DNA of 64,000 nucleotides from Bacteroidales bacterium (GTDB taxonomy: Bacteria > Bacteroidota > Bacteroidia > Bacteroidales > UBA932): NCBI GenBank assembly GCA_017561885.1, contig JAFZBF010000020.1, forward strand, positions 1 to 64,000, read 5' to 3'. Within the stretch, counting starts at the first letter, position 1. Each line of letters starts with the position of its first letter. This document shows, piece after piece, positions 1 through 64,000 of this stretch. The position numbers were made by a program, and so were the translations under genes. The notes below the pieces were generated by a model. The model searched no databases. It was not told where the DNA came from and saw only the letters and a program-made list of their open reading frames with translations.

Positions 1-243
1 CGTCTCGCAGTCGGCTCGAACTCAGCTTCAATGTGGTGGGTGAACGGAGAAGAGGCAGTAGTCCTCTCAGGTGACCGCCGTATGGTTATGGACGACTGCA
101 CGTCGCCGCGTCTTACTCTCAAGAAAGGCCGCAACTACATCTGGGGCGCCGTGATCAACGGTCCCGGTATGAGCGACTTCTGCGCCCGTTTCATCGATGA
201 GGCAGGCAATCCTGTCAGAAATATCACCCTTACTGTGAAATAA
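1..243 (+). CDS. C-terminal fragment of a secreted, probably carbohydrate-active protein
   Basis: The reading frame is open from the first base, so the gene begins outside the window and only about 80 C-terminal residues are visible. They read as a compact beta-rich domain with alternating hydrophobic and polar residues, including WWVNGEE, LTLKKGRNYIWG and a final GNPVRNITLTVK. Similar end domains close many Bacteroidales esterases and glycoside hydrolases. The stop codon is three bases before the next ATG, so the gene is probably in one transcript with the GH43 enzyme. Catalytic identity cannot be read from this piece; an accessory beta-sandwich role is an inference. Confidence 0.6.
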   Translation, partial: RLAVGSNSASMWWVNGEEAVVLSGDRRMVMDDCTSPRLTLKKGRNYIWGAVINGPGMSDFCARFIDEAGNPVRNITLTVK

Positions 244-246
244 GCT

Positions 247-1686
247 ATGAAAAAGACTATACTTATAGCGCTTTCGTGCGCCCTTTTGTCCCTGTCAGTT
301 GCAGCACAGGTTGGTGCTCCTTATATCCACGACCCGTCCACCATTATGGAGTGCAACGGAAAGTATTACACATTCGGAACAGGCGGCGGCGGACTTATCT
401 CCGCTGACGGCTGGGTTTGGGAAGGCGGTGCTGTACGCCCCGGCGGCGGTGCGGCTCCTGACGCCATCAAGATCGGCGACCGTTATCTGGTCGGCTACAG
501 CACCACAGGCGGTGGTCTCGGCGGCGGACACGCAGGCCGTATCGTGACCATGTGGAACAAGACCCTCGATCCGACTGATTCACTTAATTTCGCATATACA
601 GAGCCCATCGAGGTTGCCAACTCGGTATTGGACGAGGACTGCGACGCCATCGACATCGGACTTATGATGGATGACAACGGCCGTCTGTTCTGCACTTACG
701 GTACTTATTTCGGAAACATCCGTATGGTCGAGCTCGACCCTAAGACAGGTGCCCGCCTTGCCGGCAACGAGCCTGTCGACGTGGCTATCGACTGCGAGGC
801 TTCTGTCATGGTTTACCGCGACGGCTGGTACTACCTGCTCGGAACTCACGGAACCTGCTGCGACGGTGTCAACTCAACTTATAACATCGTTGTAGGCCGC
901 TCACGCAACCCTTACGGTCCGTTCATCGACAATGTAGGCCGCGATATGCTCCGCGGCGGCGGCAAGATGGTCGTTGCTGCTGACGAACGTCAGTTCGGCG
1001 CAGGCCACTTCGGACGTTTCGTAGTAGAACCCGGCGTAGAGAAGATGTCCTTCCACTGGGAGGGTGACCTCGACCGCAGCGGCCGCAGCGTGCTCGCCAT
1101 CCGCCCGATCATCTGGCGTGACGGCTGGCCTGAGGCTGGCGAGAACATCAAGGACGGCAACTACAAGATTCTCTCACGCCGTCGTGGCTACGCTCTCGAA
1201 CTTACCGTTGACTTCGTTCGCGCTGCCGGCGGCATGCGCGGCGGATTCGGCGCTCAGCAGGCTCCCGCTGCTCCTCTCAAGGGCCAGAGCATCGTAGATG
1301 TGTTCAAGACCTGGCCGGATGGCGTTATTCCCGTTCGTGCCAACGACTATATGGCCCGTCCTCACCAGAAATGGACTATCGAGGCTGTTCCTGAGGCCGG
1401 CGGATATCTCGGAGGCCCTTACTACAAGATCCTCATCGAAGGTACCAACCGCGCTCTTGCAGCTGCAGAAGGCGGTGAGGTTGTGACTGTTCCTGCATTC
1501 ACCGGAGCTGACGAGCAGCTCTGGCGCATCGACCAGCTCATCGACGGTACCTACCGTATCATGCCGAAGTCTGTTCCCGGCACTGACGAGGCTCTCTGCC
1601 TCTATTCAGTAGGTGACAGCACTCCGACCCTTGCTAAGTTCGATTTCAACAGCGACAACTCAAAGTGGGATCTCAAGATGCACTGA
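247..1686 (+). CDS. Secreted GH43-family glycosidase with C-terminal ricin-like region
   Basis: A signal peptide (residues 1-20, ending SVAAQ) is followed by a five-bladed GH43 catalytic domain. The three expected acids are visible: Asp29 in HDPS (base), Asp136 in AIDIG (pKa modulator) and Glu184 in CEAS (acid). Family members cleave alpha-L-arabinofuranosyl or beta-xylosyl linkages in arabinan or arabinoxylan; the exact substrate cannot be set from sequence. Residues from about 305 to the end look like a beta-trefoil (ricin-type) lectin module, with repeats of the type DGNYKI / DGTYRI and QLWRI. Length (479 residues) suits catalytic plus lectin modules. It ends at a strong terminator. Confidence 0.88.
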   Translation: MKKTILIALSCALLSLSVAAQVGAPYIHDPSTIMECNGKYYTFGTGGGGLISADGWVWEGGAVRPGGGAAPDAIKIGDRYLVGYSTTGGGLGGGHAGRIVTMWNKTLDPTDSLNFAYTEPIEVANSVLDEDCDAIDIGLMMDDNGRLFCTYGTYFGNIRMVELDPKTGARLAGNEPVDVAIDCEASVMVYRDGWYYLLGTHGTCCDGVNSTYNIVVGRSRNPYGPFIDNVGRDMLRGGGKMVVAADERQFGAGHFGRFVVEPGVEKMSFHWEGDLDRSGRSVLAIRPIIWRDGWPEAGENIKDGNYKILSRRRGYALELTVDFVRAAGGMRGGFGAQQAPAAPLKGQSIVDVFKTWPDGVIPVRANDYMARPHQKWTIEAVPEAGGYLGGPYYKILIEGTNRALAAAEGGEVVTVPAFTGADEQLWRIDQLIDGTYRIMPKSVPGTDEALCLYSVGDSTPTLAKFDFNSDNSKWDLKMH

Positions 1687-1708
1687 TAATGCACTTGACT
1701 GAATAAAG

Positions 1709-1747
1709 AACCCTCCGCAGTCCAAAACGGTTGCGGAGGGTTTCTTT
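1709..1747. terminator. Intrinsic terminator between convergent genes
   Basis: Nine-base inverted repeat CCCTCCGCA (1711-1719) / TGCGGAGGG (1732-1740) with a 12-base loop, followed by a T-rich run on the plus strand. It ends the GH43 gene and lies 17 bases from the end of the opposing M28 peptidase gene, so it may serve both. Confidence 0.88.
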
Positions 1748-1757
1748 TTAAAAGATA

Positions 1758-3011
1758 TCAATAGCGTTCTATGAAACCGGTCACCAGTTTGAATACCGGC
1801 TCATAGCTGTCGAAGACGGCGTGTTTCCAGTTGTCCAGGGTAGTGTGATAGTACTGGAAAGCGTCGCCATCTTCGTTTTCTAGGAAGATGCAGGGCACAT
1901 GGCGTGTGGCGAAAGGGTAGTGGTCGCTGTTGGCGGCAAGTTCTCCCCGGTTCAGGGACTTGAAATAGTGCCTTTCGCCGTTGATTTGCTCAAGGAGAGA
2001 AAAACCGCGCATGCCCTCGTCGCTGACTTCGCAGTACTGCACCGGATTGTTGTCGCCGATCATATCCAGGTTGAAGAGATATTTGATTTGCTCCAGGGGG
2101 ACGACGGAGTGCTCCACATAATAATCCGAACCTCGCAGGTTGGCGTCCTCGCCGGAGAAAGACAGGAAGTATAAGTCGTACGGCGGCTTGTTCTTCGCAT
2201 AGTATGCGGCCAGGGTGACGAGGGCTGCCGTGCCGGAAGCGTTGTCGTTCGCTCCTGCATAATAGACCTTACGCCCAAGGTTGCCAAGGTGGTCGTAGTG
2301 GGCCGTGAATACATAGCAGCTGTCGTGACTGGCACCTTCGACCTTTGCTATCACGTTGAATATCTCGCAGTCGTCAAGAAACTTGTTGTCTATGTCGACA
2401 CGTACGGACCTGACTCCTTCGATGGCCTCCGGAGTGACCCAGATGATAGGCTTGTCTACAATATGGTCGCCGTAGGCCTTGTAGAACTTGATGGGGGAGG
2501 TCCAGGTCTGGATCAGGCCGGCATTGGGCAGCTCGCCTGCCTTCTGCAATCTCGAGAAATCCTCTTTATGTCGGTATGCGAACCAGAAATCGCAGCATAC
2601 CAGGCAGTCGGCATATTCAGGAGAGGCCAGGTCTGCAAACATCTTTTCCGCGTCATAGTTCAGCGTATCGACGTGATATACCGGAAATTCTCCCTTCACT
2701 CCTGGAGAGTATTCCCTTATGGCGAAATCTACGCCCGGTGCGAGTTTCTTTCCGTCAGCCCACATCTTCATGTTTCCGCTGAAAGTGTTGATGTCTATGG
2801 TGAAAGGCTGGAGGATAACCTCGTCGGCTCCGGCTTTCAGGTATTCCTTCTGCAGGTAGTGTCCGGCCTTGTTGGCACCGCCCCTGGCATAGCCACGGCC
2901 CTGATATTTAGCGGAGCTGATTTCCTTGATCACACGTTTGTAGTGAGCAAGGTCCTGCGCGCCCAGCTGCAATGAGGCAAAAGCCAGCAGGAGTACTAAA
3001 ATTCTCTTCAT
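1758..3011 (-). CDS. Secreted M28-family zinc aminopeptidase
   Basis: A 417-residue protein with a signal peptide (1-19, ending LGAQ) and a full M28 domain. Probable zinc ligands and catalytic acids are all present: His238 in AHYDHLG, Asp256 in GANDNASG, Glu288 in SGEDA, Asp316 in NLDMIGD and His389 in YYHTTLD. A protease-associated-like insertion fills about residues 95-215. The frame stays open upstream to 3236, but that would overlap the neighbouring promoter and gene and would bury the signal peptide, so ATG at 3011 is chosen. Peptidases of this family trim N-terminal residues from peptides outside the cytoplasm. Confidence 0.9.
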   Translation of the reverse strand: MKRILVLLLAFASLQLGAQDLAHYKRVIKEISSAKYQGRGYARGGANKAGHYLQKEYLKAGADEVILQPFTIDINTFSGNMKMWADGKKLAPGVDFAIREYSPGVKGEFPVYHVDTLNYDAEKMFADLASPEYADCLVCCDFWFAYRHKEDFSRLQKAGELPNAGLIQTWTSPIKFYKAYGDHIVDKPIIWVTPEAIEGVRSVRVDIDNKFLDDCEIFNVIAKVEGASHDSCYVFTAHYDHLGNLGRKVYYAGANDNASGTAALVTLAAYYAKNKPPYDLYFLSFSGEDANLRGSDYYVEHSVVPLEQIKYLFNLDMIGDNNPVQYCEVSDEGMRGFSLLEQINGERHYFKSLNRGELAANSDHYPFATRHVPCIFLENEDGDAFQYYHTTLDNWKHAVFDSYEPVFKLVTGFIERY

Positions 3012-3016
3012 TATCG

Positions 3017-3024
3017 TATATTTG
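3017..3024 (+). promoter_or_regulatory. Bacteroidetes -7 promoter element
   Basis: TATATTTG matches TAnnTTTG and lies 27 bases before the ATG of the small lipoprotein gene, in the short gap between divergent genes. No clear TTTG is seen about 20 bases upstream, so the match rests on the -7 box alone. Confidence 0.5.
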
Positions 3025-3051
3025 TCAATATCTTGAACTAAGGTACTTAAA

Positions 3052-3411
3052 ATGAAAAAAACACTGTTATTGCTTGCAGCCTTCTTCTGCTGCGCAATTA
3101 TATTGACATCTTGCGGCAAGGATGAACCTGCGGACGACTGGGTGTCATACACCGTGAACCCTTCGGGAACCTTCAGCGGCAACTGTCTCAGCATCTGCGA
3201 ACAAATGAGGACAGCCCTAAAGTCGGAGATGACCACCAGCTACAGTATGTTCAAGCGTGACGATGCCAAGGCCATCACCATCTGTGACAGGGTATACAAC
3301 AGCACCAAAGCTACCGCTACGGCAAGCTTCACGATCGTGCTCAGCGTCAGCAAGGGATCTACCGGTCCGGACGACATCAAGCTGACGACGCTGAAGACAT
3401 ACGAGTACTGA
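3052..3411 (+). CDS. Small lipoprotein of unknown function
   Basis: A 119-residue protein with a hydrophobic leader and the lipobox LTSC, so it should be acylated on that Cys and anchored in the envelope. The mature part is short, polar and threonine/serine rich and has no motif I recognise. The second half carries a repetitive beta pattern (TATASFTIVLSVSKG). It is a single gene between a divergent peptidase and a convergent DUF3237 gene, only 19 bases from the latter's end, with no visible terminator. Function unknown. Confidence 0.7.
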   Translation: MKKTLLLLAAFFCCAIILTSCGKDEPADDWVSYTVNPSGTFSGNCLSICEQMRTALKSEMTTSYSMFKRDDAKAITICDRVYNSTKATATASFTIVLSVSKGSTGPDDIKLTTLKTYEY

Positions 3412-3430
3412 TCCGTTTACCCCTTCTAAG

Positions 3431-3943
3431 TTACAGCACTTTCCAGACCCTGAGGCAGATGCAGTCCGTGGCGGGGCCCGGCATGCAGACGAATATTGCG
3501 TCGTTCAGCCAGTTGTACTTGCTGTCCTGCGGCGCCTCGAACTTGGGCGCGGTGCGGAAGTAGAAGCTGGGTGCGCCGTTCTCGTCGCGTCCCATCGTGA
3601 TCAGGCCGCAGTTGCGGATGTGGATGTACACACCGTCATCGGTCTTGATCGAGTAGATGGCCTCAACCTCTGTACGTCCGTGCGCCTGGTCGATGAGCTG
3701 GTAGTCGGCTCCTCCGCCAATGATTTCGCCGTTCATTTTGGGACCGGAGAAGGTTCCGCCGAGGATGGGGATGATGTTGCGGACGCCGTGAGCGGTCTGG
3801 CCTACGTTGTAGCCGGGATCGCAGTTGACGCGGAGTTCACATACGAATTCAAGGCCGGGTCCCTCGGGATACGGAGGGTCGATGGCTTGTGCGCTGAAGT
3901 TCAGCACCAGCGCGAATGCAATAAGCAATAGAATCTTTTTCAT
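3431..3943 (-). CDS. DUF3237-family exported protein
   Basis: A 170-residue protein with signal peptide (1-20, ending SAQA). The body matches the DUF3237 pattern: an N-terminal LEFVCELRV strand, then HGVRNIIPILGGTFSGPKMNG, GGADYQL, and a TDDGVYIHIRNCG segment, typical of this small beta-barrel family. DUF3237 proteins have no firmly assigned activity, and a secreted form is somewhat unusual because many relatives are cytoplasmic. It is the last gene of a three-gene leftward operon (hydrolase, methyltransferase, DUF3237) with a nine-base gap to the methyltransferase. Confidence 0.85.
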   Translation of the reverse strand: MKKILLLIAFALVLNFSAQAIDPPYPEGPGLEFVCELRVNCDPGYNVGQTAHGVRNIIPILGGTFSGPKMNGEIIGGGADYQLIDQAHGRTEVEAIYSIKTDDGVYIHIRNCGLITMGRDENGAPSFYFRTAPKFEAPQDSKYNWLNDAIFVCMPGPATDCICLRVWKVL

Positions 3944-3952
3944 ATAGGTGGA

Positions 3953-4429
3953 TTAAATATAACGTCTGGTTCGTTTCTTATAGGCTAGATATTCCTCGCC
4001 GAAGTCTTGCTCCAGGCGCTTCTCTTCGCTGCGGACCTGAAGGGTGAGGAGTGCGGCTTCCACGGCGAAGACTGCCAGCGGCCACCAGGCCAGGAGCCAT
4101 ATCATGACGCCGATGTCAAAGATGTAGATGCCCAGCAGCATAGGGTTGCGACTGATGCGGTAGGGGCCTTCGGTCATCAGGTGCTTCGTGCGCGGCGCCA
4201 CTTCGTGGCCGTAGGCATCGAAGGGGTTGCCCTTGCCGACCCGCCGCATATAGACGATGCTCCAGATGCTCAGAGCCAGACCGGCGGCAGCCAGGACTAC
4301 AGCCAGAATAAACTGTACTGCATTGCAGGGAACATAGGGCCATCCCCGGCCGGAAACCAGCCACATCAGGGCAGGGATGCCGATCACGAAGATGCAGAGT
4401 CCCATCAGGTATCCGATAATGTTACGCAT
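3953..4429 (-). CDS. Isoprenylcysteine/phospholipid-type membrane methyltransferase
   Basis: A 158-residue integral membrane protein with about four hydrophobic segments. The C-terminal half has the signature of the ICMT/PEMT fold: HLMTEGPYRISRNPMLLG followed by a long hydrophobic helix and an EE(K/R)-containing tail ending GEEYLAYKKRTRRYI. Such enzymes use S-adenosylmethionine to methylate lipids, isoprenoid-linked carboxylates or small molecules at the membrane. The acceptor here is unknown. The start overlaps the end of the upstream hydrolase gene by eight bases, which implies translational coupling. Confidence 0.85.
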   Translation of the reverse strand: MRNIIGYLMGLCIFVIGIPALMWLVSGRGWPYVPCNAVQFILAVVLAAAGLALSIWSIVYMRRVGKGNPFDAYGHEVAPRTKHLMTEGPYRISRNPMLLGIYIFDIGVMIWLLAWWPLAVFAVEAALLTLQVRSEEKRLEQDFGEEYLAYKKRTRRYI

Positions 4430-5156
4430 ACTTCAGTATTCTTTCAGCCACTTCTTCCGGATGGTCGACAAGAAGCTGGCCGTGGTTCATTCCTTTGAAT
4501 ATCTCGATCCTGGCATCGGGGCACAGGGACTTCAGGTGCTCTACCTGCGGTCTGGCCACCAAGGCTTCCTTTGTGCCGTACCAGAAGTTGATGTCCGCCC
4601 CTGAGATGGATTCGAGCTTGTGGGTGTAGACATCCTTGTAACCATCGCGTACGGCTTTCCCCTTGCCGGACGGCCAGACTTTGCGGCATTCGTCCAGCAG
4701 CACGTCGAAATAGTGTGAATGGAAAACCCACCGCCAGAATCCTGTCCAGTGGTAGCAGGTCCATACGTTCAGGCTCTGGTAATATCGAAGCGGGTCGACG
4801 CTCCATTTGGGCAGGGGCAGGAGAGGGGCGGCATCCATTATAGCGTGGTCAATAACGATTTCGTTGCGTTCCAGAATGCGGGAGAGGATCTTGCCGCCCA
4901 GGGATAGCCCGTATGCCACATCCAGCCTGCCGCCGAGATTCTCCTGCACATAGCGGATAGCCTGAACTGCCTGGTCGTCCACCGAAGTGAACTGGGATGG
5001 CTTGCCGATGAGGAAACCGTCCAGGGCGGCTGCGACGATGTAGAACCTGTCCTTCAGCAGCTCAGTCAGCGGCAGGAATATCTCGTGCGACACCCCGAGC
5101 CCCGGCAGCAGCATCAGCGTCGGCTTGTTCCGTTCTCCGTATGTGTAGAATTCCAT
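4422..5156 (-). CDS. Cytoplasmic alpha/beta hydrolase
   Basis: About 244 residues with the alpha/beta-hydrolase layout. An oxyanion-loop segment LMLLPGLGVSHEIF lies near the N-terminus, the nucleophile elbow is GLSLGG with Ser in the centre, and a C-terminal MNHGQLL carries the catalytic His. No signal peptide is seen. I start at MEFYTYGERNKP (5156) because the upstream extension to 5183 is short, less typical of the family, and runs into the divergent promoter region. It is first in the operon with the membrane methyltransferase and DUF3237 genes. The substrate is not predictable. Confidence 0.8.
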   Translation of the reverse strand: MEFYTYGERNKPTLMLLPGLGVSHEIFLPLTELLKDRFYIVAAALDGFLIGKPSQFTSVDDQAVQAIRYVQENLGGRLDVAYGLSLGGKILSRILERNEIVIDHAIMDAAPLLPLPKWSVDPLRYYQSLNVWTCYHWTGFWRWVFHSHYFDVLLDECRKVWPSGKGKAVRDGYKDVYTHKLESISGADINFWYGTKEALVARPQVEHLKSLCPDARIEIFKGMNHGQLLVDHPEEVAERILKYA

Positions 5157-5201
5157 AACTGTCTGTGACAAATGCTTGAACAAATTTAAGCATTATTAGC
5201 C

Positions 5202-5209
5202 TATATTTG
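5202..5209 (+). promoter_or_regulatory. Bacteroidetes -7 promoter element close to a start codon
   Basis: TATATTTG ends only seven bases before the ATG at 5217 and 16 before the ATG at 5226. If transcription starts at the usual distance, the mRNA is leaderless from 5217 or has a very short leader (containing GGAGAAG) for 5226. Confidence 0.5.
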
Positions 5210-5216
5210 CTCCTGT

Positions 5217-5723
5217 ATGGAGAAGATGCGAACTATACGTGCTGCATATGAGGCTGACATTCCTGTCATACTTGAGGTGCTTGAAGCAGCCAAGTGCATA
5301 ATGCGTTCTTCCGGCAATATGCTTCAGTGGAACGACAGCTACCCTTCCCGGGGGATAATCCTGAATGACATAAGGAACGGAACTGCGTTCGTGGTAGAGG
5401 ACGGTGGCGCCACAGTCGCATATTTCGCCTTCATCCCGTCTCCTGAACCCACGTATTCTTATATAGAAGATGGCGAGTGGCTGGACGATGACATGCCGTA
5501 TCACGTGATCCACCGCATAGGCAGTCTCCCGGATTCCCACGGCATCTTCAAGTCAATAATGGACTGGAGTTTCTCCCACGATCCGAACATCCGCATCGAC
5601 ACCCACCGCGACAACCATATCATGCAGCACTGCATCCTGAAATATGGTTTCACCTACTGCGGCATAATCTACCTCGGGAGCGGCGATCAGCGCCTGGCAT
5701 ATCAAAAGATAGTTACCAGCTAA
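5217..5723 (+). CDS. GNAT-family N-acetyltransferase
   Basis: A 168-residue protein with the GNAT fold order. It has an IRAAYEADIPVILEVLEAAK start, strands around residues 55-75 (GTAFVVEDGGATVAYFAF), a central ...HRIGSLPDSHGIFKSIMDW segment in the place of the acetyl-CoA loop and helix, and a C-terminal NHIMQHCILKYGFTYCGIIYL typical of the last strands. The usual Q/RxxGxG loop is poorly conserved (SLPDSHG). Acetyl acceptor unknown. ATG at 5217 or at 5226 (MRTIRAAYE) are both possible starts; the nearby promoter does not decide between them. Confidence 0.8.
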   Translation: MEKMRTIRAAYEADIPVILEVLEAAKCIMRSSGNMLQWNDSYPSRGIILNDIRNGTAFVVEDGGATVAYFAFIPSPEPTYSYIEDGEWLDDDMPYHVIHRIGSLPDSHGIFKSIMDWSFSHDPNIRIDTHRDNHIMQHCILKYGFTYCGIIYLGSGDQRLAYQKIVTS

Positions 5724-5733
5724 GCATCACGGC

Positions 5734-5818
5734 TCCCGTCCACGAAACGGCCCTAAACGTGGACGGGACGAGTTCTAAGAGCCTCCCATCCACGAAAAGC
5801 CCATATATCGTGGACGGA
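5734..5818. repeat. Two-hairpin intergenic repeat, locus 1
   Basis: Two related palindromes with a 50-base period fill the gap between convergent genes. Unit 1 (5734-5768) is a perfect 11-base stem TCCCGTCCACG / CGTGGACGGGA with a 13-base loop. Unit 2 (5784-5818) keeps TCCACG / CGTGGA plus flanking C-G pairs, with an A opposite C. The spacer (ACGAGTTCTAAGAGCCT) resembles the one at 17.95 kb. The same dimer, with the same 50-base period, recurs at 17934-18018. Confidence 0.85.
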
Positions 5819-5825
5819 AGCATTG

Positions 5826-6737
5826 TCAATTAACAGCCAGCGAGAACAGGAAGAGTATGACTCCGATCAGCAGGTAATAGGCAAGCATGAACAGAACGTA
5901 GTACAGGCCGGTCTTGACCGTGAGTCCCAGTGATTTCTTATTGCTTAGCCCTAACATCTGCTTATAGTCGACGAACAGGACGATCGCTACCAGCAGAAGG
6001 CCGAGTTCCGTGCTGTGGCCGAATGAAAGCAGCAAAGCCAGAAGCATAAATATGCAGAACTGGCACATCACATAGGCAGATGCCGCTGCCGCGCCGGAAA
6101 CACTTATGTTGTATTTCCTCAGAAGGATGGACATCGCTATCCACAGCAGCAGGAAGTTGCCGAGGAACAAAGGGATGCCCTTGCTCCGTATCACTCCTTC
6201 GATAGCAGAGAGTGATTTCTTCCACGGGGTGTCGACTGCATCAGGGTTCTGGTCTAGATGTGTAATCTGGACAGCCTGTTGAATCGTTTTCAGGAAAGAT
6301 TCGAGAACTACCTGAGCCCTGGAAGAATCATCAGCTTCGATCTTGAGGGTTGAATCCTGAAAGCCGTTCACAAATCCTTTCTGATTCGTTTCTCCGGTAG
6401 CAATCGGCTGCACGATGGCAAGCAGGATGTTGAATACAGAGTAGAAGACCAGCATCGCTGTCAATGGCGCCAGATAGTGCTCGTGCTTGCCGAGGATTAT
6501 GTAGTCGCGCATCATCTTGCCAGGCCGCTGAAGCAGGTGTGAGAAAGTGCGCTTCGCGTTGTCGTTCATAAAGGGAATCGTTTCCTTCGCCCCCATATAG
6601 ACGCCTTCGCTCCCCTTGGAGTCTTTGGTAACCTTGGCAACTTCAGCCTTTTTCGGCTTCTTCCAGGGGTTTACCCCCAGCTCCTGGTAAATGGCGAACA
6701 GGCGCCGTCTTGCATTCCATCGATTCTTTTTGCTCAT
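5826..6737 (-). CDS. DUF3667-like integral membrane protein
   Basis: A 303-residue protein with a basic N-terminus, a segment RTFSHLLQRPGKMMRDYI..GKHEHYLAPL that resembles the hallmark of DUF3667 proteins, then five or so hydrophobic helices (about 90-112, 195-212, 220-245, 248-262 and 275-300). A polar stretch of about 60 residues separates the first helix from the rest and probably faces outside. Function of the family is unknown. It follows the radical SAM gene by 19 bases and is the last gene of the esterase-tricorn-UbiA-radical SAM run. Its 3' end abuts the two-hairpin repeat. Confidence 0.7.
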   Translation of the reverse strand: MSKKNRWNARRRLFAIYQELGVNPWKKPKKAEVAKVTKDSKGSEGVYMGAKETIPFMNDNAKRTFSHLLQRPGKMMRDYIILGKHEHYLAPLTAMLVFYSVFNILLAIVQPIATGETNQKGFVNGFQDSTLKIEADDSSRAQVVLESFLKTIQQAVQITHLDQNPDAVDTPWKKSLSAIEGVIRSKGIPLFLGNFLLLWIAMSILLRKYNISVSGAAAASAYVMCQFCIFMLLALLLSFGHSTELGLLLVAIVLFVDYKQMLGLSNKKSLGLTVKTGLYYVLFMLAYYLLIGVILFLFSLAVN

Positions 6738-6756
6738 TTATCGGAGATAATTTAAT

Positions 6757-7695
6757 TTATACCCTTCTTCGCAGTTTCAGTCCGGCAACGATGGTGGCGG
6801 GGCTGAGGTGGAAGAGGCTGTACATTTCGCCGCCCATCGAGAAACCGCAGCGGTCGCAGACGCCGTGGGTGAAGCCCATGCATTTGGGACTGCGGCTGCC
6901 GTCGGAGAAGATGAAGTTCGTCACCCAGCACCAGCGGTCGGTGCAGACAGTGCGTCCGTCAACCATTTTCATTGCCTTCAGCCCTGGAACCGTATTCATA
7001 ATGGGATAGCCCTGACGCTTGCGTTCGATCAGCATATCGATGATCTCGTTGCGGCGCGCCGGGTCGAGGAACAGCTCTTCAGTCTCCTTGAAAGGAGTAT
7101 GGAAGTTGAGGGAGATGCTGTCGATGTCGGGGCTTTCCTTGACGTAATCCAGCGCCGCGGCGACATTGCTCTCGTTTAGGCAGTTGATCACCATATTGAC
7201 GCATACCGGAGGCAGCTTCCTGCCGTAGGGCTCGCTGCACCTGAAACCGGCGATGTTCTTCTCCAGTCTTGCGAAGGCACCCTTGCCGCGGATTTCGTCG
7301 TGGAATGAGTCGATGCCGTCCATCGACACCCAGACCTGGTCGGCGTGGCTGCCGTCGAAGGGCAGCTGGGCGTTGGTGGTTATCGTGACGCTCCAGAAGC
7401 CGATTTCGTGAGCCAGGTCGATCACATCATCGATTGTTTTGTCGCCGTCCTTCCAGAGATAAAGCTCGCCGCCTTCGAAGTCGACATAGCGGCTGCCGGC
7501 CTTGTAGCAGTACTCCAGTTCGTCGCGGATCTGCCCGAAGGTCTTGACGCGCGGGTTGCTGAGTTCATAGACCGAGCAGTGCCTGCAGCGCAGGTTGCAG
7601 CGGTCCAGGATGAATATGACGGACTGCAGGGAAGCCTTCCTGCCGCACAGGGCACGGAGGTACCACCAGCCTAGATATGGAAGCTGCCTCAGCAT
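6757..7695 (-). CDS. Radical SAM enzyme with C-terminal cysteine cluster
   Basis: A 312-residue protein. The 4Fe-4S/SAM motif CxxxCxxC is present as DRCNLRCRHCSV near residue 33, followed by a GGELYLW segment and TTNAQLP / VSMDGIDSFHDEIRG strands of the partial TIM barrel. The C-terminus carries at least five Cys (TVCTDRWCW, PKCMGF, VCDRCGF), as in SPASM-like or DUF3463-like enzymes that bind an extra cluster. The gene overlaps the UbiA gene by seven bases, so the two are likely co-translated and may act on one isoprenoid or lipid product. The reaction is unknown. Confidence 0.82.
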   Translation of the reverse strand: MLRQLPYLGWWYLRALCGRKASLQSVIFILDRCNLRCRHCSVYELSNPRVKTFGQIRDELEYCYKAGSRYVDFEGGELYLWKDGDKTIDDVIDLAHEIGFWSVTITTNAQLPFDGSHADQVWVSMDGIDSFHDEIRGKGAFARLEKNIAGFRCSEPYGRKLPPVCVNMVINCLNESNVAAALDYVKESPDIDSISLNFHTPFKETEELFLDPARRNEIIDMLIERKRQGYPIMNTVPGLKAMKMVDGRTVCTDRWCWVTNFIFSDGSRSPKCMGFTHGVCDRCGFSMGGEMYSLFHLSPATIVAGLKLRRRV

Positions 7696-8723
7696 ATGCT
7701 TATGATGTAGAGCACGAGCTTGACTGCCATCATGATCAGGCAGAAGCCGGTGTTGACATTGCGCATCGCGAACCAGCGCATAAGGTAGTATCGGTTCTCA
7801 GGCTCCACTTTGTCCCAGTTGTCCATAGGTCCCAGCCACTTGTGCGGATGCTCGGTGGGCACTTCCACCTTGTGTGCGAACATCACCATAGACCACATTA
7901 CCCAGATGGCCTGCGGCAGCATAAGCAGCACGAGGCAGTAGGCAGGGTGGATGTATCCCAGCACGGCGCAGATAACTACCAGGATGAACGGGACGAAGAG
8001 GAAGATGGCATAAGCAGTGAGTCCGGCGGTATCGGTCTTCAGCAGCACAGCCAGCGTCTTCTTGTGTGACACGTCGTCGACATGACGCTCCACGAAAGAG
8101 TGCGTATACAGGATGTTCGTCACGAACATTCCAATGGCGATTCCTAGCGCCAGGATGTGCCAGGCAAAACCTGTTTCAGGGGTGTAGAGGGCTCCGCAGG
8201 CTGACTCGTATACTCCACAGACAAGGCACGGACCGAAGCAGATGCCGATGGCCAGCTCGCCGAGGCCATGGAATCCGAGCTTCAGCGGCGGAGCGGAGTA
8301 GAAGTAACAGAGGAAGGCAGCGATGCCCGCGATAACCAGCAGCTTCCAGTCGAAGCCGCGGGCAATGAAGATAATCAGCCCTCCGAGCAGCGCCAGGCCG
8401 AAGAAGACAGCAATAGCTGCCTTAAGCTGCTTCACTGTGGTGGAGCCGTCCTTCAGGTAAGGGTATTTGTCGGTGAAGGCTTTCTCGCCCTGCTCCCTCA
8501 GGCCGAGCCGGTACTCCAGCAGTTCGTCCTTGTAGTCGAAATAGTCGTCCAGCAGGTTGCCGCCCAGGTGCACCAGGCACACGCACAGCACGGCCAGCAG
8601 GCCGAGGAATATGTTGAAACCGCTGACACCCAGAGCCATCACCACTGTCAGGATACTCGGCATCAGGTTCTGCGGGGCAGCGAAGGATCGGCTGTTGTAC
8701 AGCCATTTCTTTATGATGTTCAT
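7689..8723 (-). CDS. UbiA-family prenyltransferase
   Basis: A 344-residue polytopic membrane protein with eight or nine helices. The first diphosphate/Mg-binding motif is clear (GGNLLDDYFDYKDE, with Asn56, Asp59, Asp60, Asp63). The second aspartate cluster appears as ERHVDDVSHKK between later helices. An insert at about 70-90 (KAFTDKYPYLKDGSTT) follows the first motif. UbiA enzymes move a prenyl chain from a diphosphate to an aromatic or other acceptor; MenA makes demethylmenaquinone. Coupling to a radical SAM gene rather than other men genes suggests a different or additional product, but MenA activity cannot be ruled out. Confidence 0.85.
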   Translation of the reverse strand: MNIIKKWLYNSRSFAAPQNLMPSILTVVMALGVSGFNIFLGLLAVLCVCLVHLGGNLLDDYFDYKDELLEYRLGLREQGEKAFTDKYPYLKDGSTTVKQLKAAIAVFFGLALLGGLIIFIARGFDWKLLVIAGIAAFLCYFYSAPPLKLGFHGLGELAIGICFGPCLVCGVYESACGALYTPETGFAWHILALGIAIGMFVTNILYTHSFVERHVDDVSHKKTLAVLLKTDTAGLTAYAIFLFVPFILVVICAVLGYIHPAYCLVLLMLPQAIWVMWSMVMFAHKVEVPTEHPHKWLGPMDNWDKVEPENRYYLMRWFAMRNVNTGFCLIMMAVKLVLYIISIC

Positions 8724-8738
8724 GCGGTTACAGTCGTG

Positions 8739-11700
8739 TTACAGTTCTTTAAGCACCTCTGCGATAGCTGCGTCGAGCTGGGGATCCTTGCCCTCGAGGC
8801 GGTCCTTGAAGGTGTTCTTAACATAGATGTCGGGTTTGACTCCGGTGTTCTCCAGGTCGGAGCCGTCGAGAATGCTGTAGCAGCCCCATGCCGGCATACG
8901 GCAGGTAGAGCCGTCGAGCAGGCGGACAGCAGAAGTGAAGATAATCCAGCGGTAGGTCTCGGTGCCGACAAGCTTGGCGATTCCGAGAGTCTTGATTCCG
9001 TTGGATGTCACCTCCGCATCGGAGAGGCTGTGTTCGTTCACAAGCACCACGATAGGCTTGTCGGCAGGAGCTACATTGGGATGGGTGGTCTTCGGGAAGT
9101 CGCGGTATGCCCACTCGAAGTGGCCCTGGCCGCGCAGGAAGTCGATGACCTCCTTGTGGACGTTGCCGCCGTTGTTGTAGCGCAGGTCGAGTATCAGCGC
9201 ATCCTTGTCATAAACCTCTGTGTGCATCTTGAGCAGGAACGAGTTGAGGTCTTCGTCGCCCATGGCGCGCATATGGATGTAGCCGACCTTGTCGCCGGTC
9301 TTCTCCTTGACGATGGCTGCACGCTGGTCCTCCCATTCCTTGTACTGCAGAGTCTTGACAGCCGATGCAGTAGTAGTGTGGACCTTGGTGTCGAACTCCT
9401 TGCCGTCGCGCCTGAAGGTGAGCTTCAGCTCGTCGGCCTCAACGGCTCCCGAGAAATACTTCTCGCGGTTCACGGACTTGTCTACCTTCTTGCCGTTCAC
9501 GGCCACGAGTTCATCACCCTTGCGGATGTCTATCTCATATTTGTCGGCAGGGGAGTCCTTGAGGATTTCAGCCACCTTGTAGGGAGAAGCATTGTCGAAG
9601 ATAATGCCGGTTGCATAGGTCCTGATTCTGGTCTCCTGCCTCTCTTCGTTACCATTTGATGTGAATCCGAGATGGGAAGAGTTTAGCTCGCCCAGGAGGT
9701 CGGCGAGCAGGGTGCGGAGATTTGCACGGGTGCGGACATAAGGAAGCAGAGAAGCGTAGTAGTCGCGGACTGCGATCCAGTCGGCTCCGTGGAAGTTGAC
9801 GTCGTAGTAATTCTGCTCCAGCACACCCCAGGTCTCGTAGAACATCTCGCTGAACTCGTCGCCGAGCACGACTTCCACGTCTTTCTTCACTTCAGTCTTG
9901 GTCGCATTTCCGGCAGCGGGATCAACCTTGTAGACCGAACCCTGGCCAAGGCAGTAAAGCGCATCCTTGCTGCAGAAGTAAGTGCCTCCGTTGAACTCCT
10001 TGATCTGCTTCGGCTTTGCCTCGGGGTCGGATATCTCGAGGCTGTAGGTTCCGGGTGTGGCACCCCCCATCGTGCGGTATAGCAGATATGACTTGTCTTT
10101 AGTATTATAGATGTATGCGTTGCTCTGCCATCCGTCGTTCTCAACTCTTGCAAACCTTTCGTGGAGGCTGTCGAAGTCGATTTTGACTGTTGAATCCTTC
10201 TTGGGCGCATCCTTGCTGTCCTTGAACAGGTTCTCGACATTCTCCGACTTGAAAGGTGTGTCGTACTTGCGCAGCGGAAGCTTGAACAGATAGTTCCTTG
10301 CACCCCTCGGGTATGAAGTGGCGGTAGGATTGCCGAGCAGATACATATACTTGCCGTCAGGAGAGAACAGGGGGGCCTGCTCGACTGATGCTGAATGTGT
10401 CAGGTTTTTCACGCTTCCGTCTTCGAGATTCATCACGAAGATGTCCGGCTCGAACATGTGCATCGCGTCGAACGCGATCCAGTTGTCGTCGAAAGAGAAA
10501 GTGATGTCATAACCCTCGAACGACCAGAACTCTGCATCGGCCACCTTGCTGGTGGTCCCTGCCTTTACATTGTGCAGCATCACTGAATGGCTGCCGTCGA
10601 TGAACGCCAGCATGTCGCGCTTGTGGTTCATCCTGAGACTGGTGACGTTGTTCTGCGACAGGAATACCGGAGATTCGGGAGAACTGCCGTCAGCAGCGAT
10701 CTTGTAAAGGTCTGTCCAGCCTTTTGTGGTCCTTATATAATAGATCGTGTTATTGTCTTCCGCCCATTCTGCATCCATGACACGCTCGTCGGCGGGAGTG
10801 TCGAGCTTCTGCAGGTACTTGCATTTGATGTCTGAGACGTAGAGGCCACCGCGGATGACGAAGACGAACTTCTTGCCGTCAGGAGATACGTCGCCGGCGC
10901 TGGGAGTCTGGCCGGTGAACGCGCGGCGCACCTCGACGCTGCCGGAAGCGACCTCGATCTGAGGCACGGAAACCTTGCCTGTGGCAGGCTCCAGCACAGT
11001 GATCTCATAGTCCTTCAGGAATACCATGGCTGAACCTCCGAATGCAAGGGAAGGATACTGGACAGATTTGTCGAAGCTGGTGAGCTGCTGAGGCTTGCCG
11101 CCCTTGACGTACTTCACGATGTTGGACTCCTTGTTGAGTTCGTCGCTGACATAATAGACGTTGCCGTTCTTGTCAGCCATAGGCCACTGGTCCTTGCCGA
11201 TGTAGTCGGTCAGCTCGGTGTATGCCCTGGTCTTGGGATTCCAGCACTTGATGTTGGGATTGTGGTCGCCGACGTAGCGCTTGCGGGTAGGAAAGCTGAT
11301 GCTTTCCATCGACTCGTTGAAGAGGAACTCGCCGGTGGCGGGATTCTCCACAAGGTTCACCACGGTATTGAAGTAGCCGTCGAACATCAGCTGCGGAGTG
11401 CCGCCGTTGACAGAGACCTTGTATGTGGTCTTGCGGGCGCTGCCCCGTGTGGATTCGAAATAGATGAAGTCTGATTTCGCCGACCAGGATACCGGAACGT
11501 CCGTGGCCTCGTGGAATGTCAGCTGGACAGCCTGTCCGCCGCTGACCGGCACGACGTAAACATCGCTGTTACCCTGGATGTCGGAGCTGAATGCCAGCCA
11601 CCTGCCGTCGGGAGAGACGAGCGGTGAGTCCTGCACTCCGGGCATAGTGATCACGGCCGTGGCCTGACCGCCTGCGACAGGTACGGAATAGATGTCTCCG

Positions 11701-11828
11701 TCGTAGCTGAAATAAATCTGATTCCCGTCAGGAGAGAGGGAAGGGTGCGATGCGAACCGGATGCTGTCGGCAAGTACTGAAGTGGAGATGGCCGCCAGGG
11801 CAACGACAGCAAAGAGAAACTTCTTCAT
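8739..11828 (-). CDS. Tricorn-like secreted S41 protease
   Basis: A 1029-residue protein with a signal peptide (1-20, ending SVLA). Residues from about 25 to 600 form WD40/PD40-type beta-propeller repeats (HPSLSPDGNQIYFSYDGDIY, SPLVSPDGRWLAFSS and others). Then come a tricorn C1-like region with WGVLEQNYYDVNFHGADW, a PDZ domain around 740-830 (IRKGDELVAVNGKKVD), and an S41 core with DLRYNNGGNVHKEVIDFL and the nucleophile segment VNEHSLSDAEV. Tricorn-family proteases degrade peptides produced by larger proteases. It lies nine bases after the esterase lipoprotein gene and 15 before UbiA. Confidence 0.9.
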   Translation of the reverse strand: MKKFLFAVVALAAISTSVLADSIRFASHPSLSPDGNQIYFSYDGDIYSVPVAGGQATAVITMPGVQDSPLVSPDGRWLAFSSDIQGNSDVYVVPVSGGQAVQLTFHEATDVPVSWSAKSDFIYFESTRGSARKTTYKVSVNGGTPQLMFDGYFNTVVNLVENPATGEFLFNESMESISFPTRKRYVGDHNPNIKCWNPKTRAYTELTDYIGKDQWPMADKNGNVYYVSDELNKESNIVKYVKGGKPQQLTSFDKSVQYPSLAFGGSAMVFLKDYEITVLEPATGKVSVPQIEVASGSVEVRRAFTGQTPSAGDVSPDGKKFVFVIRGGLYVSDIKCKYLQKLDTPADERVMDAEWAEDNNTIYYIRTTKGWTDLYKIAADGSSPESPVFLSQNNVTSLRMNHKRDMLAFIDGSHSVMLHNVKAGTTSKVADAEFWSFEGYDITFSFDDNWIAFDAMHMFEPDIFVMNLEDGSVKNLTHSASVEQAPLFSPDGKYMYLLGNPTATSYPRGARNYLFKLPLRKYDTPFKSENVENLFKDSKDAPKKDSTVKIDFDSLHERFARVENDGWQSNAYIYNTKDKSYLLYRTMGGATPGTYSLEISDPEAKPKQIKEFNGGTYFCSKDALYCLGQGSVYKVDPAAGNATKTEVKKDVEVVLGDEFSEMFYETWGVLEQNYYDVNFHGADWIAVRDYYASLLPYVRTRANLRTLLADLLGELNSSHLGFTSNGNEERQETRIRTYATGIIFDNASPYKVAEILKDSPADKYEIDIRKGDELVAVNGKKVDKSVNREKYFSGAVEADELKLTFRRDGKEFDTKVHTTTASAVKTLQYKEWEDQRAAIVKEKTGDKVGYIHMRAMGDEDLNSFLLKMHTEVYDKDALILDLRYNNGGNVHKEVIDFLRGQGHFEWAYRDFPKTTHPNVAPADKPIVVLVNEHSLSDAEVTSNGIKTLGIAKLVGTETYRWIIFTSAVRLLDGSTCRMPAWGCYSILDGSDLENTGVKPDIYVKNTFKDRLEGKDPQLDAAIAEVLKEL

Positions 11829-11837
11829 ATGATAATA

Positions 11838-12755
11838 CTATAATTGTGCTTTGAAAAACTCGAAAACGTCCGGCAGGGCCATAGGAACCATATCGCCGTG
11901 GTTGCCTTCGTATTCCTTGTAAGTAACATTGAAACCGCGCTCTTTCATCCAGTCGTACAGTTTGCGGCTGGAATCGGTGGTGGCGCAGCCGAAAGAGCCT
12001 TCGGTAATGAAGATCGGCTTGCCTTTGAGGTTGCTCCAGGGATAACCTTCTTCCGTCACGAACGGACCTGAAATGGGAGCCAGCGCCTTCCAGTAATCAG
12101 GATATTTGCCTCCGATGTACCAAGTGCCTCCGCTGCCCATGGAGTGTCCCATAAGAAACATATTCTTCGTGTCCACAGGGAAATAAGCGAGGACAAGTTC
12201 TATGACGTTTATGACATCTTTCTCGCTGATGCGCTGTATTGCAATCCTTTCTTCAGTGGGCTTTTCCGATAGGATCGCTGCATTCTCCTCGTCGCGTCCG
12301 AAGCTGCCCGGCAGCTTGAGGTAAGTCCCGTATGCTCCGTGGCCGCCGAGCGGAGAAACCAGTATCATTCCGTATTCATCGGCCAGTTTCACCATCTGGA
12401 AATCGTTCTGGTCGAGATATGAACTCTCGTTGTTGAAGGCCCCGTGAAGGAACATCACCATCGGCAGCCTGGTCTTGCCGTCCCAGTTTGAAGGCAGGCA
12501 GACTCTGAAAGGAAACGCTTCCGCCGGCTCCAGGAAAAAATATGAATAGTGCCTGTCGTTCTTCTTCGAATCGGGAAGGTTCGCTATAGAGGTGGTACTT
12601 GCCAGCTCGCGGGATGCCTGCATCTGGGCAACAGCCTCGATGTCAGTACCCATAGCTATTGGAGAGCGGTCATATCTGTCGGCGGAAGAGCATCCGCCAA
12701 GGGTCAGCATCGTCACGAAAACGATACTTATTGTTATCAGGATTGTGTTTTTCAT
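11838..12755 (-). CDS. Esterase-like alpha/beta hydrolase lipoprotein
   Basis: A 305-residue protein with lipobox TLGGC, hence probably membrane anchored outside the cytoplasm. The hydrolase fold is shown by PMVMFLHGAFNNESSY, the nucleophile elbow GHSMGSGG, and a late GNHGDMVP with the probable catalytic His. The arrangement resembles feruloyl/acetyl esterases and PHB-depolymerase-like enzymes, but the ester substrate is not certain. It is the first gene of a leftward operon, and its promoter box ends four bases before the ATG. Confidence 0.82.
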   Translation of the reverse strand: MKNTILITISIVFVTMLTLGGCSSADRYDRSPIAMGTDIEAVAQMQASRELASTTSIANLPDSKKNDRHYSYFFLEPAEAFPFRVCLPSNWDGKTRLPMVMFLHGAFNNESSYLDQNDFQMVKLADEYGMILVSPLGGHGAYGTYLKLPGSFGRDEENAAILSEKPTEERIAIQRISEKDVINVIELVLAYFPVDTKNMFLMGHSMGSGGTWYIGGKYPDYWKALAPISGPFVTEEGYPWSNLKGKPIFITEGSFGCATTDSSRKLYDWMKERGFNVTYKEYEGNHGDMVPMALPDVFEFFKAQL

Positions 12756-12759
12756 ACCG

Positions 12760-12767
12760 CAAATTTA
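12760..12767 (-). promoter_or_regulatory. Bacteroidetes -7 promoter element abutting a start codon
   Basis: TAAATTTG on the minus strand ends four bases before the esterase ATG. At the usual spacing, transcription would begin at or near the A of the ATG, giving a leaderless mRNA. No good -33 TTTG is seen. Confidence 0.45.
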
Positions 12768-12828
12768 CATTATTAATGCTTACCTTTATAAGCGTTTTCC
12801 CTGCAAAAACAACTTATATAAATACAAT

Positions 12829-15800
12829 ATGAAATTAATCCGTAAATGTATTCTTTTCGGAGTGGCGCTGCTGACAGCCATTCCCGCGCTGGCTCAGGAC
12901 AACCAGCTTCCCATCTACCTTAATACGGCTTATACCTTCGAGGAGCGCGCCACCGACCTGGTGTCACGATTCACCCTCGAGGAAAAACAGGCTCTGCTCG
13001 GCAACAATATGGCCGCAGTGCCCAGACTGGGCGTCAAAGGCTACAATGTATGGAGCGAGGCTCTCCACGGAGTGCTTTCAGGCGCCAATCCGTCCGTAGG
13101 CATCCAGGGCCCGAGTTCTTTCCCAAACAGTGTTGCCATGGGTTCCAGCTGGGATCCCGCCCTCATCGAGCGTATGGCATCCGCCATCGCTGACGAGGCC
13201 CGCGCCATCTACCAGACCGGCACAAAGGGTCTTACATTCTGGTCTCCGGTAGTTGAACCTGTCCGCGACCCCCGCTGGGGACGTACCGGCGAGTCTTACG
13301 GCGAGGATCCTTTCCTTGCCGCCGAGATGGCCCGCGGTTTCGTGCGCGGCCTGATGGGCACCGACCCGAAATACCTCAAGGCCGTGCCTACCGCAAAGCA
13401 CTACTTCGCAAACAACAGCGAGTTCGACCGCCACGTCAGCAGTTCGAATATGGACAGCCGCGACATGCGCGAGTTCTATCTCTATCCTTACAAACGCCTG
13501 ATCGAGGACGAGCGTCTCCCTTCAATCATGTCCTCATACAATGCCGTCAACCACGTTCCGACGTCTGCCAGCGTCTTCTACCTCGACACCCTGGCTCGCC
13601 GCAGCTGGGGTATGAAAGGCTATGTGACAGGCGACTGCGCCGCCATCCAGGACATCTGGGACGGCCACTATTTCGTTGATACCCGTGAAGAGGCCACCGC
13701 AGCCGGACTGAAGGCAGGTGTGGACTCTGACTGCGGAAGCGTTTACCAGCGCTATGCAATCAGCGCTTACGAGCAGGGCATCCTCACGATGGCTGAGATC
13801 GACCGTGCCCTTATCAATATGTTCACGGTCCGTATGCGTACCGGCGAGTTCGACCCCGAGCAGATGGTGCCTTACACCAAGTTCGAGCCTTCCCGCGTGA
13901 ACTCAGCAGCCAACCAGGCTCTTGCAGCAGAACTGGCAGTGCGCACTCCGGTCCTCCTGAAAAATGAAAACCAGGCTCTGCCTCTCGATCCCGCATCTCT
14001 GCGCAGCATCGCTCTGATCGGTCCCCAGGCTGACGATGTGGAACTCGGTCCGTACTCAGGCCGTCCCGAGCAAACTTCCATGATATCTCCTTATGCTGGT
14101 ATCACCAAGTGGCTGAAGGACAAGGGCTATGATGTAGACGTGCAGCTCGCTACCGGCGGTGACATCAAGAGCAAGAGCAACCTGCTTTACATTGCATATT
14201 TCGAAATTGAAAAAACCGACGGCTCCGTGACCCGCTACGACGCCACCAAGTACACCGCTTCCGCCGACGGTATCACCGTAGGTTCTGGAATGGGTACCGA
14301 GGAGCAGGTCCGCAGCATCGACGACGGCTCATGGACTGCTTATGACAATGTCGACATCACCAACATCGAGAACATCACCGTCGGTCTGAACATCCCCACC
14401 GAGGGTGGTATAGTAGAGATCCGCGTCGGCGGTCCTGACGGCAACCTGATCGGCCGCATCGAGGCTACCAGGTCATCCGGAGCACGCGTTGGCGGCGTAT
14501 ACGGCGCCAGCATGCCTATGAAGACCAACGCCCTCAAGCTCGGCTACAACGGCCCTCAGACCGTTTATCTGGTTTACAAGGCTCCTCAGGACGCTCCGAT
14601 CGACGAGGCTACCATCAATATGGCCCGCAACGCTGACGTAGCGATCGTATTCGTAGGTACCGACGAGAATACGGCTACCGAAGAGGCCGACCGTCTTACC
14701 CTCACACTTCCCGGCAACCAGATTCCTCTGATCAAGGCTGTCGCCGCCGCCAATCCCCGCACCATCGTGGTGATGCAGACTTTGGGCTGCGTCGAGGTCG
14801 AGGAGTTCTGCCATCTGGCCAACATTCCCGCCATTCTCTGGACCGGCTATAACGGTATGGCTCAGGGTGCCGCCATACCGCGCATCCTCTTCGGCGAGGT
14901 TTCTCCGGGCGGCAAGCTCAACGCCACCTGGTTCAAGACAGTCAAGGACCTTCCTGCCATCACCGACTACAACCTACGCCGCAGCTCGGGTTCTGTAGGC
15001 CGCACCCTCTGGTATTTCAACCGCGAGGTGTCTTATCCGTTCGGCTATGGTCTGAGCTACACTACTTTCGATTACAGCAATTTCCAGATAAGCAAGAGCG
15101 CCATCACTCCTAACGATGTCGTTACAATCAGCGTCGATGTCACCAATACCGGAAAGTACAGTGCGGACGAGGTCGTTCAGATCTACGTTTCGACACCTGA
15201 CAGCCCGGCTGCTCTCGAGCGTCCGGCCAAGCGTCTGAAAGGCTTCAAGCGAGTTACGATTCCCCGTGGCCAGACCCGCACCGTCCGCATCGACATCAAG
15301 TGCTCCGACCTCTGGTTCTGGGATATGGTCGCTGACCGCATGACCTTCGACAGAGGCCGCTACATATTCGAGATAGGCTCTTCTTCACAGGATATCAGAG
15401 GCAGCGTGAGCGCAGTCATGTCAGGTTCTCTGAACCGTCAGATCAAGACCGTATGGGCAAGCACCGACGCCAATGTGCTCCGCATCGGCCAGACCGCTCT
15501 CGCCAGCTTCTCAGTCTGCATGAATGACGACAGCTTCGAGGATGGCCTGCGCGGCATATGGAAAAGCAGCAATCCTTCAGTGGCATCAATCTCTGACGAC
15601 GGCACCATCACGGCCCGTTCTATGGGTGTTGCCACCATCACTTGCTCTGTAACCCAGGGCGGTGTCACCAAGGAAGATTCATTCGCCGTAAAGGTTATGC
15701 CTGAGCTGAGCCTCTCGAGCCTGACTGTCGGAGGAAAGGCTGTCAAGGCAGGTGACGCTTCACAGATAAGTTACGTGATGCCTGCAGGCAGCGCTCCTAT

Positions 15801-16635
15801 GGTTGCCGCCGTCGCTGCCGATCCTGCCATCTCCGTGAATGTGAAACAGGCCGGATCTGTTCCCGGTACTGCAGTTGTGGATCTGTGTGACGAGGTTACC
15901 GGTGACAGCCGCCAGCTGACCGTCAACTTCGGTACTGCCGGCGTTTCTGACAGCTTCCAGAAATCTGCCCTGGGCAGCCAGTGGAAATGGGTTCGCGAGA
16001 ATTCTGATCTGTGGTCTCTCACCGAGCGTCCCGGCACTATCGTGCTGACCAGCGCCAAGGGCGACATCGTCCAGGCCGGCAACGATGCCCAGAACATCCT
16101 GCTACAGGATGCCAATGCCGACTGGACTGTGGACACTAAGCTTACCTGTCTGTCCACCCCGGCCGCTCCGGCTCAGAATGCGGGTCTTGTGGCTTACCAG
16201 GATGACGACAACTTCGTTAAGCTGGTCTATGGCGCAGGAATGGGAATGCGCCGTCCCGACCCGGCTGCCGCTGCCGCTCCGGCTGCCGGACAGCTTCAGC
16301 TGGTTGTTGAGGAGAACGGCTCCCAGAAAGCCGCCGTACGTCTTCCTATGGAGGGCATCATCGGCGCCAACAATGTCGTATGGCTCCGTCTTGTCCGCAA
16401 GGGTGACCGCTATACTGCATACTACTCTGTCAACGGACGCAAGTTTACAGAAGTGGGTTCTGCACAGGTTGTCCTCAAGGATGTCAAGGCAGGCCTCATC
16501 TGCTGCGACGGCGTGATGGCTACGATGGGCCGCGGTTTCGGCGGTCCCGGCGGAATGCAGATGCAGACACCGACGGCCGCTCCTCTGAAGGCTGCCTTCG
16601 ACGATTTCAAGATCATCAGCAGCGGACTTAAATAA
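12829..16635 (+). CDS. Secreted multidomain GH3 glycosidase, probable beta-xylosidase type
   Basis: A 1268-residue protein with signal peptide (1-22, ending ALAQ). The GH3 N-domain carries the nucleophile Asp269 in GYVTGDCAAIQDIW, resembling the xylosidase/arabinofuranosidase branch, plus KHYFANN. The second GH3 domain is interrupted near residues 460-590 by a CBM6-like insert (DGSWTAYDNVDI, GGIVEIRVGGPDGNLIG). A fibronectin-III-like GH3 end domain follows (DVTNTGKYSADEVVQIYVS), then a bacterial Ig-like Big_2 domain (SNPSVASISDDGTITA), then a jelly-roll lectin-like domain (NAGLVAYQDDDNFVKLVYGAG) as seen in GH43 enzymes. ATG at 12829 is chosen because the longer frame lacks a signal peptide and crosses the divergent gene. 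Confidence 0.9.
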   Translation: MKLIRKCILFGVALLTAIPALAQDNQLPIYLNTAYTFEERATDLVSRFTLEEKQALLGNNMAAVPRLGVKGYNVWSEALHGVLSGANPSVGIQGPSSFPNSVAMGSSWDPALIERMASAIADEARAIYQTGTKGLTFWSPVVEPVRDPRWGRTGESYGEDPFLAAEMARGFVRGLMGTDPKYLKAVPTAKHYFANNSEFDRHVSSSNMDSRDMREFYLYPYKRLIEDERLPSIMSSYNAVNHVPTSASVFYLDTLARRSWGMKGYVTGDCAAIQDIWDGHYFVDTREEATAAGLKAGVDSDCGSVYQRYAISAYEQGILTMAEIDRALINMFTVRMRTGEFDPEQMVPYTKFEPSRVNSAANQALAAELAVRTPVLLKNENQALPLDPASLRSIALIGPQADDVELGPYSGRPEQTSMISPYAGITKWLKDKGYDVDVQLATGGDIKSKSNLLYIAYFEIEKTDGSVTRYDATKYTASADGITVGSGMGTEEQVRSIDDGSWTAYDNVDITNIENITVGLNIPTEGGIVEIRVGGPDGNLIGRIEATRSSGARVGGVYGASMPMKTNALKLGYNGPQTVYLVYKAPQDAPIDEATINMARNADVAIVFVGTDENTATEEADRLTLTLPGNQIPLIKAVAAANPRTIVVMQTLGCVEVEEFCHLANIPAILWTGYNGMAQGAAIPRILFGEVSPGGKLNATWFKTVKDLPAITDYNLRRSSGSVGRTLWYFNREVSYPFGYGLSYTTFDYSNFQISKSAITPNDVVTISVDVTNTGKYSADEVVQIYVSTPDSPAALERPAKRLKGFKRVTIPRGQTRTVRIDIKCSDLWFWDMVADRMTFDRGRYIFEIGSSSQDIRGSVSAVMSGSLNRQIKTVWASTDANVLRIGQTALASFSVCMNDDSFEDGLRGIWKSSNPSVASISDDGTITARSMGVATITCSVTQGGVTKEDSFAVKVMPELSLSSLTVGGKAVKAGDASQISYVMPAGSAPMVAAVAADPAISVNVKQAGSVPGTAVVDLCDEVTGDSRQLTVNFGTAGVSDSFQKSALGSQWKWVRENSDLWSLTERPGTIVLTSAKGDIVQAGNDAQNILLQDANADWTVDTKLTCLSTPAAPAQNAGLVAYQDDDNFVKLVYGAGMGMRRPDPAAAAAPAAGQLQLVVEENGSQKAAVRLPMEGIIGANNVVWLRLVRKGDRYTAYYSVNGRKFTEVGSAQVVLKDVKAGLICCDGVMATMGRGFGGPGGMQMQTPTAAPLKAAFDDFKIISSGLK

Positions 16636-17441
16636 TGCGCTGCGTCTTGCGAACATACTTTACGCTCTTCCTGCTCCTGTGCGGCATTGGTGCTGCCAGC
16701 GGGCAGGAAGTCCGTTTTCGCGCTGCGGTCGCCGATTCGGCCGGTTTCGTTGCCGTGGGGGAGGTGTTCGCGCACCTCGATGCTGAAGGCAACGTCATCG
16801 ACACTGTCGGAATTCCCGTTCCGATGATTTCGATGGCCGAACAGGACGGGTGGTATTTCGCCATCGATACGACCGGCAGGGTGATCCATATGATTCACCG
16901 TACAGGTGTCGTAGTGGCTCAGATAGAACCGCCGCTGCTCGGCCGGCTCACGGCTATCGCCGCTGACGGGACTACGCTCTGGGCTGTGACTGAAGCCGGA
17001 GAGATCATCCATTCCGAGAACGGTTTCATGTGGAGTTTCTTCGATTTCAACGAGCAGTACTCAGGGTTCTATCCGGTGATGGATTTCCGTGCCGTGGCGG
17101 CAGGAGGTGGGAGCGTGATGGTGGCCGGCATCACTCCGGACGGCCGTCCCGCCGCATTCACCTCAGGTCTGGGAACTGTCTGGAGCGAGAGGTCTCTTGA
17201 TTACACAGAGCAGAATGAACTTCATTATCTCGATGCAGTGCCTGTCGGCCTGGCTTTCGATTCCATCCAGGATTCTTTCTATCTGCTCTGCAACGGCGGC
17301 GTGATGTTCCGGCTTCCGGCGTGCTCTCACTGCAACAGCGTGGAGCGCTATCCTGCGGATACTCTGTATGCGCGGGTGCCGCTTGGTTTCGATGTGCTGG
17401 TCCTTGGCAGCGACGGCTTTTTGATTGTTGAAAAACCTTGA
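16635..17441 (+). CDS. Exported beta-propeller-like protein of unknown function
   Basis: A 268-residue protein with a signal peptide (about 1-23, ending AASG). The ATG shares one base with the GH3 stop codon (TAATG), indicating coupling. The sequence has repeated strand-turn-strand blocks (DSAGFVAVGEVFA, EQDGWYFAIDTTGRVIHMI, ADGTTLWAVTEAGEIIHSENG), which look like blades of a small propeller, as in photosynthesis-system stability/BNR-like proteins. No catalytic motif is recognised. A small Cys cluster (CSHC) lies near the end. Co-expression with GH3 hints at a surface or periplasmic role with glycans; that is inference only. Confidence 0.65.
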   Translation: MRCVLRTYFTLFLLLCGIGAASGQEVRFRAAVADSAGFVAVGEVFAHLDAEGNVIDTVGIPVPMISMAEQDGWYFAIDTTGRVIHMIHRTGVVVAQIEPPLLGRLTAIAADGTTLWAVTEAGEIIHSENGFMWSFFDFNEQYSGFYPVMDFRAVAAGGGSVMVAGITPDGRPAAFTSGLGTVWSERSLDYTEQNELHYLDAVPVGLAFDSIQDSFYLLCNGGVMFRLPACSHCNSVERYPADTLYARVPLGFDVLVLGSDGFLIVEKP

Positions 17442-17446
17442 TTGTT

Positions 17447-17911
17447 ATGAAGAAGATACTATGTGTTTTTGCGGCTGTGCTGCTGTCCCTGGCTGTGGCG
17501 GGGCAGAGCGTCGATGCTTCTAGGAATGAAAAGGCTTTCCGTCTGGGAGTTGATTTGAGCGCCGATTGTTTCCTTCCGGCCAGTCAGACTCCGCCTCCGA
17601 GCGTCGGTGTCGGACTGCGCGCCCGTTTTGGACGGCCCGACCGGCTGTTGAATGTGGTAGGCGGTGTCAGGTATATCTATGGACAGCGCCTGTCGGGATT
17701 CCAGGTGCCGGTTATGCTGAACTTGAACCTTCTCAGGATCGACAAGGTTGCGGCCTATGTGGGCGGCGGCTACGAGTTTGATTTCTTCGGGAGATATTGG
17801 GGTTGCACCAAGTTCCAGGGCGGTCTCCTCCTCGGCCCCCATCTTGATCTCAGGGTGTTCTACAAGCCCTACCAGGCAGACCTGGGAGCGGGAGTGACGT
17901 ATTATTTCTAG
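17447..17911 (+). CDS. Small outer-membrane beta-barrel-like protein
   Basis: A 154-residue protein with a signal peptide (ending AVAG) and amphipathic strands of alternating residues ending in the aromatic motif VTYYF, as expected for a C-terminal barrel strand recognised by the BAM machinery. Strand-like pieces include GVGLRARFG, GGVRYIYG, AAYVGGGYEFDF and LDLRVFY. A TTG at 17438 is in frame, but ATG at 17447 gives a cleaner leader and lies five bases after the previous stop. It is third in the operon with GH3. Function unknown; a porin-like or structural role is likely. Confidence 0.65.
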   Translation: MKKILCVFAAVLLSLAVAGQSVDASRNEKAFRLGVDLSADCFLPASQTPPPSVGVGLRARFGRPDRLLNVVGGVRYIYGQRLSGFQVPVMLNLNLLRIDKVAAYVGGGYEFDFFGRYWGCTKFQGGLLLGPHLDLRVFYKPYQADLGAGVTYYF

Positions 17912-17933
17912 TTTTTTCTTTTTGGGGAGTTGT

Positions 17934-18018
17934 CCCATCCACGAAAACGGCCTAAAACGTGGACGGCACGAGTTTTCAGCGGCTCCCATCCATGAAAATG
18001 GCCTAAAACGTGGACAGC
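17934..18018. repeat. Two-hairpin intergenic repeat, locus 2
   Basis: A second copy of the dimeric palindrome described at 5734. Unit 1 (17934-17967) has CCATCCACG / CGTGGACGG around a GGCCTAAAA-containing loop. Unit 2 (17984-18018) starts 50 bases later and carries CCATCCATG / CGTGGACAG. The spacer (ACGAGTTTTCAGCGGCT) resembles that of locus 1. It fills the gap between convergent genes. Confidence 0.85.
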
Positions 18019-18024
18019 TCGATT

Positions 18025-18507
18025 TTAAATACTCGGCCAGGAAGTGAACGGGTGCTGAGAAAGGAAGGAGTTATAGAAGCGCTTGTCGCCTGTGACCTCT
18101 TCGCCGAGCCAGTCCGGGCGGTCGAAAGTCTCGTCCTCTGAACCGAGTTCTATTTCTGCGAGAATCAGTCCTTCATTTGCATCGTGAAACACATCGACCT
18201 CCCAGGTGTGGATGCCGTCAGTGTTCTTTATCAGGTGGCGCGTCTTGTCGATGGGAGTCGGCTCTGCGAGCACCAATAGTTCATTGGCTTCCTCGACAGG
18301 AATTTCCTTCTCCCACTCGAAGCGCGAAAGTCCGCCGTCATGAGATTTCCCCTTTATCGTAATGAATCCCTTATCGTCGCGCACGCGAACTCTCACCGTA
18401 CTTTTCTTTGTAGAATTGAGATATCCCTGAATGATATGGGAAGAGTGGTAGACGTCCTTCATGAAGTCTCCCTTGACCAGAAACTTGCGTTCGATTTCCT
18501 GCGGCAT
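18025..18507 (-). CDS. CYTH-domain (triphosphate tunnel) phosphatase
   Basis: A 160-residue protein that begins with the diagnostic EIERKFLV motif (residues 4-11). It continues with the alternating acidic/basic strands that line the tunnel: TVRVRVRDDKGFITIKGK, RFEWEKEIP, TRHLIKN, TWEVDVFH and LAEIELGSEDE. Short bacterial members of this family hydrolyse inorganic tripolyphosphate or nucleoside triphosphates in a Mg-dependent way; some are adenylate cyclases, but those are usually longer. No partner gene is linked. It faces away from the toxin-antitoxin pair, and its own -7 box lies at 18523-18530. Confidence 0.9.
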   Translation of the reverse strand: MPQEIERKFLVKGDFMKDVYHSSHIIQGYLNSTKKSTVRVRVRDDKGFITIKGKSHDGGLSRFEWEKEIPVEEANELLVLAEPTPIDKTRHLIKNTDGIHTWEVDVFHDANEGLILAEIELGSEDETFDRPDWLGEEVTGDKRFYNSFLSQHPFTSWPSI

Positions 18508-18522
18508 TTTCTATTCTTTTTG

Positions 18523-18530
18523 CAAAGTTA
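18523..18530 (-). promoter_or_regulatory. Bacteroidetes -7 promoter element for CYTH gene
   Basis: TAACTTTG on the minus strand, 15 bases upstream of the CYTH ATG. No convincing -33 TTTG is present at the normal spacing. Confidence 0.5.
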
Positions 18531-18562
18531 GCAATTTGTTGCCCGTTATAGTAAGAAACAAA

Positions 18563-18609
18563 TTTGGAGAGATGCAAAAAGCATAGTACATTTGTACATT
18601 ATAATGTAC
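18563..18609 (+). promoter_or_regulatory. Toxin-antitoxin promoter with overlapping palindromic operator
   Basis: TTTG (18563-18566), 20 bases, then TACATTTG (18587-18594) is a near-ideal Bacteroidetes promoter. Overlapping it are GTACATTTGTAC (18586-18597) and the perfect 16-base palindrome GTACATTATAATGTAC (18594-18609), which share the GTAC at 18594-18597. The arrangement suits repression by the antitoxin or the toxin-antitoxin complex. The antitoxin ATG begins five bases after the palindrome. Confidence 0.75.
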
Positions 18610-18614
18610 TTGCC

Positions 18615-18851
18615 ATGATAGTAATCAGTTCGGCGGAACTCCGCAACAATATGAAGAAGTATCTTGACCTTGCCCGGACGGAAAGAGTTATCATCCAGCG
18701 GGGACGAGACGAATCCTTTGTGCTTGTAGCCCAGAACAACGCCCCTGAAGCAGATCTGGCACGAGCAATAACTGTTGATGATGTCATCGATCGGGTACGC
18801 GAAGGACTGACGCAGATGTTTGAGAGAAAAGAGGCTGAGAGAATTGCGTAA
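18615..18851 (+). CDS. Phd/YefM-type antitoxin
   Basis: A 78-residue protein beginning MIVISSAELRNNMKKYLDLA and continuing RTERVIIQRGRDESFVLVAQ, the standard Phd/YefM N-terminal DNA-binding fold. The C-terminal third is helical and charged, as expected for the toxin-wrapping tail. The frame is open back to 18564, but that would place the promoter and operator inside the gene, so ATG at 18615 is used. It is followed after three bases by the ParE/RelE-like toxin. The stretch is AT-rich compared with its neighbours, suggesting acquisition. Confidence 0.88.
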   Translation: MIVISSAELRNNMKKYLDLARTERVIIQRGRDESFVLVAQNNAPEADLARAITVDDVIDRVREGLTQMFERKEAERIA

Positions 18852-18854
18852 TAT

Positions 18855-19190
18855 ATGAAAGTCCTGTTCCTTCCAGAAGTTGTTGATCAATTCCTTGAAC
18901 TAGCTGAGATACTCTATGATAAAGGGTATCTTGGCTTCAAAGATGCTGCTATAGAGTATTCCGAGCATTTATTCCGTGACATTCAAACCAACCTTCACCT
19001 TAAAGTGAAAAAGGGTGCTCCATCATATTTCAAACGTTACGGAACCGATATATTCTATTCTGCATTCAGAAGGAATAAACATACCGTATGGTATGTATTC
19101 TACAGTGTTCACAATCTTGATGGAGAGACCATCTATCTGGTTCGCCATTTGACGAATAACCATATTATCGCCAGATATTTAGATTACTAG
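18855..19190 (+). CDS. RelE/ParE-superfamily toxin
   Basis: A 111-residue protein three bases after the antitoxin gene. It has the N-terminal helix pair (VVDQFLELAEILYDKGYLGFKDAAIEY) and the C-terminal beta sheet (GTDIFYSAFRRNKHTVWYVFYSV, TIYLVRHLTNNH) of the RelE/ParE fold. Whether it cuts mRNA on the ribosome (RelE) or poisons gyrase (ParE) cannot be decided, as the diagnostic catalytic residues are not clear. The next gene, on the other strand, ends six bases away. Confidence 0.83.
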   Translation: MKVLFLPEVVDQFLELAEILYDKGYLGFKDAAIEYSEHLFRDIQTNLHLKVKKGAPSYFKRYGTDIFYSAFRRNKHTVWYVFYSVHNLDGETIYLVRHLTNNHIIARYLDY

Positions 19191-19196
19191 ATTCCA

Positions 19197-19622
19197 CTAG
19201 TTATCACCAATCATATTTGCGAGTACTTCCCAGAATGTGTTGGGAAGGCAGATGTTCTCAACCTCAACTGCATCCTTGAACAAGGGGGCGATTTCAGAGT
19301 CCTTGAAGCCTGCTATTCCGCAGCCGATGCGGGTTACTAGGAAACGCATCTCAGGGTGAGCTTTTGCAAACTCTATGAACTCGTCGACATAGGGCTGGAT
19401 TGTTTCGACGCCTCCTTGCATAGTCGGGATGGCATAGCACTTGCCCTGCAGCCCGACGCCCTGGCCCCAGACTGCCCCGAACTTGTCGAGCGCAACCCTC
19501 GCCGCTCCGCCGCCGTGCATCCCACGAAGATTGCTGCCGAAAACGAAAATCTCACCATCTGCGAGAGTATTGATGGAATTGGGAGATATTCTGTCTTTCC
19601 AGTCAGCGGGAAGTGCATACAT
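19197..19622 (-). CDS. Macro-like A1S_2505-family protein
   Basis: About 141 residues. The pattern GEIFVFGSNLRGMHGGGAARVALDKFG, followed by GLQGKCYAIPTM and RFLVTRIGCGIAGF, is that of the A1S_2505-type group found in phages and bacteria, which looks like a divergent macro domain. Macro domains bind ADP-ribose or related nucleotides; activity for this branch is not established. The frame extends to a TTG at 19658, but a -7 box (19656-19663) covers that codon, so the ATG at 19622 is preferred. Placement beside a toxin-antitoxin pair suggests an accessory cargo. Confidence 0.75.
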   Translation of the reverse strand: MYALPADWKDRISPNSINTLADGEIFVFGSNLRGMHGGGAARVALDKFGAVWGQGVGLQGKCYAIPTMQGGVETIQPYVDEFIEFAKAHPEMRFLVTRIGCGIAGFKDSEIAPLFKDAVEVENICLPNTFWEVLANMIGDN

Positions 19623-19655
19623 TGCTGCGTTCTTGATGTAAATTCTGTTTGTGCG

Positions 19656-19663
19656 CAAAAGTA
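19656..19663 (-). promoter_or_regulatory. Bacteroidetes -7 promoter element for macro-like gene
   Basis: TACTTTTG on the minus strand, 33 bases upstream of the ATG at 19622. It decides the start choice, because the alternative TTG at 19658 falls inside it. Confidence 0.55.
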
Positions 19664-19695
19664 GTAAGAATCTTTTTACTATCTTTCACATTGCA

Positions 19696-22176
19696 ATGAA
19701 ATCATTCAGATGTTTTTGGGGATTGTGTGTCGCGGTGGTTCTGGCGGCGTGCAGTCCGTCTTTTGAGGTTTATGACCTGCGCTGCGAGGGGATGGCTGAG
19801 CCGCTGGGCATTGATACGGCTTTGCCTCATTTCAGCTGGAAGATCAAGAGTCACGGGGCGATGGAGCAGTATGCCTATGAAATCGAGGTGGGGCCGGATA
19901 TCTGGCAGTCAGGAAAGGTGGTTTCCTCCGAGCAGGTGATGGTGCCGTACGGCGGCACTTCTTTGGCGTCTCGGCAGCAGGCCTGGTGGCGGGTACGAGT
20001 GTGGAATTCTGACGGGAAGGTGTCTGCCTGGAGCCAGAAGCAGCGGTTCGGCGTAGGCATCATCGGGGATGACCGCCTTAAAGGTGATTATATCGGTGCT
20101 GTGCCGGGAGAGGGCAGGGCTCCGCTTCTGCGAAAGTCTTTTACGGTTAAGAAGAAGGGCAGAGCTATGCTTTATGTCAACTCTCTTGGCTATCACGAGG
20201 CTTATCTGAACGGAAAGAAGGTGTCGGATGCTGTCCTGCAGCCTGCTGTGTCGCAGCTGGACAAGCGTTCCCTTATCGTCGCATATGATGTGACAGACCT
20301 GTTGATGCGGGGGAATAATGAGCTCCTCATCGCGGCTGGCTCCGGATGGTATAAAAAGGCAACCTTCGGCGCTGCGTATGAAGGTCCGCTGGTGAAGGCG
20401 GAACTTGACCTGGACGGCGAGCCTGCAGTCTGGACTGACGCTGCGTGGGAGGGCGCTTGGAGCGGTCGTTCGGATCCGGGCACCTGGAATTCGTACGAAT
20501 TTGCCGGCGAGGTGATGGACGCCCGGGTGGAGCCTGAATGGGGCGCTGTCGATGTAGTGGCCATTGACGGGATCGAGGCGAGCATGCAGAACTGCGAACC
20601 GTGCCGTGTCCAGGAAACCCTTAAACCGGTGGCAGTGGAACAGGTCGGTGACAGCAGCTGGAGGGTCGATTTCGGACGCATCGTGAATGCTCTTTTCGAG
20701 ATTCGGCTGCCCGCCCTGCCCGAAGGCCACCATGTCCGTGCCACATATGCGGATGAACTCGCTGAAACTTTAGATCCGCGGATTTGCGGATATGACGAAT
20801 ACATTACTTCCGGGAAAGCAGACAGGGACAGGTTTGTCAACCGTTTCAATCATCACATCTTCCGCTATGTGCAGTTGGACGGGCTGTCGGAGGCCCCCGC
20901 TCTGGAAGATATGTCGGCACACCGGATGAGAACCGATTATTCAGTGGGCGGATACTTCCGCTGCAGCGACGGCGAGCTGAATTCAATCTACAATCTGGTG
21001 GCCTGGTCGATGGAAAACCTGGCCTTTGACGGTTATATGGTCGACTGTGCAAGCATCGAGAGGCTCGGGTACGGCGGCGACGGGAACGCATCGACGCTTT
21101 CACTTCAGATCATTTCCGAAGTGGCGCCGCTCTATATGAACTGGCTGCAGGCTTGGGAGGATTCCCAGCGTCCGGACGGCAGCCTGCCCCATACCGCTCC
21201 GAATCCCTACAAGGCCGGAGGCGGCCCTTACTGGTGCTCTTTCCCGGTCCAGGCATCCTGGCGTACATGGATGAGTTACGGCGACATGCGTCCGATGGAG
21301 CGCTTCTATCCGGTGATGCTTCACTGGCTTGACTATGTAGATGCCTACACGGTCGACGGTCTGCTAAAGGAGTGGCCTGCGCTGGACTACCGCTGGTGGT
21401 ATCTTGGTGACTGGGCGGCTCCGACAGGTGTGGATGTCCAGGATCCTGCTTCCATAGACCTTGTGAACAACTGCGCTCTGGTGCAGTCTCTTGCCGATCT
21501 GGAGCGGATGGCGCTTATCCTCGGCCGTCCTGCCGACGCCGATGCTTTCCACAAGCGTCTGGAAGACCTCCGTCCGCTGATACATAAGACTTTCTATCAT
21601 CCGGAAGACAGCACATATGCTTCTGGAAGCCAGATCGATATGGTGTACCCTATGCTTGTGGGCGTCGTGCCTGACGGCCTTGTGGATGCTGTAAAACAGA
21701 AGCTGTTCCAGCGCACCGAGGCTGTTTATGACGGGCATCTGACCACTGGCCTCGTGGGCATTCCGGTGCTTTCGGAATGGGCGACGCTGGCTGGCGAATG
21801 TGACTGGATGTACGGAATGCTGAAAAAGCACGGCTACCCCGGATATCTCTATATGTTGGACAATGGCGCCACCGGAGTGTGGGAACACTGGAACGGAAGG
21901 CGCAGCCATCTTCACAATTGCTTCAACGGCATCGGCAGCTGGTTCTACCAGGCCCTCGGCGGTATTATTCCCGATGAGCCCGGCTATCGGCACATCACAA
22001 TCAACCCTCAGATTCCGAATGGACTTGAGATGGTCGAGGTGCGGCAAGAAACGCCCTACGGTACCGTTAGCGTGCGACGGGAAGGTACGCAGCTGGAGTT
22101 TGACATTCCGGTGGGCGTTACAGCCACTGTCGGCGGCAAGGAATATGGCAGCGGCCGGTATCAGACAAGCATCTAA
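19696..22176 (+). CDS. GH78-type alpha-L-rhamnosidase lipoprotein
   Basis: An 826-residue protein with lipobox LAAC. The N-terminal segment YDLRCEGMAEPLGIDTALPHFSW is the classical opening of bacterial alpha-L-rhamnosidases. Jelly-roll domains follow (about 130-330), with GYHEAYLNGKKVSD. The (alpha/alpha)6 barrel contains the acidic motif DCASIERLGYGGD, whose Asp, Glu and last Asp match the spacing expected for GH78 catalytic residues. The end (HITINPQIPNGLEMVEVRQETPYGTVSV) is the usual C-terminal beta domain. It would remove terminal rhamnose from pectin side chains or glycosides. ATG at 19696 is chosen to give a proper lipoprotein leader. Confidence 0.9.
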   Translation: MKSFRCFWGLCVAVVLAACSPSFEVYDLRCEGMAEPLGIDTALPHFSWKIKSHGAMEQYAYEIEVGPDIWQSGKVVSSEQVMVPYGGTSLASRQQAWWRVRVWNSDGKVSAWSQKQRFGVGIIGDDRLKGDYIGAVPGEGRAPLLRKSFTVKKKGRAMLYVNSLGYHEAYLNGKKVSDAVLQPAVSQLDKRSLIVAYDVTDLLMRGNNELLIAAGSGWYKKATFGAAYEGPLVKAELDLDGEPAVWTDAAWEGAWSGRSDPGTWNSYEFAGEVMDARVEPEWGAVDVVAIDGIEASMQNCEPCRVQETLKPVAVEQVGDSSWRVDFGRIVNALFEIRLPALPEGHHVRATYADELAETLDPRICGYDEYITSGKADRDRFVNRFNHHIFRYVQLDGLSEAPALEDMSAHRMRTDYSVGGYFRCSDGELNSIYNLVAWSMENLAFDGYMVDCASIERLGYGGDGNASTLSLQIISEVAPLYMNWLQAWEDSQRPDGSLPHTAPNPYKAGGGPYWCSFPVQASWRTWMSYGDMRPMERFYPVMLHWLDYVDAYTVDGLLKEWPALDYRWWYLGDWAAPTGVDVQDPASIDLVNNCALVQSLADLERMALILGRPADADAFHKRLEDLRPLIHKTFYHPEDSTYASGSQIDMVYPMLVGVVPDGLVDAVKQKLFQRTEAVYDGHLTTGLVGIPVLSEWATLAGECDWMYGMLKKHGYPGYLYMLDNGATGVWEHWNGRRSHLHNCFNGIGSWFYQALGGIIPDEPGYRHITINPQIPNGLEMVEVRQETPYGTVSVRREGTQLEFDIPVGVTATVGGKEYGSGRYQTSI

Positions 22177-22187
22177 ACACTGTTGTT

Positions 22188-23069
22188 ATGAATATAAGAC
22201 TTGAAAAACCGCAGGACTGGCGGGAGGTGGAGAACCTCACAAGGGAGGCGTTCTGGAATGTCTATCGTCCGGGATGCACCGAGCATTATGTGCTGCATTG
22301 TTTCCGGAGCAATCCGGACTTCATACCAGAGCTGGATTTCGTGATGGAGGAGGACGGCCGCATCATCGGCCACGTCATGTTTTCGAAGGCTGAGATCGTG
22401 CTGGACGACGGCAGCTGTTTCCCGTCGTGGACGTTCGGACCGATCAGCATCGATCCGGAATACAAGCGCAAGGGGTATGGCCTGCAGTTGCTGAAGTACG
22501 CTCTAGAAAAGGCCCGCGAGATGGGAGTCGGGCTGCTCTGCATGGAGGGCAATATTGATTTCTACATGCTGGCCGGATTCGACCTGGCAAGCAAGATGAA
22601 GATACATTATCACGCCGAGCCTCGCGATGCGGTGGTGCCGTATTTCCTGGCGCAGGAGCTGATTCCGGGGTATTGGGGCGACCGCGAGGGCACGTACTGC
22701 CCGCCTGCTGGATATTTCGTGGCTGATAACGATCCTTCCGGATTCGATGCGTATGAGGCTTCGTTCCCGGCTAAGGAGAAGTCTTTGCAGCCCGGCCAAC
22801 TGCCTCAGTTCTGCCAGAGCTGCGGAATGCCCCTGACGAGGAACGAGGACTGCGGCACGAATGCCGACGGCAGCATCAACTTCGACTATTGCAAGTACTG
22901 CTATGCGGACGGCAAGTTCCTGCAGGACATGACGATGGAGGAGATGATCGACCATTGCGCCCAGTTCGTTGACGAGGTGAACAAGCAGATGCCGAAACCT
23001 ATGACCAAGGAGGAATACAAGCAGATGATGCGCGGCTTCTTCCCGATGCTCAAACGCTGGAGGAAATAA
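22188..23069 (+). CDS. GNAT acetyltransferase fused to a zinc-ribbon domain
   Basis: A 293-residue protein. Residues 1-175 are a GNAT domain with FGPISIDPEYKRKGYGLQLLKYAL, where RKGYG matches the acetyl-CoA loop. Residues 200-293 are a separate Cys-rich module: FCQSCGMPLTRNEDCGTNADG then YCKYCYADG, ending FFPMLKRWRK. This second part matches the putative zinc-ribbon domain often found alone in Bacteroidetes and Firmicutes proteins. The fused pair probably acetylates an unknown amine, with the ribbon as a binding module. It starts 11 bases after GH78 and is followed by a TfoX-N gene after two bases. Confidence 0.85.
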   Translation: MNIRLEKPQDWREVENLTREAFWNVYRPGCTEHYVLHCFRSNPDFIPELDFVMEEDGRIIGHVMFSKAEIVLDDGSCFPSWTFGPISIDPEYKRKGYGLQLLKYALEKAREMGVGLLCMEGNIDFYMLAGFDLASKMKIHYHAEPRDAVVPYFLAQELIPGYWGDREGTYCPPAGYFVADNDPSGFDAYEASFPAKEKSLQPGQLPQFCQSCGMPLTRNEDCGTNADGSINFDYCKYCYADGKFLQDMTMEEMIDHCAQFVDEVNKQMPKPMTKEEYKQMMRGFFPMLKRWRK

Positions 23070-23071
23070 CT

Positions 23072-23401
23072 ATGGCGAGCAATCCTGATCTTGTGCAGTA
23101 CATAGCCGACCAGTGCGCGGGCGCCGGTCAGATCGATGTGAAGAAGATGATGGGCGACTGGTGCATCTATTGCAACGGCGTCCTGTTCGGTCTTATCTGC
23201 GACAACAACCTTTACATTAAGGTTACTGAACCCGGCAGGGCAGTCCTTAGGGAACTCGACCTGCGTCCTCCGTATCCCGGTGCCAAGGACCACTTCTACA
23301 TCAGCGACATCGACGACAGCGACTACCTCACGGAGCTCATCAAAGCCACTCTTCCCGCCCTTCCGCTCCCCAAACCGAAGAAGCCCGCATTGAAAGGATA
23401 G
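23072..23401 (+). CDS. TfoX N-terminal-domain protein
   Basis: A 109-residue protein with the TfoX_N pattern: a helix with VQYIADQCAG, then VKKMMGDWCIYCNGVLFGLICDNNLYIKVT and the closing YISDIDDSDYLTELIKATL. Stand-alone TfoX_N proteins are common and have no clear link to competence; the activity is unknown. The gene starts two bases after the GNAT/zinc-ribbon gene, so the two are co-transcribed with GH78. The long non-coding repeat region starts right after its stop codon. Confidence 0.85.
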   Translation: MASNPDLVQYIADQCAGAGQIDVKKMMGDWCIYCNGVLFGLICDNNLYIKVTEPGRAVLRELDLRPPYPGAKDHFYISDIDDSDYLTELIKATLPALPLPKPKKPALKG

Positions 23402-23447
23402 GTTTTTCCTTGTCGGCCACGTTTATAGGCTTTTTGTTGCCGTACCA

Positions 23448-23528
23448 GCCCTGAACTTATCTCCCGTCCGCCAGCAGGAGATTATTAAGGTCTCCTGCTG
23501 ACGTCCGAGGATAAGATCTGCTTGGGGC
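23448..23528. other. Long imperfect hairpin, possible structured RNA
   Basis: Nested complementarity: GCCC (23448-23451) with GGGC (23525-23528), CTTATC (23456-23461) with GATAAG (23510-23515), and a perfect nine-base stem CAGCAGGAG (23472-23480) / CTCCTGCTG (23492-23500). Both arms of the internal loop carry CGTCCG. The rod with an internal bulge recalls 6S-type RNAs, but I cannot match it to a known family. It may also act as a terminator or processing site for the GH78 operon. Between 23529 and 23658 there is further partial pairing (AACCT/AGGTT, CCCC/GGGG), but no gene. Confidence 0.35.
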
Positions 23529-23658
23529 GTAACCTGTGCGTGTTTTATAAAAGGTTGATTCCTAGACGCTAGAGCAAAGTACTTACCCCATTTTGAAGGG
23601 GAAGGCTATTGCGTTTTCTGCGATGTATCAGATGTTTACAAATCACGGCTGCGGCATC

Positions 23659-23841
23659 GAAAAGAAGGCCTGAGCGGGGGCTGGCCGTGTGTTACTGGGA
23701 CGCTGTCCCAAACCCTGCCGCTCAAGCCTGCTATCAGCACCTGCCACCCCACACGGCTTTCGCTAGCGCCTGCAGGCGCCTTATATGGGAGGGATTGGAG
23801 TGAGCGGCAGCTCACGGAACCCCCCGAAGGCTTTGCTTTCC
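23659..23841. repeat. Compound palindromic element, copy B
   Basis: Related to the element at 31735-31893. Three helices are visible: GCCGTGTG (23684-23691) with CACACGGC (23750-23757); hairpin TGGGAC-GCT-GTCCCA (23696-23710); hairpin GCGCC-TGCA-GGCGC (23666-offset 23766-23779). Between the helices, CTGCCGCT and AGCCTGCTAT are shared with copy A. The outer ends show weaker, interrupted complementarity (GCCT and G-run against C-run and AGGC). No coding capacity is credible. Confidence 0.65.
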
Positions 23842-23846
23842 GTGCA

Positions 23847-24060
23847 GCAGCAGTTTCCATGAGCCCGTCCGTCCCGCGAAAGGTCGGTTTGCCGGGATAC
23901 GAGGCAGTTTTCTGTCCGTCTGTCCCGCGAAAGGTCGGTTTGCCGGGATACGAGGCAGTTTTCCGTCCGTCTGTCCCGCGAAAGGTCGGTTTGCCGGGAT
24001 ACGATGCAGTTTTCCGTCCGTCTGTCCCGGGAAAAGGCTGTTTGCGGGGATGGAGCGGAG
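23847..24060. repeat. Tandem array of 51-base hairpin units
   Basis: Three nearly identical 51-base units start at 23871, 23922 and 23973, a diverged fourth starts at 24024, and a partial one precedes the first. Each unit contains TCCCG ... AAA ... TTT ... CGGGA, an interrupted palindrome, then ACGAGGCAGTTTTC and a CCGTCCGTCT linker. Because 51 is a multiple of three, both strands show open 17-residue peptide repeats; this is a by-product, not evidence for a gene. From 24061 to the stop codon at 24096 nothing else is seen. Confidence 0.85.
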
Positions 24061-24095
24061 GCAGTCGGACCGCTATACAAGAGTTCTCGCAGGCG

Positions 24096-24962
24096 CTACC
24101 GCTCGCTGAGCCTGATGACGCGGATGCCGGATTGGCTGCGGACGGAATTGATGTAGGGGATGAGGGCCGTGGGGTTGATGATGACCTTGTCGGCCGTAGT
24201 TGAGGCGTGGATGAAAGTCAGCTTGTCGCCGTCCCGGTACGCTATGCCGATGTGGGCGATGTCAAGACCCGCAACAGTACTGCAGAATGCGATGATGTCG
24301 CCATTGCGGATGTTTTGGGCACAGCGTGGCAGATCAGCCTTCGGAATGTACCAGTAGTCGCGCGATTCCAGTGTCCGCTCCACGCTGCGGATCCTGGCCA
24401 CATCGGAAGGATTGTTCGCAAGCTGCTTGTAAGATGCAGGATGTGTAGACATGAAGTTGAACTTCTGGGCGAGAGCCTTGCCGCCGCACTCCCGGGTGAC
24501 CTCGCGGAACAAGCCACGCTCAGCCCCCTGAGCAATCCACTCGGAAGTATAGTGCAGACGCGAAGCGTAACCGTCAACTACACCGTCGCGGTAACGGAGT
24601 TCGCGCAGATTGTCAACGTAAGAATCAAACGAAGGCTCCTCGTTCTTTGCCGTCAGAGCAAGCGCCAGACACATCTCCACGAAAAGGATGCAGTCAGTCT
24701 CACGCATATTCACCGTCAGCTGCTCAGGTTCAGTCTCAAGCGTGCCGGCGACGTACGGAGTCCCGAGAAACTGCCTGGCCACCTTGACAATCAACTGGTC
24801 CATCGGCAGGTCGCGATCAGGAGCGACAGCTGCCATAACCTCGTTGAAGCGGTCGACATCCTGCTGTGTGAAACGCGCATCGCCCTTCCCGGCGGCCGAT
24901 GCATAGAAGGCAACGCCGGAAAGAGCGACGGATAACAGAACAGTTGTCAGGAATCGTACCAT
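24096..24962 (-). CDS. DUF1460-family secreted amidase-like protein
   Basis: A 288-residue protein with signal peptide (about 1-21, ending ASAA). DUF1460 features are present: VKVARQFLGTPYVAGTLE, the Cys-containing ETDCILFVEMCLAL (likely nucleophile region), and a late GDIIAFCSTVAGLDIAHIGIAY with the partner His, as in NlpC/P60-like folds. Characterised relatives are N-acetylmuramoyl-L-alanine amidase-like enzymes. The ATG overlaps the GH30 stop codon (TAATG), which excludes the slightly longer frame. Its placement in a hemicellulose operon is odd; it may be cell-wall related and only transcriptionally linked. Confidence 0.87.
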   Translation of the reverse strand: MVRFLTTVLLSVALSGVAFYASAAGKGDARFTQQDVDRFNEVMAAVAPDRDLPMDQLIVKVARQFLGTPYVAGTLETEPEQLTVNMRETDCILFVEMCLALALTAKNEEPSFDSYVDNLRELRYRDGVVDGYASRLHYTSEWIAQGAERGLFREVTRECGGKALAQKFNFMSTHPASYKQLANNPSDVARIRSVERTLESRDYWYIPKADLPRCAQNIRNGDIIAFCSTVAGLDIAHIGIAYRDGDKLTFIHASTTADKVIINPTALIPYINSVRSQSGIRVIRLSER

Positions 24963-26383
24963 TATAATTTCACACAAATAGTATTGATTGAATTGGGAGC
25001 CAGTAATACGGTAAAAGCATTTTTGCCGAAATCTACCGCAACAGAAATGGCTTCCTCAATCGGATTGACTACCAGAACAACAACCTTGCCATCCGGATTC
25101 AGGAAAGCAAGAACATCTTCATCAACCGGACCGGAAGTCCTCAGCAGCTTCGCTCCAGGCAGCACATAGTGGCTCAGATGCTTGAGCAGATAATACTCAG
25201 GAGTGAAACGCCAGCTGCAGTCGCTACGGTTGACAGTGATCAGAGAGTTCTGTCTCCAGCCCCATGTACTCGGTTCACCCTCGAACAGGGAAGTGTTCCA
25301 GTAGAAATAACCCTGGCAGCCGTTGCTCAGATAATGTTTCATCAGCTCCCAGGAATGCAGCACGCCAGCCCAGTCGTTCGCTCCGTTGCCACACTCCTGT
25401 TCAGTCATATAACAGGGCAGGTCCGGATACTCAGCATGCAAGGCAGGTAGTGCATCCCTGCCGGCCCACTGGAAGCCCATCCCTTTGATGAAAGGGCCGG
25501 CGGCAGGATCTTTCAGGATGCGCTCCCACATAGAGACGTCACCCCTCTCCATAGTGCCGAGAAATATGTTCACACCACGTTTTTCCATTTCCGGCCCAAG
25601 CACCGAGATGAACTTCGCAAGGCCCTCCGGAGTCCACGTGCAGGCTGGGAACCACTGGTCGGAATTAGGCTCGTTCTGCGGCATCACCATAGATACGTTT
25701 ACGCCTTCAGCACGGTATGCGTCGATGTATTTGCCGAAATAACGGGCATACGCATCGAGATATTCCGGTTCCATTATGAAAGCGTCCTGACCTTCCGGAA
25801 TCTGCTTGTCAGCTGCAAGACCGTTGGTCGGGAGATACGGCGGAGTGGAACGGTTCGCATAGTGCCTGTTGACCTTCATCCAAGAAGGCGGGCACCAGGG
25901 AGAAGCCCAGATTTTTAGATCCGGATTCTGAGCGAGAGCCGCTTTCAGGAAGGGGAGAAGCCCGTCGCGATCACGCGCTACAGAGAAGTTCCCAAGGGCA
26001 AAATCTCCGTCAACGGAATCGTAGGAATAATAGTCAAGAGAGAAGTCGCTGGCACCGATAGGAGTGCGCTCCATAGTGAAGTTGGCACCAACTCCCGGTG
26101 CGAACAACTCGCGGAAGATGGCTTCGCGTTCAGTCTTCGGGAGGACGCTGAGAGAAGCCCAGCTCAGTTCGCTGGCGCAGGAGCCAAAACCCTCGATAGT
26201 CTGGGCTGTCGCATCAATGTCGATGAGAATGACGGCATCAGAAAGGATCCCTTGCGAAATGCCGGCAGGATCCTGAGCCTGCCAGGGGCTGTCAACGGTA
26301 GTGGAGATCCACTCCGGCTCATCACAATTACAGCCCCACAAGAGGGCTGTAGTTGCGATAAGTATAAAGATAGCGCGTTTCAT
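24962..26383 (-). CDS. GH30-family glycosidase lipoprotein
   Basis: A 473-residue protein with lipobox LWGC. It shows the GH30 order: IEGFGSCASELSWASL near the start, MERTPIGASDFSLDYYSYD, KIWASPWCPPSWMK, the acid/base Glu in MPQNEPNSDQW and the probable nucleophile Glu in YMTEQECGNG, with a final beta-sandwich. GH30 enzymes act on glucosylceramides, beta-1,6-glucans, fucosides or glucuronoxylan depending on subfamily. The adjacent CE15 gene favours a xylan-type substrate, but subfamily 8 features cannot be confirmed by eye. It is nine bases downstream of CE15. Confidence 0.88.
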   Translation of the reverse strand: MKRAIFILIATTALLWGCNCDEPEWISTTVDSPWQAQDPAGISQGILSDAVILIDIDATAQTIEGFGSCASELSWASLSVLPKTEREAIFRELFAPGVGANFTMERTPIGASDFSLDYYSYDSVDGDFALGNFSVARDRDGLLPFLKAALAQNPDLKIWASPWCPPSWMKVNRHYANRSTPPYLPTNGLAADKQIPEGQDAFIMEPEYLDAYARYFGKYIDAYRAEGVNVSMVMPQNEPNSDQWFPACTWTPEGLAKFISVLGPEMEKRGVNIFLGTMERGDVSMWERILKDPAAGPFIKGMGFQWAGRDALPALHAEYPDLPCYMTEQECGNGANDWAGVLHSWELMKHYLSNGCQGYFYWNTSLFEGEPSTWGWRQNSLITVNRSDCSWRFTPEYYLLKHLSHYVLPGAKLLRTSGPVDEDVLAFLNPDGKVVVLVVNPIEEAISVAVDFGKNAFTVLLAPNSINTICVKL

Positions 26384-26392
26384 AAAGATGGT

Positions 26393-27928
26393 CTACCTGC
26401 CGGGGCCAGCAGGCTCGTATTTGTAACCCATCTTCTCAGTAGCCCACTGGATGAAGTACTTCATGTTCGGGCCGTCGGTATGGCCGCCAGTGTGCTGGCG
26501 CCATGCAAGCTCACCGTCAAGCAGGTCAGTGAGAGGTTCGGGCATCGGAGTGTTACGGTAGTCGTTGCCGACGCCGAGATCCTTGGCTCCGAGAAGCTTG
26601 AAAGCCTCGCCGGCAGCCACTGTAGCCTGCCAGCTGCCATACTGGTCCAGCCACAAGGCGTCACCCTGCTCAGGAATGCCGTAGCTGATGAACACCAGAC
26701 GCGGAGCGCACATTGCGATGAGCTCGTGAGAATCAACGGGCAGCATGCCTGCGTTCCAGGCGCCTGTCTTAGACTCGATTGCGCTGTATTTGATATAGTT
26801 GCCAGCCATCCAGTGATACTCGCCGGAATTGGTGAGGTTCTCCAGACCCTCGCCGAAGACACGACGGTGCAGGGCAGCTCCGCCCTTTCCGGAAGAACCG
26901 ATGAGACCCATATAGAAACGGTCCTCGAACGCCAGCGTTACAAGAGCAGCCTTGCCATAGCGAGAGACGCCCTCGATTCCGACATGTTTGGCGTCCACGT
27001 CAGGGTCAGTCTCGAGATAATCCAGACCGCGCGCTGCACCCCATGCCCAGGCACGGAGAGAACCCCAGTCGTCCGGTTTGCGGGGTTGTCCCTTGTTAGT
27101 AAGGCCGATGATGCCGCGGGTAAGGCCAGCACCATTGTCAGCCTGGATGCTGCTAGGGTCAATCATGGCATAGCCCCAGCCGGCGGCGAGAAGCTGCTGG
27201 TTTGACGGCGGATCCTGGCCCGGAGTCTGTTGAGTTGTACGGCCGAAATTGGCGAAAGGATTGGCAGGCTCGAAAGGCTGCCATGCAGGATATTTCTTCA
27301 TAAGCTCAGCCGTCTCCGGATCGTTCTCCAGCATACGGCGTATGGCCTTGTTGATGACGGCCATATCAGCTCCGCCGGGTTTTACCGGGTTGGGAAGGTT
27401 GGCACCGCCGAACATCATCAGCACCGGAACCGGGCCCTTGGCGTTTGCGGGAGTCACGACCACCATCTTTATATCTACATTGATGGAAGGACAGGCTGAA
27501 TTGTCCACGTGGCCGCGGAGCTGTTTTGCCTTTGCCCTTATCATGCCGACAGTCTCGATCTCTTCAGCCTCCACAATCCAGGTGACAGACGGGACATTGT
27601 CCGGGACGCGGCCGTAAACCTCACTCTCGAAACCCTCTTTGATTTCAGGCCTGCGGACATCCCACCACTGCTTTGCAGTAGTCACCTTCTTGCCTGCATT
27701 CGTCTTCAGGATCTCCGGAAGGACAGGGAAGGGGTTGGCCTTGCTCTCGTCGTAGTTGGCAGCGCGGGGACTGCTCTGATCAGAGTCGTAAGCGGGACGG
27801 ATAGATTTGATACCCAGCTGGTCAAGCATGTTCTGGTGGTCCTGTTGAGTTGTGAAAGTAACCGGCTCCTGCGCATAGGATGCTGCACAGAACAGTATGC
27901 CGGCAATCAATAGGAATATCTTTTTCAT
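26393..27928 (-). CDS. CE15-type glucuronoyl esterase
   Basis: A 511-residue protein with signal peptide (1-19, ending SYAQ). The nucleophile segment GIEGVSRYGKAAL matches the CE15 GxSRxGK elbow. Other family segments are WWDVRRPEI with YGRVP, PVLMMFGGANLP, DRFYMGLIGSSGKGG and the C-terminal HTGGHTDGPN carrying the catalytic His. CE15 enzymes cleave the ester between 4-O-methylglucuronic acid on xylan and lignin alcohols; bacterial members can be broader. It is first in the CE15-GH30-DUF1460 operon, divergent from a GH43 lipoprotein gene. Confidence 0.9.
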   Translation of the reverse strand: MKKIFLLIAGILFCAASYAQEPVTFTTQQDHQNMLDQLGIKSIRPAYDSDQSSPRAANYDESKANPFPVLPEILKTNAGKKVTTAKQWWDVRRPEIKEGFESEVYGRVPDNVPSVTWIVEAEEIETVGMIRAKAKQLRGHVDNSACPSINVDIKMVVVTPANAKGPVPVLMMFGGANLPNPVKPGGADMAVINKAIRRMLENDPETAELMKKYPAWQPFEPANPFANFGRTTQQTPGQDPPSNQQLLAAGWGYAMIDPSSIQADNGAGLTRGIIGLTNKGQPRKPDDWGSLRAWAWGAARGLDYLETDPDVDAKHVGIEGVSRYGKAALVTLAFEDRFYMGLIGSSGKGGAALHRRVFGEGLENLTNSGEYHWMAGNYIKYSAIESKTGAWNAGMLPVDSHELIAMCAPRLVFISYGIPEQGDALWLDQYGSWQATVAAGEAFKLLGAKDLGVGNDYRNTPMPEPLTDLLDGELAWRQHTGGHTDGPNMKYFIQWATEKMGYKYEPAGPGR

Positions 27929-27971
27929 GTCAAATGATTTAAAAACTCCTACTAAGTTAGTCTATTATTGC

Positions 27972-27979
27972 TAAATTTG
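27972..27979 (+). promoter_or_regulatory. Bacteroidetes -7 promoter element for GH43 lipoprotein
   Basis: TAAATTTG, 25 bases upstream of the ATG at 28005, in a 76-base divergent gap. The opposite strand has only an imperfect match (TAACTTAG) for the CE15 operon. Confidence 0.5.
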
Positions 27980-28004
27980 TCTCTGTCCTAAACAAAATAA
28001 TCAA

Positions 28005-30128
28005 ATGAAGAACCAGTTTATCATCGTGCTTTGCGCAGCATTGGCCCTCGTGTCGATGGCCGTCCTGGTCTCCTGTAAAGAAAAAGGAGGTCAGGAACCT
28101 TTCAGCTACCAGAATTCAGTACACTATGTGAACACCCATCCAGGCAACCCCTATCTGCCTCTTTGGGAACACACCCCCGACGGAGAACCGAGAGTCTTTG
28201 AAGACCCCGACAATCCCGGCAAGTACCGTGCTTACATCATCACTTCACACGATGTCTTCGCCAGAGGATACTGCGGACCCGATATCCGTATCTGGTCAGC
28301 CCCGGTAGAGGACCTGACGGCATGGCGCGATGAAGGAGCTGCATTCACATATGAAATCGGAGGACAGTGGGACACCATGTACGCCCCAGACGTTGCAGAA
28401 ATTGTCGGCAAGGACGGCAAGAAGACATACTATCTGTATCCCAACGACCAGACAGGCGGACGTAACGGACTCGTTGCAGTCAGCGACCGTCCAGCCGGCC
28501 CCTATAAAGCCATCAACACGCTCCCTGACGACCCGTCAAAACTTCAGCCAGGCAGCCTGATCGGCTTCGATCCCGGCGTTTTTGTGGAGAAAGTAACTGA
28601 CCCGAACGACCCCGACTACGGGACAGGCTTCAGGGCTTATGCATTCTACGGATTCCAGGGCTCTTCAGCCATCCAGCTCGACCAGAACACTATGTACACG
28701 CTGCGCCCCGGCACCGAGGTAAGCTATCCTTTCATCCCCGCACGCGCAGCCTTCATGCCGCGTCCCGCACGTCCCGGACAGCCGGCGGCAAGACCTCAGC
28801 CGCCGATGGAGTACAAGCACCTCTTCCCGGGCGAGGATCCGAAAGTGTTCGCATTCTTCGAGGCATCTTCAATCCGCCAGGTAGGCAACAAGTATGTGGT
28901 CGTATACAGCGGATACTCAGGTGAAGAATACGGCCTGCCGATGAGCAACTCCACTCTGCGTTATGCATATGCAGACAACCCCCTCGGACCGTACAAGAGC
29001 GGCGGTGTGATCGTGGATGCAAGGTCAATCGTCCTCAATGAGGACGGCTCGGCCCTCCAGACCCGCTACAGCGGACACAACACCCACGGCAGCCTGCTCG
29101 AAATAAACGGCCAGTGGTACATCTTCTACCACAGGGCACCCCGTGGCAACATGAACTCACGCCAGGCAATGGCAGAGCCCGTAAAGGTTGTATGGGATGA
29201 GAAACCCGTCGCTGAAGGTGGCAAGGTGACCATCACCGGTTTCGACCCGTATGCTCCCGACCAGGTCTGGACCGTAAAGGCCCGCAACGGTATGGAATAC
29301 ACCGGAGCAGAAGTTACCTCGCAGGGCTTCCATTTCTATGGCCTCGACCCTTATGCATACTACTCAGCCGGCTATGCCTGCTACCTGAGCAACGAGGCCT
29401 CACAGCAGGACTGCTATGACATCTGGGACAACAATATGCCTATCACAGACGTCGACAACGGTGACGTCATCGGATATAAATACTTCGGATTCGGCGGCCT
29501 CGACAAAGACCAGTTCGGTCTGAAGGCCTTCGCCGGCACAGCCAAGGGCAACAACACCGCTTTCAACCTCTGGCTCACTCCGAAGACCGACAAGGACTTC
29601 AGGATCTTCATCTGGATGGATTCACCCTGGGCTCTCACAGGCGGCAAGCTGATCGGTGAGATCGACGTACCGGCAGGTGCAAAGAAGGAGATCACCCGCT
29701 TCAGCGCCGATGTGGCCGATGCAGTTGACGGCATCGGCGGAAGGCATGCCATCTTCCTGATCGCCGACGGTGAGGGACAGGACCTCTGCGACATCGTAGG
29801 TCTCGGCTTCAGCTCCGGCAAGAAACGCATCGAAATGCCCGTGGCTCCCAAGATCTCCATCTTCGCCGGCAAGACCGCCCTTGAAGTTCCGGCCCTCGCT
29901 ACCCGTTCCAACCGTGACAACGGCATCGTGGACATGAATATCTACGAGGTTGAATGCCCGGTGGCGGCTGATGCAGCCAAGGCTCCGAAGATCAAGGCCA
30001 GCTCAAGTGACAAGAGAGTCAAGATCAGCGTGGCACAGGCAGCCAGCCTCGAAGATGACACTGTCGTTACCTGCGACCTTGACGGAACAGTCAAGTATTA
30101 CGTAGTAAAATTCAAGAAAGCAGAATAA
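28005..30128 (+). CDS. GH43-like lipoprotein glycosidase with C-terminal beta domain
   Basis: A 707-residue protein with lipobox LVSC (Cys24). The five-bladed propeller holds candidate catalytic acids Asp60 (HTPDGEP), Asp129 (MYAPDVAE) and Glu286 (FFEASS). Residues about 420-580 form a CBM6-like or other jelly-roll domain (ARNGMEYTGAEV, FGLKAFAGTAKGNN, IDVPAGAKKEITRF), and the last 90 residues are another beta domain. The substrate is probably an arabinose- or xylose-containing glycan, but subfamily is uncertain. lnt starts ten bases after the stop codon. Confidence 0.8.
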   Translation: MKNQFIIVLCAALALVSMAVLVSCKEKGGQEPFSYQNSVHYVNTHPGNPYLPLWEHTPDGEPRVFEDPDNPGKYRAYIITSHDVFARGYCGPDIRIWSAPVEDLTAWRDEGAAFTYEIGGQWDTMYAPDVAEIVGKDGKKTYYLYPNDQTGGRNGLVAVSDRPAGPYKAINTLPDDPSKLQPGSLIGFDPGVFVEKVTDPNDPDYGTGFRAYAFYGFQGSSAIQLDQNTMYTLRPGTEVSYPFIPARAAFMPRPARPGQPAARPQPPMEYKHLFPGEDPKVFAFFEASSIRQVGNKYVVVYSGYSGEEYGLPMSNSTLRYAYADNPLGPYKSGGVIVDARSIVLNEDGSALQTRYSGHNTHGSLLEINGQWYIFYHRAPRGNMNSRQAMAEPVKVVWDEKPVAEGGKVTITGFDPYAPDQVWTVKARNGMEYTGAEVTSQGFHFYGLDPYAYYSAGYACYLSNEASQQDCYDIWDNNMPITDVDNGDVIGYKYFGFGGLDKDQFGLKAFAGTAKGNNTAFNLWLTPKTDKDFRIFIWMDSPWALTGGKLIGEIDVPAGAKKEITRFSADVADAVDGIGGRHAIFLIADGEGQDLCDIVGLGFSSGKKRIEMPVAPKISIFAGKTALEVPALATRSNRDNGIVDMNIYEVECPVAADAAKAPKIKASSSDKRVKISVAQAASLEDDTVVTCDLDGTVKYYVVKFKKAE

Positions 30129-30138
30129 TTGAGGAACG

Positions 30139-31734
30139 ATGAAGTCAGCCAGGTTTAGGATATGGATTCTGATCCTTCTTTTTACGCTGCTGGCGTCAGT
30201 ACCCTTCCTTGTACCACACTCGGCAATTGTGGGTATATTTGCATTCGTGCCGTTGTTCGCACTTGCCGACCTTCTGGAAGAGAACGGGATCAGACACCAG
30301 AACTGGCTGACTTTCATTCCTTTCCTGCTATTCAACATTGCCACTACCTTCTGGATATGGTGGGTGTCTCCGGCCGGAGCGGTGACAGCCATCGTGCTGA
30401 ACGCCTTGCAGATGTTCTTCATCTTCTGGATGTTCCGCAAGTTCAGGAAACGCTTCTCCGGAGCTCTGCCGTACATCTTCTTTATCGCCGCCTGGATAGC
30501 GTGGGAGAGGGTATACCAGAACGTTGAGATATCCTGGCCGTGGCTGATTCTCGGCGAGTCGTTCGCCACCAGCCCTCACGTGGTTCAGTGGTATGAGTAC
30601 ACCGGCTTCCTTGGAGGCTCGCTGTGGATACTGCTGACAAGCACAGTGATGTATCATATTCTCCGCGGTGCGTTCAAGAATGTATACACCATCAGGGTCC
30701 ATGCGGCTCTGGCTTTCTTCGCAGCGGCGCTGCTTATCGCTCCCCCCGTGGTGTCGGCAGTCATCTACGACAATACGGAGGAACGGGGCGATGCTGTCGA
30801 AGTGGTTGCAATACAGCCAAACATCGACGCCTATTACGAGAAGCACGGCGGCCTTGACCAGAATATCCAGGACAGCATCATGGTGGCGCTTGCAGAGCCT
30901 CTGATGAGCGACAGCACCCGCTATGTCATAACTCCGGAGACGTTCACATACGACTTCGACCTCGACCATCCGGAAGCCAACGTGACCTACCGGCACGTCC
31001 TTCAGTTCCTGCGCCGTCATCCGAACGCTGATTTCCTGCTCGGCTCCATCACGTATCGCATTTTCCGCACGAAGGATCAGGCAGGACCTGCGGCAAGGCC
31101 TGTGGCAAATATGTGGTACAACGGCTACAATACGGCGATGATGATGGACACAACCGGCATAATGAACCTCTATCACAAGAGCAAGCTGGTGCCCGGCACT
31201 GAAATCATCCCTTACCAGCAGTACATTCCTTTCCTGGGGAAGATAATGTCAGCATTCGGCGGAGCTGCAGGCAGCTACGCACGGCAGAAAGAGCTGTCGA
31301 TACTGCACGGGCGCGACGGCCTGGGAGTGGGAGCGATGATCTGCTACGAATCTGTCTATGGCGACTACTACCGGCAGAACGCGAAGCTGGGGGCAGGCTT
31401 CGTGGCAGTCATTACCAACGACGGATGGTGGGGCGACACTCCAGGCTACAAGCAGCATTTCAGATATGCCCAGCTGAGGGCCATCGAGACTCGCAGGGAT
31501 GTGGTGCACGTGGCCAATACCGGCATCACCGGCTTCATCGACCAGAGGGGAGATGTGGTGCAGCGCACCGGCTGGTGGGAGCCTGTAGCCATCAAGGGCG
31601 ACGTCCACATCAATGACGCATTGACGTTCTACGTGGTCAACGGCGACATAATCGGACGCATCTGCTGCTTCCTCTTCCTGCTGCTGCTCGCAGCGTGGAT
31701 CGTCAGACTAATTGTGACTCGCAAGCATAATTAG
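30139..31734 (+). CDS. lnt: Apolipoprotein N-acyltransferase
   Basis: A 531-residue inner-membrane enzyme that adds the third acyl chain to lipoprotein N-termini. Six or so hydrophobic helices cover residues 1-215. The periplasmic nitrilase domain has the full triad context: Glu in ITPETFTYDF, Lys in YHKSKLVPGTEIIPY and Cys in GAMICYESVYGDY, plus ITNDGWWGDT. A last helix closes the protein. It is co-directional with and ten bases from a lipoprotein GH43 gene, a chance or useful linkage. The compound palindromic element begins at the base after its stop codon. Confidence 0.95.
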   Translation: MKSARFRIWILILLFTLLASVPFLVPHSAIVGIFAFVPLFALADLLEENGIRHQNWLTFIPFLLFNIATTFWIWWVSPAGAVTAIVLNALQMFFIFWMFRKFRKRFSGALPYIFFIAAWIAWERVYQNVEISWPWLILGESFATSPHVVQWYEYTGFLGGSLWILLTSTVMYHILRGAFKNVYTIRVHAALAFFAAALLIAPPVVSAVIYDNTEERGDAVEVVAIQPNIDAYYEKHGGLDQNIQDSIMVALAEPLMSDSTRYVITPETFTYDFDLDHPEANVTYRHVLQFLRRHPNADFLLGSITYRIFRTKDQAGPAARPVANMWYNGYNTAMMMDTTGIMNLYHKSKLVPGTEIIPYQQYIPFLGKIMSAFGGAAGSYARQKELSILHGRDGLGVGAMICYESVYGDYYRQNAKLGAGFVAVITNDGWWGDTPGYKQHFRYAQLRAIETRRDVVHVANTGITGFIDQRGDVVQRTGWWEPVAIKGDVHINDALTFYVVNGDIIGRICCFLFLLLLAAWIVRLIVTRKHN

Positions 31735-31893
31735 CACTTTCTGAATTTGTGATTGAGGATCCTGACCCTGAGTTGCTGGGCTCTGCCCAGACCTGCCGCT
31801 TCAGCCTGCTATTGCACATGCTCGTCCTCACGGCTTACGCTATCGCCTGCAGGCGATTAGTAGCGTCGGTCCGAAATGCAAATTCAGAAAGTG
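31735..31893. repeat. Compound palindromic element with perfect 15-base ends, copy A
   Basis: Terminal inverted repeats CACTTTCTGAATTTG (31735-31749) and CAAATTCAGAAAGTG (31879-31893) are exactly complementary. Inside are a seven-base helix with one mismatch (CCCTGAG 31766-31772 / CTCACGG 31827-31833), hairpin CTGGGC-TCT-GCCCAG (31776-31790) and hairpin ATCGCC-TGCA-GGCGAT (31842-31857). Copy B at 23.7 kb shares the loops but differs in helix bases. No target-site duplication is evident. Confidence 0.8.
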
Positions 31894-31899
31894 GTATGG

Positions 31900-32706
31900 C
31901 TATATAGAAAGATACTTCTCAGCGTATCGCTGGCCGAGGAGCATCTGGCCTTCGCGGCTGAAATGCAGGCTGTCCGCATTGCCGGGGCAGCCCTCAGCAC
32001 TGACCCATGCACTGTTCGGAATATGCTCTTCGATAGTCCTGATCATCGGATTGAACAGCCTTGAGCCGGAGAAGCAATAGGGAATCTCGCCTGCAATGAA
32101 CGGCACTTCATCTCCAACGCCGAGGTCCTTGCGAAGATCAGCCACGAAACCCTCCAGCCTGTCCATATAGTTGTTCACCAGCCCGGGCCCCGAGTCGCTG
32201 CATCCCTGATGCCAGATGATAGCCTTCAGCCGGCCGTGTTCCATTGCAATCTTGGTGCGTCTTACAGCCTCGTCGTAGAAAGAAGGCATAGGCTGTCCGT
32301 CGAGTTCCGGGTCGTCAGTGCCGCGCAGGCTGAAAGTGCCTGTCGGCGCGCCTTTGAGCCACTCGTTGAGAGCAGATCCGCCGCGGGCGTTCACAACCAT
32401 CAGCATATCGTTCTTGGAAGTCCCAGCTATCGTGCGGGCGAAATTGTATGCAGGATTGATCTTCTGCATGCCCACTCTCTTGCGGATGGTGGAATAGAGG
32501 TTGAGAGGAGCCCTGGCCGGAACTATCTCGTCATTGCCGTCGAGGATGAATGCATGAGGGATGACGGTGGTGTCTTCCGGCAGCATGTCGCCGCGGCCTG
32601 CCATATTAGACTGGCCTATGAACAGATAGACGTCATATTTCGGTTCTTTGCCGCAGGATGCCAGCACGAGCACTGCAGCAAGTATCAGGAATAATTTTCT
32701 TGACAT
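31900..32706 (-). CDS. SGNH-type carbohydrate esterase lipoprotein (SASA/CE6-like)
   Basis: A 268-residue protein with lipobox LASC. The catalytic blocks of the sialate-O-acetylesterase/CE6-like SGNH family are present: FIGQSNMAGRG with the nucleophile Ser, NARGGSALNEW, IIWHQGCSDSG and the C-terminal DSLHFSREGQ with the Asp-x-x-His dyad. Such enzymes remove acetyl groups from xylan or sialic acids. ATG at 32706 gives the lipoprotein leader and lies one base after the tonB stop codon; the longer frame to 32901 would overlap tonB. Confidence 0.87.
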   Translation of the reverse strand: MSRKLFLILAAVLVLASCGKEPKYDVYLFIGQSNMAGRGDMLPEDTTVIPHAFILDGNDEIVPARAPLNLYSTIRKRVGMQKINPAYNFARTIAGTSKNDMLMVVNARGGSALNEWLKGAPTGTFSLRGTDDPELDGQPMPSFYDEAVRRTKIAMEHGRLKAIIWHQGCSDSGPGLVNNYMDRLEGFVADLRKDLGVGDEVPFIAGEIPYCFSGSRLFNPMIRTIEEHIPNSAWVSAEGCPGNADSLHFSREGQMLLGQRYAEKYLSI

Positions 32707-32707
32707 T

Positions 32708-33472
32708 TTAGCGGAGATTGAAAATGTATGTGATGGTGCCCTGCTGAGACTCCGGGGCATTGCGGGAGACATTGAACTTGGCTTTCTTTGCAGCCTCCTC
32801 AGCATTCTTCCAAAGGGTTCTGTCTGTGACGGTGGTACCGGTCTCACCGGCAATTGCAGAGGTGACAGTGCCTTCACGGTTGACCTGGATCCTGACCACA
32901 ACTACGCCTGATTTCTGGATATTGTCCTTGACAGGCCTTGGCAGGCTTCCCATCACGCTGCGGCCCTGAACTCTTGCCGAAGGTTCTCCCTCAGGATTGC
33001 CGACACGCGTGTTGCCTTGTGCGTGACCGGCTGTCAGAGCGTCAGTCACCCTGTCGGCCACCTGAGCGGCGAGGGTATCCTTGTCGCTGTTGTCGGCAGT
33101 GGGGAAGAGAGCCCTGGTGTCTATCTCATGATCCCTTTCGGGTTCCGGAACTTCCACGTCACCCTCGGTGCCGACCGTCGATTCCCTGGCCTCGTTGGCC
33201 CTGGTTCCTTCCACCGGCCCCTGTGAATTCTGGACCAGCCTCACGTCCTGCGTCGGGTCAGCATTCTCGCTGCGGGGCTGGACTCCTGTGCCGACCTCGA
33301 TCTTCTGCTCCTCCTCGATTTCTTCCGGCTCGAATTCTATCACTGTGCTCAGTTCCGGGGGCGGAGGATAGAGATAGGGAAGGCCGGCGATGGATCCGAT
33401 AAGCACAAGGAGTCCGTTGAACACTATCGTGGACAGTATTCCGATCGGTCTTGATTTAGTTGTCGGGTTCAT
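32708..33472 (-). CDS. TonB-like energy transducer
   Basis: A 254-residue protein with one N-terminal membrane helix (about 13-32), a long Pro/Glu-rich periplasmic spacer (PPPPELSTVIEFEPEEIEEEQK), and a C-terminal domain of about 80 residues with VVVRIQVNREGTV and a final GTITYIFNLR strand. This is the TonB/TolA-type layout. It follows ExbB and ExbD genes, so the three should form one proton-driven motor that energises outer-membrane receptors. The spacer is very acidic, and the C-domain lacks the strict YP motif of classical TonB, so a TolA-like role is possible. Confidence 0.82.
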   Translation of the reverse strand: MNPTTKSRPIGILSTIVFNGLLVLIGSIAGLPYLYPPPPELSTVIEFEPEEIEEEQKIEVGTGVQPRSENADPTQDVRLVQNSQGPVEGTRANEARESTVGTEGDVEVPEPERDHEIDTRALFPTADNSDKDTLAAQVADRVTDALTAGHAQGNTRVGNPEGEPSARVQGRSVMGSLPRPVKDNIQKSGVVVVRIQVNREGTVTSAIAGETGTTVTDRTLWKNAEEAAKKAKFNVSRNAPESQQGTITYIFNLR

Positions 33473-33496
33473 CGCTTGTATCTGTTGCCGGACATC

Positions 33497-33910
33497 CTAT
33501 TCCGGAGAAGTTGCCATTATTACCTTGTAGTTGTTTCTCTTGGCTATGTTCATCAACGCAACGACTTCCTTCACGGGAACAGTCTCGTCGGCATAGATCG
33601 AGAAAGTAGGTTCGTCCTGGTCGGCCAGCAGAGGCTCGATGATACCTTCGATCTGGTCGAACGCTACGGGCTCGGGATCACCGTTGATATGGTAGGTGAC
33701 GGTGTTGAGCTCTGGATAGTGCTTCAGAGAAACGCTGACCGTCGCTTTGGCAGAGACCTGGCCTGTGCTCTTGGGAAGCAGCAGCTTGAGGGCGTTGGGA
33801 TTGATCAACGTCGATGTTACAAGGAAGAAAATGAGCAGCAGGAACACGATGTCGGTCATGGACGACATCGAGAAAGAGCTGTCAACCTTGGTTTTACGTT
33901 TTATTGCCAT
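33497..33910 (-). CDS. ExbD/TolR-family biopolymer transport protein
   Basis: A 137-residue protein with a single N-terminal membrane helix containing the essential Asp (SSMTDIVFLLLIFFLVTS), then a periplasmic domain with LLLPKS and YADETVPVKEVVALMNIAK. It forms the stator channel with the ExbB homologue, whose gene ends four bases upstream. The motor couples proton flow to TonB or TolA movement. Confidence 0.93.
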   Translation of the reverse strand: MAIKRKTKVDSSFSMSSMTDIVFLLLIFFLVTSTLINPNALKLLLPKSTGQVSAKATVSVSLKHYPELNTVTYHINGDPEPVAFDQIEGIIEPLLADQDEPTFSIYADETVPVKEVVALMNIAKRNNYKVIMATSPE

Positions 33911-33914
33911 AGCG

Positions 33915-34646
33915 TCAGTCTTCTATTTCCAGTGTCGGAACCGCAGCCTGTCCGGCTGAATCTCCATTCTGGCTGAGTGCATCCATAAATTCGATGGTGG
34001 TGTTCTCCATCTTGAATACCACGTCAGAAACCCTCGAGGTAAGGTAGTTGTATCCGAAGTATGCGAGGATACCTACGAACAGACCGCCAACGGTGGTGAT
34101 CATGGCTGTGTAGATACCGCCTGAGAGCAGGGTGATGTCGATGTTGTTGCCTGCGTTGGACATATTGAAGAAAGCCTGGACCATACCCATCACGGTGCCG
34201 AGGAAACCGATCATCGGAGCACCACCGGCGATGGTGGCCAGCAGCGGCAGACCTTTCTCTAGCTTGGCAACTTCGAGGTTGCCTACGTTTTCCACTGCAG
34301 TCTGGATGTCAGACAGGGGCTTGCCCATCCTCTCGATACCTTTCTCCACCATACGTGAGATAGGGGAGTCGGTCTTCTTGCAGAGCGCCAGGGCAGATTT
34401 CTTCTTTCCCTCGAGGATATAGTCGGTAATGTCCTTCGTGAAATTCTTGTCGATCTTGCCGGCATAGTTGATTGCAAACAGACGTTCAGCGAAAATGTAG
34501 ATGGCGATGATTGACAGGATTGCCAGTACGATCATCAGCCAGCCTCCTTTTGCCGCCAGGGAAAGGAGTGAGAACGAAAGTTCTTCCTGCGCTCCGCTTA
34601 CTGCGGCGGCTGCTTCAGATGAGGTTTGGAGAAAAGTTAAAAGCAT
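33915..34646 (-). CDS. ExbB/TolQ/MotA-family proton channel protein
   Basis: A 243-residue protein with three membrane helices (about 30-52, 135-160 and 180-205). The conserved block GGAPMIGFLGTVMGMVQAF and ...GGIYTAMITTVGGLFVGILAYFGYN mark the family. It assembles with ExbD (four bases downstream). An N-terminal extension of about 25 residues precedes the first helix and may be a cleaved or cytoplasmic leader. The gene follows truA by 21 bases. Confidence 0.93.
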   Translation of the reverse strand: MLLTFLQTSSEAAAAVSGAQEELSFSLLSLAAKGGWLMIVLAILSIIAIYIFAERLFAINYAGKIDKNFTKDITDYILEGKKKSALALCKKTDSPISRMVEKGIERMGKPLSDIQTAVENVGNLEVAKLEKGLPLLATIAGGAPMIGFLGTVMGMVQAFFNMSNAGNNIDITLLSGGIYTAMITTVGGLFVGILAYFGYNYLTSRVSDVVFKMENTTIEFMDALSQNGDSAGQAAVPTLEIED

Positions 34647-34667
34647 ATTGATGATTGTTTATTTTGA

Positions 34668-35420
34668 TTATTTCAACGGTATAAGCTGGTACGGATATGT
34701 TATGTCGCAGAGTGACAGTCCGACGGCCGGGGCGCTCTGGCCTGCCGAGCAGCGGTCGCGGCCCGCAAGCACTTCTGCCACCCATTCGGGCTGCTGCTTG
34801 TGTCTGCCCACCTCCAAAAGCGTGCCAACGGCGGCTCTCACCATATTTCTCAGGAAACGGTTGGCAGTTATGTTGAAGACATAATGGCAGGGTGCAGTCT
34901 TCTGCCAGGACGCGCGTGTCACCCTGCAGATTGATGTGGCGTTGCCGCCGCCTGTCTTCTCAAGTGAAGAGAAGTCCTGCTCCCCGATGAGATACGAGGC
35001 CCCTTCGTTCATCGCTTCCATGTCGAGGTCGAACTTGCAGTAGGCTGACATATAGGCGAAAGGGTCTTTTACGGTATGGAGGCGGTAACTGTAGCTGCGG
35101 CTTGTGGCATCGAAACGGGCGTGTGCGTCGCCGGCCACTTTATAGAGGCCGTTGACGACTATGTCAGCCGGCAAGATGGCATTTAATTTGTATAACAGCC
35201 GCATTGGCTCTTTGATATCAATGTCAGTGTCAAAATGGGCGAAATAGCGGCTTGCGCTGACCCCTGCATCAGTCCGGCCCGCGCCGGTAACTGAGATCCG
35301 TTCCCCGATGACAGTCGAAAACGCATCTTCGAGCACTTGCTGTACGCTCAGTGCATTGTCCTGTCTTTGCCATCCGGAATACCTGGTTCCGTCATACGCT
35401 AAAGAAACGAAAAGCCTCAT
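34668..35420 (-). CDS. truA: tRNA pseudouridine synthase A
   Basis: A 250-residue enzyme that makes pseudouridine at positions 38-40 of the tRNA anticodon arm. Motif I with the catalytic Asp is GAGRTDAGVSA. Other family blocks are YDGTRYSGWQRQ, the RSYSYRLHT strand and FLRNMVRAAVGTLLEVG. Size is normal for the family. First gene of the truA-exbB-exbD-tonB-esterase run and divergent from moxR. Confidence 0.96.
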   Translation of the reverse strand: MRLFVSLAYDGTRYSGWQRQDNALSVQQVLEDAFSTVIGERISVTGAGRTDAGVSASRYFAHFDTDIDIKEPMRLLYKLNAILPADIVVNGLYKVAGDAHARFDATSRSYSYRLHTVKDPFAYMSAYCKFDLDMEAMNEGASYLIGEQDFSSLEKTGGGNATSICRVTRASWQKTAPCHYVFNITANRFLRNMVRAAVGTLLEVGRHKQQPEWVAEVLAGRDRCSAGQSAPAVGLSLCDITYPYQLIPLK

Positions 35421-35446
35421 CGATACTTACATTGAAGGAAAAGTAG

Positions 35447-35454
35447 TAATTTTG
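35447..35454 (+). promoter_or_regulatory. Bacteroidetes -7 promoter element for the Bat operon
   Basis: TAATTTTG, 36 bases upstream of the moxR-like ATG. An in-frame ATG at 35455 sits right against it and would lie at or before the transcript start, which supports the later ATG at 35491. Confidence 0.5.
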
Positions 35455-35490
35455 ATGCTTAATCATACAAAAATACAAACAATTTATAAT

Positions 35491-36483
35491 ATGGACAGTG
35501 TAAATATCAAAGAACTTAACGACCGCATCCAGCAGGAAAGCGCTTTCGTGGATGTCATCCGTATGGAAATGGGCAAGGTCATCGTAGGCCAGAAGCATCT
35601 GGTCGAGAATCTGCTCATCGGACTGCTGGCAGACGGCCATATACTTCTCGAAGGAGTTCCCGGTCTGGCGAAGACTTTGGCCATCAATACCTTGGCCCAG
35701 ATAATGGATGCTCAGTTCAACCGTATACAGTTTACACCTGACCTGCTTCCCGCCGACGTCATCGGTACTCTGATCTATAGCCAGAAGACAGAACAGTTCC
35801 AGATAAAGAAAGGTCCCGTTTTCGCCAATTTCGTGCTGGCAGATGAGATCAACCGAAGCCCTGCGAAAGTGCAGAGCGCATTGCTCGAGGCCATGCAGGA
35901 GCGCCAGGTGACCATCGGTGAAGAGACCTTCAGGCTTCCTGAGCCCTTCCTTGTAATGGCTACGCAGAACCCTATCGAGCAGGAGGGTACCTACCCGCTG
36001 CCTGAAGCCCAAGTCGACCGTTTCATGCTCAAGGTGGTTGTAGGCTATCCCGGCAAGGAAGAAGAGAAACAGATCATACGCATGAACAACAGCGGCGAGT
36101 TCCCCCGTCCGTCCACAGTCCTCAAGACAGACGACATTATCCGCGCAAGGAAGGTCGTCCGCGACGTCTATATGGACGAGAAGATCGAGAAATACATCGT
36201 TGACATAGTCTTCGCGACCCGTACCCCTGCGGACTACGGTCTGTCGAAGCTATCGAATATGATTTCATACGGCGGTTCGCCTAGGGCAAGCATCAGCCTG
36301 TCGCTCGCTGCCAAGGCTTACGCATTTATCCACCGCCGCGGATATGTCATCCCCGAAGACGTGAGGGCCGTCTGCTACGAAGTGCTCCGTCACCGTATCG
36401 GCCTGACATACGAGGCAGAGGCTGAGAATATCACTTCAGAACAGATCATCACAGATATCCTTAACGCAGTAGAAGTTCCGTAA
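35491..36483 (+). CDS. MoxR-family AAA+ ATPase
   Basis: A 330-residue AAA+ protein. Walker A is GVPGLAKTL, Walker B FVLADEINRSP, and the MoxR-specific ATQNPIEQEGTYPLPEAQVDRFMLK is intact, with a lid domain from about 235. MoxR ATPases act as chaperones that help assemble or activate von Willebrand-factor proteins. Its stop codon overlaps the DUF58 start (TAATG), placing it first in the Bat operon, which in Bacteroides fragilis is linked to aerotolerance. Confidence 0.95.
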   Translation: MDSVNIKELNDRIQQESAFVDVIRMEMGKVIVGQKHLVENLLIGLLADGHILLEGVPGLAKTLAINTLAQIMDAQFNRIQFTPDLLPADVIGTLIYSQKTEQFQIKKGPVFANFVLADEINRSPAKVQSALLEAMQERQVTIGEETFRLPEPFLVMATQNPIEQEGTYPLPEAQVDRFMLKVVVGYPGKEEEKQIIRMNNSGEFPRPSTVLKTDDIIRARKVVRDVYMDEKIEKYIVDIVFATRTPADYGLSKLSNMISYGGSPRASISLSLAAKAYAFIHRRGYVIPEDVRAVCYEVLRHRIGLTYEAEAENITSEQIITDILNAVEVP

Positions 36484-37367
36484 TGGATTCAACAGAATTA
36501 CTCAAGAAGGTCCGGAAGATAGAGATCAAGACGAAATCCCTGTCCCACCAGATATTTGCGGGCGAGTACCACAGCGCCTTCAAGGGACGCGGTATGGCCT
36601 TCAGCGAGGTTCGTGAATATCAGTACGGTGACGACGTGCGCAATATGGACTGGAATGTTACGGCCCGCTACAACGCACCGTACGTCAAGATATTCGAGGA
36701 GGAGAGGGAACTGACGGTGGTGCTGCTCATAGATGTGAGCGGCTCCCGTTTCTTCGGATCCACCACCAGGCTCAAGAGAGACCTGATGGCCGAAGTCGCC
36801 GCAGTGCTTTCATTCTCCGCTTCCATCAACAACGACAAGGTCGGAGCCCTTTTCTTCAGCAGCAAGGTGGAGAAGTTCATTCCTCCCAAGAAGGGACGCA
36901 GCCATCTGCTCCATATCATCAGGGAGCTGGTGGAGTTCGAACCTGAGGAGAAAGGCACCGATATAGCCGCCGCTCTGGAATTCCTCACCAATGCTATAAA
37001 GAAGAAATGCACTGCGTTCCTGCTGTCAGATATGATAGATGTCGACGGTGACAGGAACCCCCGCTGGGAAGATGCCCTGAAGGTGGCTGCCGACAGGCAC
37101 GACATTTCAGTCATAAACATCTATGACCACAGGGAGCGCGAGATTCCTGCGATAGGTCTGATAAACGTCCTGGATGCAGAGACCGGCCGCCAGATGTGGG
37201 TGGACACCTCGTCGAAGGCGATGCGAAGTTCCTACGAGAAATGGAATGCCGAAGTGCAGGAAAAGACGAAGCAGGTGCTCCGCAGGTACCGTGTTGATTC
37301 AGTCGACATCGCAACCGACCAGGACTATGTGAAAGAACTCATATCGTTATTCAAACACAGGGCTTGA
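36483..37367 (+). CDS. DUF58 / vWA-like protein of the Bat operon
   Basis: A 294-residue cytoplasmic protein. The DUF58 signature is YQYGDDVRNMDWNVTARYNAPYVKIFEEERELTVVLLIDVSGS, covering about residues 40-85 and ending in a MIDAS-like DVSGS. It always sits next to MoxR genes, and probably is a MoxR partner. One-base overlap with the upstream gene and two-base gap to the next indicate a tight operon. Confidence 0.93.
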   Translation: MDSTELLKKVRKIEIKTKSLSHQIFAGEYHSAFKGRGMAFSEVREYQYGDDVRNMDWNVTARYNAPYVKIFEEERELTVVLLIDVSGSRFFGSTTRLKRDLMAEVAAVLSFSASINNDKVGALFFSSKVEKFIPPKKGRSHLLHIIRELVEFEPEEKGTDIAAALEFLTNAIKKKCTAFLLSDMIDVDGDRNPRWEDALKVAADRHDISVINIYDHREREIPAIGLINVLDAETGRQMWVDTSSKAMRSSYEKWNAEVQEKTKQVLRRYRVDSVDIATDQDYVKELISLFKHRA

Positions 37368-37369
37368 CA

Positions 37370-38314
37370 ATGAAGAAAGGATTGCTGTTTATTGCGATAT
37401 TGATTATAAGTATGGTGGCGTCTGCCCAGGTCGACACCACACGTGTCTCACGTCTCAGCAGGGATTCCATCCTCATCGGAGACCAGGTGGACATTATCCT
37501 CGACATGCAGGTGCAGGAAGGCGATGCATTCGTCGTCGCCGCTCCTCATGAGCTTGCTCCAGGTGTCGAGACAATAAAAGGTATGACCTTCGACACGCTT
37601 TCCGTGAAGAAGGGCAAGATGGAGATACAGGCCCGTATGACGCTTACCAGCTTCGACAGCGGCAGTTATGCGCTGCCTCCGATGCTGGCGCTTATCCAGA
37701 ACTCTCAGGGCAAGGTGGATTCTCTGCTCTACAGGGGTCCCGAACTGTATGTCAATACCATTCCGATTGATACCGCCACATATGTCATCAAGGACATCAA
37801 GGGCCAGATAGGATATCCCGTAACTTTCAGGGAGATCCTGCCCTGGCTGCTGCTGGCTCTGCTCATCGCGGCCCTGACATATCTGGCCGTAAGGCTTGTA
37901 AAGGCCCGCCGCAACAATATGACCCTGTTCGGCAAACCTGTACAGAAGGATCCCGCACATATCGTGGCGCTGCGCGACCTGGAGAAGATCCGCAAGCAGA
38001 AGCTGTGGCAGAACAACAAGCAGAAACAGTTCTACACGGCTGTTACAGACACCCTGAGGTACTATATCTCGGAGCGTTTCGGAATAATGACTATGGAGCG
38101 TCCTTCGACAGAGATGCTTGAGGACCTCAAGAACCAGGATATAGATGCTGGCACGTTCGACAAGATAGCAAGGCTGTTCAGCCGTGCCGACCTTGTCAAG
38201 TTTGCCAAATACGAAGCTTCGCCCGAGGAGAACGAAGAGACCATACCGGACGCTGTCCAGTTCGTCAATTCGACCTATATGACGCAGCTTGAAGATGAAG
38301 GAGGAGAGGAGTGA
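37370..38314 (+). CDS. Bat-operon membrane protein of unknown function
   Basis: A 314-residue protein with a signal peptide (1-20, ending ASAQ), an extracytoplasmic beta-rich domain (about 25-150), one membrane helix (about 160-180, PWLLLALLIAALTYLAVRL), and a cytoplasmic helical tail with RYYISERFGIMTMERPSTEML, a pattern seen in cytoplasmic tails of BatD-like proteins. It lies between DUF58 and BatA, as in other Bacteroidetes Bat operons. I start at ATG 37370; a TTG at 37364 is in frame but gives no benefit. Confidence 0.8.
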   Translation: MKKGLLFIAILIISMVASAQVDTTRVSRLSRDSILIGDQVDIILDMQVQEGDAFVVAAPHELAPGVETIKGMTFDTLSVKKGKMEIQARMTLTSFDSGSYALPPMLALIQNSQGKVDSLLYRGPELYVNTIPIDTATYVIKDIKGQIGYPVTFREILPWLLLALLIAALTYLAVRLVKARRNNMTLFGKPVQKDPAHIVALRDLEKIRKQKLWQNNKQKQFYTAVTDTLRYYISERFGIMTMERPSTEMLEDLKNQDIDAGTFDKIARLFSRADLVKFAKYEASPEENEETIPDAVQFVNSTYMTQLEDEGGEE

Positions 38315-39300
38315 TGTTTTTCGAATATCCCAACCTGCTTTATCTGGAGTTCCTGCTCCTGCCGCTGATCGCCCTGTATGTCTACAGGGAGCTCAAGGGC
38401 AAGTCGCCGTCCATGACAGTGTCGAACTTCGACGGCTGGCAGGTGAAGGGACAGAGTTCCAAGCGTTTTCTGAGGCATATCCCGTTCATCCTGAGGACCA
38501 TCGCGCTGGCGCTGATAATCCTTGCCATCGCAAGGCCGCGCTCTTCGCAGTCGTTCGAGCAGACTGACACCGAAGGTATCGACATCGTGCTGGACATGGA
38601 CGTTTCTACCTCTATGCTCGCCCGCGACTTCAAGCCTGACAGGATCGGTGCGGCCAAGGATATCGCCATAGAATTCATAGCTTCGAGACCTGCCGACCGC
38701 ATAGGTATCGTGGTGTTCGCGGGGGAAAGCTATACGCAGTGTCCCATCACATCCGACCGTGCCACCCTCATCAATATGATGAAGGAGATCGAGACAGGCC
38801 TGATTGATGACGGAACGGCCATCGGAAACGGTCTGGCCACCGCAGTAGCCCGCCTGAAGGATTCCGATGCCAAGAGCAAGGTGGTGATTCTGCTCACGGA
38901 CGGTGTCAACAACACCGGTGAAATCACTCCCGCGATGGCTGCCGAAATTGCCAAGACTTACGGTGTGAGGGTGTATACCATCGGCGTAGGTGCGATGGGC
39001 AAGGCTCCGTATCCTATGATGACACCGCTCGGAATCAGGATGATGGACATTGACGTGGAGATCGACGAGCCGCTGCTCAAGAACATCGCCGACCAGACCG
39101 GAGGCAAGTACTTCCGCGCCACGGACAACACCAAGCTGCTCGAGATTTACAATGAGATCAACCAGATGGAGAAGAGCCGCGTGACAGTGGACAGTTTCCC
39201 CGTATACACGGAGCTGTTCATGAAGTTCGCAATCTGGGCCCTGATAGCCCTGCTGCTCGAAGTGCTCTTCAAATTCTTCATAATAAGGAGGCTGCCGTAA
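38314..39300 (+). CDS. batA: BatA, membrane vWA protein
   Basis: A 328-residue protein with two N-terminal helices (about 7-25 and 52-72), a vWA domain with MIDAS motif DVSTS followed by MLARDF, Thr/Asp positions in LTDGVNNTGE, and a C-terminal helix (about 305-325). The ATG overlaps the preceding stop codon and is preceded by GGAGGAGAGGA, a strong Shine-Dalgarno-like run unusual for this phylum. A GTG at 38311 is an alternative. BatA and BatB probably pair as membrane vWA proteins in the complex. Confidence 0.93.
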   Translation: MFFEYPNLLYLEFLLLPLIALYVYRELKGKSPSMTVSNFDGWQVKGQSSKRFLRHIPFILRTIALALIILAIARPRSSQSFEQTDTEGIDIVLDMDVSTSMLARDFKPDRIGAAKDIAIEFIASRPADRIGIVVFAGESYTQCPITSDRATLINMMKEIETGLIDDGTAIGNGLATAVARLKDSDAKSKVVILLTDGVNNTGEITPAMAAEIAKTYGVRVYTIGVGAMGKAPYPMMTPLGIRMMDIDVEIDEPLLKNIADQTGGKYFRATDNTKLLEIYNEINQMEKSRVTVDSFPVYTELFMKFAIWALIALLLEVLFKFFIIRRLP

Positions 39301-40301
39301 TGATATATGTAGCTCAAAGCCAGTATCTGTTGTTGCTGCTGCTCATCCCGCTGTTCTTCATCGCCTACAAGGCATACCTGAACTTCAAGAAGCGCCGGAT
39401 AGCACGCTTCGGCGATCCCGAGATCGTAGACCAGCTGATGCCTGCCGTATCGAACGGACGCGGCTGGCTCAAGGTGACCTTCTTCTCTATAGCCTTCCTG
39501 TTCTTCGTGCTTGGCCTCTGCCGCGTGCAGATGGGCGCAAGGCTCAAGGAAAGGCAGACCAAGGGTGTGGAGATAATGATAGCCCTCGACGTGTCCAACT
39601 CGATGCTTGCCGAGGATTATTCCCCGAACCGTCTGGAAAGGGCCAAGCTGGCAATCTCGAGGATTGTGGACAAGCTGCAGGGCGACCGCATCGGCCTCGT
39701 TATCTTCGCGGGAGAAAGCTTCATCCAGCTTCCTATCACCACTGACTACGTGTCAGCCAAGGTATTCCTCAACAGCATCACTACAGAGTCCGTCCCCATT
39801 CAGGGCACCGACCTTTCGAATGCGATATTGATGGCGGCGCAGAGTTTCAGCTCCCAGAGCGCCAACAGCCGTGCAATCATCGTGATTTCCGACGGTGAAG
39901 ACCACGAAGGCGACGCTGTGGAAGCTGCCAAAGCCGTGGCAGAGGAAGGTATACGAATATATACGATAGGCGTGGGAACAGCTGCCGGCCAGCCTATAAC
40001 TGTCAACGGCAGCCTGCTCCGGGACAAGGATGGCAACATTGTCGTTACCAAGCTCAACGAGCAGATACTTAAGGAAATAGCGGCCGCCGGAAAAGGCGAG
40101 TACGTGAAGGCCGGCAACAGCGAGTTCGGTCTTAACCCCATCATTGAGGACATAAAGACCATCGACAAGCAGGAGTTCAGCAGCGTCGTATTCGAGGATT
40201 TCAACGAGCAGTATATGTACTTCTTCGGGATAGCGCTGTTCTTCTTCATCATCGAGATGCTGATCGGCAACCGCAAGACCGCTAAAAAACTTTTCAAATG
40301 A
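39300..40301 (+). CDS. batB: BatB, membrane vWA protein
   Basis: A 333-residue protein similar in design to BatA: two N-terminal helices (about 6-26 and 58-76), a vWA domain with MIDAS DVSNS and ISDGEDHEGD, and a C-terminal helix (about 308-326, MYFFGIALFFFIIEMLI). The start overlaps the BatA stop by one base (TAATG) and the stop overlaps the BatC start (ATGA). The two genes probably arose by duplication. Confidence 0.93.
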   Translation: MIYVAQSQYLLLLLLIPLFFIAYKAYLNFKKRRIARFGDPEIVDQLMPAVSNGRGWLKVTFFSIAFLFFVLGLCRVQMGARLKERQTKGVEIMIALDVSNSMLAEDYSPNRLERAKLAISRIVDKLQGDRIGLVIFAGESFIQLPITTDYVSAKVFLNSITTESVPIQGTDLSNAILMAAQSFSSQSANSRAIIVISDGEDHEGDAVEAAKAVAEEGIRIYTIGVGTAAGQPITVNGSLLRDKDGNIVVTKLNEQILKEIAAAGKGEYVKAGNSEFGLNPIIEDIKTIDKQEFSSVVFEDFNEQYMYFFGIALFFFIIEMLIGNRKTAKKLFK

Positions 40302-41083
40302 TGGTACGCAGACTTATCATATTGATGCTGATGCTTGCCGTTGCCGTTCCTGCTTTCGGCCAGACCGACCGCAAGGAAGTCCGCAAGGGCAACAGGGAGT
40401 TCAAGAAAGAGAACTGGCAGAACTCGGAGATCGACTACAAGAAGGCTCTGCTGAAGGATTCCCTTTCGAACGCCGCCAATTTCAACCTCGGCAACACCTA
40501 CTACAGGATGGAAAACTATTCCGAGGCTGACAGGTACTATGCTGCAGTCAGCGATTCGCTGGACCGTGCCGGCCGAGGGGCCGAGAGCTACTTCAACCAG
40601 GGCGATTCCTATCTGAAGCAGCGCAACTGGCAGGCCGCCATCGAGGCTTTCAAGAATTCTCTGCGCCGCAATCCTGACGATATGGACGCCAAGAGCAATC
40701 TGGCTTATGCCCAGAAGATGCTGGAAAAAGACCAGCAGGGCGGCGGAGGACAGAACCAGGATCAGAATCAGGACCAGAATAACCAGAATAACCAGAATCA
40801 GCAGAATCAGGATAATCAGGATCAGCAGAACCAGGACCAGAATCAAGACAATCAAGACCAGAACCAGGACCAGAATGATCAGAATCAGCAGAATCAGGAC
40901 AACCAGGACCAGCAGGACCAGAATCAGGACAGTCAGGGTTCCGGCGAGCAGCCCAAGATAAGCCCTCAGGCCGCACAGCAGATACTGCAGGCCATCCAGG
41001 ACCAGGAAAAACAGACCCAGGACAAGGTAAAGAAAGAGAAAGCCCTCAAGCAGAAGAGCAAACAAAAAGACAAAAACTGGTAG
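40298..41083 (+). CDS. batC: BatC, TPR protein with Gln/Asn/Asp low-complexity segment
   Basis: A 261-residue protein with signal peptide (ending PAFG), two or three TPR units (about 28-142), then residues 152-213 composed almost entirely of Gln, Asn and Asp in short QNQD / NQDQ repeats, and a Lys/Gln-rich end. TPRs bind partner peptides, probably BatA/BatB. The low-complexity segment corresponds to near-repetitive DNA (about 40750-40935), a site prone to length change. It overlaps batB by four bases. Confidence 0.9.
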   Translation: MMVRRLIILMLMLAVAVPAFGQTDRKEVRKGNREFKKENWQNSEIDYKKALLKDSLSNAANFNLGNTYYRMENYSEADRYYAAVSDSLDRAGRGAESYFNQGDSYLKQRNWQAAIEAFKNSLRRNPDDMDAKSNLAYAQKMLEKDQQGGGGQNQDQNQDQNNQNNQNQQNQDNQDQQNQDQNQDNQDQNQDQNDQNQQNQDNQDQQDQNQDSQGSGEQPKISPQAAQQILQAIQDQEKQTQDKVKKEKALKQKSKQKDKNW

Positions 41084-41087
41084 AGAA

Positions 41088-43685
41088 ATGAGAAGACATA
41101 TTGTTGCATTGCTTTGTATGTTGTTCTGCGGCAGTCTTGCTGCCCAGAACCTCACCCTTGATGCGCCGAGTGTCGTTTCCATGAACGAGACATTCCGTAT
41201 CGTGTTCACTGCCAACGGCAATATGAGCGATTTCCAGTGGCCCGGCACCGATGATTTCGATGTCGTCTGGGGACCGCAGAAAGGCTCGATGAGCAGTACG
41301 AACATCATCAACGGAAAGCGCGAGTCAAGCCATACCGAGACATATACCTACCTCCTGCAGCCAAAGGCTGAAGGCAAGTTCACGCTGCCCGGGGCTACGG
41401 CTACCGTGGACAAGAAGAGCTGCTCCACTTCATCCTTTACGATCGAAGTGGTAAAGGCGCAGCAACAGCAGCAGTCTTCCTCATCTTCATCGTCTTCATC
41501 CACCCAGCAGGGCGGTTCTGCCGGAGCCGCACAGTCCGGTACCGTATCCAACGATGAGATATTCCTGAGGCTTTCACTCAGCAAGACCAACGTAGTCAAG
41601 GGCGAGCCGATAACCGGAACACTCAAGTTATATTACAGGTCGGACATCTCCGGCATAGAGGACATCACTTTTCCTTCGTTCAACGGTTTCTGGAGCAAGG
41701 AGACTTTCACTGCGCAGACCATAGAGTCTAACCGTGAGAACGTGGACGGAACAATCTACAACGTGGCTCTGCTGAAACGATACATGCTGATACCGCAGCA
41801 GGAGGGGAGGCTCACCGTCGACCCGGCCGAAATGATTTGCCTGGTGCGCGTGAGAAGCTCATCCGGCTTCGGCCGCTCTATATTCGACGACTTCTTCGAC
41901 AACTACCAGACTATCCGCAAGAGGGTGTCTTCAGGCTCGGCGGTTGTCAACGTGTCGCCGCTTCCTGCAGGCGCTCCTTCTTCATTCGAGGGCGGAGTGG
42001 GGCAGTTCAAGATCACCGCATCGCTCAGCAGCGATTCGCTCAAGACCAACGATGCCGGATCGCTGAAGGTAACTGTGTCCGGCAGCGGCAACATTTCGAT
42101 GCTGGGCGCTCCGAAGGTGTCTTTCCCTTCAGATTTCGAGGTTTATGACGTCAAGAGTACAGAGAACATCTCCAATGACGGCGCCTCAGGTTCCAAGACC
42201 TTCGAATATCCGTTCATACCGCGCAGCTACGGCCGCTACGAGATCGGTCCGGTGAATTATTCATATTACGACGTATCGCTCGGCCGTTATGTGACGGTTA
42301 CTGCTCCTGTCATGAGTGTCGGCGTGGCAGCCAGTTCTGAAGACGCTGCTGCCGGCAGTCTTGTGCCGGGAGTGGCAAGGCAGGGCGTGCGCAACATAGG
42401 GGAGGACATCCGTTATATAGCCACAGGACGTGACAGTCTCCGCAAGCAGGGACGCTTCTTCGTGTCTTCTCCGGCATTCTACATTCTTCTGGCGCTTCTG
42501 GCCGCCCTGTTCTTCATCGTCGACAAGGTTACTGCAGTGTCCAGGGCAAGGCGTGCCGATGTCGTGGGCAGCAAGAACCGCAAGGCCAACAAGGTGGCCA
42601 AGGCAAGGCTCCGCCAGGCCGGCGACTATCTGTCCAAGGGGCTTGACACCGCATTCTACGAGGAACTGCACAAGGCTGTTACAGGCTACGTCTGCGACAA
42701 GCTGATGATGGCTCCGGCCGACTATACGAAAGAGAACGCCCGTGAGAAGCTGGTGGAGCAGGGCGTGACTCCCGCTCTGGCTGACAGTTTCGTCGAGATC
42801 ATCGACGGATGCGAGATGGCCCGTTACGCTCCGGAGAGCAATCCCGATGCTATGGAAAATATCTATAAGAATGCTATGTCCGTGATATCTCAGATAGAAG
42901 GTTCTATCCGCAACGCATCTTCAGGACGGAAAGGCGCCGCTGCGAAGGTTGCAACTTCTCTGCTGCTTCTTTTGACGATGGGGCTGGCCGTATCTGCCCA
43001 GGACTGGAACAGCGCCAACGAGCTGTATGCCCAGGGCGACTATACTACGGCACTCGACAGCTATCTGGCAATCGAGCAGTCTGATATGGTGAGCGCCGAT
43101 CTCTATTACAATATCGCGAACTGCTACTACAAGCTGGGTGACATTCCGCACTCTGTACTTTACTACAAGAGGGCGCTGAAGCTGAATCCTCACCATCCTG
43201 ATGCAATCAACAATCTCGAGGTGGCGCAGGCTTCAGTGCAGGACCGCATCGACAGCGTGCCCCGCTTCATCCTTGCCCAGTGGCTGGACAATCTGAAGTA
43301 TTCGATGTCCTCTGACGGATGGGCCTGGCTCACCGTTGCGCTGTTCGCTCTGGTAGTCCTGCTGCTGACCGGCTTCAGGCAGTTGGGGTCTCTTTCTGCA
43401 AGAAAGGCGTCATTTGTATTGGCTTGTGTTCTTTTTGTATTAACTTTATGTAGTTTTAGCCTTGCTCTGAGCCAGAGAGCCGATGCGCTGAGTGACAAGG
43501 GAGCGGTAGTTATGTCGCCCGTATCTTCTGTGAAAAGCAGCCCCGGGACATCCGGAACGTCGCTTTTCATCATCCACGAGGGTACGGTGCTGGAAGTGAA
43601 GGATGTCGTAGGAGACTGGTATCGCGTCACTATTGCGGACGGCCGCGAGGGTTGGATCCCGGCTGCTGACATTGAAATAATCTAA
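41088..43685 (+). CDS. batD: BatD-BatE fusion protein
   Basis: An 865-residue protein combining two Bat proteins. Residues 1-20 are a signal peptide; 21-450 are the beta-sandwich BatD domains, with a Gln/Ser run at about 125-141; a membrane helix lies near 464-482; a cytoplasmic helical part reaches about 610. Then residues about 615-640 look like an internal signal peptide (hydrophobic core then LAVSAQ) followed by BatE features: TPRs (LYYNIANCYYKLGDIPHSVLYY), two helices and a bacterial SH3 domain (REGWIPAADIEII). The frame is continuous, so the join is not a stop-codon error in this sequence. The four-base gap from batC indicates co-transcription. Confidence 0.9.
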   Translation: MRRHIVALLCMLFCGSLAAQNLTLDAPSVVSMNETFRIVFTANGNMSDFQWPGTDDFDVVWGPQKGSMSSTNIINGKRESSHTETYTYLLQPKAEGKFTLPGATATVDKKSCSTSSFTIEVVKAQQQQQSSSSSSSSSTQQGGSAGAAQSGTVSNDEIFLRLSLSKTNVVKGEPITGTLKLYYRSDISGIEDITFPSFNGFWSKETFTAQTIESNRENVDGTIYNVALLKRYMLIPQQEGRLTVDPAEMICLVRVRSSSGFGRSIFDDFFDNYQTIRKRVSSGSAVVNVSPLPAGAPSSFEGGVGQFKITASLSSDSLKTNDAGSLKVTVSGSGNISMLGAPKVSFPSDFEVYDVKSTENISNDGASGSKTFEYPFIPRSYGRYEIGPVNYSYYDVSLGRYVTVTAPVMSVGVAASSEDAAAGSLVPGVARQGVRNIGEDIRYIATGRDSLRKQGRFFVSSPAFYILLALLAALFFIVDKVTAVSRARRADVVGSKNRKANKVAKARLRQAGDYLSKGLDTAFYEELHKAVTGYVCDKLMMAPADYTKENAREKLVEQGVTPALADSFVEIIDGCEMARYAPESNPDAMENIYKNAMSVISQIEGSIRNASSGRKGAAAKVATSLLLLLTMGLAVSAQDWNSANELYAQGDYTTALDSYLAIEQSDMVSADLYYNIANCYYKLGDIPHSVLYYKRALKLNPHHPDAINNLEVAQASVQDRIDSVPRFILAQWLDNLKYSMSSDGWAWLTVALFALVVLLLTGFRQLGSLSARKASFVLACVLFVLTLCSFSLALSQRADALSDKGAVVMSPVSSVKSSPGTSGTSLFIIHEGTVLEVKDVVGDWYRVTIADGREGWIPAADIEII

Positions 43686-43706
43686 GAAATCATAACTCTC
43701 TGAACT

Positions 43707-44516
43707 ATGAAAAAGTTTTTATGGATCATTCTATCCGTCGTCCTGGTAGCGGTGATCTATGCCTGCAGCAGCGTTGCCCTTACCGGCCGAAAGCAGGTGC
43801 TCCTCTATTCCAACAGTGATATAATGGCTCTCAGCGAGGAGTCATACAAGGAATTCGCGCAGACGGCAAAGGCATCGACCAACACTGCTCTCACCCAGAG
43901 AGTAAGGGTGGTCTGCAGCAAGCTGATCAATGCGATGAACAATTATTTCATCAGCGCAGGGCAGGAGAATCCCATGCAGGGTTTGAACTGGCATATAGAC
44001 CTCGTCCAGTCAGACGAGATCAATGCGTTCTGCCTCCCCAGCGGTAACATCGTGGTTTACGAAGGCCTTGCCAAGTTTGTCGACAACGACGACCAGCTGG
44101 CAGCCGTGGTGGGCCACGAGATTGCGCACGCGATTGCCAACCACAGTAACGAAAGGATGAGCCGCGCCACTCTGAGCGAGTCTATCCAGAGAACGATCCT
44201 TACCGCAGCCCAGGCTTCAGGAAGGGTGACTGATTCCCAGCTTGCAGTGTTCAACACTGCGCTTGGTCTCGGCTCGCAGTATGGCGTAATCCTCCCGTTC
44301 TCCCGCAAGCAGGAGCTTGAGGCTGACCGTATAGGTCTTATCATGATGGCCATTGCCGGTTACAAAGTGGAAGAAGCTCCCAAACTCTGGGTCAAGATGG
44401 CCGAGAACGGTTCTGCCGCACCTCCTGAGTTCATGAGCACTCACCCGAGCGACGTCAACCGTATCAATAATCTTAACAAGTATATGGAAGAAGCCAAAGC
44501 CTACGCAAGCAAGTAG
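43707..44516 (+). CDS. M48-family metallopeptidase lipoprotein
   Basis: A 269-residue protein with lipobox IYAC, so envelope-anchored. The zinc motif HEIAHAIANH, downstream Glu in KQELEADRIGLIMM, and the closing STHPSDVNRI match the BepA/LoiP-like branch of M48, which clears misfolded outer-membrane proteins or assists their assembly. It follows the Bat operon by 21 bases in the same direction and is probably its last gene, ending at a strong terminator. Confidence 0.92.
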   Translation: MKKFLWIILSVVLVAVIYACSSVALTGRKQVLLYSNSDIMALSEESYKEFAQTAKASTNTALTQRVRVVCSKLINAMNNYFISAGQENPMQGLNWHIDLVQSDEINAFCLPSGNIVVYEGLAKFVDNDDQLAAVVGHEIAHAIANHSNERMSRATLSESIQRTILTAAQASGRVTDSQLAVFNTALGLGSQYGVILPFSRKQELEADRIGLIMMAIAGYKVEEAPKLWVKMAENGSAAPPEFMSTHPSDVNRINNLNKYMEEAKAYASK

Positions 44517-44534
44517 GCGGATATCTCCAGAAAT

Positions 44535-44568
44535 AAAAAAGCCGGCTGAATACTCAGCCGGCTTTTTT
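44535..44568. terminator. Bidirectional intrinsic terminator
   Basis: A-run, then stem GCCGGCTGA (44541-44549) / TCAGCCGGC (44554-44562) with a four-base loop, then a T-run. It serves the M48 gene and the opposing gene ending at 44605. Its stem core is shared with the terminator at 49341-49375. Confidence 0.92.
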
Positions 44569-44604
44569 ATGAAAGAATGTCTGCCAAAGTCAGACCGTGT
44601 ATTA

Positions 44605-45183
44605 TTAAAATCTCAGATGGAGGGCTAATCCTGCGCCCATCTGTGTGCTGCCGGACTGATTCGGGGCGAAAGTAAGGGCTGGGGCAAAGCTCAGTTCCAC
44701 CGGAATCTTGTTGCCTATGAGGTCCTGATAATACATGTTCTTTACTTTCGCTATCCTGGCCGCATTGATGCTGGACCAGATGGCAAGCCCAAGATCAACG
44801 CCAATAGCACTGAGCATGACTGCCATATTCCTTTTGCCCTTCGCTTCGTCTGTATATCCAATCAGGAATCCACTCTCGTTCGTGACAGCAATCTTCTTGA
44901 TTTCTGACGCCGTGTCTGCTATGATGCTGGCCAGTATGGCTTCTCCTCCCATGAATGCAAGGCCGCGCCATACTTCACCAGATAAAAGCTGGCCAACGCC
45001 CGGGACGAAAAATGATGCACATTCATACCAGCCGGCGTTATATGGATCGCTGTCCTGCTTTACATACTCTTTCGGATTGTAGATACCCTTCAGGTCTTTA
45101 TAGCTGTTATTGTTTTTGTGCTGTGCATTGGCTGAAGCGAATGCGGATAAAGCTATGAGAATGGTAAGTAGTAAACGTTTCAT
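44605..45183 (-). CDS. DUF5683-like exported/membrane protein
   Basis: A 192-residue protein with signal peptide (1-19, ending ANA). A segment SFFVPGVGQLLSGEVWRGLAFMGGEAIL is typical of DUF5683-like proteins, with two or three further hydrophobic stretches and a strand-rich C-terminus ending in LHLRF like an outer-membrane barrel strand. Function unknown. The frame is open to 45270, but the promoter at 45223-45254 lies inside that extension, so ATG at 45183 is used. It is downstream of a LytTR regulator gene. Confidence 0.75.
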   Translation of the reverse strand: MKRLLLTILIALSAFASANAQHKNNNSYKDLKGIYNPKEYVKQDSDPYNAGWYECASFFVPGVGQLLSGEVWRGLAFMGGEAILASIIADTASEIKKIAVTNESGFLIGYTDEAKGKRNMAVMLSAIGVDLGLAIWSSINAARIAKVKNMYYQDLIGNKIPVELSFAPALTFAPNQSGSTQMGAGLALHLRF

Positions 45184-45222
45184 TTGTCTATGTGTTTTAA
45201 TGTCTGTAGTCAATTTGTAGTG

Positions 45223-45254
45223 CAAATATGGACTCCAAGTTTCTGTCCTCCAAA
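45223..45254 (-). promoter_or_regulatory. Promoter for the DUF5683-like gene
   Basis: On the minus strand, TTTG (45254-45251), 20 bases, then CATATTTG (45230-45223), one base from the TAnnTTTG consensus. The spacing is ideal. It lies in the gap behind the LytTR gene, so the two genes can be expressed separately. Confidence 0.65.
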
Positions 45255-45297
45255 TGTCAAGGACAGACAACTAAAACAACGGACGAATAACTAATCG

Positions 45298-46125
45298 TTA
45301 TGCTATGAAAGACTTGAGGACGGGTACGAAAGAACGTGAAACTGGAACCGAGGCAAGCCCCCCTCCAAGCTGCAGGACGTAACCGTTGGAGTTTCCTTTG
45401 GCGGAGGTGATATTATTCACATTCACCACAAAAGACCGATGGCATTGGAAAACGTTATTAAAAGCCTGCAGATCGGTCAGTACGGAAGCAAGAGTGGAAA
45501 GAATCTCTTTCTTGCCCAGACGTCCGTTATCAAGATAATACACTACTACGTTATTCTTCTGAGCCTCTATATAGAGCAAATCGTTTAGGGGTATTTGAAG
45601 GTTATTTCCTCTGACACGGTTGTCATGTATGGTTACCTGAATGCCCTCCTGTTCTTTCATATTCTTGACAAGCAGTGCATCCAGTTGCTTTCGCAAATAA
45701 CTCTGATATGAAAAAGTCGTGGACAAACAGGCATATACCAAGCCTATGGTGATTGTCCAATAAAGCATTTCCAGACAAGAATGCCACTCCAGCGGGTATT
45801 TGAATACCAGGCAGGCCAGCAGGAAATTGCATAAACCGATAACAAGAATCTCCACGAAAACCGTCAAGGCCTGATGCCAGATTCTCCAGGGCTTTGCACG
45901 TCTCTGTAATGGAACAGCAATGAAGTAATCCATCGCCATACTGCATACGAACGTTACCAATCCGAACGCCAGACAAAACAGAAGCTTGTTCCCATCGTAT
46001 TCGTTGCTCCCGAATGGCTGAAGAATAAACAGTATCAAAAAGACTATTACAAAAGCAAGCAGCGCTTCCTTTGCCGGACTTCCGCTCAACTCAAACGGGT
46101 ATTTCTTATTAAGAACCGATCCCAA
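45298..46125 (-). CDS. Membrane-bound LytTR-type transcription regulator
   Basis: A 275-residue protein with four membrane helices (about 22-40, 48-70, 84-110 and 118-140) and a C-terminal LytTR DNA-binding domain (about 175-275) with LLYIEAQKNNVVVYYLDNGRL and FQCHRSFVVNVNNITS. There is no response-receiver domain, so it is a one-component membrane regulator, a type common in Bacteroidetes. Direct targets are unknown; the next gene (DUF5683-like) is a candidate. The gene follows rmuC by five bases. Confidence 0.9.
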   Translation of the reverse strand: MGSVLNKKYPFELSGSPAKEALLAFVIVFLILFILQPFGSNEYDGNKLLFCLAFGLVTFVCSMAMDYFIAVPLQRRAKPWRIWHQALTVFVEILVIGLCNFLLACLVFKYPLEWHSCLEMLYWTITIGLVYACLSTTFSYQSYLRKQLDALLVKNMKEQEGIQVTIHDNRVRGNNLQIPLNDLLYIEAQKNNVVVYYLDNGRLGKKEILSTLASVLTDLQAFNNVFQCHRSFVVNVNNITSAKGNSNGYVLQLGGGLASVPVSRSFVPVLKSFIA

Positions 46126-46130
46126 CTTTC

Positions 46131-47429
46131 TTATTCCTCTGTCGTGCCGGATGATTTCGGAAGCTGCTTCTTGGCGCTTGCACGGGCGCCGAGGTCCACA
46201 AGATTCTCAGCTGCCTTTATGATGCTCTGACGGCCGGTAGACAACTTGTCATAGGCCTGACGGTAAGATGTCTCGGCTTTCTCGAGGGATGAGCCGACAT
46301 CGCCCATATACTTGCTGAAGTCAGCCACACGGTCGAGCAGCATGCGGGCCGTATCGATGATCTTTTCCTGGTTCTGGGCCTGCTGGGTCTGCGTCCAGGC
46401 AATCTGGATCATACGAAGCGCAGCGATCAGGTTCTGCTCCGATGTGATGAACACACCCTTGTTGAAGGCTTCCCTCCAGAGCATCGGTTCCTCTGTCATC
46501 GCAAGTTGGAAAGCCGTCTCGTTGGGCATAAACATAATGACGTACGGAAGGCTTTTGTAAGGAGCCTTGACATAACTTGAATAGTTCTTGGATGCGAGTT
46601 CCTTGACGTGCTGGTTGACACTCTGCATATGCTTCCTTGCGGCATCCGTACGGGCGGCATCGTCTTCGGCATTGCAATAATCCAGGAAAGCGGTAAGAGA
46701 GACCTTGCTGTCGATAATGACACATTTGTCGTCCGGATAATAGACCACTGCGTCAGGCCTCATGATCTTGCCGGTATCCTCATTTTCCAGAGAACTTCCG
46801 TCGCTGCCGCGCATTGTGTACTGCAGATCATAATGCTTGTGCTCCTCCAGTCCCTGGCTGTCAAGGAGTTCCTTCAGGATCATCTCACCCCAGTTGCCCT
46901 GGATCTTGGTCTTTGTGGTCATAGCGTTCGCCAGCCTGCCGGCTTCCTGCCCCAGAGACTGCGACTGCTTCATCATATCCTCGATAGCCTTCTCCAGCGC
47001 CACCTTGTTCCGGTTGCCCTGGTCTCGCGTTTTCTCCACGCTCTCCTGCATATTCTTCAGCGCCTCGTTTAACGGAGTTATGATGGCATCCATCTTCTCC
47101 TGGTTTACCTTCTGGAAAGCCTCTGATTTCTTGTCCAGAACTTCTCCCGCAAGGGCCGAGAACTGCTGCTCCACCACCCGTTTCTGATCCTCCCAGGACT
47201 GCTTCGTCTCGGCCATCTGCCGTTCGAGAGCCTTGGTAATGCTCTCGTGACTTTCCTTGAGAGCAGCGATCTGGCTTTCGTGGCTCTTCTCCATGGCCTC
47301 TTTCGTCGCATCAAAAGTGCTCTGTTTCGCCGTCATTTCGTGTCTCAGGGAATTGTTGCGGATGACAAGGAAAATGACTGCAATGCAGGCTAAAAGGGCG
47401 ATAGCGGCTGGGATTATGATTATCTCCAT
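46131..47429 (-). CDS. rmuC: DNA recombination protein RmuC
   Basis: A 432-residue protein with an N-terminal membrane helix, a long coiled coil (about 25-150, rich in Glu/Lys/Gln), and the nuclease-like RmuC domain: TKIQGNWGEMILKELLDSQGL, MRPDAVVYYPDDKCVIIDSKVSL and PYVIMFMPNETAF. RmuC limits inversions at short inverted repeats and may act in DNA cleavage. That it lies in a genome stretch rich in palindromic repeats is a coincidence worth noting but not evidence of a link. Confidence 0.93.
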   Translation of the reverse strand: MEIIIIPAAIALLACIAVIFLVIRNNSLRHEMTAKQSTFDATKEAMEKSHESQIAALKESHESITKALERQMAETKQSWEDQKRVVEQQFSALAGEVLDKKSEAFQKVNQEKMDAIITPLNEALKNMQESVEKTRDQGNRNKVALEKAIEDMMKQSQSLGQEAGRLANAMTTKTKIQGNWGEMILKELLDSQGLEEHKHYDLQYTMRGSDGSSLENEDTGKIMRPDAVVYYPDDKCVIIDSKVSLTAFLDYCNAEDDAARTDAARKHMQSVNQHVKELASKNYSSYVKAPYKSLPYVIMFMPNETAFQLAMTEEPMLWREAFNKGVFITSEQNLIAALRMIQIAWTQTQQAQNQEKIIDTARMLLDRVADFSKYMGDVGSSLEKAETSYRQAYDKLSTGRQSIIKAAENLVDLGARASAKKQLPKSSGTTEE

Positions 47430-47469
47430 CGAGGGCTGTTTTATGTCAGTAAAATTAGCTAATTATTTG

Positions 47470-47477
47470 TACATTTG
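47470..47477 (+). promoter_or_regulatory. Bacteroidetes -7 promoter element for GH2 gene
   Basis: TACATTTG, 26 bases upstream of the GH2 ATG, in the divergent gap with rmuC. The -33 position is TTATG, a weak match. Confidence 0.55.
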
Positions 47478-47503
47478 GCCTAAATAATCTAAAACAAAAT
47501 CTG

Positions 47504-49321
47504 ATGCGTAATTTCTTACTGTACCTCGCAGCAGCCTGCTGCGTTATCTTCTCAGCCAGTTCTTGTAAAGACAAAGCAGTCGAATATGACTGGCAGCCCG
47601 CCGGCGACAAGATTATGACCGAATGGGGCGAGAACCTCAAGGTAGCCGACGTATACGGCGAGTATCCCAGGCCCCAGATGGTAAGGGAGAAATGGACCAG
47701 CCTGAACGGCCTCTGGAATTACAAGACCGACCACAGTGAAGGTATGATACTCGTGCCGTTCGCAATCGAGTCAGCCCTTTCTGGCGTAGGGCAGACACTC
47801 GAACAGAATGAGAAACTAATCTATACCAGAGAATTCAAACTGAGCGGCAAGGACCTTAAAGGCAGGGTTCTGCTTCATGCAGGAGCCATCGACCAGGATG
47901 CCGTCATATTCATCAACGACCAGGAAGTGGCCCGCCACACAGGAGGCTATACTTCATTCTCTGCTGACATAACCGATGCGGCAAAGAAAGGCATCAATAC
48001 TATAAGGGTGGAAGTCGTCGACAATACCGATGCCGGCTATATGGCTACAGGCAAGCAAGTGCGCAGACCCCGCAGCATATGGTATACTTCCGTATCAGGT
48101 ATCTGGCAGACAATCTGGCTTGAGCCTGTTCCCCAAAACTACATCAAGGACCTTACGATCATTCCGAACATCGACGCCTCGACACTGATCGTAGCAGCTG
48201 AGCTGCAGGATAATGAAGGTGAATTGTTCATAGAACTGCTCGCTGAAGGAAAAGTCGTGTCTTCAGTCACTATTCCGGCTGATGACCCGGCCATTATGAT
48301 GGAGGTGGAAAACCAGCATCTGTGGACTCCGGACGATCCTTTCCTCTATGACCTGAACATAGAACTGCGCAAGAACGGCAAGACGGTCGACAAGGTCCGC
48401 AGCTATACAGCCATGCGCAAGATTTCCAAGGCTGCCGACGAGAACGGCATCCTGAGGGCCCAGCTCAACAACAAGGACATCTTCATGATGGGCCCGCTCG
48501 ACCAAGGCTGGTGGCCTGACGGACTGTACACCGCACCGAACGACGAGGCTCTCAAGTTCGATATCCAGCGGACAAAGGACCTCGGATTCAACACCATCCG
48601 CAAACACGTGAAGGTCGAACCTGACCGCTGGTACTACTGGTGCGACAAGCTCGGAATGCTGGTATGGCAGGATATGCCCAGCGGCGACCGCCGCGGCACC
48701 AACTGGAGCGGCCAGTGGCAGTTCCTGGAGACCGACCCCCAGGTACGCAGCGAAGAATCGATGGCAAATTATTATCACGAGTGGGGTGAAATCATGAATC
48801 AGCTCAAGAACCATCCTTGTATTGTCGTTTGGGTTCCTTTCAATGAGGCGTGGGGCCAATCAAGGTCTGTCGAAGTGGCTGCCTGGACTGCCGCCACCGA
48901 TCCTTTCCGTCTCGTGAACACCGCCAGCGGAGGAAACCACTTCCGCACAGGCGACATCATAGACCAGCACCATTATCCGGAGCCGAAGATGACATTCTAC
49001 GAGCCCGGCTATGTCAATGTACTTGGCGAATACGGTGGAATCGGCTATCCGATTTCCGGTCACCTCTGGGATGAGGGCAGCAACCGCAACTGGGGCTATG
49101 TCAGCTTCGACCAGACTGATGTCGTTACCAATACTTATGTGGAATATGCCCGGATGATGCTCGACCTCGTACCGAAAGGATTCTCGGCAGCCATCTACAC
49201 CCAGACAACTGACGTCGAATCAGAAGTCAACGGCCTGTTCACTTACGACCGCAAGATCCTGAAGATGGACGAAGCCAAGGTACGCGAGGCCAACCAGGCT
49301 CTATGCAGAAGTCTCGATTAG
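47504..49321 (+). CDS. GH2-family glycosidase lipoprotein
   Basis: A 605-residue protein with lipobox ASSC. The sugar-binding jelly roll has WTSLNGLWNYKTD and GAIDQDAVIFINDQEVARHTGGY; the Ig-like domain follows; the TIM barrel carries RKHVKVEPDRWYYWCDKLGMLVWQDMPSG, the acid/base Glu in WVPFNEAWGQ and a probable nucleophile Glu in VLGEYGGIGY. GH2 members include beta-galactosidases, glucuronidases and mannosidases; the shortened length (no C-terminal domain 5) and lack of a decisive motif leave specificity open. Ends at a strong terminator. Confidence 0.88.
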   Translation: MRNFLLYLAAACCVIFSASSCKDKAVEYDWQPAGDKIMTEWGENLKVADVYGEYPRPQMVREKWTSLNGLWNYKTDHSEGMILVPFAIESALSGVGQTLEQNEKLIYTREFKLSGKDLKGRVLLHAGAIDQDAVIFINDQEVARHTGGYTSFSADITDAAKKGINTIRVEVVDNTDAGYMATGKQVRRPRSIWYTSVSGIWQTIWLEPVPQNYIKDLTIIPNIDASTLIVAAELQDNEGELFIELLAEGKVVSSVTIPADDPAIMMEVENQHLWTPDDPFLYDLNIELRKNGKTVDKVRSYTAMRKISKAADENGILRAQLNNKDIFMMGPLDQGWWPDGLYTAPNDEALKFDIQRTKDLGFNTIRKHVKVEPDRWYYWCDKLGMLVWQDMPSGDRRGTNWSGQWQFLETDPQVRSEESMANYYHEWGEIMNQLKNHPCIVVWVPFNEAWGQSRSVEVAAWTAATDPFRLVNTASGGNHFRTGDIIDQHHYPEPKMTFYEPGYVNVLGEYGGIGYPISGHLWDEGSNRNWGYVSFDQTDVVTNTYVEYARMMLDLVPKGFSAAIYTQTTDVESEVNGLFTYDRKILKMDEAKVREANQALCRSLD

Positions 49322-49340
49322 TCATCAAGTGTGATATGAC

Positions 49341-49375
49341 AAAGAAAGCCGGCTGAATCTCAGCCGGCTTTCTTT
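49341..49375. terminator. Bidirectional intrinsic terminator
   Basis: Perfect 16-base stem AAAGAAAGCCGGCTGA / TCAGCCGGCTTTCTTT with a three-base loop between convergent genes; T-rich on either strand. The GC core matches the terminator at 44541-44562. Confidence 0.9.
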
Positions 49376-49391
49376 ATGTCAGATACTTGAC

Positions 49392-50237
49392 TTATTTCGT
49401 AGCGTCCAGCACGCCGCGGAGATAACCGATTGACTCGGCAACGCCGGGCTGGGGATCGCGCCTGTTCTTCTCGTACTCCATAGAAACTACGCCCTGATAG
49501 TTGATCTGGCGCAGAGCCTTGATGATGCCCACAAGGTCCATCTGGCCGCGTCCGCATTCCCATGTCTGGCCTTCCTTGGTAGGGGCGGTCTCGTCCTTGA
49601 TGTGGATGTCCATGATCCAGTCCTTGTATTCAAGGATGTCGGCGACTACGTCATATCCTGAACGGAAAGTATGGCCGAGGTCCATGCAGCAGCCTATGCC
49701 GAGATTCACGTCACCAACCTTCTCCACGATAGTGCGGATGTCAGGGAATGCAGCTCCGTCCGGGCCGTGGGTATGGATGGCGACCTTTATACCGGTCTCC
49801 TTTACCTTGGCGATAGTATAGTCCAGCAGTTCGTAGTTGGGAACGCCGATGAACCATTTTGCACCGTAGCGTTTGGCATAATCGAAAGCCTGGTCGACCT
49901 GAGCCTCGCTGCGCATATAGATGGGGCCGAGGGTGTAGCCTTCGACATCATATTTGGCGCAGAGTTCCTTGAAGGCGATCATATCTTCCTCCTTTGTGTC
50001 GAGGGGAAGCCATTTGTCCTTGACAGACAGATAGTGGACGCCCATATTCTGCAGGAACTGCAGAGTCTGTTCGATGTCATACAACAGATAGGAATAGCCG
50101 GCGGCACCGAGCTTGATGTCGTTGGATCCTCTGGTGGCCGGGTCGAAAGGGACGGATTCAGTCTTCTGGCCGCTGCAGCCTGCGAGCGACAGTGACAGCA
50201 CGGCTATCGTCGCCAGGAAAAGAGATATTTTTTTCAT
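49392..50237 (-). CDS. Sugar phosphate isomerase/epimerase-like lipoprotein
   Basis: A 281-residue protein with lipobox LAGC and an AP-endonuclease-2/xylose-isomerase-type TIM barrel: YDIEQTLQFLQNMGVHYLSVKD, KVAIHTHGPD, NLGIGCCMDLGHTFRSGYD, MDIHIKDETAP and VSMEYEKNR, with metal-binding Glu, Asp and His in the expected strands. Such exported members are frequent in Bacteroidetes and are thought to act on sugars in the periplasm; the substrate is unknown. Last gene behind the exchanger, with a 47-base gap. Confidence 0.88.
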   Translation of the reverse strand: MKKISLFLATIAVLSLSLAGCSGQKTESVPFDPATRGSNDIKLGAAGYSYLLYDIEQTLQFLQNMGVHYLSVKDKWLPLDTKEEDMIAFKELCAKYDVEGYTLGPIYMRSEAQVDQAFDYAKRYGAKWFIGVPNYELLDYTIAKVKETGIKVAIHTHGPDGAAFPDIRTIVEKVGDVNLGIGCCMDLGHTFRSGYDVVADILEYKDWIMDIHIKDETAPTKEGQTWECGRGQMDLVGIIKALRQINYQGVVSMEYEKNRRDPQPGVAESIGYLRGVLDATK

Positions 50238-50284
50238 AGTGGACAGTATTATAGTTTATGTTTCGTAAAAGCAGTACAAGTTCA

Positions 50285-51256
50285 TTACATCCTTGCGATA
50301 GTAACGATATAAGCAGCGTATAGCAGAAGCAGGATGACTCCGTCGCCCCTGTCCAGAGTATTCCTCTTGAAGAAGAACGAGGTGAGCCAGAGAATAATGA
50401 TGCTGACCGGAAGCAGCATCAGGCTGAGGAAGCTCTGATTGTTGATGTTCAGAGGGATAACAGTGCCGCTTACTCCGAGTATCAGCAGGATGTTGGAGAT
50501 ATTCGAGCCCAGGATGTTGCCCAGCGCCAGCTGGTTGTTCTTCTTCGCTGCGGCAATGATGCAGGTGGCCAGCTCGGGCAGCGAAGTGCCGACAGCCATC
50601 ATGGAGATAGCTATCATCGAGTCGGAAACTCCGAGAGCCTTGGCGATGCTGGTTCCGGAATCTACGAAGATATTACCCCCGAGCACCAGAAGTCCGAGTC
50701 CGATGACAATCATCGCAATCGACTTGAACAGGCCCATAGGCTTTTCCTTCGGCTCATCGGGCACCTCGCAGGAAGGGCCTTCAGAAGCCTTGTCCTGCTT
50801 GAAGTTGAGCCACATATAACCTATAAAGAGAAGCAGTAGGAATATGGCCTCGGGGCGAACGATCTTGTTGGCAGAGCTCTTCCAGATAAAGGTGTCGAGG
50901 GCGAACAGGGCCAGCAGGAGAGAAACGCCGAAAGTGATGGGAATATCCCTGCGGAGATTCTGCCTGGTGAACGCGATGGGGGATATGATGGCCGTTATGC
51001 CCAGAATCAGCAGGGTGTTGGCCATATTGGAACCCGCGACGTTGCCGATCGCTATGTCGGCATTGCCCTTGAGGGCGGCGAAGAAACTGACGGCCAGTTC
51101 AGGCATCGATGTTCCGATACCGACTATCGTCGCACCGATGACATATTCTGAGATGCCGCTGCGTTTCGCTATGGACACAGAACCGTCCACAAGCCAGTTT
51201 GCGCCCAGTACTACGAAGGCGATTCCGGCAATGAAGAATACTATGTCCAAAAACAT
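50285..51256 (-). CDS. Calcium/sodium antiporter, YrbG type
   Basis: A 323-residue polytopic protein of the CaCA superfamily with two inverted alpha-repeats: GTSMPELAVSF...IGNVAGSNMANTLLILG in the first half and GTSLPELATCI...LGNILGSNISNILLILG in the second. The acidic residues of both repeats form the ion site. A polar loop of about 40 residues joins the halves. It moves Ca2+ out against Na+ (or H+). It starts 12 bases after carB. Confidence 0.93.
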   Translation of the reverse strand: MFLDIVFFIAGIAFVVLGANWLVDGSVSIAKRSGISEYVIGATIVGIGTSMPELAVSFFAALKGNADIAIGNVAGSNMANTLLILGITAIISPIAFTRQNLRRDIPITFGVSLLLALFALDTFIWKSSANKIVRPEAIFLLLLFIGYMWLNFKQDKASEGPSCEVPDEPKEKPMGLFKSIAMIVIGLGLLVLGGNIFVDSGTSIAKALGVSDSMIAISMMAVGTSLPELATCIIAAAKKNNQLALGNILGSNISNILLILGVSGTVIPLNINNQSFLSLMLLPVSIIILWLTSFFFKRNTLDRGDGVILLLLYAAYIVTIARM

Positions 51257-51268
51257 CCTGTTACGCTA

Positions 51269-54200
51269 TTAATATTCATCCCACGACTTGATCTGGATGT
51301 CATCGATCGACATATTGCAGAATGCCGTGATGAATGCAGAGGCAAGCCTCGGGTTAGTGATCAGAGGTATGTTGAAGTCTATCGCCGCGCGGCGGATCTT
51401 GTAGCCGTTGCTCAGCTCGTGCTGCGAGAGGTTCTTCGGGATGTTGATCACGAGGTCGATCTGCTTGTCGTGAATCATCTGGAGAGCCTCGGGACAGTCG
51501 CCGGTCTCGCTGGGCCACAATACCCTGTGTGCGGGAATACCGTTCTCGATGCAGTACTTGTATGTTCCGCCGGTAGCGTAGATTTCATAGCCGTGCACGA
51601 TCAGGTCGCGTGAGGCCTTCAGCATCTGTGCCTTCTGCTCGCCGGTACCGCTGGAGATGAGGATGCGCTTCTTGGGAATGGTGTAGCCCACGGCCAGCAT
51701 CGACTTGAGGATCGCCTCGTCGGTGTTGTCGCCGATGCAGCCTACCTCACCGGTAGAAGACATGTCGACACCCAGCACGGGGTCTGCCTTCTGCAGACGG
51801 TTGAACGAGAACTGGGATGCCTTGATGCCTACATAGTCGAGGTCGAAGGCGCTCTTCTGGGGAGCCTCGACCTTCTCGCCGATCATTACCTTGGTGGCAA
51901 GTTCGATGAGGTTTATCTTGAGGACCTTCGACGCGAACGGGAAGCTGCGTGAAGCTCGCAGGTTGCATTCGATCACCTTGATCTCGTTGTCTCTTGCGAG
52001 GAACTGGATGTTGAACGGGCCGCTGATGCAGAGAGCCTCTGCAATCTTGCGGGCGATTTTCTTGATACGGCGTGCAGTCTCGACGTACAGTTTCTGCGGC
52101 GGGAACTGGATGGTGGCGTCACCGGAGTGTACGCCGGCATACTCGATGTGCTCTGAGATGGCGTATGCAAGCACTTCGCCCTTCGAAGCCACTGCGTCGA
52201 ATTCTATCTCCTTGGCGTGCTGGATGAACGAACTTACAACAACCGGGTGCTTCTTGGACACTTCGCTGGCAAGCTTGAGGAACTCTATGAGCTCGCCGTC
52301 GTTAGAACATACGTTCATTGCGGCGCCTGAAAGCACGTATGAAGGACGAACGAGGACAGGGTAGCCGACCGACTTGACGAAGTCCTTGAGTTCGTCCATA
52401 GACGAAAGCTCCTTCCAGGCAGGCTGGTCCACGCCGATACGGTCGAGCATCGCCGAGAACTTGTGCCTGTCTTCAGCGTTGTCGATCATCTCTGCGGAAG
52501 TGCCGAGAATCTTGACGTGACCCTGGTTCTTCATCCTGAGGGCCAGGTTGTTCGGAATCTGTCCGCCCACCGATACCACAACTCCGTGAGGATTCTCGAG
52601 CTCGTAGATGTCGAGCACTCTTTCGAACGTTAGCTCGTCGAAATAGAGGCGGTCGCACATATCGTAGTCGGTAGATACGGTCTCGGGATTATAGTTGATC
52701 ATGATACCCGTGTAGCCTGCCTTGCGGATGGTGTTGAGGGCGTTGACGCTGCACCAGTCGAACTCTACTGAAGAGCCGATGCGGTAAGCTCCCGAGCCGA
52801 GCACGATGATGGAGTTGCTGCCGTTGTCGAAGCTTATGTCGCTGTGGTCGGAACCATATGTAACATACAGGTAATTGGCCTTGTCAGGGTCATCTGAAGC
52901 AAATGTGGTGATTCTTTTGACGAACGGCACCAGACCGCGTGCCTTGCGATAGTCGCGGGCTTTGTCAGAAGCCTCGTCCATATCGATCTTGTCCTTGTAT
53001 ACGAGCCTGCCGATCTGGAAATCTGAGAAACCGTCGAGTTTCGCCTTGCGGAGCAACTCGTCCGGCATATCCTCGAGGCGGTCGTATTTTTCTATCTCAC
53101 GGGAGGTCTCCACAATGCCGTAGAGCTTGTTCAGGAACCACTTGTCAATCTTGGTGAGGTCGTAAATCTGGTCGATGGTGTATCCTTTCTGGAAGGCCTT
53201 GGAGATTACGAAAATACGGTTGTCGGTGGGGTTCTTGAGGGCCTCGTCGATGTTCGGAACCGTTATTTCCTTGTTGGCTACGAATCCGTGTGCGCCCTGT
53301 CCGATCATACGCAGGCCTTTCTGGATAGTCTCCTCGAAGTTCTTGCCTATGGACATCACCTCACCGACAGACTTCATGCTGCTGCCGATTTCGCGGCTCA
53401 CACCGTGGAACTTGCTGAGGTCCCAGCGGGGAATCTTGCAGACTATGTAGTCGATGGAAGGCTGATATATCTTGTCTGAAGCAGGATTGTTAAGGTCGGT
53501 CAGAGAATAGCCGAGTGCTATCTTGGCGGCAACGAAGGCGAGGGGATAACCTGTGGCCTTCGAAGCGAGAGCAGAAGAACGGCTCAGGCGGGCGTTGATT
53601 TCGATGACGCGGTAATCCTCGCCGTTGGGCTCGTATGCGAACTGGATGTTGCACTCACCGACAATGCCGATATGCTCGACAATCTTGAGGGCGAGTCCTG
53701 TGAGGAGCTCGCGGTCGTGGTCGTTAAGGCTCTGGCAGGGAGAAACCACGATACTTTCACCGGTATGGATGCCCAGCGGGTCGAAGTTCTCCATCTCGCA
53801 GATGGTAGTCGCATTGCCGTAGGCGTCGCGGACCACCTCGAATTCAATCTCCTTCCATCCCTTGAGTGATTTCTCCACGAGCACCTGGGGAGAGTAGGAG
53901 AAGGATTTTTCCGCAAGGGTGTTGAGTTCATCCTCATTGTCGCAGAAACCGCTGCCCAGACCTCCGAGCGCATATGCTGCACGGAGGATCACCGGATAAC
54001 CCACTTCCGCGGCTGCCCTGCGTGCATCTTCGATGCTTTCTACAGCCTCGCTGCGGATGATCTTTATGTCAATCTCTTCCATCCTCTTGTTGAAGAGCTC
54101 GCGGTCCTCGGTGTCGATTATCGACTGGACAGGAGTTCCGAGAACTTTCACGTTATATTTCTCGAGCACTCCGCTGTTGAAGAGAGCGACGCCGCAGTTG

Positions 54201-54484
54201 AGGGCGGTCTGTCCGCCGTAGGCGAGAAGGATGCCCTGAGGGCGTTCCTTAGCGATCACTTTTTCCACAAAATAAGGTGTTACGGGAAGAAAATAAATCT
54301 TGTCAGCAACACCTTCGGAAGTTTGTACGGTAGCAATGTTAGGGTTTATCAGAACTGTCTTGATTCCCTCGGAACGCATGGCCTTCAGGGCCTGGCTGCC
54401 GGAGTAATCGAATTCGCCGGCTTCGCCGATCTTCAGGGCTCCGGACCCCAATATCAATACTTTGTCAAAAGAGATTGTTTTCAA
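51269..54484 (-). CDS. carB: Carbamoyl-phosphate synthase large subunit
   Basis: A 1071-residue enzyme with two ATP-grasp halves (VLILGSGALKIGEAGEFDYSG near the start and IIVLGSGAYRIGSSVEFDW in the middle) and a C-terminal MGS-like allosteric domain (about 940-1071, LISSGTGEQKAQMLKASRDL). It makes carbamoyl phosphate for arginine and pyrimidines, using ammonia from CarA, not in the window. The best start is TTG at 54484: it gives the family-typical N-terminus and lies downstream of GGAGG (54494-54498). The longer frame to 54544 would start inside the promoter. Confidence 0.95.
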   Translation of the reverse strand: MKTISFDKVLILGSGALKIGEAGEFDYSGSQALKAMRSEGIKTVLINPNIATVQTSEGVADKIYFLPVTPYFVEKVIAKERPQGILLAYGGQTALNCGVALFNSGVLEKYNVKVLGTPVQSIIDTEDRELFNKRMEEIDIKIIRSEAVESIEDARRAAAEVGYPVILRAAYALGGLGSGFCDNEDELNTLAEKSFSYSPQVLVEKSLKGWKEIEFEVVRDAYGNATTICEMENFDPLGIHTGESIVVSPCQSLNDHDRELLTGLALKIVEHIGIVGECNIQFAYEPNGEDYRVIEINARLSRSSALASKATGYPLAFVAAKIALGYSLTDLNNPASDKIYQPSIDYIVCKIPRWDLSKFHGVSREIGSSMKSVGEVMSIGKNFEETIQKGLRMIGQGAHGFVANKEITVPNIDEALKNPTDNRIFVISKAFQKGYTIDQIYDLTKIDKWFLNKLYGIVETSREIEKYDRLEDMPDELLRKAKLDGFSDFQIGRLVYKDKIDMDEASDKARDYRKARGLVPFVKRITTFASDDPDKANYLYVTYGSDHSDISFDNGSNSIIVLGSGAYRIGSSVEFDWCSVNALNTIRKAGYTGIMINYNPETVSTDYDMCDRLYFDELTFERVLDIYELENPHGVVVSVGGQIPNNLALRMKNQGHVKILGTSAEMIDNAEDRHKFSAMLDRIGVDQPAWKELSSMDELKDFVKSVGYPVLVRPSYVLSGAAMNVCSNDGELIEFLKLASEVSKKHPVVVSSFIQHAKEIEFDAVASKGEVLAYAISEHIEYAGVHSGDATIQFPPQKLYVETARRIKKIARKIAEALCISGPFNIQFLARDNEIKVIECNLRASRSFPFASKVLKINLIELATKVMIGEKVEAPQKSAFDLDYVGIKASQFSFNRLQKADPVLGVDMSSTGEVGCIGDNTDEAILKSMLAVGYTIPKKRILISSGTGEQKAQMLKASRDLIVHGYEIYATGGTYKYCIENGIPAHRVLWPSETGDCPEALQMIHDKQIDLVINIPKNLSQHELSNGYKIRRAAIDFNIPLITNPRLASAFITAFCNMSIDDIQIKSWDEY

Positions 54485-54513
54485 TGGAAAGACCTCCAGT
54501 AATATGATTCGGG

Positions 54514-54545
54514 CAAAAGTACTTCTTTCAGTTTTTTTGTGCAAA
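54514..54545 (-). promoter_or_regulatory. carB promoter
   Basis: On the minus strand, TTTG (54545-54542), 20 bases, then TACTTTTG (54521-54514), a full Bacteroidetes promoter. The transcript would start near 54507, with a Shine-Dalgarno-like GGAGG (54498-54494) nine bases before the TTG start. The -33 box overlaps the T-run of the ispG terminator. Confidence 0.78.
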
Positions 54546-54579
54546 AAAATAAGGGTCTGTTTATCAACAAGCCCTTATT
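54543..54579 (-). terminator. Intrinsic terminator overlapping the ispG stop codon
   Basis: On the minus strand, AATAAGGG (54579-54572) / CCCTTATT (54555-54548) with a 16-base loop, followed by a T-run. The ispG stop codon (54566-54564) lies in the loop, so the coding sequence forms part of the terminator. Confidence 0.72.
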
Positions 54580-55847
54580 AATTTGTCGTTCTCGATAAGC
54601 GCAACCAGTCGGCTGACTGCCTCATTCTGGGGTATGTCTTTCTCCACAGGTGTGCGTCCCTTGTAGAGCGTCACCTTACCGACCCCCTGGCCGACGTAGC
54701 CGTAGTCGGCGTCGGCCATCTCGCCAGGACCGTTCACGATACAGCCCATCACCGCGATGCGGACACCGGCGAAACGTTCGGTGGCTTTGCGGACCTCTGC
54801 CAGCACGCTCTCTATATCATATAAGGTGCGGCCGCAGCTCGGGCAGGCGATGTATTCAGCCTTGGTAAAACGGCGCCTCGATGCCTGAAGGAGGATGTCC
54901 TTGATGTCTTCGGCTTCTTCGGGCGTTACAGGCCTGCCGGCGATGCTGCCCTGAAGGGTGAAGTCGTCAGGTCCGCCTTCAAGCAGTCCCTTGCCGTATC
55001 TGTAACCGGTCCTGACGATGTATTCTTCGCGGCTGGCGGCATCCATCGAGTCATCTTCCATACAGTGCACGAGCATCCTTGCGACTGGAATCTCATTGAC
55101 CGGGTTTTCCGTTAGCGAGACGCGGATTGTGTCTCCGATTCCCTGTTTCAGGAGGGAGCCTATGCCGACGGCGGATTTCATCCTGCCGCTGTCTCCGTTA
55201 CCTGCTTCCGTCACGCCGAGGTGGAGAGGGAAGAGCATTCCCAGTTCGTCCTGCATGGCCTGGTAGAGCAGTTCATATGCCTCGACCATAACCTTGGTGT
55301 TGCTGGCTTTGAGGGAGAGGGTGAGGTTGTAGAAATCATTGTCGACGCAGACGCGGAGCCATTCCATTATGGCATTGCACATCCCGACGGGGGTGTCGCC
55401 CCAGACAGAAGTGATGCGCTCCCCGAGGGAACCGTGATTCAGCCCGATGCGGAGCGCGGTGCCGTGGTCCTTGCAGACCTGGAGCAGGTCGCGCAGCTTC
55501 GCCATAGCCACGCCGTGGTCTTTCGAGAAATTGCCGGGATTGATGCGGACCTTGTCTGCAATGCCTGCCGCAGCTGCCAGGGCTACCTCTGAATTGAAAT
55601 GAACGTCAGCCACAAGGGGTGTGGAGACACCTTCGGAACGGAGCTGTCTGCGGATTTCTTCAAACGCACGGACCTGTCTCAGACCCTGGGTGGTGAGACG
55701 TATCATCTCGCATCCGGCATCTGCAAGCTCCTTGCACTGCGCAACGCTCGCCGCAACGTCGAGAGTGTCGGTGTTGCACATCGACTGCACCGTTATCTTT
55801 CCGTCGCCGATGCAGACGTCACCGGCCTTGCATACGATTTTCTTCAT
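54564..55847 (-). CDS. ispG: 4-hydroxy-3-methylbut-2-enyl diphosphate synthase, shortened form
   Basis: A 427-residue enzyme of the non-mevalonate isoprenoid pathway. The N-terminal TIM barrel has VQSMCNTDT, RLTTQG, VADVHFN, KVRINPGN, HLGVTEAGNGD and GIGDTIRVSL. The C-terminal [4Fe-4S] domain has CPSCGR and MGCIVNGPGEMADADYGYVG with the cluster Cys and the essential Glu. Between them is a stretch of about 80 residues, longer than in E. coli (whose enzyme is about 370) and much shorter than the large insert common in Bacteroidetes (over 600 total). Three bases separate it from the upstream barrel-protein gene. Confidence 0.95.
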   Translation of the reverse strand: MKKIVCKAGDVCIGDGKITVQSMCNTDTLDVAASVAQCKELADAGCEMIRLTTQGLRQVRAFEEIRRQLRSEGVSTPLVADVHFNSEVALAAAAGIADKVRINPGNFSKDHGVAMAKLRDLLQVCKDHGTALRIGLNHGSLGERITSVWGDTPVGMCNAIMEWLRVCVDNDFYNLTLSLKASNTKVMVEAYELLYQAMQDELGMLFPLHLGVTEAGNGDSGRMKSAVGIGSLLKQGIGDTIRVSLTENPVNEIPVARMLVHCMEDDSMDAASREEYIVRTGYRYGKGLLEGGPDDFTLQGSIAGRPVTPEEAEDIKDILLQASRRRFTKAEYIACPSCGRTLYDIESVLAEVRKATERFAGVRIAVMGCIVNGPGEMADADYGYVGQGVGKVTLYKGRTPVEKDIPQNEAVSRLVALIENDKLIRAC

Positions 55848-55850
55848 GGC

Positions 55851-56549
55851 TTAGAACAGATGATAGAAAAGAGTGACGTTCAGCAGGATATTCTTGGGAC
55901 AGACGGTGACCCAGTATTCATCGCTGTATTTGTTGGCGTTGTAGATGCTGCTCAGCGAGTACTGGTAGTCAGCTTCCAGCTGGAGCTCGAAGGGGCCGAA
56001 AATGACTGCGAATCCGGCTCCCCCCATCAGGCCGAAGTCGAAACGGTTGTCGTACTGGTCCCAAGTGTCGTTCTCCTTGAGGGAAGAGAGCCTGTAACCG
56101 GCATAGGGGCCGATTCCTACGAGAAACCTGAAACGGGAAAAATCGAAATGGAACTGTGAAAGCATCGACAGTTCGGCATAACGGAAATGTTCTGACTCGA
56201 GGTAGCTGCTTTCGAAACCCCATTCGCCGTATTTGGCTGCAACCTGCAGGCCGAAGTTGGACATCATATTCCACAGCGAGCTGTAGTAGGTATATACCAG
56301 CGAAATATTCTTATAAGTATTGAAGCCGGTTGCTCCGATGTCCGGAGTCGACGACAGGCCGTTGAGCTGATAGCTGCCTCTTATTCCGATCATTCCGGTG
56401 GGTTTGAAACGGATCTGTTCCTTGACGGTGGAATCCTGGATCAGGATTGACAGGTCTTCTTCCGAGAAAGGGTTGAACCCTTCTCCGTTCTGGGCAGATG
56501 CGAAGAGCGAAAGGAATGTCAGAATTATGATTGTGACAGTCTTTTTCAT
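55851..56549 (-). CDS. Outer-membrane beta-barrel (porin-like) protein
   Basis: A 232-residue protein with signal peptide (ending ASAQ) and eight or more amphipathic strands, for example IGIRGSYQLNG, FGLQVAAKYGEWGF, FRFLVGIGPYAGYRLSS and FGPFELQLEADYQYSLSS, ending in LFYHLF with a terminal Phe. This matches the OMP_b-brl type barrel family. Function unknown. It overlaps the upstream Ig-like lipoprotein gene by four bases and leads into ispG. Confidence 0.82.
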   Translation of the reverse strand: MKKTVTIIILTFLSLFASAQNGEGFNPFSEEDLSILIQDSTVKEQIRFKPTGMIGIRGSYQLNGLSSTPDIGATGFNTYKNISLVYTYYSSLWNMMSNFGLQVAAKYGEWGFESSYLESEHFRYAELSMLSQFHFDFSRFRFLVGIGPYAGYRLSSLKENDTWDQYDNRFDFGLMGGAGFAVIFGPFELQLEADYQYSLSSIYNANKYSDEYWVTVCPKNILLNVTLFYHLF

Positions 56550-58312
56550 AACCTAATGTCTTGTTCGATATCGGTCTGCTCAGGCAGTTCTATTATTTCA
56601 CTGCCGTCCGGCAGCTTGAATAAAATCACCTTTTCCGGTTGAAGCCTCTCAAGCAAGTTGCCGGTATCGAAAATGCCGTTTCCGTTGCGGTCCTCTGTGA
56701 CACGGAATGTATACTGGCCTTCTTTCAGGTAAGGGAAGTACAGTTTCGTATCCTTGTCTACAGTGAATTTCCTGAAAACCTGTTTCCTGTCGGAAGAAAC
56801 AAGTTCTATGATGTAAATGTTCTGGTCCACTCCCGATACGTTAAGCGTTATCGAGCTGGTCTTGTCGGTGTTCGGAAGTTCGATGTCAAGAGTATTCTCC
56901 TTGTTCTTCCTTCCGTAAATGTCAATGAAGGCATTCTTGAGGAATACCACCTGGTATTTGTATCCTGTCTGATATTTCTGTGATGACTGCAGTCGGTATG
57001 CTCCGAATTCGGACTTGTCAGCTTCGAAAGAGAAAGGAATAGTATCGTTCTGGTTCTTCGGGTTGGTGGAGATGAACAGAATGGAATCGGTCGATATAGT
57101 CTTCAAGGGATCTGGGAACCTGAGAGTTATACCGTCCTGCTCTACGTTCTCGTTCTTGCACTCATAGGATACGTTGATGACGGTATCGGCTTTGGCCTTT
57201 TCGGCAAGAGCCGACTTGGCCTCGTCGGAAAGGCTGACCGCTATGTCTTCCATAGTCATGACCAGATTGCCGAGGGAATCTGTCTTGAGGTATTCTACAG
57301 ACAGCAGCAGCGAGTCGGGGAGGGGATACTGGGTGTCGATCCAGAAATCCATACTGTCCCTTTCAGGAGTGAAGTGGGTTGTGATTGCCGTAGAGTCAAC
57401 TCCGAATATCTGGAAGGAGTTGAGTACGGTGTTGTGGGCGTTGAACCGGATGAAACCTCTCTTGTTGTCCTTGCGCCCTTTATTCTTGATGAACTGCCGG
57501 GAAGCAGTCTCCTTGAACAGCAGCAGCGTCAGCTGAGACTCGCGCTTGCTGCAGGCAAGCGTATCTTTCATGTCGAAGGACATCAGCTCATAAACCGAAT
57601 CCCTGACAATCAAGTCCGGAGTGAAGAGGGAGTCGTTGAAAGCTATGAAATCTTCACCCTGCAGGTACTTGTTGTCCTTGTCTTCATCGCTGTACGCATA
57701 AATCTGGTACGCATTCGGCTTGATGTTCCTTACGACGAAAAATCCCCAGTCATCAGTGCGGGCAGCCGCGACAGGAAGAGAGTTCATACATGCCGAATCG
57801 CTCAGGTCTTCGTAAAGAGCTACAAGTATGTTCTTGACCGGTGTCAGTTTCTCGCAGTCAAGCACGGTGCCGGTGAGATACATCGAATCGATGGAATCTC
57901 CTGTCGAGAAGACATATGTGAAACTTGGCGCCATATTGCCTTCGTTGTTGTCGGCAAGGGCATTGTTGAATGATACTGTATATGTGGTGTTCTCGGCAAG
58001 GGTGTCTCTCAGTGTCACCACGATCGACTTGCCTTTAACTTTGGCCGAAGGCGCATGTTTGGTGGGAGGGGAGAGATATATGCCCGATGCATCTTTGATC
58101 ACAGTATATTCATCATAGTTGAGCGCTATCTGGACGCCTGCCAACGGCATGTTGCGGGTATTCTGTTCCGGCGTGATCTTCTGCAGCACGGGCGGAATAG
58201 TGTCCTTGGGACCTCCGCTCGGCGCAGCCTTGGTGTTTGCGCAGGAGTGCGATAGCAGACAGCAGGCTGCCGTCAGCAACATGAGTATTATGGCTGTGAT
58301 GTTCCTATTCAT
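56546..58312 (-). CDS. Large lipoprotein with N-terminal Ig-like (Big_5) domain
   Basis: A 588-residue protein with lipobox HSC after a hydrophobic leader. The first domain (about 35-140) has the Big_5 pattern: PPVLQKITPEQNTRNMP, then a TTYTVSFNNALADNNEGN segment. A carboxypeptidase-regulatory-like beta domain follows (LTGTVLDCEKLTPVKNILVALYED) and the rest is strand-rich. Proteins with this layout are widespread in Bacteroidetes and of unknown role, perhaps in envelope scaffolding. ATG at 58312 is chosen because it gives the lipoprotein leader and overlaps the rel gene by only eight bases. Confidence 0.82.
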   Translation of the reverse strand: MNRNITAIILMLLTAACCLLSHSCANTKAAPSGGPKDTIPPVLQKITPEQNTRNMPLAGVQIALNYDEYTVIKDASGIYLSPPTKHAPSAKVKGKSIVVTLRDTLAENTTYTVSFNNALADNNEGNMAPSFTYVFSTGDSIDSMYLTGTVLDCEKLTPVKNILVALYEDLSDSACMNSLPVAAARTDDWGFFVVRNIKPNAYQIYAYSDEDKDNKYLQGEDFIAFNDSLFTPDLIVRDSVYELMSFDMKDTLACSKRESQLTLLLFKETASRQFIKNKGRKDNKRGFIRFNAHNTVLNSFQIFGVDSTAITTHFTPERDSMDFWIDTQYPLPDSLLLSVEYLKTDSLGNLVMTMEDIAVSLSDEAKSALAEKAKADTVINVSYECKNENVEQDGITLRFPDPLKTISTDSILFISTNPKNQNDTIPFSFEADKSEFGAYRLQSSQKYQTGYKYQVVFLKNAFIDIYGRKNKENTLDIELPNTDKTSSITLNVSGVDQNIYIIELVSSDRKQVFRKFTVDKDTKLYFPYLKEGQYTFRVTEDRNGNGIFDTGNLLERLQPEKVILFKLPDGSEIIELPEQTDIEQDIRL

Positions 58313-60560
58313 CTTCAATATTCGTTCTGAGCACGCTTTCGACGCCTCTGATGTTGCCGAGACGCTCGATGAGGCGGTCCAGGTCGTCGGTATTGTGGAC
58401 ATAAAGGTCGATGTATCCTTCAAACACCTCGTCGTGGGCTTCGATCACAATCTTGCGGATGTTCACTTCAAGGACGAGAGATATCTCCTTTGTAATCTCG
58501 TTCAGGATGCCTATTCGGTCTATGCCCCGGATTGTTATCTGTGTCAGGTAGGACATCATGAAATGCTTGCTCCATCTCACTGACACTATCTTGTCGCCAT
58601 TGGTAGCCGCAAAGTCGTTGAATACGTCGCAGCTGGTCTTGTGGACGGTAACGCTGCCGTCACTGTTGATGACGCCCGCCACGCTGTCTCCCGGAATGGG
58701 GTGGCAGCAGTCTGCGGTATGGAAAGAGATGGTTCCCTTGTCGATGTCCTCTTCAAGTATGTAGTCTTTGCTCTTGTCTATCTTGCCGTTGCTGGTCGAA
58801 GGAGATAGCAGCTTGATGCCCCACATCTGGACGTCGCGTTTGCGAGCGTTGCTCTTGAGGGCGTCGTCCAGGTCTTCGAGGTCGATGAGCCCGATTCCTA
58901 TCCTGTTGTACAGCTCCTCCTTGTTGTTCATCTTGTAGTAGCTTATCAGTTTCCTGATGACCCTTGCCTGCAGGATGATGTTACGTTCGGCAAGCTTTCT
59001 CTTGAGGATGCTGATGCCTGTCTGGATGTTGTCCTTGTTAATGCTCTTCATCGACAGCAGCACCTGGTTACGGGCGCGTGACGTGACAAGGAAATCCAGC
59101 CATTCCCGTTTCGGCTTTGCGCTGTCCGACGTGATTATCTCCACCTGGTCGCCATTGTTGAGGGGGGTGGAGAGCGACACGAGCTTCATGTTGACCTTGG
59201 CCGCAATAGCCTTGTTGCCGATCTCAGAGTGGATATAGTATGCGAAATCGAGGGCGGTGGAGCCTTTGGGAATGCTGATGGATTCACCCTGGGGGGTGAA
59301 GGCGAACATCTCGCCGGCAGTGAGCTCTTCGTGGAAATTGTCGAGGAACTGCAGTGCGTTCGCGTCCGGATTGTCCAGTATTTCTTTCACGCCCTTCAGC
59401 CATGCGTCCACTTCCCAGTCCTGATCGAAATGATCTCCCGGATGGGACTGCTTGTACGACCAGTGGGCCGCCACGCCGCTTTCCGCGATGGCGTTCATCC
59501 TTTCGCTCCTTATCTGGACCTCGATCCAGGTGCCTTCGGAAATCAGGGTGAGGTGGAGGGCTTCATATCCGTTCAGTTTCGGGGCGCTGACCCAGTCCCT
59601 GGTCCTTTCAGGCTTGTATCTGTAATGGCTTGTTATCAAAGAGAAGATGTGCCAGCACTGGTCCCTTTCGCTTGCGTCGACATCCGTCTTGGGTTCGAAT
59701 ATGATCCTGACCGCATAGATGTCGAATATTTCGTCGAAGGGGATGTTCTTGGTGGTCATCTTCTTCCAGATGGAGTAGGGGGTCTTCATCCTCTTGATGA
59801 TGTGGAACTTGAATCCAGCATCCTTGAGGATCTTCTCTACCGGACCTATGAAGTTGTCGATGATGGGACCTTTCTCGAGCGTGGCCTTGGCCAGCATCCG
59901 CTCGATGTCCTGATATGCCTGCGCCTCCTTGTTCTTGAGCCAGATGTTCTCCATCTCGCTCTTGATGTTGTTCAGGCCGAGCCTGTGGGCGAGAGGGATG
60001 AAGATGTACATCGTCTCGCTGAGGATCTTCTCCCGCTTGTACGCCGGCATATATTCGATGGTGCGCATATTGTGCAGCCTGTCGGCGAGCTTTATCAGCA
60101 CGATGCGGGCGTCGTCGTTGAGGGTGAGCAGGATGCGCTTGAAGTTGTCGGCCTGCTGCGAGTGCTCCTCGATGACACCTTTCTCACTGTCGAGTGCGGT
60201 CTTGATCTTGGTGAGGCCGTCCACCAGAAGGGCGATGCGGTCTGAGAACTGGCTGCGGATGTCTTCGACGGTATAATCAGTGTCTTCCACCACGTCGTGC
60301 AGCAGCGCGGCGCAGATAGACTTGCATCCGAGGCCGATTTCCTGCACCACGATCCTGGCTACCGCAATCGGATGGATGATGTACGGTTCTCCTGAGCGTC
60401 TTCGCACTCCGTAATGCGCCTTGTTTGCAAAGTCGAACGCTTTCAGCACCAGCTCATACTGCTCCTGGTCGGCGCAGCGTTTGAGGCTTGCGATGCGCAG
60501 CGGCTCAAATTCCCGCTGGATGAGTTCTTTGTCTGCCTGTGTGAATTCGTCAGTCTTCAT
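58305..60560 (-). CDS. rel: Bifunctional (p)ppGpp synthetase/hydrolase
   Basis: A 751-residue RelA/SpoT-type protein. The hydrolase domain keeps the HD motif (ALLHDVVEDTDYT and LADRLHNMRTI), so degradation should be active. The synthetase domain has FDIYAVRIIFEP and GYEALHLTL. TGS (about 405-465, FTPQGESISIPKGSTALDFAYYIH), a zinc-finger-like Cys region with TADCCHPIPGD, and a C-terminal ACT domain follow. It controls the stringent response in the cytoplasm. It overlaps the neighbouring genes by four and eight bases. Confidence 0.96.
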   Translation of the reverse strand: MKTDEFTQADKELIQREFEPLRIASLKRCADQEQYELVLKAFDFANKAHYGVRRRSGEPYIIHPIAVARIVVQEIGLGCKSICAALLHDVVEDTDYTVEDIRSQFSDRIALLVDGLTKIKTALDSEKGVIEEHSQQADNFKRILLTLNDDARIVLIKLADRLHNMRTIEYMPAYKREKILSETMYIFIPLAHRLGLNNIKSEMENIWLKNKEAQAYQDIERMLAKATLEKGPIIDNFIGPVEKILKDAGFKFHIIKRMKTPYSIWKKMTTKNIPFDEIFDIYAVRIIFEPKTDVDASERDQCWHIFSLITSHYRYKPERTRDWVSAPKLNGYEALHLTLISEGTWIEVQIRSERMNAIAESGVAAHWSYKQSHPGDHFDQDWEVDAWLKGVKEILDNPDANALQFLDNFHEELTAGEMFAFTPQGESISIPKGSTALDFAYYIHSEIGNKAIAAKVNMKLVSLSTPLNNGDQVEIITSDSAKPKREWLDFLVTSRARNQVLLSMKSINKDNIQTGISILKRKLAERNIILQARVIRKLISYYKMNNKEELYNRIGIGLIDLEDLDDALKSNARKRDVQMWGIKLLSPSTSNGKIDKSKDYILEEDIDKGTISFHTADCCHPIPGDSVAGVINSDGSVTVHKTSCDVFNDFAATNGDKIVSVRWSKHFMMSYLTQITIRGIDRIGILNEITKEISLVLEVNIRKIVIEAHDEVFEGYIDLYVHNTDDLDRLIERLGNIRGVESVLRTNIEDE

Positions 60561-61501
60561 CGGCGCTTGTCAATTTCAGGGTCGTAAACGTTTACGTGCT
60601 GGAACGCATAACTGAGGTCTACACCGAACAGGATGTCGAACCAGCATAAATTCAGCCACACCATATATAGCGGGATTGCGGCGACCGCGCCGTAGACGGC
60701 GTTGAGCCTGGTCACTACAATCTGTGTTTCAAGATAGAGATACTGTATGATTACGAAGCCCAAGGCTGAAACGAGGGCGGCCTTGACGCAGGCTGAGTAT
60801 TTGACCTTGGCGTGCGGGATGAACTTGTACATCGCAGAGATGATGAGCACTGCCAGGCCGTAGAAGATAACCCAGAACAGGTAAGATGTAACGAATCCGA
60901 CCACTTTCGACCCTCCGAGGAAACCCATGAAGCGGGTGAAGTAGGCAACTCCGTAGAAGAAGAGCACGAGCACGAAAGGAGAGAGGATGAGGACACCGAT
61001 GGATACGAGCAGCCTGCGGAAGATGTTGGCAGACTTGCCGACATCCCATATGCGGTTGAATGCATCTTCCACACAGAGCATCATCCACAGTACCAGCCAG
61101 ATGAACGTCAGCGAGCTGATCCAGCCGAAGCCTCCTCCCGAAGTCATGTTGACGATGTTGTTGGCCCAGCCCAAAACCATCTCGCCCATCTGCTGGTTGT
61201 TGATGAACAGCCTGGAGATCATCTCTGTCAGAACATCCAGCAGTCCGAAGTTGCTGGCGACGAGAAGTATGACGGCGATCAGCGGGACGGTGGCCATAGT
61301 GGTGAAGAAACTTAGGGCCACAGCCTCTCTGCCGCATCGCAGCGACTGGAAGTGGCGGTGGGTTATGAGAATGATTTTCAGGTGCTTGTAGAGCAAACCA
61401 CGCTTGGGGCTCAATCCGGCGATGTCAATGTTCCAGATGCCCTCGCCCAGAAAGTGGGTGACAGTGCGCGTGATTGCCTTTATCCTGCTTATGAAACTCA
61501 T
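60557..61501 (-). CDS. YihY/virulence factor BrkB family membrane protein
   Basis: A 314-residue protein with six or seven membrane helices. Family marks are REAVALSFFTTMATVPLIAVI near residue 60, LTFIWLVLWMMLCVEDAFNRIWDV, and a final segment YGAVAAIPLYMVWLNLCWFDILFGVDLSYAF. Formerly thought to be ribonuclease BN, the family is now regarded as membrane proteins possibly moving lipids or ions. It overlaps ligA by four bases and rel by four bases. Confidence 0.93.
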   Translation of the reverse strand: MSFISRIKAITRTVTHFLGEGIWNIDIAGLSPKRGLLYKHLKIILITHRHFQSLRCGREAVALSFFTTMATVPLIAVILLVASNFGLLDVLTEMISRLFINNQQMGEMVLGWANNIVNMTSGGGFGWISSLTFIWLVLWMMLCVEDAFNRIWDVGKSANIFRRLLVSIGVLILSPFVLVLFFYGVAYFTRFMGFLGGSKVVGFVTSYLFWVIFYGLAVLIISAMYKFIPHAKVKYSACVKAALVSALGFVIIQYLYLETQIVVTRLNAVYGAVAAIPLYMVWLNLCWFDILFGVDLSYAFQHVNVYDPEIDKRR

Positions 61502-63546
61502 TCTCTTCCTTCAGCCAGTTTATGCAATTGCTCTTCGGATATTATCTGTGTGCCTAGTTTTTCGGCTTTCTTAATCTTTTCCGCACCTGGTGCGTCTCCA
61601 GCCACCAGGTAGCTGGTGTGTCCGCTCACCGATGATGTAGTCTTCCCGCCGTGGCTCTCGATATACTGCTTGATCTCTTCCCTCGAGACGGAAAAAACTC
61701 CGGAAACCACAAAGATACCACCAGAAAGCGTATCTGATACTTTTTTAGTCTTTTCCTGCTCGAATTTCAGGCCCGCCTCCCTCAATCTGGCAATCTGCTC
61801 CTGATTTACAGGGTCGGCGAACCAGTTTATGATAGAGTCGGCCATTATGTCTCCGACCTCGTCTATCTGCACCAGAGCGTCGCGGTCAGCCGCCATTATG
61901 GCATCTATGTTTCCAAAATGGGCTGTCAGCAGCTTGGCGTTGGCCTCGCCCACGTGCCGTATTCCCAGCGCGTAGAACACCCTGTTGAACGGCACGGCCT
62001 TCGACTTCTCCAGGCTGGCCAGAAGGTTCTCGGCAGAGCGGTCCTTCCATCCGTCGAGGGTGAGCAGCTGCTCTTTGGTGAGTGAATATAGGTCGCTGAG
62101 ATGTCGTATGAATCCCTTAGCGTAAAGCTGGTCGATGGTGGCCTCGCCGGCAAGGATGTCCATCGCCTTCCGGGAAATGAAATGGACGAATCCCGACTTG
62201 ATCTGCACAGGGCAGTTGTTGCTGTTGGGGCAGTAGTGCTTGGCCTGGTTTGCGTCTCTTACAAGCTCGGCGCCGCAGTCAGGACAGTACTTCGGGAATA
62301 CCGGAACCTGTGCATCCTCAGGGCGCTTTGACAGTTCCACCTCAGTGATCTTGGGAATGATCTCTCCGCCTTTCTCTACATAGACATAGTCGCCGATGCG
62401 TATGTCGAGCAGGTCCATTTGATCCTTGTTGTGGAGGGATGCACGCTTCACAATAGTCCCTGACAGCGGAACGGGGTCGAGATTGGCCACCGGAGTGATG
62501 GCGCCCGTGCGGCCCACCTGGTAATCGATGCTGAGGAGTTCCGTGAGAGCCCTGTCTGGCTTGAACTTGTATGCAGTGGCCCAGCGGGGTGATTTTGCCG
62601 TATAACCCAGCTTTCTCTGCCAGTCGAGACGGTTGACCTTTATTACGATTCCGTCTATGGCGAACGGCAGGTTCCTGCGGGCTTCGTCCCAGTAGTCGAT
62701 ATACCGGTTCACTTCCTCTATGCTGTCAACGACCTTCGAGTACTCTGAGACAGGGAGTCCCCATGATGCGGCCGCTGCAATGGCTTCGGAATGGGTGGAG
62801 AAGGGCAGATTCTCTCCCAGCATATGGTAGAGCACGCAGGCCAGGCCTCTGGAGGCAACTTCGCTGCTGTCCTGCAGTTTCAGCGAGCCCGATGCGGCAT
62901 TGCGGGGGTTTGCGAAAGGCCGCTCGTCGATTTCTTCCCTTTCTGCATTGAGACGGTTGAAAGCCTCGAAAGGCATATAGATTTCGCCGCGGATCTCAAA
63001 CTCGTCCGGGAAGGAATCGCCCTTGAGGGTCTGTGGAATCGACTTTATCGTGAGGACATTGGCAGTCACGTCGTCGCCCTTGACACCGTCGCCGCGGGTC
63101 ACTGCGTACGCCAGCCTGCCTTTCTTGTATGTCAGACAGATAGCCGTGCCGTCGAACTTGAGTTCGCAGCTGTAACAGCAGCGTTCCGGGACAGTCTTCG
63201 CAATGCGGTCGCTGAATTCGGCCAGTTCTTCGCGGCTGTAGGTGTTGCCCAGCGAGAGCATCGGATATCTGTGAGTGCGGGTTGCGAATTCAAAGTTTTT
63301 CCGTCCTTCACCGGAATCTGCAGGGGGCTCCGCAATGTCGCTGCCGACCTTGACGGTGGGGGAGTCTGCAGATGCGAATTCAGGGAACATTTTCTCGAGA
63401 GCGGCAAGTTCCTGAAGCATCAGGTCGAATTCAAAATCGGAGATGACAGGGGCGTTCAGGACATAATAATTGTAGTTGTGTCCGTTGATTTCCTTGCGGA
63501 GAAAATCTATCCGCTCCCTTGCTTCTGATTTTGAAATTTTAGACAT
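61498..63546 (-). CDS. ligA: NAD-dependent DNA ligase
   Basis: A 682-residue ligase that seals nicks in replication and repair. The N-terminal Ia region (HNYNYYVLNAPVISDFEFD), the nucleotidyltransferase motif with the adenylated Lys130 in ELKFDG, an OB fold, a four-Cys zinc finger (CPDCG and HYCPNSNNCPVQ), helix-hairpin-helix repeats and a C-terminal BRCT domain (about 600-680) are all in place. Its -7 box lies 10 bases upstream of the ATG. First in the ligA-yihY-rel-Ig lipoprotein-barrel-ispG run. Confidence 0.97.
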   Translation of the reverse strand: MSKISKSEARERIDFLRKEINGHNYNYYVLNAPVISDFEFDLMLQELAALEKMFPEFASADSPTVKVGSDIAEPPADSGEGRKNFEFATRTHRYPMLSLGNTYSREELAEFSDRIAKTVPERCCYSCELKFDGTAICLTYKKGRLAYAVTRGDGVKGDDVTANVLTIKSIPQTLKGDSFPDEFEIRGEIYMPFEAFNRLNAEREEIDERPFANPRNAASGSLKLQDSSEVASRGLACVLYHMLGENLPFSTHSEAIAAAASWGLPVSEYSKVVDSIEEVNRYIDYWDEARRNLPFAIDGIVIKVNRLDWQRKLGYTAKSPRWATAYKFKPDRALTELLSIDYQVGRTGAITPVANLDPVPLSGTIVKRASLHNKDQMDLLDIRIGDYVYVEKGGEIIPKITEVELSKRPEDAQVPVFPKYCPDCGAELVRDANQAKHYCPNSNNCPVQIKSGFVHFISRKAMDILAGEATIDQLYAKGFIRHLSDLYSLTKEQLLTLDGWKDRSAENLLASLEKSKAVPFNRVFYALGIRHVGEANAKLLTAHFGNIDAIMAADRDALVQIDEVGDIMADSIINWFADPVNQEQIARLREAGLKFEQEKTKKVSDTLSGGIFVVSGVFSVSREEIKQYIESHGGKTTSSVSGHTSYLVAGDAPGAEKIKKAEKLGTQIISEEQLHKLAEGRE

Positions 63547-63556
63547 GGCAATATTG

Positions 63557-63564
63557 CAAAGATA
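63557..63564 (-). promoter_or_regulatory. Bacteroidetes -7 promoter element for ligA operon
   Basis: TATCTTTG on the minus strand, ending 10 bases before the ligA ATG, so the leader would be only a few bases long. No strong -33 box is seen. Confidence 0.5.
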
Positions 63565-63577
63565 GTCTATTTTTTCT

Positions 63578-63585
63578 TATTTTTG
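63578..63585 (+). promoter_or_regulatory. Bacteroidetes -7 promoter element for phosphofructokinase
   Basis: TATTTTTG, 58 bases upstream of the ATG at 63644. ATTGC near 63553-63557 is a weak -33 candidate at about the right distance. Confidence 0.45.
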
Positions 63586-63643
63586 CGCTCATTAAATAAT
63601 TGCCCATACGCTCTGCGCGGGCCTAAAACAAATACAGAAACAT

Positions 63644-64000
63644 ATGAAAGATTCCATCATTATCCTTACAGGCGGCGGCCCGGCACCGGGTATGAACACA
63701 GTAGTAGGTACCATCACACAAGCTTTTGTATCGCGTGGATACAGAGTGATCGGATTGCACGGAGGATATGAAGGATTGTTCCGTCACGACGCCGAGATCG
63801 AGGAGATGGATTTCAAGAAAGCGGACAATATCTTCAACAGGGGCGGTTCTTACCTGCGTATGAGCAGATTCAAACCGACTCAGGAAGATTTTGAAAACAA
63901 TTTCAACCTGAAGCTTTTCCAGGACAACAACATCAAGCTCCTTGTCACCGTAGGCGGCGACGACACTGCATCTACTGCCAACAGGATCGCCAAGTTCCTC
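63644..64000 (+). CDS. 6-phosphofructokinase family, probable pyrophosphate-dependent type (N-terminal part)
   Basis: The first 119 residues are present and the gene runs off the window. The N-terminal nucleotide/phosphate loop is ILTGGGPAPGMN, followed by GLHGGYEGLF and FNRGGSYLRMSRF. The phosphate-site motif is VGGDDTAST. In ATP-using enzymes this position is usually GGDGS, and the second Asp is a known marker of pyrophosphate-using enzymes, so PPi use is likely. The second marker (a Lys about 20 residues later) lies outside the window. It catalyses phosphorylation of fructose 6-phosphate in glycolysis. Confidence 0.9.
   Translation, partial: MKDSIIILTGGGPAPGMNTVVGTITQAFVSRGYRVIGLHGGYEGLFRHDAEIEEMDFKKADNIFNRGGSYLRMSRFKPTQEDFENNFNLKLFQDNNIKLLVTVGGDDTASTANRIAKFL

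Follow-up and report, generated by a model that had tools for sequence, protein, structure and literature searches.

Two nested palindromes between convergent genes

Within the window (the whole 64,000-nucleotide stretch of DNA that we analyzed), one copy of the element, copy A, fills the intergenic gap between lnt, which is on the forward strand and ends at 31734, and the gene for a SASA-family esterase, which is on the reverse strand and ends at 31900. Another pair of convergent genes flanks copy B (Table 1). An earlier reading of the letters alone (the sequence-only reading) had reported perfect 15-base terminal inverted repeats at copy A, and these are present; they can also be scored as 18-nt arms at 94%. 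The arms of copy B are imperfect (23647–23670 and 23827–23848) and distinct from the 15-nt arms of A, and copy B has near-copies in its own genome at C41 and C18.

What A and B have in common is a core of about 97 nt, with three short helices (H1, H2, and H3) and conserved linking strands. H1 and H3 had already been described, with different bases in the two copies. Both helices are real, and the conservation of the strands between helices is borne out as well. The proposed third helix (CCCTGAG/CTCACGG in A and GCCGTGTG/CACACGGC in B) did not survive: over 101 copies, its strands are paired at 29.3%, versus 27.9% expected when strands are matched across different copies, and this position pairs to any extent only in B, in L002 (a near-copy of B), and in A. 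The 3' strand that was assigned to this helix is actually part of H2 (AGCC/GGCT), which shows double changes at all four of its pairs.

Table 1. Coordinates of copies A and B and of their parts in the window.
Feature	Position	Strand	Sequence or context
Copy A, entire nested palindrome	31735..31893	.	Gap between lnt (+) and the SASA-family esterase gene (-), which converge
Copy A outer arm 5'	31735..31749	+	CACTTTCTGAATTTG, sequence specific to the locus
Copy A outer arm 3'	31879..31893	-	Exact reverse complement of the 5' arm
Copy A core	31768..31864	+	Match to model R1, 88.3 bits
Copy A H1	31776..31790	+	CTGGGC-TCT-GCCCAG
Copy A H2 5' strand	31803..31806	+	AGCC
Copy A H2 3' strand	31832..31835	+	GGCT; takes the place of the earlier third helix
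Copy A H3	31842..31857	+	ATCGCC-TGCA-GGCGAT
Copy B composite	23647..23848	.	Between convergent TfoX_N (+) and AmiA-like amidase (-) genes
Copy B core	23687..23787	+	99.4 bits
Copy B H1	23696..23710	+	TGGGAC-GCT-GTCCCA
Copy B H2 5' strand	23725..23728	+	AGCC
Copy B H2 3' strand	23755..23758	+	GGCT
Copy B H3	23766..23779	+	GCGCC-TGCA-GGCGC

Other repeats accompany copy B. It is followed (23865–24051) by direct repeats with a period of 51 nt, each of them quasi-palindromic (TGTCCCGCGAAAGG...TTTGCCGGGATA), and similar repeats come after the C18 and C41 copies. Upstream of copy B (23453–23518) is a separate 66-nt palindrome (GAACTTATCTCCC...GGATAAGATC), which is also found upstream of both near-copies, at varying distance.

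A family of copies in gut Bacteroidales

Used as a BLAST-type query, copy A matches three further places in its own genome and has matches in 18 of the 26 genomes of the genus; most matches are confined to positions 44–124 of A, that is, to the core. With a covariance model built from 27 copies (alignment A1, which was made without regard to structure), there are five copies in the same genome and 0–29 per genome across the genus, with copies in 23 of 26 genomes; all of these genomes are drafts, mostly metagenome-assembled, and the copy numbers depend on the assembly. In g16, a sister genus in the same family, genomes with matches have 2–20 copies each. The rest of the family gave a few weak matches, and an order-wide sample gave one weak match beyond the family. 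Model R1 (27 copies) has 113 matches in 98 loci, corresponding to 111 distinct copies (alignment A2). The sequence-only reading had staked its case on more copies in this genome and its relatives, with differences that preserve pairing, and the covariance model finds them. At one locus (L128 1515–1839, G006:C85), 3.5 copies of the core lie head-to-tail with a period of 93, and these are 99% identical.

Matches from a pattern scan of named genomes were to uncultured Bacteroidales or Bacteroidia MAGs, many of which bear the label rumen, reticulum, or omasum, with goat, sheep, or water buffalo as the animal; one MAG was labelled red deer, and we take a single match in Rhizobium to be due to chance. 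The hosts of the family are uncultured gut, mostly rumen, Bacteroidales. The family is new, and the open-access literature that we searched contains no description of it.

The stems pair as DNA more than as RNA

Across 113 copies (111 distinct) and 16 pairs, 98.4% of the 1728 pair cells are standard, and 15 of the 16 pairs show double changes. The covariation score is 0.290, as compared to 0.080 in shuffles, and none of 500 shuffles scored as high. Alignment A2 was fitted to the model, but the structure-blind A1 agrees with it: it is 98.8% paired, seven pairs have double changes, and G·T is absent from its pair types. Given the 113 matches, the standard pairing, and the covariation, the resemblance of A and B exceeds chance.

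Wobble pairs are nearly missing from the stems. Only 5 of the 1728 cells (0.3%) are G·T and 12 (0.7%) are A·C. In the same genomes, G·U accounts for 52 of 693 cells (7.5%) in the SRP RNA and for 8.0% in tRNAs (n = 59; ARAGORN may not admit A·C, which makes the zero A·C in tRNAs uninformative). If the stems functioned as RNA from the plus strand, then G·T should be well above A·C, and if as RNA from the minus strand, the reverse; neither reaches RNA-like levels. The near absence of wobble on either strand implies either that both strands are constrained, as in DNA, or that the arms were copied from each other. It is more likely that pairing is maintained at the level of DNA rather than RNA. The orientation of the TGNN loop and the single-stranded linkers are also strongly conserved across the two genera. 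When the bare core is folded in silico as DNA, it does only moderately better than shuffled sequences (z between about -0.3 and -1.2 for A and B, and between -2.6 and -2.9 for L126), which counts against the folded-DNA reading.

The sequence-only reading had held that paired changes are what a selected structure looks like. This is unsafe for DNA palindromes, as template switching during replication can alter both arms at once and so yield compensatory changes without selection on an RNA (PMC8794818). In this alternative, our copies would be neutral palindromes, kept by intrastrand fold-back that copies one arm from the other and spread by rare duplication; no dedicated enzyme or function would be needed. 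Template switching predicts double changes that are Watson-Crick only, adjacent pairs that change jointly, and arms of arbitrary sequence (PMC8794818), and it accounts for the near-perfect 37-nt arms of L148, which are too long for an ordinary terminator. It is the main rival, and is strongest for the pairing and the variable arms, but it is a mutational process and not an element. By itself, it leaves unexplained the dispersal to dozens of unlinked sites, the conserved linkers and TGNN orientation in two genera, and the clean insertion into a hairpin loop that is described below. Overall, we consider it unlikely to be the whole account.

Dispersed sites, some of them empty

The copies sit between genes, in both orientations, and most flank pairs are not homologous between genomes (few loci are orthologous). 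Orientation relative to the flanking genes is mixed. Contexts were called with a simple ORF rule, which placed spurious or extended ORFs over 41 of the copies; among the 59 cleanly called contexts, 24 are convergent, and the comparison sample of 10 other gaps is too small to test for an excess. At L085, L007, and L021, copies directly adjoin the SRP RNA gene and tRNA genes.

The element is polymorphic at orthologous sites. At locus A, we joined the lnt and SASA genes as a query, which gave one continuous match in each of four genomes. In three of them (G017, G012, and G016) the two genes nearly abut and the element is absent, and in the fourth (G011) there is a terminator-like hairpin and no element. 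In two other genomes (G005 and G009), the place is taken by a coreless 116-bp palindrome whose arms are as in A; the core is present in G000 alone. Similarly, the region of copy B in G009 lacks copy B, and in g16, three loci (L136, L150, and L148) have orthologs without the element. The species compared mostly have 75–87% identity in these genes, and at this distance an insertion in one is not always distinguishable from a deletion in the other. No target-site duplication was seen at locus A, and no recent insertion was found between near-identical strains. L020 and L033 are the same locus in G006 and G025, with the element flipped relative to its flanks.

These sites bear on two further alternatives. 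The copies could be expanded bidirectional transcription terminators that are retained for termination between convergent genes, which is where both A and B lie and where G011 has, in the orthologous place, a hairpin like an intrinsic terminator. However, no terminator with a T tract was detected at A, more than half of the called contexts are not convergent, and termination does not require conserved internal linkers, which makes this explanation quite improbable. The other alternative is a structured RNA, either a small RNA or a 3'-UTR element, that is selected for its RNA fold. Copy A does fold significantly (z of -4.3), the covariation is strong, and the 24 convergent contexts also speak for it. 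But the region of copy A has no promoter or terminator pattern, and Rfam has no match in the window at the gathering score; with a permissive limit (E up to 1), it also has none for the core in the eight copy-bearing loci searched. With G·U nearly missing, both orientations in use, mostly non-orthologous sites, and presence/absence polymorphism, we judge a structured RNA to be very improbable. Among the three roles that had been proposed from sequence, the small RNA and the 3'-end structure therefore fit poorly, and the non-autonomous mobile element recognized as folded DNA fits best.

Nesting, and a hairpin inserted in a hairpin loop

The core of A is nested within arms whose sequence is particular to the locus, and nesting of this kind recurs in the family: in 25 of 106 copies, the flanking inverted repeats exceed 99% of controls with mismatched flanks. 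For example, L161 and L150, from one genome, have a common inner unit (CTGAAAAG...CTTTTCAG) inside outer arms (CACTACCC and ACGATGTCC) that are unlike each other and are each self-complementary. The same is true of L009 and L010, from two genomes. Arms are shared by the members of small subfamilies and are locus-specific beyond them. In the surroundings of cores (within 100 bp), there is an enrichment of about 26-fold for a second module, one with GGGCCCCTCCC.

The clearest single event is at a locus of the L136 type. In G896, the gene ends in a terminator-like hairpin (GATGCCCGGTCGAGCCGGGCATG), and in G901, this same hairpin has 24 extra bases in its loop (CCCCCGGTCGTAGCCGAGGGTGGC) that themselves form a hairpin. 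This is one case, and the module is not the core.

No mobilizing gene found beside the core

Y1_Tnp proteins, mostly open frames of about 250–400 amino acids, are found in 21 of the 26 genomes of the genus, and there is a weak correlation with the number of cores (rho = 0.46, p = 0.018). The copies could be canonical REPs or REPINs that are mobilized by RAYT (Y1) transposases. REPINs and BIMEs, which are REP doublets mobilized by RAYTs, are short, non-autonomous, intergenic, and multicopy, show compensatory changes, and are believed to move in the form of folded single strands of DNA (PMC3116915, PMC8266576). The core family is likewise a short palindrome in many intergenic copies, although at 0–29 per genome it has fewer than typical REPs. 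A REPIN is two inverted REPs, while the core is a single asymmetric unit of three hairpins with conserved linkers, for which a head-to-tail array exists and inverted pairs are sporadic. Furthermore, GT pairing is "often observed" in GTAG REPs (PMC3733652), whereas our stems have almost no G·T. Reading the alignment by eye, on both strands, we saw neither GTAG nor CGTC at the foot of H1 or H3. No core lies within 1.5 kb of the RAYT loci examined, many of which have palindromes of their own that are unlike the core, and Y1_Tnp is not detectable in G010 (15 copies) or G019 (6 copies). The locus-specific outer arms are another difference. We consider a canonical REP or REPIN to be improbable; because it fails on the foot and on adjacency to RAYT, the core is better described as a small intergenic mobile palindrome that is not a REP.

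Two candidates for the mobilizer were set aside. A RAYT was rejected as the evident mobilizer, since no core adjoins any RAYT gene that was examined, and the intervals between inverted pairs of cores (L122, L123, and L125) contain ordinary genes only, with no transposase and no autonomous element. One RAYT-type gene in the genome of copies A and B (L040, G000:C20) is flanked on one side by a pair of REP-like palindromes (GTACAAGGTC...GACCTTGTAC), and these are unrelated to the core.

MITEs of the ERIC or NEMIS type are small, non-coding, and intergenic and have terminal inverted repeats. The core family is alike in all of these respects and differs in that its arms vary between loci; no target-site duplication was seen at locus A, and no parent transposon among the loci examined. 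Another parallel is with the repetitive or double hairpin elements of fungal and sponge mitochondria, which are potentially mobile, dispersed, patchy, and clustered, and whose mobilizer is not known (PMC2800124). The core family is also dispersed, patchy, clustered, and potentially mobile. Those elements are organellar, however, and consist of one or two hairpins, in place of a conserved core of three.

Mobile palindromes that may move as folded DNA

We give a probability of roughly 0.6 to the reading that A and B are lineage-specific intergenic DNA palindromes, with a three-hairpin core of about 97 nt, which disperse within genomes and build up by nesting. The element is probably a REPIN- or MITE-like non-autonomous palindromic repeat that nests into hairpin loops and is processed as single-stranded DNA in a folded state. 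Small palindromic modules, the core among them, would sit at the apices of larger hairpins, and some of these hairpins are like ordinary transcription terminators. The form that is copied or recognized might be single-stranded DNA that has folded, as could happen on the lagging-strand template, and hairpin loops may be the preferred sites of placement or retention. A nuclease, from the host or from a parasite, could act in trans, and an enzyme of the HUH/Y1 type is our best guess. The two processes may also act jointly, with mobility dispersing the copies and template switching keeping the arms perfect.

More tentatively, and with doubts outweighing confidence, we suggest that mobile palindromes insert into loops as folded single-stranded DNA by means of an enzyme other than a neighboring RAYT. 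Terminators would in this way expand into Russian-doll palindromes, with only Watson-Crick covariation in each stem. If so, such palindromes would systematically give rise to false calls of structured RNA. Strong covariation, of the kind on which such calls are based, occurs here in a repeat that is very probably mobile DNA. Comparing G·T to A·C mismatches in the stems offers a simple test to discriminate between the two. Confirmation of loop nesting would explain how complex intergenic palindromes grow and would open a way to study how single-strand DNA transposition works in Bacteroidales of the gut that are uncultured.

Relatives of the H1 hairpin in other families

No occurrence of an exact 20-mer comprising the H1 hairpin and the AAACCCC linker was found in 395 sampled genomes of the phylum; it does occur in Bacteroidales of other families (L248–L271), in 5 of the 295 genomes sampled from the order, with 18 copies in G433. 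In these five genomes, it precedes different downstream modules. The relative in G380 (L251, L262, and L264) appears as a MITE-like unit of about 300 bp with inverted repeats of about 16 bp at its ends (TTAACGTGAGTTCGA); these arms occur three times, all at its own copies, and neither a parent transposon nor a transposase copy was seen. In L248–L271, the loop of the next stem is CTTGAT, which is complementary to a downstream ATCAAG (CTTGAC and GTCAAG in G285), and a pseudoknot is possible.
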